Below, piece after piece: positions 1 through 30,114 of a stretch of 30,114 bases of DNA. Position numbers and translations under genes: made by a program. Location of the stretch: NCBI GenBank assembly GCA_003009755.1, contig PXUB01000014.1, positions 1 to 30,114 on the forward strand. The letters run 5' to 3'. Under the pieces are notes generated by a model. That model was not told the origin of the DNA and did not search any database. It saw nothing but the letters and a program-made list of their open reading frames with translations. Numbering within the stretch: the stretch's first letter is position 1; every line of letters starts with the position of its first letter. Source of the stretch: Thermoplasmatales archaeon SW_10_69_26 (GTDB lineage Archaea > Thermoplasmatota > SW-10-69-26).

Positions 1-142
1 GAAAACCCACAGGGGGTTTCCTTCCTCGGGCTCCGCGACCTTGCCTCGCTCATTCGCACGGGCTTGGCGCCCGTACTCTCGGCAGACCGTGCCCGGTCTC
101 CCGAGACCGGCGCGAGAGCTTAAGCAAAACACGTCCGGCAGT
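1..142 (-). other. Structured left-edge region downstream of ahcY
   Basis: No complete gene is visible here. The stretch lies just 3' of the S-adenosylhomocysteinase stop and is full of inverted repeats. Positions 93-100 and 103-110 form an 8+2+8 palindrome (CCGGTCTC/GAGACCGG). It is enclosed by a 6-bp outer pair at 76-81 and 113-118. A separate 5-bp stem lies at 59-63/69-73, and AAACCC/GGGTTT pair at 3-8/14-19. A T-rich stretch on the minus strand (121-130) directly follows the gene. The region could be a 3' UTR with terminators or a small structured RNA. An open frame starting with ATG at 53 on the minus strand runs off the left edge and might be the start of another gene, but 17 codons are too few to judge. 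Confidence 0.35.
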
Positions 143-1408
<1,266 letters not shown>

Positions 1409-1437
1409 GGTCTCAGGCCAGCGAACGCCTACCCGGG

Positions 1438-1445
1438 TAAAAACT
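1438..1445 (-). promoter_or_regulatory. TATA-like box of ahcY
   Basis: Plus-strand taaaact (minus strand AGTTTTTA) is the only A/T-rich patch in this GC-rich gap and lies about 30-37 nt before the ahcY ATG. Reading from the upstream lipoprotein gene, the same T-run could also help termination. The assignment is by position and composition only. Confidence 0.4.
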
Positions 1446-1469
1446 CCGGGGCCGTGCCCTCGCGCACCG

Positions 1470-2528
1470 TCACCGTTCGCCGTCGACCTCGTCGCAGATG
1501 CCGGTCTCGTCGGGCCCGTAGGGACCGTTGCTGCCCTCGTAGGTCTCCCCTTCGGCGCACCAGGTGATCGTGTAGTCCTGGGCGGCGCCGTCCTGGAGCT
1601 CGACGGTGACCGTGTAGTCGCCTGGGCTGGGGTCGTCCCACCACTCGGCCGCGGCGGGCTCGTCGGCGGTGGCCTCGATCGTGCCCAGCTCCTCGCTGGG
1701 GCCCTCGACGGTCGCGGTCACGGTGCTGGTGGCCGGGTCGTCGAGCGTCAGCTCGACGCCGAGCTCGGGGTGGTCGGGCTGTTCGACCTCGAAGGTGTGC
1801 TCGGCGGTCGGCTCGGAGACGCTGACGGTACCCTGGAAGGAGTCGCCCTCCGGGTAGGGGTCGTCGCTGGAGGCGTTGCCGGAGCCGGAGCCCCAGCCGC
1901 CGCCCCAGCCACCCCAACCGCTCCAGCCGCCGTCACCGCCGTCCATCGAGCCGGAGCCGAGGAACTCGCCGGTGGTGGCGTTGACGCGGGCCCACTGGAG
2001 GCCGTCCTCGCGGAACTGGGCCATCGACCAGATCGGATCCTTCTCGGCCTCCTCGCGTTCGAGGTGGTAGAAGGCCATGCCGTCGTCGTCGACTGTCCAG
2101 GCGTCGGTGTTGTCCTGGACGATGTCGACGGCCTCGATCGAGCTGATCTCCCAGTCCGTGATCGCGGGTTGGTCCTCGTCGACGTCGTCATCGCGTTCCT
2201 TGGCGACGACCTCGCCGTCCTCGTCGACGACGACCTGCAGCGTGGCGTTCGGCAGCCGGTACTCGTAGACCCAGAACGGGGCGCCGCCGTCGCCGATCCG
2301 GTCCTCTTGCATCGAGGCGTTGGGGGACCACCCGTCGCCGCGGTCGCTCCAGGACTCGTTGGCTTCGGCGGCGTTCACGCCGAGAAGCTCGGCGTCCTCG
2401 TGCTCGGCGTAGGCTTGCTCGTCGGCCGTGCTGCGGTGCTCCATCGCCGGGGCTCCCTGCGCTGCGGCGCCGATGCAACCGGCGAACGCGAGCGCGGCCA
2501 CCACGATCGCTGCTCCCAACCGTCGCAT
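1470..2528 (-). CDS. PepSY-like exported lipoprotein
   Basis: A 352-residue predicted lipoprotein. The ATG at 2526-2528 gives an MRR basic start, a hydrophobic stretch and a lipobox ending LAFAGC; the TTG two codons upstream is less likely. Residues of about 55-180 form a repeat-like alpha/beta region with W-x-Y strands, a VVDEDGEVV turn, a DWEISS segment followed by an AV-containing helix, and WARVNATTGEFLG. This resembles PepSY-type domains, and the same order of features occurs in the lipoprotein at 25515-26162. A Gly/Trp/Ser-rich linker follows (GWSGWGGWGGGW), then a C-terminal beta-sandwich-like domain (about 215-350) with EVEQPDHPELGVELTL and DYTVTVELQD. No catalytic residues are evident. 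It is probably on the outer face of the membrane. The exact function is unknown. Confidence 0.8.
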   Translation of the reverse strand: MRRLGAAIVVAALAFAGCIGAAAQGAPAMEHRSTADEQAYAEHEDAELLGVNAAEANESWSDRGDGWSPNASMQEDRIGDGGAPFWVYEYRLPNATLQVVVDEDGEVVAKERDDDVDEDQPAITDWEISSIEAVDIVQDNTDAWTVDDDGMAFYHLEREEAEKDPIWSMAQFREDGLQWARVNATTGEFLGSGSMDGGDGGWSGWGGWGGGWGSGSGNASSDDPYPEGDSFQGTVSVSEPTAEHTFEVEQPDHPELGVELTLDDPATSTVTATVEGPSEELGTIEATADEPAAAEWWDDPSPGDYTVTVELQDGAAQDYTITWCAEGETYEGSNGPYGPDETGICDEVDGER

Positions 2529-2548
2529 GGGCAACCGAAGGACAGTCG

Positions 2549-2558
2549 CTTACATAGG
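2549..2558 (-). promoter_or_regulatory. TATA-like box of the lipoprotein at 1470-2528
   Basis: Plus-strand cttacatagg (minus CCTATGTAAG) lies about 21-30 nt upstream of the chosen ATG. This supports the ATG at 2528 over the upstream TTG and suggests leaderless transcription. Confidence 0.4.
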
Positions 2559-2612
2559 GTTTCCTGCCCGGTCGAGGTCCTCGCGGGTGGCCGAGACCGC
2601 GAGCGCGTCCCC

Positions 2613-2831
2613 CTAGCCTGCGGCGTCCTCGAGCTCCTCCTCGATCTCGGCTTGGAGGTCGGGCGGGAGGAGGTTGGGGATGCCGTCCTCGATCGGGTAG
2701 GCGTGCTCGCACTCCTGGCAGGTGAGCGTGCCGGCGAGCACCTCGCCGTCGTCGGCTTCCTCGTCGACGTCCAGCCTTAGACGGCCCTTGTCTTCCGGGC
2801 AGCGGAGGATGTCCATCAGGTCTTTCTCCAT
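2613..2831 (-). CDS. Trm112-like zinc-ribbon protein
   Basis: A 72-residue acidic protein of the Trm112/UPF0434 family. It has the family pattern: an N-terminal MDILRCPEDKGRL, a central hydrophilic stretch, then TCQECEHAYPIEDGIPNLLPP. There are three Cys in two clusters (RC at about 11, then CQEC). Trm112 proteins bind and activate several SAM-dependent methyltransferases acting on tRNA, rRNA and release factors; that role is family knowledge. The start lies 11 nt after the metK stop, so the two are almost certainly cotranscribed, which couples SAM supply with a methyltransferase partner. The stop is TAG. Confidence 0.88.
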   Translation of the reverse strand: MEKDLMDILRCPEDKGRLRLDVDEEADDGEVLAGTLTCQECEHAYPIEDGIPNLLPPDLQAEIEEELEDAAG

Positions 2832-2842
2832 CGTTCAACACC

Positions 2843-4015
2843 TCACAGCTCGGGCGGCTCGGCCTTGTCGCCGACGGCGGCCTCCAGATCGGCGACGCGG
2901 TCGGTTCGTTCCCAGGGCAACTCGAGGTCCTCGCGGCCGAAGTGGCCGTAGGCGGCGGTGGGCTCGTACGTGGTGTCGCGCAGCCCGAGCTCCTCGATCA
3001 TGCCGCCGGGGCTGAAGTCGAAGGTCTTCTCCACGAGCTCGGTGAGCCGCTCGTCGGGGACGACGCCGGTGCCGCGCGTGTCGACGTCGAGGCCGACGGG
3101 TTCGCGAGCGGCGATCGAGTAGGCGACCTCAAGCTTGCACTCGTCGGCGAGGCCGGCCTTGACGACGTTCTTGGCGACGTAGCGGGCGTAGTAGGAGGCC
3201 GAGCGGTCGACCTTGGTCGGGTCCTTGCCGGAGAAGGCGCCGCCGCCGTGGGGGACGCGGCCGCCGTACGTGTCGACGATGATCTTGCGTCCGGTGAGGC
3301 CGGCGTCGGCGTAGGGACCCCCGCGCACGAAGCGTCCGGTGTGGTTGATGTAGAAGTCGGTGGTGTCGGTCACCCACTCGTCGGGCACGATCTCGCCGAT
3401 CACGTGCTCGCGGACGTCCTCGCGGACCTTGTCGAGCTCGACGTCGTCGCCGTGCTGGGCGGCGATCACGATCGCGTTGGCGCCCTGCACCTCGCCCCCG
3501 CGGTAGTCGAGCGTGATCTGGCTCTTCCCGTCGGGACGCAGGTAGTCCACGGGGCCCTCCCGGCGGACCTCGGACAGGCGGCGGGCCAGCTGGTGGGCGT
3601 AGTGGATCGGGGCTGGCATCAGGCTGGGCGTCTCGTCGCTGGCGTAGCCGACCATCAGGCCCTGGTCGCCCGCTCCGGGGTCGTCGCCGTCGACGCCCTG
3701 GGAGATGTCGGGCGATTGCTCGTGGAGGGCGGAGATCACGCTGCAGGTGTCGGCGTCGAGCCCGTAGGCGGCGTCGGTGTACCCGATGTCCGCGAGCGTG
3801 TCGCGCACGATCGTGTCCACGTCGAAGCGGGCGTCGGTCGTGATCTCGCCGGTGGTGAGGATGAGCCCCGTCGAGGCCATCGACTCGCAGGCGACCCGGG
3901 CTTCGGGATCGTCGGCGAGGATCGCGTCCAGGACGGCGTCGCTGACCTGGTCGCAGATCTTGTCGGGGTGGCCTTCGGTGACGGATTCGCTCGTGAGGAC
4001 GTGCCGGGAGGCCAT
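2843..4015 (-). CDS. metK: S-adenosylmethionine synthetase, bacterial/eukaryotic type
   Basis: Makes SAM from methionine and ATP. The 390-residue sequence is of the classical MetK (MAT I) type: N-terminal [18 protein letters not shown] (about 10-27), the GAGDQG motif (114-119) followed by MVGYASDET, and the glycine-rich [17 protein letters not shown]-loop-like motif with the Tyr-rich segment after it. Most archaea instead use the distinct archaeal MAT family, so this gene was probably acquired from a bacterial source. Its composition nevertheless matches the neighbours: acidic residues and high GC3. The ATG at 4013-4015 is about 30-37 nt downstream of a TATA-like cttaaagc. It forms an operon with the downstream Trm112-like gene. 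Confidence 0.96.
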
Positions 4016-4044
4016 CTGGGTTCGGCGGGCGGAGGGGGTTGGCG

Positions 4045-4052
4045 CTTAAAGC
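4045..4052 (-). promoter_or_regulatory. TATA-like box of metK
   Basis: Plus-strand cttaaagc (minus GCTTTAAG) is an isolated A/T patch 30-37 nt upstream of the metK ATG. The rest of the 4053-4301 gap shows no convincing ORF; it contains only a 12-bp palindrome, GTGGCCGGCCAC, at 4128-4139. Confidence 0.4.
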
Positions 4053-4301
4053 GGTTGGGGATGCGGCCACGGAGGCCGACGGGGAGCCGAGACGCTGTCG
4101 GGCTCTGGCGCTCGTCTCACCCCGGACGTGGCCGGCCACCGAGGGACGCCGCTGTCTCGCGCCACCGCATCCGATGGGGAACGAACCCTGGTGCGTTTGG
4201 TCCTGCTGATCGTGAAGGCCTCCAACGGGGAGCGCGACTCGGTCCCCTCAGCTGGCGGGGTCGCCGAGCAGAGGGTCGAGCCGAGGCCGCCGACGAGGCG
4301 C

Positions 4302-5468
4302 TCAGGTCACGATCTCGTCGAGCTGGCCGCGCTGGGCGGCGGCCTTGACCTCGAGCGCCAGCCGGCGGCCGGTGCTCATGTCCTCGCGGAACAGCGTGTT
4401 CCCGTAGGGATGGCCTTGCGAGAGGTGGATGTTGGTGCCGCCGCCGATGCGGGGGGCGACGTCGTAGATGTGGAAGTTCATGTCCTTGTCCACGCAGGTC
4501 TGCAGGCAGAAGGGCCCCAGGATGCCGGGATCGTAGTGCTCCTCAGCCGCCTCGATGAATTTCTCGGCCATCGCGAAGGCGTCGTCGAGCAGGCTCTCAC
4601 GCAGCGTGGCGTTGGCGTGACCGACGACGGTCATCTCGGGCACGGCCTGGTGGTCGGGCAGCGTCGTCTGCTGGTCGGCGGGCAGGCGCACGTGGCCGTC
4701 GAGGCTGGACTCGAAGCGCCAGTCGACGCCGAGCAGATCCAGCGATTCACCGTACAGCTCGAGCGGCGAGTGGAAGAAGTCGAAGTTGAAGACGGGTCCG
4801 ACCACGTAGCGCTCGATGCGGGCGTGCTCGAGGCCCTCCTCGGTGATGACGCCCTCGTCGACGAGCTGTCGGCTCTTCTCGTGGTACTCCTCGGTGCTGG
4901 CGGCCGTGAAGAACCCGCGCTCGAGCTTCTTCTCGGCGTGGTGGAGCTTGACGATGCACAGCTCGTCGATCTCGTTCGGGTGCTCCTTGGCCTCCGGGGA
5001 GGGCAGGCCGGCCTCGTCGAGCAGCCAGTAGTAGTCCTGCTCCTCGGAGCGTTCCTCCATGCGGAGCATGTTGCGGGAGCCGACCATCGGGACCTCGAAC
5101 TCGGACTCGATGCGGTCGAGCTCGCAGTAGGCTGTGAACGAGCGGTTGGGCACGAAGAGGACGTTGTCCTCGCGCAGGCGCTCTTGGCTTTTCGGCTCGA
5201 GCACGTCGCTGAAGTCGTCGAGGACCCAGGATTCGTCGACGCAGCCGCGCAGTCGGTCGCCCGCCTCGTCTCGGGTGGTGCGGAAGTAGCGGGCGTAGGT
5301 CGACTCGCGGCCGCGTTCGCACACGGCGATGTTCGGGATGCCCTCGTCGGCCGCCCCGTCGCAAACGTCCAAGCAACTGTGCGAGCCGATCGCGGCCAGC
5401 TTGACCTCGTCGGGGTCGTAACCGTTCACGACCTCGCGGGCGTTGGCAGGGTCCAGCACCGACGACAT
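4302..5468 (-). CDS. purP: FAICAR synthetase (formate-dependent AICAR ligase), PurP
   Basis: The archaeal enzyme that uses ATP and formate to formylate AICAR to FAICAR near the end of purine synthesis. From the ATG at 5466-5468 the product has 388 residues, near the family size of about 360. The PurP N-terminal signature AAIGSHSCLDVCDGAADEG (about 25-43) is followed by a Tyr-Ala-Arg-Tyr segment. The C-terminal ATP-grasp domain ends with CVDKDMNFHIYDVAPRIGGGTNIH and GHPYGN. The frame is open a further 49 codons upstream, but those codons are low-complexity, and a TATA-like box at 5491-5497 lies 23-29 nt before this ATG, which favours the shorter start. Confidence 0.94.
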   Translation of the reverse strand: MSSVLDPANAREVVNGYDPDEVKLAAIGSHSCLDVCDGAADEGIPNIAVCERGRESTYARYFRTTRDEAGDRLRGCVDESWVLDDFSDVLEPKSQERLREDNVLFVPNRSFTAYCELDRIESEFEVPMVGSRNMLRMEERSEEQDYYWLLDEAGLPSPEAKEHPNEIDELCIVKLHHAEKKLERGFFTAASTEEYHEKSRQLVDEGVITEEGLEHARIERYVVGPVFNFDFFHSPLELYGESLDLLGVDWRFESSLDGHVRLPADQQTTLPDHQAVPEMTVVGHANATLRESLLDDAFAMAEKFIEAAEEHYDPGILGPFCLQTCVDKDMNFHIYDVAPRIGGGTNIHLSQGHPYGNTLFREDMSTGRRLALEVKAAAQRGQLDEIVT

Positions 5469-5490
5469 GGACGGGGATTCCCCTCCTGTG

Positions 5491-5497
5491 TAAAAGC
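5491..5497 (-). promoter_or_regulatory. TATA-like box of purP
   Basis: Plus-strand taaaagc (minus GCTTTTA) lies 23-29 nt upstream of the ATG at 5468, a spacing typical of leaderless archaeal transcripts. It decides the start codon. Confidence 0.45.
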
Positions 5498-5542
5498 CCT
5501 CCGGGCAGGGCTTCGGATGGAGATCGGCTTCGGAGGGTGGAC

Positions 5543-5584
5543 GAGAGGAGAAAGAGAGGAGGCCCGGCGACCGGACGGCCGGGC
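5543..5584 (-). terminator. Hairpin plus pyrimidine tract after the 5602-5976 gene
   Basis: On the minus strand, a 7-bp GC stem (5562-5568 with 5578-5584, loop 5569-5577) begins 17 nt after the TGA stop. A pure pyrimidine tract follows (5543-5562, purines on the plus strand). The same hairpin-then-CT-tract arrangement follows two other minus-strand genes in the window (9636-9673 and 9973-10017), which supports a terminator role. Confidence 0.5.
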
Positions 5585-5601
5585 TGGCGACCCGTCGGGG
5601 G

Positions 5602-5976
5602 TCAGTGGGAGTCAAAGGTGAGCGTGTAGTCCACGCTCCCGTCGACGACGAGGCCGGCGACCTGGGCGGCGGGCTGGCAGCCGTTGTTCTGCGTGAACGA
5701 GACCTGGGCCGTCGTCGTTTGGCCTGTGGCCACGTCCACGCCGGCGCCGGGAGAGCCCTCGACCGAGAGGCTCACGACGTCGGTCGGCGCGGGGTCCTCG
5801 AGCGTGAGGGTGACTGTCCACGTCGTGATGACCTGGGGGCAGGCGGGGCCACCAGGGGCGTAGGTGTCGATCTCGCCGGTCGAGACCGAGCCGCTCTCGG
5901 TGGTGTCGGCGGCGGCTGTCGGAGCCATCGCGAACGAGGCGACGAGCAGAACGGTCAGCGCGATTTTCCCTCGCAT
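5602..5976 (-). CDS. Small exported beta-rich protein, function unknown
   Basis: A 124-residue protein with a clear signal peptide (MRGKIALTVLLVASFAMAPTAAA, cleavage after Ala-Asp/Ala likely near 23). A short Ser/Thr-rich domain follows with alternating beta strands (ITTWTVTLTLEDP, DVVSLSVEG, TTAQVSFTQ, VDYTLTFDS) and two Cys (ACPQ and GCQP) that could form a disulphide. It looks like a single Ig-like or other beta-sandwich domain. I do not recognise a family. A TATA-like box at 6001-6009 sits about 25-33 nt upstream of the ATG, so it is its own transcription unit. Confidence 0.72.
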   Translation of the reverse strand: MRGKIALTVLLVASFAMAPTAAADTTESGSVSTGEIDTYAPGGPACPQVITTWTVTLTLEDPAPTDVVSLSVEGSPGAGVDVATGQTTTAQVSFTQNNGCQPAAQVAGLVVDGSVDYTLTFDSH

Positions 5977-6000
5977 GGGGCGGCGAGTATCGCTCGGATT

Positions 6001-6009
6001 CCTAAACCT
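6001..6009 (-). promoter_or_regulatory. TATA-like box of the 5602-5976 gene
   Basis: Plus-strand cctaaacct (minus AGGTTTAGG) lies 25-33 nt before the ATG. Upstream, 6010-6243 has no convincing gene. A short plus-strand frame of about 47 codons ends at a TGA near 6150, but without a good start or homology that I can see. Confidence 0.4.
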
Positions 6010-6243
6010 TGGGCTTCGTCGGCCAGGTTGCGCCTCGGCAGCGCGACGGTCAGCGTCCTCGGCCGACGACCAGCCGCTGGGACCGGCCGCAGGCCGACGA
6101 GCACCGCGACCGGGTGCCGACCGCGCGGGAGACCTACCACGAGGTCCCCTGAGGCCTACAGGCAGGCGCGCTGGATCACCACGTCCGGCGACGGCTCGGC
6201 GCCTGCTCGGGGACCGCGGCCACCGGGGTCTGGGTCCGTCGGC

Positions 6244-6459
6244 TCACGCTGGGCTCCGGGCCAGCGTGTCGTCCACGGCGCCCAGACGCTGGCGAGGCAC
6301 GGCCTCGTGGTGGCTGCAGGTGCCCAGCCAACAGCTCGGGGCTGGGCCGAACACGTCCCGGTAGCGCAGCCCGTGGGCGCGCCGCAGGTGGCGGTCGAGG
6401 CACGCGTCGCAGTCGGTCTCCGTCTCGCATTCGGGGTTCGGGCATCGCATGGCGATCAC
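6244..6459 (-). CDS. Small zinc-finger protein coupled to isocitrate lyase
   Basis: A 71-residue Cys/His-rich protein. From the GTG at 6457-6459, the Cys/His positions are C6-x4-C11, C17-x2-C20-x3-H24-x4-H29 and C43-x4-C48-x-H50-H51, enough ligands for two zinc sites. The segment [18 protein letters not shown] resembles the helix and loop of Ros/MucR-type C2H2 fingers (RHL..HGL.. Y/F), so DNA or RNA binding is plausible; this is inference. The GTG overlaps the aceA stop as GTGA, and an ATG lies three codons further in (6450). The overlap implies translational coupling with the glyoxylate genes and makes a regulator of, or accessory to, that pathway likely. The stop is TGA. Confidence 0.62.
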
Positions 6460-7823
6460 GTCTCCGGTGCAGGGTCGGCTTCGGGGGCCGAGTCGAACTG
6501 GTCGGCCTCGGTGGACCCCTCGAGCGCGAGCGTCGACGAGCGGCCGCCGGTGACGGTCTGGCTGACCTGGTCGAAGTAGCCGGCGCCGGCTTCGCGTTGG
6601 TGGCGGACGGCGGTGTAGCCGTCCTCCGCGAGCGCGAACTCGCGCTCCTGGAGGTCCACGTAGGCCCTCATCCCCTCCCGGGCATAGTCCTGCGCGAGCT
6701 CGAACATGCTAGCGGTGAGGCTGTGGAAGCCGGCCAGCGTCACGAACTGGAATGCATAGCCCATGTCGGCCAGCTGCTCCTGGAAGTGGTCGATCTCGTC
6801 CTCGTCGAGGTGCTTGGTCCAGTGGAAGCTCGGCGAGCAGTTGTACATCAGCGGCTTGCCGGGGTGCTCGGCGTGGACGCGGTCGGCGTAGCGTTCGGCC
6901 TCCTCGAGGTCGGGGGTGCTCGTCTCGAACCAGAGCATGTCGACGAGCGGGGCGTAGGCGAGCGAGCGCTCGATGGCGGCCTCGAGGCTGCCTTCGTAGC
7001 GGTAGAAGCCCTCGGGCGTGCGGTCGTCGACGATGTGGGGGCGGTCGCGGGCGTCGACGTCGTTCGTGATGAGCGTGGCCGAGAGGGCGTCGGTGCGGGC
7101 GATCGTGATCGTCGGGACGCCGAGCACGTCGGCGGCCAGGCGGGCGGCCGTGAGCTTGCGTTCGTGCTCGCTGGTCGGGACGAGCACCTTGCCGCCCATG
7201 TGGCCGCACTTCTTCTCGCTGGCGAGCTGGTCCTCGTAGTGGATGCCAGCCGCGCCGGCGCGGATCATCCACTTCGTGAGCTCGAACGTGTTGAGGTTGC
7301 CGCCGTGGCCGGCTTCGGCGTCGGCGACGACGGGCAGGTGCCAGTCGCGGGTGAGCTCGCCCTCGCTCCACTCGATCTGGTCGGCGCGGCGCAGCGCGTT
7401 CGTGATGCGGTCGACGAGCTGGGGGGCGCCATCGGCGGGGTAGATCGACTGGTCGGGGTAGGTCTCGCCGACGGTGTTGGCGTCGGCGGCGGTCTGCCAG
7501 CCGGAGACGTAGATGGCGTCGAGGCCGGCCTTGCCCATCTGGACGGCTTGTTGCCCGGTGACGGCACCCAGCGCCTGCACGTAGTCTCGACCGTTGATCA
7601 TGCGCCACAGCTTCTCGCTGGTCGTCTGGGCGAGGGTGTGGTCGACGGGCATCGAGCCGCGCAGGCGGACGACCTCCTCGGCGTCGTACTCGCGGCGGAT
7701 GCCCTCCCATCGCGGGTCCCGACCCCACTCGCGGCGGAGCGAGCGGGCGACCTCGCGGATGCGATCGTCGACGCCGCGCGGCTCCTCGTCGGCGCCGTTC
7801 GGGCCGCCGTACAGCGCCATCAT
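6456..7823 (-). CDS. aceA: Isocitrate lyase
   Basis: Cleaves isocitrate to glyoxylate and succinate, the first step of the glyoxylate bypass. The 455-residue product is of usual bacterial-type length. The active-site motif KKCGH lies at about 204-208 within [39 protein letters not shown] and [11 protein letters not shown] are also family landmarks. The frame is open 78 codons further upstream, but that part is Arg-rich shadow sequence overlapping aceB. The ATG at 7821-7823 overlaps the aceB TGA as ATGA, and a second ATG follows directly. The 3' end overlaps the zinc-finger gene by GTGA. The C-terminus has an acidic tail absent from most family members. Confidence 0.95.
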
Positions 7824-9433
7824 CGACCCTCCGGCAACCGCTTTTGCGCTGGCTGGGTCAGGAAGTCGACGAACTCGTCGGCCAGCGCCACCTGCTCGAA
7901 CACCTCGCGCGCTTCCTCGAGCCGGGCGTCCGCGAGCTGGTCCTCGTCCCGTTCCTCGCGGATCGCGTCGACCTGGGCGTCGGCGACCTCGCGCACGAGC
8001 TCGGGCGTGATCTCGGAGCCGTCGTCGAGCTCGACCTCGCGGTGGACCCATTGCCACACCTGGGAGCGGCTGATCTCGGCGGTGGCGGTGTCCTCCATGA
8101 GGCTGAAGATCGCGGCTGCACCCTGGCCGCGGAGCCAGGATTCGACGTAGCGGATGCCGACGCCGACGTTCTGCTCGAGGCCGTCGTGGGTGATCGAGCC
8201 GTACGCGGGCGCGGTGGCGCTGCCGGGTTCGCCGACGCGGACGAGGTCCTCGGGGGCGACGTCGACGTCGCTGCGCTTGGCGTCGATCTGGTTGGGTTCA
8301 CCGTCGAGCACAGCCTCGAAGGGCTCGCGGGCCACGTCGACGAGGGCGGGGTGGGCCACCCAGGTGCCGTCGAAGCCTTGCCCGGCCTCGCGTTGCTTGT
8401 CCTGTTCGACCTCGGCGAAGGCCGTCTCGTTGACCTCGGGATCCGAGCTGGGGATGAAGGCGGCCATGCCGCCGATGGCGTGGGCGCCGCGCTCGTGGCA
8501 GACGCGGACGAGCCGCTCGGTGTAGGCCTCCATGAAGGGGACCGTCATCGTGACCTGCGAGCGGTCGGGCAGGACCTTGGTGGGATCGTCGCGGAAGGTC
8601 TTGATGACGCTGAAGATGTAATCCCAGCGGCCGGCGTTCATGCCGGCGCTGTGGTCGCGGAGCTCGTAGAGGATCTCGGGCATCTCGAAGGCGGCCGGCA
8701 GCGTCTCGAGCAGGACGGTGGCCTTGATCGTGCCCGGTTCGAGCCCGAGCTCGTCCTCGGCGGATCGGAACAGGTCGGCCCACAGGCGGGCTTCCTCGTG
8801 GCCTTCGAGCTTGGGGAGGTAGAAGAACGGGCCCTGGTCGCGCTCGGCGAGCCGTTGGGCGTTGTGGAACAGGTGGAGGCCGGCGTCGAAGAAGCTGCCG
8901 GCGACGGGGTCCCCGTCGACCCGGACGCGGTCCTCCTCGAGGTGCAAGCCGCGGGGACGGACGAACAGCTCGGCGGGGTCCTCGTCGACCTCGTAGACGG
9001 TGTCGTCGTCCTTGGTGACGGTGATCTCCTGGCGCACCGCGTCGTAGAGGTTGACCTGGCCACAGGCCATGTTCGTCCAGGTCGGGCTGTTGGCGTCCTC
9101 GAGGTCGGCCATGAAGACGTCGGCCCCGCTGTTGAGGGCCTTGATCATCATCTTGCGATCCGTCGGGCCCGTGATCTCGACGGTGCGCTTGGCGATCGCC
9201 TCCGGCACGTCGGCGACGGTCCAATCCTCTTCGCGGATCTCGGCCGTCTCCTCCGGGTAGGTGGGGTCCTCCCGGATGCGGGCGCGGCGCTCGGGGCGGG
9301 CCGCGAGCAGCGAGCGGCGGCGGTCGTCGAACTCGGCGTGAAGCTTGGAGAGGAACGACAGCGCTTGCGAGGAGAGGATCTCGTCGATCGGGGGCTCGAT
9401 GGGGGCGTGGACCTCGATGGTTTCCGTCAGCAT
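7820..9433 (-). CDS. aceB: Malate synthase A
   Basis: Condenses glyoxylate with acetyl-CoA to malate, completing the bypass started by the next gene. The 537-residue length matches bacterial malate synthase A (about 530). Landmarks are [14 protein letters not shown]-like [15 protein letters not shown], the catalytic-Arg segment [29 protein letters not shown], the GRWDYIFS motif, GGMAAFIP, and C-terminal [19 protein letters not shown] with the catalytic Asp. The ATG at 9431-9433 is preferred over a GTG five codons upstream. It is the first gene of an aceB-aceA-zinc-finger operon with four-base overlaps. This E. coli-like form differs from the haloarchaeal malate synthase family and suggests acquisition together with aceA. 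Confidence 0.95.
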
Positions 9434-9436
9434 GGC

Positions 9437-9583
9437 TGAACAATTCACCTACTGTGAGGGGGACCACACACCTCTGCGCCGATCCGCGACGGTTCTCTGT
9501 TGGGTGTGGGTCACGTTGGTTCAATTGAGGGTGGCCATGCCACATCAACCCCGGGCACAGTCGAGCATCTGGGTGAGATCACC
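9437..9583 (-). promoter_or_regulatory. aceB upstream region with several short dyads
   Basis: The 239-nt gap before aceB contains TCAC-N5-GTGA at 9445-9457 and TGAA-N3-TTCA at 9437-9447, both next to the start codon. It also holds the near-palindrome TTCAATTGAG at 9520-9529 and GGTGA-N2-TCACC at 9572-9583. A clear TATA box at the usual distance is not visible. Dyads this short can arise by chance, but their density here, in front of a pathway that is normally substrate-controlled, is suggestive of operators. Confidence 0.25.
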
Positions 9584-9635
9584 ATCACATCTATGGGGTG
9601 AGCGTACCGAGGACCGTCATCGCGCGGTTCGACAC

Positions 9636-9673
9636 AGAAAAGGAGAAGAGAAAGAGAGGGCTCGCGGAGAGCC
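9636..9673 (-). terminator. Hairpin plus pyrimidine tract after the 9673-9906 gene
   Basis: A 5-bp stem (9659-9663 with 9669-9673, 5-nt loop) touches the TAG stop. On the minus strand it is followed by a pyrimidine tract of about 25 nt (purines on the plus strand, 9636-9660). Same architecture as at 5543-5584 and 9973-10017. Confidence 0.45.
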
Positions 9674-9906
9674 TAGTCGACGAGCTGGTCCACCTTGTCG
9701 AAGACGGGCCCCAGGCCCATCGGGTGGCAGACGTGGATCGTGAAGGAGACCTCACCCTGGTGGCCGTGGATGGTGGACCCGGTCGGTGGCGCGCAGGCGG
9801 GCGTGAACTCGACGTGCTTGTTCTCCTCGTGGGCGGCGGCGTTGCCCACGAACAAGCTCCCGAACAACAGGAGGCCGACCGCGAGGGCCATCCATCGTCG
9901 CTTCAT
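9673..9906 (-). CDS. Small exported His/Cys-containing protein, function unknown
   Basis: A 77-residue protein starting at the ATG at 9904-9906. A signal peptide (MKRRWMALAVGLLLFGSLFVGNAAA) leaves a mature part of about 52 residues with seven His and two Cys (TPACAPP and HVCHPMG). The pattern HGHQGEVSFTIHVCH is compatible with a metal site or one disulphide, but no family is recognised. The promoter patch AACGTTGAAAG (9934-9944 on the minus strand) is shared with the lipoprotein gene at 12694. It ends in TAG and has its own hairpin/pyrimidine terminator, so it is probably monocistronic. Confidence 0.65.
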   Translation of the reverse strand: MKRRWMALAVGLLLFGSLFVGNAAAHEENKHVEFTPACAPPTGSTIHGHQGEVSFTIHVCHPMGLGPVFDKVDQLVD

Positions 9907-9933
9907 GGCTGAGGCGTTGACGGGCACGACCGG

Positions 9934-9944
9934 CTTTCAACGTT
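9934..9944 (-). promoter_or_regulatory. TATA-like element AACGTTGAAAG
   Basis: The 11-mer lies 28-38 nt before the ATG of the small exported protein. The identical 11-mer sits 24-34 nt before the plus-strand ATG at 12694. Confidence 0.35.
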
Positions 9945-9972
9945 CCGGTCCCCGGTCGCGCCGCTGGTGGGC

Positions 9973-10017
9973 GAAAAGAGAAAGGAGAAGGGAGGCGAGC
10001 GGGCGTGGTGCCCGCTC
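9973..10017 (-). terminator. Hairpin plus pyrimidine tract after the thermosome gene
   Basis: A perfect 8-bp stem (9997-10004 with 10010-10017, loop of 5) starts 20 nt after the thermosome TAA. On the minus strand it is followed by a pyrimidine tract (9973-9995) containing TTTCTCTTTTC. This is the strongest of the three such terminator-like elements in the window. Confidence 0.6.
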
Positions 10018-10036
10018 GGTGGGTTGGGGGACCGGC

Positions 10037-11653
10037 TTAGAGGTCGGGCAGGTCGGGACCGTCGCCGCCGTCGTCGCTGAAGCCGGAGGCAGCGATCACG
10101 TCGTCGATCCGGAGGATCATGTCGGCGACCTCGGTGGCCGACTGGAGGGCCTGGGTCTTGACGCGCAGGGGCTCGAGGACGTTGGCCTCCTGGCTGTTGG
10201 CGACCTCGCCCTCGAAGACGTCGAACCCGTAGGCCTTGTCGCCGCTCTCGTGGGCGGCGCGGAGGTCGACGAGCGCCTGGATGGCGTCGAGGCCGGCGTT
10301 CTCGGCGAGCGTGCGGGGCACGATCTCGAGCGCCTCGGCGAAGGCTTCGACGGCGAGCTGCTCTCGGCCGCCGACCTTGTTGGCGTAGTCGCGCAGGCGG
10401 AGAGCGAGCTCGGTCTCGGGGGCGCCGCCGCCGGGGACGATCTTGCCGTCCTCGACGGCCACGGAGGTGACGCGGACGGCGTCCTGGATGGAGCGCTCGA
10501 TCTCGTCGATCACGTGCTCGGTGCCGCCGCGCAGCAGGATGCTGACGGAGCGGGCGCCATCGGAACCTTCGACGGCGGTGAAGGTGTCGTCGCCGATGGT
10601 GCGCTCCTCGACGGACCCGACCTGGCCGAGGTCGTCGGCGGCGATGTCCTTGATGGAGGAGATCGTGCTGGCGCCGGTGACGCGCTCGAGCTTCTCCATG
10701 TCGGAGGACTTGGCGCGGCGGACGGCGTAGATGCCGCGCTTGGCGAGGAAGTGCTGGGCCAGGTCGTCGATGCCCTTCTGGCAGAAGACGACGTCGGCGC
10801 CCGCGTCGTCGATCGCGTCGACGAGCTCCTCGATCATCTCCTCCTCTTGGTCGAGGAAGGACTGCAGCTGGTCGGGGTCGGTGACCTGGATGCTGGCGTC
10901 GACCTCGGTGTCCTGGACCTCGATCGCCTCGTCGATGAGGGCGACGTTGGCGTCGGTGACCTCGGTCGGCATGCCGGTGTGGACGCGGTCCTTGTTGACG
11001 AGGATGCCCTCGATGAGCTCGGTGTCGTCGACGCTGCCGCCTTCTTGGGCGATGAACTGGACGTTGTCGGTGTCGACGAGGTGGCCGTCGTCGGTCTCGT
11101 CGGCCACGGCGCGCACGGCGCGCACGGTGAGGTCGCCCAGCAGGTCGCTGGAGGCCTCGGCGTTCTTGCCCGTCATCGCCGTCTGGGCGATGGAGCGGAG
11201 GGTGTCCTCGTCGTCGATGTCGACGTCGATGGCGTACTCCTCGAGGATGTCGAGCGCTCGCGTGGCGGCCTTGCGGTAGCCGGCGCAGATGAGCGTCGGG
11301 TGGACGTCCTCGACCAGGTCCTCGGCGCGCTTGAGGAGCTCGCCGGCCAGAACCACGGACGTGGTCGTGCCGTCGCCGGCCTCTTGGTCCTGGGTCTCGG
11401 CGATCTCGACGACCATGTTCGCCGCGGGGTGGTCGAGGTCGATCTCGTTCAGGATGGTGACGCCGTCGTTCGTGATGACGACGTCGCCCATGGAGTCGAC
11501 CAGCATCTTGTCCATGCCCTTGGGACCGAGCGTGGTCCGCACGGCGTCGCCCACCGCTCGGGCCGCCATGATGTTGTTCGATCGAGCGCCCTTGCCTTGT
11601 TCGCGCTCGGTGCCTTCCTGAAGTACGAGTACGGGTTGTTGTCCGCCAAGCAT
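10037..11653 (-). CDS. Thermosome subunit (group II chaperonin)
   Basis: A subunit of the archaeal cytosolic double-ring ATP-dependent chaperonin, homologous to eukaryotic CCT. The 538 residues match the family. The N-terminus reads [21 protein letters not shown]-site motifs are [10 protein letters not shown] (41-50), TNDGVTIL (61-68) and GDGTTT (93-98); the C-terminal equatorial part has VPGGGAPE and [10 protein letters not shown]. The tail ends in [12 protein letters not shown], not the GGM-rich tail of many thermosomes, and the protein is strongly acidic. The ATG at 11651-11653 gives the canonical N-terminus. A dyad lies in the promoter (11699-11714). Next to the peroxiredoxin/thioredoxin pair it forms a stress-protein neighbourhood. 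Confidence 0.96.
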
Positions 11654-11698
11654 GGTCGTGTACCTCTGGTCGGGGCCAGACCCCCGGTTTCACCGAGA

Positions 11699-11714
11699 TA
11701 GAAGAGGCCTTCTA
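11699..11714 (-). promoter_or_regulatory. Dyad TAGAAG-N4-CTTCTA in thermosome promoter
   Basis: A perfect 6+4+6 inverted repeat centred about 53 nt upstream of the thermosome ATG, within one of the few A/T-rich stretches of the gap. Its position at or next to the expected TATA/BRE makes it a candidate binding site for a heat-shock-type regulator. No regulator gene is identified. Confidence 0.35.
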
Positions 11715-11771
11715 CAAGAGTGTTTTCCCTCACATGAGGGCGGAGCGGGATGACCACGAGATGGAGTCTCA

Positions 11772-12110
11772 CTACTTCATGTCGGCCGCGAGGCGGTCGA
11801 CGTCCTCGGGTTCCAAGCCCTGGCCGGGCCGGCCGTCGACGCGAGCGGTCTCCTGTCCGTCGGCGAACCCGATCAAGGTGGGAACGACGTCGATGTCGAA
11901 CCTCGTCCAGCGGGGGTCGGACTCTTCGGAGATGTTGCTGGCGACCGCGTCGACGTCCAGCGTCTCGACGCGTTGGGGGAACGAGGGCGCGAACGCGCGG
12001 CAGAAACCGCACCAGTCAGCGTAGAAGAACACGGCCACGGGGTCGGGCTCCTCGATGCGGTCGGCCAGCTCGTCCTCGTCCAGGATCTCTACGCCGGGGT
12101 CGATGGCCAT
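11772..12110 (-). CDS. Thioredoxin-like protein
   Basis: A 112-residue thioredoxin-fold protein with the redox motif ADWCGFC (CGFC instead of CGPC) near residue 32-38 and the cis-Pro loop VVPTLIGF. Length matches thioredoxin. It starts one base after the peroxiredoxin stop, so the two are cotranscribed, and it is a natural reductant for that peroxidase. The Phe in place of Pro in the CxxC motif should alter redox potential relative to classical thioredoxins. The stop is TAG. Confidence 0.88.
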   Translation of the reverse strand: MAIDPGVEILDEDELADRIEEPDPVAVFFYADWCGFCRAFAPSFPQRVETLDVDAVASNISEESDPRWTRFDIDVVPTLIGFADGQETARVDGRPGQGLEPEDVDRLAADMK

Positions 12111-12111
12111 C

Positions 12112-12585
12112 TCAGGACCCCCCTGAGGGCTGGGGGTTCGTCAACGTTTCCTCGACGCCTTCGAGGGCCTCCTCCACGTGGGACCAGTGGAACGGCGAGC
12201 GGAACCGCTTGCGGACGGTGCCCTCCTCGTCGACGACGAAGGTGACACGCTGGGTCCCCAGCAAGCCGTCGACGCCGTAGGCCTCGCGCACCTCCCCGTC
12301 GACGTCGGCCAGCAGATCGAAGCCGAGGCCGTGCTCCTCGCGGAACCGCTCGTGTTCCTCGGGGGGATCGGTGCTGACGCCGACGACGTTGACGCCGTGG
12401 GCCTCGAAGGCCGCCAGGTTGTCCTGGAAATCGCAGACCTCCTTCGTGCACACGAGCGTGAAATCGCCCGGATAGAAGAACAGCACGAGCGGGCGGTCGA
12501 GCAGCTCGGCCAGCTCGACGGTGTCGCCGTCGTGGTTGGGCAGCGCGAACTCGGGCGCGCGGTCACCCACGTCGATGTCGGCCAT
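12112..12585 (-). CDS. Peroxiredoxin, BCP/PrxQ type
   Basis: A thiol peroxidase reducing H2O2 and alkyl hydroperoxides. The 157-residue protein has the start IDVGDRAPEFALPNHDG, the peroxidatic-Cys motif FFYPGDFTLVCTKEVCDF (peroxidatic C in LVCT, with a second Cys five residues later as in BCP), then VVGVSTDPPEEHERF and TFVVDEEGTVRKRF. The ATG at 12583-12585 is supported by a TATA-like box 25-34 nt upstream. The much longer open frame running to 14340 is antisense to a lipoprotein gene. The downstream thioredoxin gene starts after a 1-nt gap. Confidence 0.92.
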   Translation of the reverse strand: MADIDVGDRAPEFALPNHDGDTVELAELLDRPLVLFFYPGDFTLVCTKEVCDFQDNLAAFEAHGVNVVGVSTDPPEEHERFREEHGLGFDLLADVDGEVREAYGVDGLLGTQRVTFVVDEEGTVRKRFRSPFHWSHVEEALEGVEETLTNPQPSGGS

Positions 12586-12609
12586 CACCGGACGAAACGA
12601 CCGGCATCG

Positions 12610-12619
12610 GGAAAATCCT
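12610..12619 (-). promoter_or_regulatory. TATA-like box of the peroxiredoxin operon
   Basis: Plus-strand ggaaaatcct (minus AGGATTTTCC) lies 25-34 nt upstream of the ATG. It shares a 108-nt divergent intergenic region with the lipoprotein gene at 12694. Confidence 0.42.
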
Positions 12620-12659
12620 AGCCTGGGCACTGTCGGCGGCCGGACCCGACGTGCCCCGC

Positions 12660-12671
12660 AACGTTGAAAGG
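12660..12671 (+). promoter_or_regulatory. TATA-like element of the 12694 lipoprotein gene
   Basis: AACGTTGAAAGG lies 23-34 nt before the ATG at 12694, and its first 11 bases are identical to the element before the gene at 9906. Supports the ATG over the upstream in-frame TTG, which falls inside this element. Confidence 0.4.
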
Positions 12672-12693
12672 CTCGGGGCCAGCCTGTCCATCG

Positions 12694-14259
12694 ATGACCG
12701 AGCTTCGCTCCTCGCTGCTCGCCCTCGTTCTGGTGACGACGGGATGGGCAGGCTGCATCGGGACCGCGGACGACTCCCTGGACGCCAACCGGGCCGGCCT
12801 GGACGAGGCGAGCTCGATCCAGGTCGTCGACGAGGACGAGGAGGCGATCGCGTTCGCCCAGGTCACCCAGTACGCGGCCGGCGAGGTGCTCACCGTCACC
12901 TCCGCGAACGCGAGCGGCGCCCTGGCGGCGGAGGAGTTGACCCCCTCGGCCGAGCGCGTGCTCGTCACCGCCGACGGCTACGAGGACTGGGAGGGCTCGG
13001 TCGAGGACCTCGGCGACCAGATCAGGCTGGCGAACGCCACCGAGCGCGTCCAGCCCGAGCCCAGCGCCGACCGCGACCGGCTGTCGCTGCTGGCCCCGCT
13101 GCAGCTGGGCTCGGCCTACATGGCCGACCGGCCCGAGACCTGCAACGTGAACAACTGCGGGGCCAGCGAGCCCGTGATCGAGGTCGCCGGCGATGGCACC
13201 ATCTACGTCTCGGGCGTGTGCTGCGTGGGCGGCTCGCCGCCGATCTGGTTCAGCCAGGACGACGGGCGCAGCTTCCAGCTGCTCCGCGGGGACGTGCTCC
13301 GCGACAGCTTCGGGATCGAGGGCGACTTCGCCATCGACGAGACCGGCAACATGTACTTCTCGGACATCAGCGTCGCCAGCGGCTACCTCTCCTCCTGGGA
13401 CGAAGACCAAGAGCACCGCTCGACGATCCCGGCCGGTCCCTTCGTGCCGCCCGTCGACCGCCCGTGGATCGAGGCGGGTCCCGAGGATACCGCTTGGTTC
13501 CTCTACAACCAGGTCACCAGCACGCTGCTGTACAAGTCGACCGACGGCGGCATCACCTGGACGCTGCAGCAGGAGTTCCCCGGCGCGCTCGGGTACTTCG
13601 AGTCCGGGCCCGGCCTCGAGGAGCTGTGGGTCGCGGCCGACGACCACCTGTGGCACAGCGAGGACGGCGGCGAGACGTTCGAGCAGCTCGAGGAGATCCC
13701 CCGACCCAGCGACGAGGGCCAGCGGTTCATGTCCTACGAGACGCTCGGCGTCGACGAAGCCGGCAACGTCTGGGCCGTCTACGACTGGTCCAACGGCACC
13801 TCGGACGCCTACCACATCTACGCCGTCAAGCGCAGCCCCGACGGCGAGTGGTCCCAGCCCGTCCGAGTCAGCCCCGACCAGGGCACGCACCACCTGCCGT
13901 GGGCTGACGCCAGCGCCGAGGGAAGCCTGGCCCTTGCCTGGTATGGCACCCTCGACGACGAGGCCGGCCCGAACGAGGTGGACGAGGACGCCCAGTGGGA
14001 GCTGTTCACCGCGGCCACGATCGACGGGACCGAGGACGATCCGGGCTTCCAGCTGGCCCAGCCGGAGCCCGCGCTCGTGCACGAGGGCCCGATGAACCGC
14101 AAGCTGTTGGACTTCCTGCAGGTCGAGATCGGGCCCGAGGGCGCCGTCCACATCGCCTACGCCCAGGACCGCGAGGGCCAACAGGACGAGCGCACCGAGT
14201 ACGTCCGCTCGACGACGGGCTTGGACCTGGCGCGCGAGGACTACCTGAACGGGCCCTGA
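12694..14259 (+). CDS. BNR/Asp-box repeat lipoprotein
   Basis: A 521-residue exported lipoprotein. The N-terminus MTELRSSLLALVLVTTGWAGC carries the lipobox. Residues of about 40-110 look like a carboxypeptidase-regulatory-type beta domain (AFAQVTQYAAGEVLTV, LVTADGYEDWEG). The rest is a beta-propeller with Asp-box (BNR) signatures S-x-D-x-G-x-[TS]-[WF]: FSQDDGRSF, KSTDGGITW and HSEDGGETF. Such propellers occur in sialidases, but the sialidase Arg triad cannot be assigned here, so a glycosidase call is not justified. A paralogous gene follows downstream on the same strand. It is probably anchored on the outer face of the membrane. Confidence 0.85.
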   Translation: MTELRSSLLALVLVTTGWAGCIGTADDSLDANRAGLDEASSIQVVDEDEEAIAFAQVTQYAAGEVLTVTSANASGALAAEELTPSAERVLVTADGYEDWEGSVEDLGDQIRLANATERVQPEPSADRDRLSLLAPLQLGSAYMADRPETCNVNNCGASEPVIEVAGDGTIYVSGVCCVGGSPPIWFSQDDGRSFQLLRGDVLRDSFGIEGDFAIDETGNMYFSDISVASGYLSSWDEDQEHRSTIPAGPFVPPVDRPWIEAGPEDTAWFLYNQVTSTLLYKSTDGGITWTLQQEFPGALGYFESGPGLEELWVAADDHLWHSEDGGETFEQLEEIPRPSDEGQRFMSYETLGVDEAGNVWAVYDWSNGTSDAYHIYAVKRSPDGEWSQPVRVSPDQGTHHLPWADASAEGSLALAWYGTLDDEAGPNEVDEDAQWELFTAATIDGTEDDPGFQLAQPEPALVHEGPMNRKLLDFLQVEIGPEGAVHIAYAQDREGQQDERTEYVRSTTGLDLAREDYLNGP

Positions 14260-14269
14260 CGCCGGCAAC

Positions 14270-14310
14270 GAGCGGGCCTCACCCCGACGGACCGCGTCGG
14301 CGGCCCGCTC
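14270..14310 (+). terminator. Long GC-rich hairpin after the first BNR lipoprotein gene
   Basis: A perfect 9-bp outer stem (14270-14278 with 14302-14310) encloses an inner 5-bp stem (CCGAC/GTCGG). It starts 11 nt after the TGA. No T-run follows, so termination is uncertain; it could instead stabilise the 3' end or separate the two paralogous genes. Confidence 0.4.
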
Positions 14311-14410
14311 ACGACCGGGGTCTCGCAAGCACCGCTGCAAGAGCCCCTAGGATCGCCCCCACGACCGCCAGCCCCGCGTCCACCGCACCCGACCCTCGGT
14401 GCCCCAACAA

Positions 14411-14420
14411 CGCTTATCAG
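14411..14420 (+). promoter_or_regulatory. TATA-like box of the 14444 gene
   Basis: cgcttatcag is an A/T patch 24-33 nt upstream of the ATG at 14444, and indicates that the second BNR gene has its own promoter. Confidence 0.38.
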
Positions 14421-14443
14421 GGCCCCGGAGTCCTCCCAACGCG

Positions 14444-15865
14444 ATGCGACGGTTGCTTTGGATCCTGGCGCTGGCTTCCCTGGTCGCGGTCGCCGGTTGC
14501 CTGGGTGGAACGGACGACGACCTGGACGCTGCCGAGGCCGAGGAGCAGCAGGCGGGCACCGGTCACGAGATGACGTTCGCGAACGAGACCCTCATCGACG
14601 ACACGCGCGCCGGCGGCGAGCCGGTGATCGCGACGACGAGCGAGGGATCGTTGCTCGTCAGCGCCCACCCTGGGTCCACGCACTACCACCCCAGCGACGA
14701 GACCGGGCACGTGGGCAGCGAGTTCGTGACCCCGACCAGCGGGCAATCCTACCTGTGGCGGTCCACCGACGACGGCGACACGTGGACCCACATCGGGACG
14801 CCCGGCGCCGGCGAAGCCGGCCCCCGCGGCCTCGGCCTGGGCATCTCGGACCCCGACTTCACGGTGGACGGCGACCGGATCTACCGCACGGATCTGCTCG
14901 CGCTGGCCTCGGCGCCGGTGGACTGGAGCGACGACGACGGCCAGACGTGGGTGCAAGGCAACCCGGTGGCCTCGGAAGGCGTCGTCGACCGCCAGTGGCT
15001 GGCCAGCCACAACGGGACCGTGTACTTCACGGCGAACTACTTCGCGCCCGATCCCGGCCGCCACGTGCTCGCCAGCGAGGACGGGCTCGTCTGGGAGCGC
15101 CGCGGCGATCTGCCGGGCGACTGCGGAGCCGACTTCGTCGCTTCACCGCACGACGGCACGCTGTACGCCGGCTGCGGTGACGGGATCGCGGTCAGCACCG
15201 ACGACGCCCAGTCCTGGGAGCAGCACACGATCCCCGGCCACGAGGGCGCCTCGGCCCGCATGACCGAGCCCGCGGTGGACGGGGCCGGGAACGTCTGGAT
15301 GGCGATCCAGGAGAACGAGACCGAGATGTCCATCGCCGGCAGCCCCGATCAGGGCGAGACGTGGCCCTGGATCCACGACGTCACCGACGAGGTCCGCCAC
15401 GCCCTGAACGACACCGAGGACCTCACGATGATGTGGCCGTGGATCTCGGCCGGCAGCGAGGGCCGCGTGGCCGCCTCGATCTACGCCAGCCCGACGCCGC
15501 CGCCCAGCGACGAGGGCCCCGACGACCGCTCGTGGAACGTCGTCACCGTCGCCGCCATGGACGCGGACACCGCGACCGGTCCCGCCGCCCACGGCTATCC
15601 CGTCGCCGAGGACGTCCACCGCGGACCGGTGTGCCAGTCGGGCACCTTCTGCCAGGTGTCCAGCCTGCAAGGCGAGGACTCCGGCGACCGACGGCTGGGC
15701 GACTTCTTCGAGACCACGATCGGTCGCGACGGCAAGCTCTTCGTGACCTACTCGGACACGACGACGAAGCCCGAGGACGTCGTCGCCCACCCCGGGTTCG
15801 TGAAACAGACCGGTGGGCCGTCCTTCATCGCCGAGGACAGCGACTATCGGCCCACGCAGGGGTGA
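14444..15865 (+). CDS. BNR/Asp-box repeat lipoprotein, paralogue of the preceding gene
   Basis: A 473-residue lipoprotein starting MRRLLWILALASLVAVAGC (lipobox). The body is a beta-propeller with Asp-box repeats RSTDDGDTW, WSDDDGQTW, SEDGLVW and STDDAQSW. Shared with the upstream gene are the DGAGNVWMAIQ strand, Pro/Trp-rich linkers, and a C-terminal blade, FFETTIGRDGKLFVTYSD, matching FLQVEIGPEGAVHIAYAQD there. The two are therefore tandem paralogues that have diverged strongly. Extra Cys pairs are present (GDCG/AGCG, PVCQSGTFCQ). Sialidase active-site residues are not evident. Ligand or substrate unknown. Confidence 0.85.
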   Translation: MRRLLWILALASLVAVAGCLGGTDDDLDAAEAEEQQAGTGHEMTFANETLIDDTRAGGEPVIATTSEGSLLVSAHPGSTHYHPSDETGHVGSEFVTPTSGQSYLWRSTDDGDTWTHIGTPGAGEAGPRGLGLGISDPDFTVDGDRIYRTDLLALASAPVDWSDDDGQTWVQGNPVASEGVVDRQWLASHNGTVYFTANYFAPDPGRHVLASEDGLVWERRGDLPGDCGADFVASPHDGTLYAGCGDGIAVSTDDAQSWEQHTIPGHEGASARMTEPAVDGAGNVWMAIQENETEMSIAGSPDQGETWPWIHDVTDEVRHALNDTEDLTMMWPWISAGSEGRVAASIYASPTPPPSDEGPDDRSWNVVTVAAMDADTATGPAAHGYPVAEDVHRGPVCQSGTFCQVSSLQGEDSGDRRLGDFFETTIGRDGKLFVTYSDTTTKPEDVVAHPGFVKQTGGPSFIAEDSDYRPTQG

Positions 15866-16039
15866 GAACGGCGGGGTTCGTGGTTCAGAGGAGAGAGGAT
15901 CCATCCATCAGGGTCCAAGGTTCACGAGCTGTGGACACTCCGTGGGGGCTGATCCTCGGTGGCGGCCTCAGTTTCTCGGTCCTCGCGGTCCGATCGACCC
16001 CCCAGGGGTCTGCCGGAACCCGTAACTCATCCCACACTC

Positions 16040-16408
16040 GTGGGGCTCGATCGGCGGATCAAGGGCAAGGATCTCTTGGAACATCCGACCCGCGTGGCTG
16101 TTCTGGGCCTCCTCCGAGAGAGGCCCGGTAGCCACCTCCGAGGGATCTGCCGGGATCTCGGCCTCGCATACAGCACGGCGGACGACCATCGTCGCCGCCT
16201 CGTCGAGGAGGAGAGTACGGAGATGAAACAAAAGCGAGGAAAGAAGAGGTTCTTCGTGAAGGACGAGCATCAGGTCCCTTCGTCTGACGGAACGCTTTTG
16301 GGTGCACCCGGGGTGTCCGAGACGCTGAAGAGGTGTAAGCGATCGAACACAGCCGACGCTTCCGCCGTCGTGCAACACTCGCCGCAGCCGCGATCGCGCT
16401 CTCGCTGA
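16040..16408 (+). CDS. Winged-helix (ArsR-like) DNA-binding protein
   Basis: From the GTG at 16040 the ORF gives about 122 residues. Residues near 10-75 show an archaeal winged-helix pattern: LLEHPTRVAVLGLLRERPGSHLRGICRDLGLAYSTADDHRRRLVEEE, then a basic wing KQKRGKKRFFV. The start is uncertain: the frame is open back to a GTG at 15959, but the added residues are low-complexity. After about residue 80 the sequence no longer looks protein-like, and a hydrophobic frame opens in frame +1 relative to it (from 16339). The gene may thus be a broken or frameshifted membrane-linked regulator. 15866-16039 holds nothing else I can identify. Confidence 0.5.
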   Translation: MGLDRRIKGKDLLEHPTRVAVLGLLRERPGSHLRGICRDLGLAYSTADDHRRRLVEEESTEMKQKRGKKRFFVKDEHQVPSSDGTLLGAPGVSETLKRCKRSNTADASAVVQHSPQPRSRSR

Positions 16409-16419
16409 TCGTCGCCGCG

Positions 16420-16635
16420 GTGCAGTTCCTGCAGACGCGGGGGGTCTCGGAGCTGCTTGTGCTCGCCCTCGCGATCCCGGTCCTGCTGGTGGTCCTCCTG
16501 CAGGCGAGCTGGGTGTACGCGGACGCCCGACGCGAGGGCTTCCCGGCCGGGCCGTGGCTCCTCGCGGTTCTCACCGTGCCCGGGCTCGGGTTCCTGGCCT
16601 ACCTGGTCGCGCGCGGCCGCACGGCCAAGCGGTGA
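16420..16635 (+). CDS. Small integral membrane protein
   Basis: The GTG start at 16420 gives 71 residues with two membrane helices (SELLVLALAIPVLLVVLLQASWVY and GPWLLAVLTVPGLGFLAYLVARG) joined by a basic ADARREGFP loop. The same frame is open upstream to 16339 and encodes another hydrophobic segment (ATLAAAAIALSLIVAAVQFL), but without an ATG, GTG or TTG there. That suggests the true product has three helices and that its start, or a fusion to the preceding winged-helix ORF, has been lost by a frameshift or sequence error. Function unknown. Confidence 0.5.
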   Translation: MQFLQTRGVSELLVLALAIPVLLVVLLQASWVYADARREGFPAGPWLLAVLTVPGLGFLAYLVARGRTAKR

Positions 16636-16727
16636 GTCCCAGCCCCCGGCGGCTACGTCGGCACCCACGCGCTGGAGCCGGCAAGCACGAGCGGGGCCTC
16701 GCGCCGGAGCACGCTGGACGTCTTGGC

Positions 16728-17474
16728 CTAATCCATCACGCGCTGGATACCCTGCAAGATGGCTTCCTGGGTCTGCCGGGAGTCCAGCAGCTCGACGTAC
16801 TCGTCGAAGGCACCCTCGAAGAGGCTCTCCCACGTGTCGAGGATCGGCTCGTTGAGGCGCTGTTTGACGCGGCGGAAGGCCTCGGGGTTGGTGCCGCCGA
16901 TCGTGTCGGTGGCCGCGAGGGCGCCCTCAACCGGGTTCTCGTCCAGCTCGTCGATCCAGCCCAGCTCCAGCGCCTCTTGGCCATGGACTTTGCGCGGTTG
17001 CAGGATGGTGCGACGGACCGTCTGCGGCGGGAGCCGCGCCTCGAAGAGGCTGAGGTCGGTCGGCGGGAACGGGATGCCGACCTCCAGCTCGGTGCAGCCG
17101 ATGTCGGCCTCGGGGTGGGCCACGCGGTAGTCGCAGGTGAGCGCGAAGATGCCGCCCCCGGCGACGGCGAAGCCCTCGAGGGCCGCGATGACGGGAACCT
17201 CGGCCGTCAAGATCGCTTCCGTGCCGGTCTTGAAGTGGTCCAACAGCTCGCGCAGGCCCTCGCGGTCTAGCGTGGGGACCTCCTCGAGGTCCAGGCCGGC
17301 GGAGAAGGCGTGCCCGTTGCCCGTGAGAACGACCGGTTGCTCTTGGGCGGTGGCTTTCTCGAGCTTGTTGCCCAGCTCGCCCATGAACTCGGTCGACAAG
17401 GCGTTGACCTTGCCGTCGTCCATCTCCACGAGCGTGACCTCGTCCCGCCGGTCGACCGTGATCGCCTCCGTCAT
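16728..17474 (-). CDS. Enoyl-CoA hydratase/isomerase (crotonase) family protein
   Basis: A 248-residue crotonase-fold protein acting on acyl-CoA thioesters. Landmarks are the first oxyanion-hole strand GNGHAFSAGLDLEEV and the second, EGFAVAGGGIFALTCDYRVA, then IGCTELEVGIPFPP. Compared with the classical hydratase, the first catalytic Glu (GGGCEL) is replaced (GGGIFAL), while the second (in CTEL-EVG, equivalent to QPE) is kept. One-Glu enzymes are typical of enoyl-CoA delta-isomerases, so isomerase activity is more likely than hydration; that is inference. The ATG at 17472-17474 is favoured over one six codons upstream because an A/T patch (17497-17508) lies 23-34 nt before it. The stop is TAG. 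Confidence 0.85.
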   Translation of the reverse strand: MTEAITVDRRDEVTLVEMDDGKVNALSTEFMGELGNKLEKATAQEQPVVLTGNGHAFSAGLDLEEVPTLDREGLRELLDHFKTGTEAILTAEVPVIAALEGFAVAGGGIFALTCDYRVAHPEADIGCTELEVGIPFPPTDLSLFEARLPPQTVRRTILQPRKVHGQEALELGWIDELDENPVEGALAATDTIGGTNPEAFRRVKQRLNEPILDTWESLFEGAFDEYVELLDSRQTQEAILQGIQRVMD

Positions 17475-17496
17475 GGTCCTTGCTAGGACCACCCAG

Positions 17497-17508
17497 ACGT
17501 TGAACGTT
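17497..17508 (-). promoter_or_regulatory. Promoter patch of the crotonase gene
   Basis: ACGTTGAACGTT on the plus strand contains two ACGTT direct repeats separated by GA and lies 23-34 nt from the ATG. It resembles the AACGTTGAAAG elements at 9934-9944 and 12660-12670. Confidence 0.33.
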
Positions 17509-17618
17509 TGGGGGTGGTATCAGCCGGCGGGCCGACCGCGCTGTTGCCACTCAAGCAGACATAGCCCTGCACGAAGACCCAACCGCGCCCAAGATCAGCG
17601 TCGTTGGGGGCTGGGCCG

Positions 17619-17700
17619 CTCCCGAGGGGGGTTTCTTTGTTGCCGAGGATTTTTCTTTGTCCCCCCTCGGGAGGCGTCAAGCCCCCGTCGAAAGAAAAAT
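17619..17700 (-). repeat. Two interleaved perfect inverted repeats (H-type pseudoknot topology)
   Basis: Arm A1 at 17619-17631 (CTCCCGAGGGGGG) is the exact reverse complement of A2 at 17661-17673. Arm B1 at 17649-17658 (ATTTTTCTTT) is the exact reverse complement of B2 at 17691-17700. The order A1-B1-A2-B2 is that of an H-type pseudoknot, with stems of 13 and 10 bp and connecting segments of 17, 2 and 17 nt. TTTCTTTGT also occurs twice (17632-17640 and 17652-17660). The element lies directly 3' of the TAG of the minus-strand hydrolase gene (stop at 17705), so a terminator or 3' RNA structure is likely; a small mobile-element remnant is another option. Confidence 0.7.
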
Positions 17701-17704
17701 GCTC

Positions 17705-19289
17705 CTAGCAGGCGAAGCAGCCGATCTGCTCGGGTTGCTCGTCGACCGTGGTGTCCATCGGGGCCAGCGGCATGTCGACGTGGCCGCCGTGGTCGGTGTA
17801 CGCGATGCCGTGCATCTGGCCGGGCGCGGGCTGGGCGTGGCGGGGGTCGTCGCCGAACACGACGATCCACCGGTGGCCGGGTTCGAGCACGTCGTCCTGC
17901 GGGTAGAGCGGGATCTCGATCTCGAGGTGCTCGTTCTGGGGCACGGGCTGGGCGTCGGTGAGGCCCTCGCGGTAGATGCCGCGGACGACGCCCTCGTTGA
18001 CCCATTCGCGTTCGCCGTCGGGGGTCTCCTCGTAGAGGACGGCCGTGAAGACGGGGTCGGGGTTGCCTTGGACCTCGGCTTCGACGGTCACGGTGGGTTG
18101 GCCGGCGTAGCGGTAGGGGGCTTGGCCTGGAAGGTCGACGGGACCCTCGACTTGCACGGTGCCGGTGTCGGAGTAGGAGGCGACGAGCTCGTTGATGTGG
18201 CCCTCGACGTGCTCGGCGTCCTTGGGGGGCCAGTCGTCGCTGGCGCGCCACACCCCGTCGTCGCCTTCGACCTCGAAGCCCCAGTCGACGCCGGTGGCCT
18301 TGCCCTTGCCGGTGTGTTCCAGCCAGCGGAGCATCGTCTGGTTCCAGTCGGCCCGCATCGGGTACACGTGCCCGGTCCCGTCCTCGGTGTCTTGGTGCAG
18401 CCAGCCCTTCACCCGGATCTGCTCGGGCAGCTCGTCGAGCCAGGGCAGGATGTGGTCGGGTTTCACGTTCCAGTCCTGGAGACCGTGCACGAAGAAGACC
18501 GAGCCGTTCCAGTCGCTGTCGGCGACGTAGCGGTTCCAGTCCCGCTCGACCCAGTAGTCGGTCTTCATGCCGTGGGCGCCGGAGCCGACACCGTTGGCCT
18601 GCATCTCGGGCAGCTCGGGGCAGGCGGCGTCCGACGCCGTACTCGTGCACGCCCTGGCCGTAGTAGTACGTGTTGAAGATCGGGCCGTGGGTGTAGGCGA
18701 CACCCTGGCGGTACGTGTAGCGGTACATGTCCGTGATGCCGGACACGTGGAACAGGCCGACCAGGCCCTCGGGCGGGTCCTTGGCGATCAGCCCGTTCTG
18801 CGGCGTGGAGTCGTAGCTTTTCCCGCCGGCGATCACGTTCCCGTTGGACCACTCGGCGTTGGCGAAGCGCTCGACGGTCTCCTTGAGGTCGGCCACCTCG
18901 CGGTCGCTGCCGATCTCGAAGCAACCCTCCGAGTGGCCGGTGCCGCGGATCGCGGAGAGGACGACGGCGTAGCCGCGCGGCACGTACTCCTCGATCATGT
19001 ACTGGGCGAAGGCGTCGCCGCGTTCCTCAGCCGCGTCACCCCAGTAGGGGCTGAAGTTGACGAACACGGGCACGGACTCGTTCGTGTCGGGGCGGTAGAT
19101 CGCGTTGTGAATCGTGGTCCCATCCGACAACTCGACCCGGACCTCGGTGACCTCCTGCACGTCGTAGCGGGGCTCGGCGAGGTCGCTCGAGGCGCTGTCG
19201 GGATCGATCTCCTGGCCTTCGTCGTCGCCGAGGCAACCGGCGAGCCCGGCGGCGAGCACGAGGGCAGCGAGGACCACGAGCCGTCGCAT
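17705..19289 (-). CDS. S15/CocE-type alpha/beta-hydrolase lipoprotein, split by a frameshift
   Basis: An exported hydrolase of the X-Pro dipeptidyl-peptidase/CocE family. The ATG at 19287-19289 gives MRRLVVLAALVLAAGLAGC (lipobox Cys 19). Residues 50-85 show the family start (VELSDGTTIHNAIYRP, FVNFSPYWG), then RGTGHSEGCFE and the nucleophile motif GGKSYDS (Ser about 158). Near codon 218 (about 18635) the frame must shift by one base. The second frame (to the TAG at 17705-17707) continues with DAACPELPEMQANG, VHGLQDWNVKPDH (catalytic Asp region), GWLHQDTEDGTGH (His region) and a C-terminal jelly-roll ending QIGCFAC. One extra base at the palindrome GGCGTC-C-GACGCC (18626-18638) explains it. Both halves still look selected, so a sequence error or a very recent mutation is likeliest. 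Confidence 0.82.
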
Positions 19290-19312
19290 CGTGACACGAG
19301 CGGCCGCGCAGC

Positions 19313-19322
19313 ATGTTAACGG
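19313..19322 (-). promoter_or_regulatory. TATA-like box of the S15/CocE lipoprotein gene
   Basis: Plus-strand atgttaacgg (minus CCGTTAACAT) lies 24-33 nt before the ATG at 19289 and is the only A/T patch in the short gap to uppP. Confidence 0.42.
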
Positions 19323-19345
19323 TTGTGGGCGCCCGGTTGGGCGGA

Positions 19346-20179
19346 TCAAACCGCTGGCGAAAGCAGGACGACGGCGCCCAGCGCCCAGCAGTACCAGCAG
19401 AAGTGCGTGAACCCGCGGCGTTCGACGATGCGGACGAGCAGCCACAGCGCCCCGTAGCCGACGAGCGCGGCGACGGTCACGCCGGCGGCGTAGGCCGGCC
19501 AGGCGCCGCGAGCGGCCGACAGCGATCCCGGATCGGCTTGGAGGACGGTGGCACCGGCGATGGCGGGGATGGACAGCAGGAACGAGAAGCGGACGGCGTG
19601 CTCGCGCTCGACGTTGCGTTGGAGAGCCATCCCGATCGTGGCCCCCGAGCGGGAGACGCCGGGCACGATGGCCAACCCCTGGAACAGACCGACGAGGAGG
19701 GCATCCCAGCCGCCCGGGCTGTCGGGGTCGGGCTCGGGGGCATAGCGAGCCAGGAACAGCCAGGCGCCGGTGGCCAGCAGCGCGATGCCGACGACGGTCG
19801 TGCTCTCGAAGAAGCCGACGAGCCGGTCCTCGAAGGTGAACCCGATGGCGACCGTGGGGATCGTGCCGACGACGACGAGCGCGGCCAGGCGCCGGTGGGG
19901 GTCCTCCCACCAGACCTCGCGCCAGCCGCCGCTCTCGCGGTGGGCGCGGGGGGCGCGGGCGAGCGCGAGGAGGACCTCGCGCACGGTGTCCCGATAGAAC
20001 ACGAGGATGACGGCGAGGGTCCCGAGGTGGAGCAGCGCGTCGAAGAAGACGTCGACCTCGACGCCGAGGTACTGCTGGGCGAGCACGAGATGACCGCTGC
20101 TGGAGACGGGCAGCCACTCCGTGAGGCCTTGGATGAGGCCCAACAGGATGGCCTCGAGCAACGAGGGGCCCGACGACAC
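19346..20179 (-). CDS. uppP: Undecaprenyl-diphosphatase (UppP/BacA family)
   Basis: An integral membrane polyprenyl-diphosphate phosphatase. In bacteria it recycles undecaprenyl diphosphate; in archaea it probably acts on dolichyl-type lipid carriers used for surface glycosylation. The 277 residues show both family motifs: QGLTEWLPVSSSGH (about 17-30) and PGVSRSGATIG. About eight hydrophobic helices are visible, among them LHLGTLAVILVFY, LAALVVVGTIPTVAIGF, VVGIALLATGAWLFL and AGVTVAALVGYGALWLLV. The start is a GTG at 20177-20179. The S15/CocE gene starts 56 nt downstream with its own promoter patch. Confidence 0.93.
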   Translation of the reverse strand: MSSGPSLLEAILLGLIQGLTEWLPVSSSGHLVLAQQYLGVEVDVFFDALLHLGTLAVILVFYRDTVREVLLALARAPRAHRESGGWREVWWEDPHRRLAALVVVGTIPTVAIGFTFEDRLVGFFESTTVVGIALLATGAWLFLARYAPEPDPDSPGGWDALLVGLFQGLAIVPGVSRSGATIGMALQRNVEREHAVRFSFLLSIPAIAGATVLQADPGSLSAARGAWPAYAAGVTVAALVGYGALWLLVRIVERRGFTHFCWYCWALGAVVLLSPAV

Positions 20180-20255
20180 GGGCCTGTCGAGGCCCGGCCA
20201 CGGCTTGAAGGCTTCGAAGCTGGGCCCTCCCTCGCCCCCGCCGCGGGCAGGCCCG

Positions 20256-22787
20256 TCAGCTGGGCCGCGTCGTCGGTTCGCGCACGATCGTGCACCGCCC
20301 TTCGCCGTCGACCTGTTCGCCGTCTGGAGTGAAGTAGGTGCACAGGTCGGTGGCGACGTTGGCCGTGTGGGCGATGGCTTCGGCTTCGCAGGTCTGCCAG
20401 CCGTCGGCGTCTTGGGGGATCGTGCACGCGGCGTCGGCGCCTGTGCACTTGACGGCGGCCCCGGACCCGGGGGGCCCGAACCACTCGACCTTGTAGCGCC
20501 CCTCGCGGCACTCGATCGGCACGTTCTGCCGGGCGCCGCCGATCCACGAGCACTCGATGTCCTCCTCGGGGACGGCGTCTGCGTAATTGTCGCGGATCTC
20601 CTGGCAGGCTTCGAACGAGCCGGGGCGGTACTCGGTGGTGCTCTCGCCGAGGAAGATCCGGCTCGGCGTGGATTCGGCTTCCGAGTACACCACGTATTCC
20701 CCCTCGGGGTGGGGCGTGTCCGGGAAGGTGCAGTAGTCGCTGGTCCGCACGCCCACCTCGAGCTCGTCGCCCGGCTCGAACGTGACCTCCCGAGGCTCGT
20801 GGACGGGATCGTCAGCGCTTACCTGCTTGTCACCGAACACGACGGGGATCTCCTTCATCCAGGGCCCGGGACCGGCCATCGGTTCCGCATCGGTCTCGCC
20901 GACGCCGATCACCTCGCGTTCGCCCGTGTCGGCGTCGATCCGGGCGATCTCGGCCTGGAAGTTCACCGAGCGGCAGAACACGGTGTGCTGGGTGGACTGG
21001 TCACCGTCGCCGATCCAGATCTCGGCGTAGGCGGCCGAGATGGTCGTCTCCTGCTGGATCTCGGTCCGATGGACGATGGACTCCCCCCAGGTCCTGGCCC
21101 GGACGCGCGGCAGGTCTCCCTCCGGCGCCTCGCGGGAGAGCTCGTCCTCGCCTTCGAGGTGGAACGCCTGGTCCTCGTCGGGGCTGACGACGGCGTCCTC
21201 GTGCAGGTAGTCGTCGGGGATCTCCGCGAGGCTCGGCTCGGTGTCGGGCAGGCCGTCGAAGGCGATCGCGGCCTCGAGAGCGTCGACGGCGTCGACGAGG
21301 CCGTGGCCGACCTCGTAGTTGGCGCCGTCCCACGGGTTCGTGGCGTCGGCTTGCAGGAACGGAGCCGGGCAGTGGCCGCCGTCGGCGAGCTCGGGGCCCT
21401 CGTGGGCGGTCGACTCGAGCACGTGCTCGACCTCGCCCGGCGTCAGCTCGGGGTTGGCTTGCAGCATGAGCGCGGCCACGCCCGCGATGTGGGCGGCGCC
21501 GATCGAGGTGCCGAACGCGTCGGTGTACCCGTAGCGGGCGGACGTGGGGTCCTGACCGCTGCCGGCCGGCAGCCGCGGCTGCTGCTGGACGGACAACGCG
21601 TTCGGGCTCGTGATCGCGTTGCTCGGTCCAGCGATGTCGGGCCACGTCGAGGGGTCGAAGGCGTTGCCTTGGCTGGAGATCTTCGAGGCGCAGCTGTCGC
21701 GGTCGCCGGGGCCCTCGTCGTCGTAGCCGGCGACGCCCAGGACGCCGGGCGTGGGCAGGGTGGCCTCGGCGGACGTGGCCGGGACGAGCGCTTCGCCGTG
21801 CCCGTTGCCGACGGGAAACACGACGACGTGACCGTCGTCGGCGAGGGCCTGGGCGAGCTGGAGGTGCGCCTGGCGCTCGTCGCCGCACTCGCGCTCGTCG
21901 CAGGTCCAGCCGTTGAGCACGACGTCGATCGCCGGGTCGAGCTGGTCCCCGTTCTCGAGGATCCAGTCGAAGGCGATCGCGGCCTCGAGCGTGGTGGCGG
22001 GCTTCTCGGCGGAGAACGTGCCGGCGTAGCCGCGCTGGTTGCGGGGTTCGACGGCGAACCCGTACAGCGAGGCGCCGGGGGCGGCGCCGCGGAGGTCGGC
22101 GTCGCCGGCCGTGCCGCCGCCGGTGCCGGCGGCGACGCCGGCGATGCGCGTGCCGTGGCCTTCGCCGAGCTCGCTGTAGGAGCCGACGTCGACGACGGCG
22201 GCCGGCGTGACGACGTAGTTGGCCGGCACCTTGCCCGGGGCGTCGAAGGTGGGGTGGGTGGCGTCGAGCCCGGAGTCGACGACGGCGATGCCGACGCCGT
22301 CACCGTCGATCGGGGAGCCGTCGTCGGCGGTGAAGGTGGCCGTGGGCTCGTCGACGAACGGCGAGGGGTCGAAGCTGGGATCGAACACCTCGCGGGCGCG
22401 GGAGGTGATCGTGGCCTCGTCGAGGTGGTACTCGAGGCGTTTGTCGGCGTCCTCGACGAACGTGATGCCGGGTTGCTCGGCCAGCGTGGCCAGGCTGCCC
22501 TCGCGGGCGAGGGCGTAGGCGGCGTCGAGGTGGGCGAACCGGTAGCGGGGCTCGATCCCGTCCAGCGCCGTGGCCCGATCGAGCGCCTCGTCGTCGCGGG
22601 CGTGCACGATGACGTTGGCGGGATCGCTCGCGGCGAGCCCGTCCTCGAGCACGTCGGCCGATCCCGATCCCGCAGCCGGGATCGACGGTCCATCCGGGGC
22701 GTCCACGGTGCCGGCGAGGGCTTGGCCGGCGGCGGGAACGGCGGTCACGAGCGCTAGCACGACGACGGCGAGACGGGGCACCTGCAT
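20256..22787 (-). CDS. Secreted subtilisin-like serine protease (S8 family)
   Basis: An 843-residue exported protease. The ATG at 22785-22787 starts a signal peptide (MQVPRLAVVVLALVTAVPAAGQALA). Residues of about 50-125 resemble an I9-type propeptide. The catalytic triad is Asp171 (AVVDSGLDATHP), His211 (GEGHGTRIAGVAAG) and Ser428 (FGTSIGAAHIAGVAALML), with oxyanion Asn328 (FPVGNGHG). The strand before it, DVVLNGWTC, replaces the usual INMSLG. The C-terminal 350 residues form one or more beta domains with about ten Cys, suggesting disulphides and an extracellular location. The open frame continues far upstream but overlaps the divergent phosphatase gene; the real start is fixed by the signal peptide and a TATA-like patch at 22825-22834. 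Confidence 0.93.
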   Translation of the reverse strand: MQVPRLAVVVLALVTAVPAAGQALAGTVDAPDGPSIPAAGSGSADVLEDGLAASDPANVIVHARDDEALDRATALDGIEPRYRFAHLDAAYALAREGSLATLAEQPGITFVEDADKRLEYHLDEATITSRAREVFDPSFDPSPFVDEPTATFTADDGSPIDGDGVGIAVVDSGLDATHPTFDAPGKVPANYVVTPAAVVDVGSYSELGEGHGTRIAGVAAGTGGGTAGDADLRGAAPGASLYGFAVEPRNQRGYAGTFSAEKPATTLEAAIAFDWILENGDQLDPAIDVVLNGWTCDERECGDERQAHLQLAQALADDGHVVVFPVGNGHGEALVPATSAEATLPTPGVLGVAGYDDEGPGDRDSCASKISSQGNAFDPSTWPDIAGPSNAITSPNALSVQQQPRLPAGSGQDPTSARYGYTDAFGTSIGAAHIAGVAALMLQANPELTPGEVEHVLESTAHEGPELADGGHCPAPFLQADATNPWDGANYEVGHGLVDAVDALEAAIAFDGLPDTEPSLAEIPDDYLHEDAVVSPDEDQAFHLEGEDELSREAPEGDLPRVRARTWGESIVHRTEIQQETTISAAYAEIWIGDGDQSTQHTVFCRSVNFQAEIARIDADTGEREVIGVGETDAEPMAGPGPWMKEIPVVFGDKQVSADDPVHEPREVTFEPGDELEVGVRTSDYCTFPDTPHPEGEYVVYSEAESTPSRIFLGESTTEYRPGSFEACQEIRDNYADAVPEEDIECSWIGGARQNVPIECREGRYKVEWFGPPGSGAAVKCTGADAACTIPQDADGWQTCEAEAIAHTANVATDLCTYFTPDGEQVDGEGRCTIVREPTTRPS

Positions 22788-22824
22788 CGACGAAGCCTCC
22801 CACGGTGTCCAGCAGCATCCGGTG

Positions 22825-22834
22825 CCAAAAGCCT
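22825..22834 (-). promoter_or_regulatory. TATA-like box of the S8 protease gene
   Basis: Minus-strand GGCTTTTGGC lies about 38-47 nt before the ATG, so a short leader is expected. It shares a 108-nt divergent region with the phosphatase gene. Confidence 0.35.
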
Positions 22835-22863
22835 TCGGCGCGGAGCGGCGACCCCCGGCACGC

Positions 22864-22874
22864 AAGGTTTTTCC
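22864..22874 (+). promoter_or_regulatory. TATA-like box of the phosphatase gene
   Basis: aaggtttttcc lies 22-32 nt before the ATG at 22896. Supports that ATG over the upstream TTG at 22881. Confidence 0.42.
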
Positions 22875-22895
22875 AGCCAGTTGGCCCTGGGTGGC

Positions 22896-24278
22896 ATGGG
22901 AGGTTCTCGCATCAGAGGGGCTGACCGTTCGCTGCTCGCGACTAGCAACCTGTTGACCGCCGTGGCCGCCGTCCTCGTCGTCGGCGGCGGTGCCTTGATC
23001 GCCGGGATGGCCGAGGACGACACCGGCTCCGAGGCCGAGGTCCAAAGCGTCGATCCAATGCCGCGGGGCGTGCACCTGAGCTGGGTGGACGACCCGCAGA
23101 CGACGATGACCGCCACCTGGTTCACCGACGGGACAGATCCGGGCACGGTGGTGCAGTGGGCTGCCACCTGCGGCGACCTGTCCGACGAGGCCACCCGATC
23201 GTCGACCAACGGCACGGCCTCGACGTTGACCCGCAAGCCCGACGTCCACGTCCACGAGGCGACGATGACCGGGTTCTCGCCCGGTGAGTCGTTCGCCTAC
23301 CGCGTCGGCAGCTTCGAGGGCGGCTTCTCGCCGTGCTACGAGACGTCGACGGCGCCGGACGAGGGTCCGGTCGACATCGCCCTGTACGGGGACCAGGGCC
23401 TGGGCGAGAGCGCCGAGGCCGTCCACGACCGCGTCAAGGCCAACGATCCGGACATGGTGCTGATCGCCGGCGACCTCGCCTACGGCGAGAACGATCCGCA
23501 GGTTTGGGACGACTGGTTCGCGATGAACGAGGACATCTTCGCCGAAACCCCGGTGATGAGCTCGCCGGGGAACCACGAGACCTACGCGGACGCGAGCCCT
23601 CCCACGGCCTCCTACGAGGAGCGGCTGGCACAGCCGGGAGAAGAGCTGTACTACAGCTTCGATTTCGTGAACGCCCACTTCCTCGTCCTCATGTCCGAGA
23701 CGCCCGACGCGACCGGGCGCGGCTACTTCCAGGACATGGTCGAGTTCGCCGAGCAGGACCTGTCGGAGGCCTACGAGGCCAAGAAGGCCGGCGAGATCGA
23801 CCACATCTTCGTGATCCAACACCACCCGCTGTACAGCAACACGCAGCGCGCCGGTCGCTGGGTCGACGCCGAGATGGCCAGCTGGGAGGAGCAGCTGTTC
23901 CACCGCTAGGACGTGAGCATGCTGCTCGTCGGCCACAACCACAACTACGAGCGCACGTATCCGATGGCTTACCAGACGCCCACCTCGCTCGAGCAGGAGC
24001 ACTACGAGGATCCAGAGGGCTGGATCGAGCTGATCAGCGGAGGCGGTGGCCAGGGCTTGTACTCGTTCAAGCACCCCGACGACTTCCTGCCGTACTCGGC
24101 CTCGCACGAGCACGCCCACCACCACACGAACCTCGAGCTCGACGGCGACACGGTCACCGTCCGGGCCGAGCGGGCGCTCTTCCAGCCGGGCGAGATCTTC
24201 GACCAGTTCACCCTCGTCGAGTCCGAGGATCCGGTCGCGAAGACCGCGACGGAGCCGTCGACGCAGGTCGCACGCTGA
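22896..24278 (+). CDS. Purple-acid-phosphatase-like metallophosphoesterase with an in-frame amber codon
   Basis: An exported metallophosphatase. The N-terminus has a signal-anchor helix (about 15-38), then a fibronectin-like PAP N-terminal domain (about 55-150: GVHLSWVDDPQTTMTATW, FAYRVGSFEGG). Metal-binding motifs follow in order: YGDQG (164-168), AGDLAYGE (191-198), PGNHETY (224-230), VIQHHPLY (307-313) and GHNHNYERTYP (from 346). Codon 338 (23907-23909) is TAG, between LFHR and DVSMLLVGH, where relatives have Tyr (pattern F..Y.VD...GH.H.YER). The frame then stays open to the TGA at 24276-24278, so the intact protein would have 460 residues. Truncation at 337 would remove the last metal ligands. 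This is a nonsense mutation, a sequence error or readthrough. Confidence 0.85.
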
Positions 24279-24293
24279 CGAGCGAGGGCCGCG

Positions 24294-25025
24294 TCAGGCG
24301 TCGACGAGCTTGTCGCGCTCGTAGACGTCGATCTCGTGCACCATCGAGGGGTCCTGCTGGGCGGCGTACGCGATCGCGTCGGCGACCTCCTCGGGTTCGA
24401 CGACCTCGCCGGGCGCGAAGCGGTCCTGGAAGGCCTCGCCGTCGATCTCGAACTCGGTCCGAACGGCGGCCGGGTTGACGATGGTGACGGCCACGTCGTC
24501 GCCGGCCTGGGCGGAGACGCTCTTGGCGAAGCCACGCGTCCACCACTTCGTGGCGGCGTACACGGGGTTGTACCCGCGGGGCGCCTTGCCGGCGGCGCTG
24601 CCGACGAAGACAGCCAGCCCCTCGGCGTCTTGCAGGTGGGGGAGGGCGGCGCGGGTGGCGTAGAACATGCCATCGCAGTTGGTGTCCATCATCGTCTCGT
24701 AGGCCTCGTCCTCCATCGTGGCGACCTCGGCCCCTCGGGCGAGGCCGGCGTTGTTGACGAGTACATCCAGGCGGCCGAGCTCGTCGACGGTCGTCTCGAC
24801 GAGGGCGTCGACGGCCTCGCGGTCGGTGACGTCACTCGGGACGGCGAGCGCCTGCACGCCGTGGGCTTCGCGAACCTCCTCGGCCAGCTTCGCAAGCCGG
24901 TCCTCCCGTCGCGCGGCCAACGCCACGTCGGCGCCCTCCCGGGCGAGCGCGCGGGCCGTGGCGGCACCGATCCCGGAGCTGGCCCCCGTCACGATCGCGA
25001 CCTCGTCGGCGAGCGGTGCAGACAT
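24294..25025 (-). CDS. Short-chain dehydrogenase/reductase (SDR)
   Basis: A 243-residue classical SDR, an NAD(P)-dependent oxidoreductase. It has the cofactor motif TGASSGIG (about 13-20), the structural motif NNAG, the catalytic Ser in VGSAAGKAPRG, and YxxxK as YAATK. An Arg pair after the Rossmann strand (AARREDRL) suggests NADP(H) preference. The substrate cannot be read from the sequence. It is convergent with the phosphatase gene, with only 15 nt between their stops. A perfect 15-bp palindrome sits 20-34 nt upstream of the ATG over the presumed TATA box. Confidence 0.92.
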   Translation of the reverse strand: MSAPLADEVAIVTGASSGIGAATARALAREGADVALAARREDRLAKLAEEVREAHGVQALAVPSDVTDREAVDALVETTVDELGRLDVLVNNAGLARGAEVATMEDEAYETMMDTNCDGMFYATRAALPHLQDAEGLAVFVGSAAGKAPRGYNPVYAATKWWTRGFAKSVSAQAGDDVAVTIVNPAAVRTEFEIDGEAFQDRFAPGEVVEPEEVADAIAYAAQQDPSMVHEIDVYERDKLVDA

Positions 25026-25044
25026 CGGCGGCCCTAGGCGGGAG

Positions 25045-25059
25045 CGAGGTTAAACCTCG
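25045..25059 (-). promoter_or_regulatory. Perfect palindrome CGAGGTT-A-AACCTCG in the SDR promoter
   Basis: A 7+1+7 perfect inverted repeat lies 20-34 nt before the SDR ATG. Its A/T centre (GTTTAAC on the minus strand) is also the best TATA candidate, so a protein bound here would block transcription. A second strong TATA-like sequence, gcatataagc, lies at 25071-25080 and could serve either strand. Confidence 0.42.
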
Positions 25060-25430
25060 TTGGGGGGGACGCATATAAGCAGGGGCGCAGAGGACAGCAG
25101 AGGGGACCGGGTGAGGATGGTGGGAGGAGGAGAGCAGCGACGTTGCGGGAGGGCGGGGTCGAGCGTGCCCAGGAAGACACGCCAGCCGATCCCCACCGCA
25201 ATGAACGCCGCCTCCAGGCCCTCCCGGACCAGGCCGACCCCGTCGTCTGTGACGGTGACGTCCTGCAGCGTGACGGGGCCCGCCCCGCTCCTCTCGATCG
25301 TCGCCGGGGAGGCCAGGCCTCTCGGTTCCAAGCTCGACCGGTGCCTCGTCTCCGCGCTCGGGGCGGCCGGTGCCCTCTGACGCGTCCAGTCCCATGCAGC
25401 CAGCCAGCGGACGACGACGAGGAGCACCAC
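25050..25430 (-). CDS. Possible small membrane-anchored hypothetical protein
   Basis: A doubtful ORF of 126 codons (GTG start at 25430) in the 489-nt gap between the SDR and the PepSY-like lipoprotein. Its start is hydrophobic (VVLLVVVRWLAAW) and its middle (VTLQDVTVTDDGVGLVREGLEAAFIAVGIGWRVFLGTL) has the acidic/hydrophobic balance of real proteins here. The last 30 codons are Pro/Ser/Leu-rich and look non-coding. The frame is continuous with the upstream lipoprotein gene beyond its TGA. No family recognised. The opposite-strand frame (25111-25380) has Ser/Arg/Pro-rich shadow composition. The rest of the gap, 25431-25514, shows nothing. Confidence 0.28.
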   Translation of the reverse strand: MVLLVVVRWLAAWDWTRQRAPAAPSAETRHRSSLEPRGLASPATIERSGAGPVTLQDVTVTDDGVGLVREGLEAAFIAVGIGWRVFLGTLDPALPQRRCSPPPTILTRSPLLSSAPLLICVPPNEV

Positions 25431-25514
25431 GGCCCGGATCCAGGTCGTCCTACCGGTTCCACGGACCTCGCCCCGGATCGAGCCCGATCGGCCCCGGTCA
25501 CGGTTCGTCCTCGA

Positions 25515-26162
25515 TCAGCTCGACGGGCCCGCCCGCTGGGCCTCGCCGGTGTCGGCGTCGACCTTCATCTGGACGTTCTCGTCGCTCGTCTTCGCGTTCA
25601 GCAGCCACGACTTGTCGCCACCGCCCTGCGCGAGCAGGTAGCCGACCTTGACGTCCTCGCTCTCCAGGGCGGAGGCGAACTCGTCGTCGGCGTCGACGGC
25701 CGCCTGCACGGCGTCGGCGCTCGACACCGACCAGTCCTCGACGGGCGCGTCCATGAAGAACGTGTCCTGCTGGCGCTCTTCGAGGTGGGTCTCCCCGTCC
25801 ACGTTCATGTAGACTGTGGCCAGGTTGCCCTCGCCGTCCTCGAACGTGTACGTCCACTGGGGCGACAGGCCGTCGCCGACGTTGTCATCAGCCTGGAAGT
25901 CGAAAGCCTCGCTGGACCACTCCTCGGCGCTGCCCTCGGTGGTCTCCGTGATCGAGGTTCCGATGAACTCGGCGTCGCTGGACCACTCGGCGGCCCTCGA
26001 TTCGGCGTTCGAGAGACGATCCTGAGCCGTCATCGCGTCACCGTCGACCCCCCCGCCTCCTCCTCCGCCCCCGGCGCAGCCCGCCAGCGGGGCGGCCAGC
26101 AGGAGGACGGTGGCCAACAGATGCACGTTGCCGTTCGCCGACCCGCCCTCGGAGCCGATCAT
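25515..26162 (-). CDS. PepSY-like exported lipoprotein
   Basis: A 215-residue lipoprotein. The N-terminus after the ATG at 26160-26162 leads to LLATVLLLAAPLAGC (lipobox) and an eight-Gly linker. A GTG twelve codons in (before HLLATV) is an alternative start. The mature part repeats the pattern of the lipoprotein at 1470-2528: W-x-Y strand (QWTYTFED), DGE turn, DWSVSSADAVQAAV helix, then a SWLLNAKT strand and VDADTGEAQ end, typical of PepSY-like domains. The function is unknown, perhaps ligand binding or inhibition of an exported enzyme. A palindrome identical to that in front of the winged-helix/FHA gene lies 153-170 nt upstream of the start. Confidence 0.78.
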   Translation of the reverse strand: MIGSEGGSANGNVHLLATVLLLAAPLAGCAGGGGGGGGVDGDAMTAQDRLSNAESRAAEWSSDAEFIGTSITETTEGSAEEWSSEAFDFQADDNVGDGLSPQWTYTFEDGEGNLATVYMNVDGETHLEERQQDTFFMDAPVEDWSVSSADAVQAAVDADDEFASALESEDVKVGYLLAQGGGDKSWLLNAKTSDENVQMKVDADTGEAQRAGPSS

Positions 26163-26314
26163 CGAGGGCTCCCCCCGGTGTCGGTCGGTCGATCGAACCG
26201 CGCCAGCCCGCCGGCCGTCTGCTCGATGCTTGATGTCGGTGGGTTCTCGTCCGTTCGTTGACCGCTCATCGGTGTCACGTGGTGGACGGATGGACGTCGA
26301 GGGGGACCATGGTT

Positions 26315-26332
26315 TGCAGTCGGACGACTGCA
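26315..26332. promoter_or_regulatory. Palindrome TGCAGTCG-N2-CGACTGCA, copy 1
   Basis: A perfect 8+2+8 inverted repeat in the gap between the winged-helix/FHA gene and the lipoprotein gene, upstream of the latter. The same arms occur in the promoter of the winged-helix/FHA gene (27155-27176). Two identical long palindromes around one DNA-binding-protein gene are best explained as binding sites for that protein. The rest of 26163-26371 holds no gene. Confidence 0.6.
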
Positions 26333-26371
26333 GGGGATCGAAGAGGTCGGAGGACGGTGACCCGTCCCGCC

Positions 26372-27121
26372 TTACTCCGGCACGAACGTCAACAGCGAAC
26401 GCCCGACGCCGATCGCGTCGCCGGGTTGTAGGACCCGCTTCTCGTCCTCGGGGAGGCGCTGCCAGTTGATCCACGTCCCGTTCTTGCTCTGCGGGAGGTC
26501 GCGGATCGCGAATCCGTCCTCCCGCGGTTGGACGAAGCTGTTCTGCGTGCTCACGTAGGGATCGTAGTCCAGGCAGATCGGGGCGTCCTCGCTACGACCG
26601 ATCGCCCAGCCACCCTCCTGGCGACTGGCCTCGGTCAACGGGAAAGCCTTCCCTTCGTAGACGCCGTGCGTGAGCACCAGGCGGGGACCCTCGGCCTCGT
26701 CGGGCGAGGCCATCGGGTCCACCGTCCCCGTGGCCTCGGGATCGACGCCGTCCCCGGCGTACATCGTGGACAACTCGCGCAGGTCCTCGACCACCGCGTA
26801 CAGCTTGGAGGCGTTCACCTGGTAGCGGCGCGCCCCCGCGTCCTCCGGCTGCTCCTCACGGACGAAGCCGCAGGCGACGAGCTTGTCCACGTGCTGTTGG
26901 ATCGTCTGGCGGGCCAGGGGACGATCGGGGCTGCCCTCCCCCGTCTGCTTGTGCGGGGTGATCTCCAGCTCGCTGACCTCTTGTGGCATCCTCAGGTGGG
27001 TGAGAAGCTCGAGGCGGACCGGGTAGGCGAGCGCTTCGAGGAACTCCGCGAGAGCCACGTAGTTCACCGGCGGCTGGGAGGGGTCCGAGCGCACGTCTCC
27101 ACGATGCGTCCCCGCCCTCAT
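26372..27121 (-). CDS. Winged-helix/FHA-domain transcription regulator
   Basis: A 249-residue two-domain protein. Residues of about 22-115 form an ArsR-type winged helix (LAEFLEALAYPVRLELLTHL, a recognition region ARQTIQQHVDKLVACGFV, and a wing GARRYQVN). Residues of about 148-247 form a forkhead-associated domain: AIGRS (174-177), YVSTQNSF (S191; the usual His is Asn194), DLPQSKNGTWIN and LQPGDAIGVG. FHA domains bind phosphothreonine, and a membrane kinase is divergently encoded next door, so this is probably a phospho-dependent regulator. The ATG at 27119-27121 is chosen because the codons before it overlap the promoter palindrome. Asn for His in the FHA site may weaken binding, although the Ser and NGT contacts remain. 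Confidence 0.92.
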   Translation of the reverse strand: MRAGTHRGDVRSDPSQPPVNYVALAEFLEALAYPVRLELLTHLRMPQEVSELEITPHKQTGEGSPDRPLARQTIQQHVDKLVACGFVREEQPEDAGARRYQVNASKLYAVVEDLRELSTMYAGDGVDPEATGTVDPMASPDEAEGPRLVLTHGVYEGKAFPLTEASRQEGGWAIGRSEDAPICLDYDPYVSTQNSFVQPREDGFAIRDLPQSKNGTWINWQRLPEDEKRVLQPGDAIGVGRSLLTFVPE

Positions 27122-27154
27122 GAAACCCTGAACGGGACAGCGTCCGTTTGTGTC

Positions 27155-27176
27155 TCTGCAGTCGACCGACTGCAGA
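27155..27176. promoter_or_regulatory. Palindrome TCTGCAGTCG-N2-CGACTGCAGA, copy 2
   Basis: A perfect 10+2+10 inverted repeat 34-55 nt upstream of the winged-helix/FHA ATG, abutting the A/T-containing patch 27143-27151 (CGTTTGTG-like on the plus strand) where a TATA box would fall. Its inner 18 bp match the copy at 26315-26332 except for the 2-nt spacer. It probably autoregulates this gene and might also act on the divergent kinase. Confidence 0.62.
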
Positions 27177-27252
27177 CTCGCGGGACCCGCGCCAGCTCGA
27201 GAAACCCGCGCCATACAGCGAGCGGGCTCCCGATCGGCTCGAACGGGCGTGG

Positions 27253-27271
27253 GAGGGTTCAAGTAACCCTC
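27253..27271 (+). promoter_or_regulatory. Inverted repeat GAGGGTT-N5-AACCCTC in front of the kinase gene
   Basis: A 7+5+7 perfect inverted repeat 30-48 nt upstream of the kinase start, distinct in sequence from the palindrome at 27155-27176. It overlaps the A/T-rich part of the promoter region (TTCAAGTAA), so it could be an operator. Confidence 0.35.
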
Positions 27272-27287
27272 TCGATTGAAAATGTTC

Positions 27288-27293
27288 AGGAGG
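27288..27293 (+). promoter_or_regulatory. Shine-Dalgarno sequence deciding a TTG start
   Basis: AGGAGG lies 7 nt before the TTG at 27301. It is the clearest ribosome-binding site in a window where most first genes look leaderless, and it fixes the kinase start despite the TTG. The ATG at 27283 is in another frame. Confidence 0.55.
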
Positions 27294-27300
27294 AACGGGC

Positions 27301-29304
27301 TTGCTCTCGGCGCTCGGAGCTCAGCAGTGGCTCTCGTTGGGATCAGCCGCCTTCATCGCCTACACGGCTTGGTGGCTGTACCGTTCCCAGCCCGAGAACA
27401 CCCTCAAGCGCCTCATCGCCGTCTACCTCGTCGCCGTCGTCGCGCAAAGCCTCGGAGGGGTCGGAAGGCTCCTCGAGGGCGACGCCAACCCCACTCGCTG
27501 GAACAACGTCGGGCACGCCGTCTGGACCGGCAGCTTCTTCTGGATCGCGTTGGCCACGGTCGCGATCTTCTACGTGTACCCTCGACGGCCCGAGCGTGGC
27601 TCGCTGGACTTCTGGTTCTTCGCCGGTCTGGCGGGGATCCTCGTCGTCGCCACCGTCCTGTGGTTCCTCGCACCGGACGTCTACTACCTCGACCAGGGAT
27701 CCGGAACGAGCGTCCTCTGGTGGCTGTTCGTCCGTGTCCCCGGGCGGACGCTTCTCGTCCTCCTCGCTCTCACCGCAGCCGTCTGGCGAGCCCGTGAGAT
27801 GGATGAGGCCGACCGACGGGCCGCGCTCATCCTGCTGCCGTCGATCGTGCCGTGGCTGTTCGTTGTCGGCGGGATCCGGCTGAGCCAGGCCGCCTACCAG
27901 GTGGCCGGCGCTCGCGACGTCCTCCTCCAGGTCATCCAGTACTTCGACGCGAGGCCCGGGAACATCGGTCACCTGCTCCCATCGCTTTGGCTCACCCAGC
28001 ACGCGCTGGTCCTCGCGTTGACCGCCTACCTCGTCTGGCGACACCGTTCCTACATGGCCCTCGGCATGGTCGTCTCCGGGGTCCTGATCACCACGGTTCC
28101 CCCGCTCGCGTTCATCAGTCTCTACGCGTTCTTCTTCCTCTGGACGCCGATCGGCATCCTCTATGCGATCGGACGACACCGGGCTCTCGGTGGGGACGAT
28201 CGCGATCGAACCGCGTGGAACTGGACGGCGGGGACCGTGGCCGCGTTCGTGTTCGTGTTGATCTTCGCTGCCGGGTTGGCCCGCCGCCCTGAGCAGGCGA
28301 CGGTGCCGATCGCGCTCGTCGTCTCCGGCCTGTGCAGCCTCGCGGCCGGCGTTGGGGTCCACCCGAGCGGCTGGTCCCTCCACGAGTCCTCGGCCCCGGT
28401 CCAACAGGGCCCCTTCGAAGCCGGGGCCGCGAACAGCGAGAACGGCCGGATGGGCGATCGCTTCCGGGTGCTCGAGCACCTCGGTAGCGGCGGGTCGGGC
28501 AGCGTGCACGAGGTCCACGACACCGTGCTCGACCGACGGGTTGCCATCAAAGTGCTGGAGGACGCCTCCAGCGACGAGGCGTGGGAACGGTTGCAGACGG
28601 AAGCCCGGCGAGTGGCCGACGTTCGCCATCCCCGCCTGGTCGACGTCCTCGATCTGCTCCGGATCGACGGGGATCCCCACTTGGTCATGGAGTACGCGGC
28701 CGGCGGCTCCCTGGCGGATCGGATCAGCGATGGCTCGCTCGGGGACGACGACTTCCACCAGGTCGCCCGGCAGGCACTCGACGCTCTCGAAGTGATCCAC
28801 AGCGGGGACTTGCTTCACCGTGATCTGAAGCCCTCGAACGTTCTCCTGACGGGGAACGGGGACGCCAAGCTCGCCGACTTCGGGATCGCCCGGTGCAAGG
28901 GGGACCAGACGGCGCTCGAGTGGCACGGCCCCGGGTCGCCGAAGGGGACGGTCGCCTACATGAGTCCCGAGCAAGCCAAGGGCCAGCCCGTCGACGAGCG
29001 CAGCGACCTCTACAGCCTGGCCGCGACCCTCTACGAGGCCTACACGGGCGAGGCCTACGTGCAGGTCGACCCCGCCGAGTCGCTCGTCGAGGTCCAGATG
29101 CGCGTCGCCGGTCTGGTGCCCTTCGACGAGGAGATCGAGGCCTCCCAGAGCCTTCAGGAGTGGTTCGCCACGGCGCTGGCGCCGCGGCCCGAGGATCGGT
29201 TCTCCAGCGCCCGCGAGATGCGCCAGGCCCTCGACGAGATCCTCGAAGTGTCCGAGACGCCCCGCTCGCAAGCGGAGAGCGAGGACCCCCCAGGCGCGGG
29301 CTAG
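27301..29304 (+). CDS. Polytopic membrane Ser/Thr protein kinase (Hanks type)
   Basis: A 667-residue protein: about 8-10 membrane helices (residues of about 5-360, e.g. FIAYTAWWLY, WIALATVAIFYVY, FFAGLAGILVVATVLWFL, LVLALTAYLVW, TAGTVAAFVFVLIFAAGLA), a short linker, then a eukaryote-like kinase domain (about 384-650). Catalytic elements are all present: Gly-loop LGSGGSGSV, VAIK (Lys417), TEARR (helix C Glu), HRDLKPSN (506-513), DFG (526-528) and MSPEQ. It should thus be an active Ser/Thr kinase facing the cytoplasm with a membrane sensor. The N-terminal helical domain resembles histidine-kinase membrane sensors, but I cannot name its family. Divergent from the FHA regulator, its likely partner. 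Stop TAG. Confidence 0.93.
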   Translation: MLSALGAQQWLSLGSAAFIAYTAWWLYRSQPENTLKRLIAVYLVAVVAQSLGGVGRLLEGDANPTRWNNVGHAVWTGSFFWIALATVAIFYVYPRRPERGSLDFWFFAGLAGILVVATVLWFLAPDVYYLDQGSGTSVLWWLFVRVPGRTLLVLLALTAAVWRAREMDEADRRAALILLPSIVPWLFVVGGIRLSQAAYQVAGARDVLLQVIQYFDARPGNIGHLLPSLWLTQHALVLALTAYLVWRHRSYMALGMVVSGVLITTVPPLAFISLYAFFFLWTPIGILYAIGRHRALGGDDRDRTAWNWTAGTVAAFVFVLIFAAGLARRPEQATVPIALVVSGLCSLAAGVGVHPSGWSLHESSAPVQQGPFEAGAANSENGRMGDRFRVLEHLGSGGSGSVHEVHDTVLDRRVAIKVLEDASSDEAWERLQTEARRVADVRHPRLVDVLDLLRIDGDPHLVMEYAAGGSLADRISDGSLGDDDFHQVARQALDALEVIHSGDLLHRDLKPSNVLLTGNGDAKLADFGIARCKGDQTALEWHGPGSPKGTVAYMSPEQAKGQPVDERSDLYSLAATLYEAYTGEAYVQVDPAESLVEVQMRVAGLVPFDEEIEASQSLQEWFATALAPRPEDRFSSAREMRQALDEILEVSETPRSQAESEDPPGAG

Positions 29305-29330
29305 CCGCCGCGAGGACCGCCACGGGTACA

Positions 29331-29358
29331 CCCAGGCCGGGCCTGGGAGCACTCCCAG
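29331..29358. terminator. Overlapping alternative hairpins between convergent genes
   Basis: CCCAGGCC-G-GGCCTGGG (29331-29347) and CTGGGAG-CA-CTCCCAG (29343-29358) are both perfect inverted repeats and share bases, so only one can form at a time. They lie between the kinase stop and the convergent beta-propeller gene and could end transcription from both sides. The rest of 29305-29441 shows nothing else. Confidence 0.45.
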
Positions 29359-29441
29359 CGCCCTCCGTCGTCACGTCGACGCTGGAGACCGCGTGTCGGG
29401 CGACACGTGAACCAGCCGTCCTTCGGCGGCGCCCGCGGAGA

Positions 29442-30114
29442 TCACGAGTCCGTGAAGGCGGCGTCGTCGCCAAACACCGTTCCGTCGACGACGACGCCCG
29501 GAACGATGGCACGGTCGTCGCCCTCGGAGATCGTGGTGCCCTCGCCGGACGCGATCTCGATAGCGTGGAGGGCTCCCCCTGCGGAAGCGTACACCTGGGC
29601 TTCCGTGACGATCGGGGCACCGTAGGCGGACGAGCCTACGTCGTAGCGCCACACCTCTTCGCCCGTCTCGCCGTCGAGCGCGTAGACGTGGGTGTCGTGG
29701 GGGCCCTCGTAGTCGCTGGTGGGGCCGCCGGCCTTCTCGACCACCCCGGAGCCGACGTAAACGTGGTCCTCGTCCACCGCCGGCGTGTGGACGTCGTCCT
29801 CGGCCTCGAAGGTCCAAGACTCCTCCCCGGACTCGAGGTCGAAGGCGTAGAGGCCATCGTCCCCGAGGGTGACGTAGACGTGACCGTGGGCGACGACGGG
29901 CCGACTGGGGCTCTCGTCCATGCCGTAGGGGAACTCGTGCGTCCAGGACTCCTCGCCGGACTCGAGGTCCACGGCGGAGATCGCGTAGTCGGGGCTCTTG
30001 CGAACGGCGGCGACCACGGTCCCGTCCGCGGCGGCGACGGAGACGCGATCCTCCGTCGTGTAGTTCCAGGACACCTCGCCGGTCCCGGCGTCGCGCGCGA
30101 CCACGGTCGAGTCC
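29442..30114 (-). CDS. PQQ-type beta-propeller protein (partial at right edge)
   Basis: The C-terminal part, about 224 codons, of a repeat protein; the frame is open to the end of the window, so the start is missing. It contains propeller blades with the PQQ-repeat signature: YAISAVDLESGEESWTHEF, GLYAFDLESGEESWTFEAE, HVYALDGETGEEVWRYD and ALHAIEIASGEGT. Relatives are PQQ-binding dehydrogenases, BamB-like assembly factors and archaeal exported propellers. Without the N-terminus and cofactor residues, no enzyme activity can be claimed. The high acidity and secretion trend of the region suggest an extracellular location. The stop is TGA. Confidence 0.85.
   Translation of the reverse strand, partial: DSTVVARDAGTGEVSWNYTTEDRVSVAAADGTVVAAVRKSPDYAISAVDLESGEESWTHEFPYGMDESPSRPVVAHGHVYVTLGDDGLYAFDLESGEESWTFEAEDDVHTPAVDEDHVYVGSGVVEKAGGPTSDYEGPHDTHVYALDGETGEEVWRYDVGSSAYGAPIVTEAQVYASAGGALHAIEIASGEGTTISEGDDRAIVPGVVVDGTVFGDDAAFTDS

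Follow-up and report, generated by a model that had tools for sequence, protein, structure and literature searches.

The window, the whole 30,114-nucleotide stretch that was analyzed, lies on contig C12 of the genome of Thermoplasmatales archaeon SW_10_69_26 (2.82 Mb, 95% complete). The features at the locus are as follows.

25515 to 26162, minus strand: small secreted lipoprotein with the lipobox LAGC, predicted target gene
26315 to 26332: second exact copy of the palindrome, TGCAGTCGGACGACTGCA, predicted operator in front of the lipoprotein gene
26372 to 27121, minus strand: ArsR-type winged-helix plus FHA regulator, 249 aa from the ATG at 27121
26381 to 26683, minus strand: FHA domain, residues 147 to 247, with pocket residues Arg176, Ser191 and Asn214 and a His-to-Asn change at 194
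26729 to 26731, minus strand: codon of Thr131, the conserved Thr of the disordered linker, predicted phospho-acceptor
26762 to 27064, minus strand: winged helix-turn-helix (wHTH) and the following helix, residues 20 to 120 (fold model, family matches and PDB profile search)
27157 to 27174: palindrome, TGCAGTCGACCGACTGCA, between the two divergent genes, predicted to be the operator of both regulator and kinase
27301 to 29304, plus strand: membrane Hanks-type Ser/Thr kinase, 667 aa (ORF, Pfam Pkinase and hydropathy)
27301 to 28365, plus strand: polytopic membrane sensor region of the kinase (hydropathy)
28465 to 29214, plus strand: kinase catalytic domain with Lys417, HRDLKP, DFG and the activation-loop Thr (CKGDQTALEWHG)

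Domain composition of the kinase and the regulator

The kinase gene starts with TTG and is preceded by a Shine-Dalgarno sequence, AGGAGGA, at 27288 to 27294. The Pfam Pkinase model matched residues 389 to 637 with 150.5 bits (cutoff, 31.7), and the features that define a Hanks-type Ser/Thr kinase were intact, namely the catalytic lysine (Lys417, within VAIK), HRDLKP, DFG and an APE-like motif, here MSPE. About eight hydrophobic segments were found N-terminal to this domain by hydropathy. No known domain was found in the sensor region with Pfam, and the membrane part was poorly modeled by AlphaFold (pLDDT mostly <50). The product is thus a polytopic membrane protein with a complete Hanks kinase domain, as stated in the first-pass annotation of this DNA. 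HisKA, HATPase_c and Response_reg were absent from both genes of the pair by Pfam.

The regulator gene, for which GTG codons at 27094 and 27067 provide alternative starts, encodes a two-domain protein. The winged helix of the window protein was by itself sub-threshold in Pfam and NCBIfam. Among 32 family members, HTH_20 matched 26 and the ArsR/SmtB model NF033788 matched 30, with the window protein below the cutoff of the latter. In a profile search against PDB sequences, the wHTH part led to ArsR/SmtB chains and the FHA part to GarA/OdhI. The assignment of the N-terminal domain as an ArsR-type wHTH is therefore supported by the family profile, the HTH_20 and ArsR/SmtB family matches and the fold model. 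The Cys/His metal site that marks ArsR/SmtB metalloregulators was missing from the window regulator, in which no metal-site cysteines were found and the only wHTH cysteine sits in LVACGFV.

The FHA domain matched Pfam with 41.9 bits (cutoff, 20.7). The OdhI model matched 22 of the 32 family members, the window protein scoring far below its cutoff. In AlphaFold models of nine sequences the wHTH was confident, the FHA domain very confident (pLDDT >90) and the linker between them (residues 121 to 141) disordered (pLDDT <50), and the best Foldseek matches of the FHA domain were DgcB with its phosphorylated tail, GarA, OdhI and EmbR. A plasmid search with the regulator returned no match. Both ORFs and their domains were hence confirmed, including the reported joining of an ArsR winged helix to an FHA domain in a gene divergent from the kinase.

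The window regulator has the FHA fold with the Arg, Ser and Asn of the phosphothreonine (pThr) pocket, retained as Gly175-Arg176, Ser191 and Asn214-Gly215; in place of the structural His that usually follows the pocket Ser it has Asn194. Among the kinase-paired family members described below, this position was Asn in 17, His in 15 and Gln in 2, and the pocket Arg, Ser and Asn were kept. Asn is therefore common enough to be a family variant rather than a sign of loss, and the proposal that the His-to-Asn change breaks the pocket, raised in the first-pass annotation as a possible objection, was rejected at the level of sequence.

The kinase/wHTH-FHA pair recurs in relatives

The source genome encodes five full Hanks kinases and five FHA proteins detectable with Pfam. 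Each of the kinases adjoins a wHTH-FHA gene, on contigs C12 (the window), C13, C19, C43 and C1. Two further wHTH-FHA copies, on C8 and C25, came from a search with the 32-member alignment; the FHA pockets of both are degenerate. In a sample of 389 genomes from the phylum, the wHTH-FHA family was present in all seven sampled genomes of the class and in two others. Two more genomes, G236 and G201, each contain a divergent FHA gene adjoining that genome's only full Hanks kinase.

Across nine genomes, with G236 left aside, a Hanks kinase domain lay no more than 5 kb from 34 of 46 family members, in most cases within 150 bp, compared with about 1.1 expected by chance. The remaining 12 had no kinase within this distance; some are on short contigs and two lie beside histidine kinases. 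One of these, L072, probably belongs to a pair as well: it is on a 3.8-kb contig, and the ORF beside it encodes a PQQ domain similar to the one in the kinase of the L072 orthologue. A full-length Hanks kinase was found in all 11 FHA-bearing genomes checked and in none of 34 relatives from the phylum without an FHA hit, so that the presence of the two coincided in 45/45 genomes. The kinase matches in the 34 FHA-negative relatives all scored below 61 bits in ORFs of ∼210 to 240 aa, a size suggestive of Bud32/RIO-type proteins. The co-occurrence of the two genes across archaea, which the earlier annotation had put forward for checking, is supported by these counts within the phylum.

The orientation of the pair (n = 35, including G236) was convergent in 19 cases, tandem in 15 and divergent only in the window. 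The association has thus been kept although the arrangement changes. The divergent arrangement described earlier holds at the window and not as the general one. With most pairs convergent, transcriptional co-regulation is not the general rule, and a simple divergent-operon model was rejected as such.

The trees of regulators and kinases co-varied, with a mirror-tree correlation of r = 0.558 compared with 0.429 ± 0.046 for within-genome partner shuffles, of which 8/5,000 reached the observed value. The window regulator fell into a clade (support 98/91) with members of G005, G213 and G076, and the window kinase was closest to the kinases of that same clade. These data bear on the possibility of a hierarchical mix, in which a regulator is phosphorylated by several kinases and the genes are neighbors because they arose in tandem duplications, not because signaling is strictly one-to-one. 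Kinases outnumber wHTH-FHA genes in several genomes (G002 and G006), and some regulators have no neighboring kinase, as such a mix would predict. However, partner trees agree better than within-genome shuffles and the pairs are still adjacent despite their differing orientation, which makes this explanation very improbable.

A single conserved threonine in the linker

In an alignment of 46 regulators (G236 included and one contig-cut member excluded), a Thr was present at one linker position in 41, and this was the only conserved column of the linker. When the linker residues were shuffled and realigned 120 times, the maximum for Thr was 13. In 36 of the 41 the Thr lies 14 to 17 residues N-terminal to the first FHA strand. 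Position +3 was hydrophobic in 19/41 (background, 16%), and position −2 was Asp or Glu in 18/41. In DgcB, the tail sequence LEK-pT-SIV places Val +3 in the FHA-domain pocket, and the GarA and OdhI tails were aligned with it there (PMC6733907). Judged from sequence, the surroundings of the linker Thr are similar to the phospho-tails that GarA and DgcB themselves bind.

The Thr was missing from five regulators. In exactly these five the pocket Ser and Asn had been lost, and none of them lies beside a Hanks kinase. Coupling was significant by Fisher's test both for Thr with an intact pocket (1.5e-5) and for Thr with kinase adjacency (5.8e-4), although on a tree built without those columns the joint losses amount to only two to three independent events, too few for a sign test. 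The linker Thr, overlooked in the first-pass annotation, is the best clue to the mechanism.

Degenerate FHA pockets occurred only in members without an adjacent Hanks kinase, the very distant G236 member excepted. This distribution argues against the reading that the regulator is a usual one-component protein of the ArsR type, its FHA domain ornamental and the adjacent kinase unrelated. The placement of the wHTH within the ArsR/SmtB superfamily would suit such a protein, but the pairing is far above chance and the window regulator lacks metal-site cysteines, and we regard this explanation as extremely improbable.

An alternative role for the FHA domain is also to be considered. It might mainly dock the regulator on the phosphorylated kinase, at the activation loop or the juxtamembrane segment, and so hold it at the membrane and off DNA, with the linker Thr incidental or serving another role. 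Such docking is consistent with the presence of Thr in 27/28 parsed activation loops of paired kinases and with the requirement of the EmbR FHA domain for EmbR phosphorylation by PknH (PMC4601284). It leaves unexplained, however, why one Thr is kept in an otherwise unconserved disordered linker and is lost together with the pocket, and it appears unlikely as the main function.

The palindrome and the lipoprotein gene

The 18-bp palindrome, TGCAGTCG-NN-CGACTGCA, had exactly two exact copies in the 2.82-Mb genome, both at this locus. When two mismatches were allowed, three sites were found in the whole genome, no more than with a reversed-pattern control. The intergenic copy lies 36 bp upstream of the regulator ATG and 127 bp from the kinase start, and the other lies 153 bp upstream of the lipoprotein start. 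The earlier observation of a palindrome common to the pair and the lipoprotein gene therefore stands, both copies being exact and unique in the genome, and we take it to be the predicted operator of the window regulator. A shared operator was not found for the family, either as repeated palindromes near other pairs or as the window palindrome near relatives.

The lipoprotein itself gave a weak match to PepSY (17 bits, below the cutoff of 24). Six paralogues were found in the source genome. The other pairs had none nearby, except for one 6 to 7 kb away on C13, and the lipoprotein was accordingly rejected as a fixed third component.

Sensor regions and links to His-Asp signaling

In every full-length paired kinase, one or more hydrophobic segments lie N-terminal to the kinase domain; in the receiver-kinase fusion of G004 C36, this may instead be the buried part of the receiver domain. 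Recognizable sensors were a PQQ propeller plus PKD (C1 of the source genome), PQQ (G005 C196), Kelch (G002 C21), a NosD beta-helix (G236) and a receiver domain (G004 C36). The remaining sensor regions were polytopic and without Pfam names.

In G004 C36, a histidine kinase gene lies upstream of the receiver-Hanks fusion kinase, and the wHTH-FHA partner gene is convergent with this kinase. G003 has a single full-length Hanks kinase, likewise a receiver fusion behind a histidine kinase; its single wHTH-FHA gene is at a different place, convergent with a different histidine kinase. On C8 of the source genome, a PAS/GAF histidine kinase directly follows the degenerate regulator. The source genome gave 17 receiver-domain matches, so the kinase/FHA pairs are an addition to two-component systems and not a replacement.

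Discussion

Adjacency, co-variation and the linker Thr together make it likely that the two genes form a cognate pair, in which the kinase would phosphorylate Thr131 of the regulator, the FHA domain would bind the pThr and DNA binding at the palindrome would change. The membrane sensor region would control the cytoplasmic Ser/Thr kinase domain, so that a membrane signal activates the kinase, and the activated kinase would phosphorylate Thr131, within the flexible linker. A prior step may be docking of the FHA domain on the kinase, at its autophosphorylated activation loop, as suggested by the Thr that nearly all parsed loops carry. The FHA domain would then capture pThr131 from its own chain or from the partner chain of a dimer, much as GarA, OdhI and DgcB bind their own phospho-tails through their FHA domains. 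Capture would alter the dimer geometry and the binding to the 18-bp palindrome, and the expression of the pair and the lipoprotein would change. Most ArsR-type proteins are repressors, and by analogy the regulator is assumed to be one. Phosphorylation by PknH increases promoter binding in the mycobacterial case discussed next, and either release or strengthening of DNA binding could therefore result. What we infer is thus the phosphorylation of the regulator, the capture of its pThr by the FHA domain, its binding to DNA and the direction in which it regulates.

A close bacterial likeness is PknH-EmbR of Mycobacterium tuberculosis. The transcription factor EmbR, which combines a wHTH with an FHA domain at the C terminus, is phosphorylated by the membrane Ser/Thr kinase PknH; its interaction with the kinase depends on the FHA domain, and phosphorylation increases promoter binding (PMC4601284). 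The basic layout of kinase and transcription factor is the same in both systems. EmbR, however, has an OmpR-type wHTH and a BTA domain (SARP family), whereas the 249-aa window regulator is ArsR-type and consists of wHTH, linker and FHA domain only, without BTA. EmbR is phosphorylated by several kinases and, unlike the archaeal proteins, does not belong to a multi-copy family of neighboring cognate pairs. The conserved linker Thr before the FHA domain is a further feature of the archaeal family in contrast to EmbR.

In GarA/OdhI and DgcB, a phosphorylated tail Thr is bound by the protein's own FHA domain (PMC6733907). The likeness to the archaeal linker lies in a disordered segment with a conserved Thr, acidic residues before it and a hydrophobic residue at +3 (PMC6733907). 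There the Thr is N-terminal and the output is enzyme inhibition or a GGDEF domain, whereas in the archaeal regulator the Thr lies between two domains and the predicted output is DNA binding.

According to one paper, conservation of FHA proteins among archaea is confined to Crenarchaeota (PMC10470591). In Sulfolobales, the FHA protein ArnA with ArnB represses genes under the eukaryote-like kinases ArnC/ArnD; ArnA is composed of a zinc ribbon and an FHA domain, binds phosphorylated ArnB (vWA) and alone did not bind promoters (PMC6509490, PMC10470591). ArnA thus resembles the window regulator as an archaeal FHA protein tied to eukaryote-like kinases and differs in its N-terminal zinc ribbon, which is a wHTH in the window regulator; a wHTH with a single cysteine cannot form a four-cysteine ribbon.

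Because PknH-EmbR in bacteria and ArnA/ArnB in Sulfolobus are known, control of an FHA transcription factor by a kinase is not new in principle. The first-pass annotation had proposed a one-step route from membrane to promoter through Thr phosphorylation, unlike two-component systems. The route is supported by the recurrent pairing, its phosphorylation and DNA-binding steps being the conditional part, and its principle has the precedents just named. A literature search, which is weak evidence as most subscription papers lay outside it, gave no match for a family of archaeal ArsR-FHA proteins that form dozens of cognate pairs with kinases and carry a candidate linker phosphosite. What is new here is the ArsR-FHA architecture in archaea, together with the multi-copy array of pairs with swapped sensors.

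The pair shares with two-component systems a variable membrane sensor, a constant transmitter, an adjacent DNA-binding partner and many paralogous pairs per genome, and differs in using a Hanks kinase and an FHA domain instead of HisKA/HATPase and a receiver. Recurring dozens of times in relatives, it looks like a Thr-based counterpart of two-component signaling. On balance, we lean toward the view that this uncultivated archaeal lineage has such a counterpart, in which dozens of kinases each have a cognate ArsR-FHA partner and the sensors (polytopic membrane, PKD, PQQ, Kelch and NosD) are interchangeable. Some members, as receiver-kinases behind a histidine kinase gene, would constitute a His-Asp-Thr relay ending in an FHA switch.

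To our knowledge, few targets of archaeal Hanks kinases have been described outside Sulfolobales. Here the kinase, its partner, the predicted phosphosite and the predicted operator can all be named, within a family of dozens of paralogous pairs. If the proposed mechanism is true, Thr phosphorylation would serve as a modular, repeatedly duplicated wiring from sensor to promoter, working alongside the histidine kinases of that cell, and the pair specificity of Hanks kinases would become testable.

Surroundings of the window pair

Most paired kinase domains were found to be preceded by a conserved juxtamembrane motif, YRAALE...LRxxLxxSxxEH (e.g., at loci L084, L085, and L086), which is absent from the window kinase. 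Two other genes of the window were noted:

25515-26162, small lipoprotein, weak PepSY similarity
29442-30114, gene for a PQQ-type beta-propeller, in convergent orientation to the kinase gene, incomplete at the contig end

PQQ propellers are also fused to two further paired kinases, on contig C1 of the same genome and on G005 C196. The lipoprotein has five additional paralogues within its genome; contig C13 carries two of these, ∼6 to 7 kb from another kinase/FHA pair.

wHTH-FHA proteins with other neighbors

G001 C52, 3223-7760 (L076), three wHTH-FHA genes inside 5 kb
G000 C8, 6853-9786 (L179), wHTH-FHA protein, degenerate FHA pocket
G001 C91, 2824-7229 (L073), wHTH-FHA protein, degenerate FHA pocket

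In the L076 cluster, 2/3 proteins lacked both the pocket and the linker Thr, and no kinase was found on the 9-kb contig. At L179 and L073, histidine kinase-like and CheB-CheR fusion genes adjoin in place of Hanks kinases, suggesting a change of partner.

G004 C36, 6030-10134 (L082), receiver-Hanks kinase fusion, histidine kinase gene ahead, wHTH-FHA partner
G003, 3142-6436 (L095) and 3818-6820 (L079), the same set with the orthologous wHTH-FHA partner

The partners of the G004 and G003 fusions are orthologous, and fusion, histidine kinase, and partner together likely constitute a His-Asp-Thr relay.
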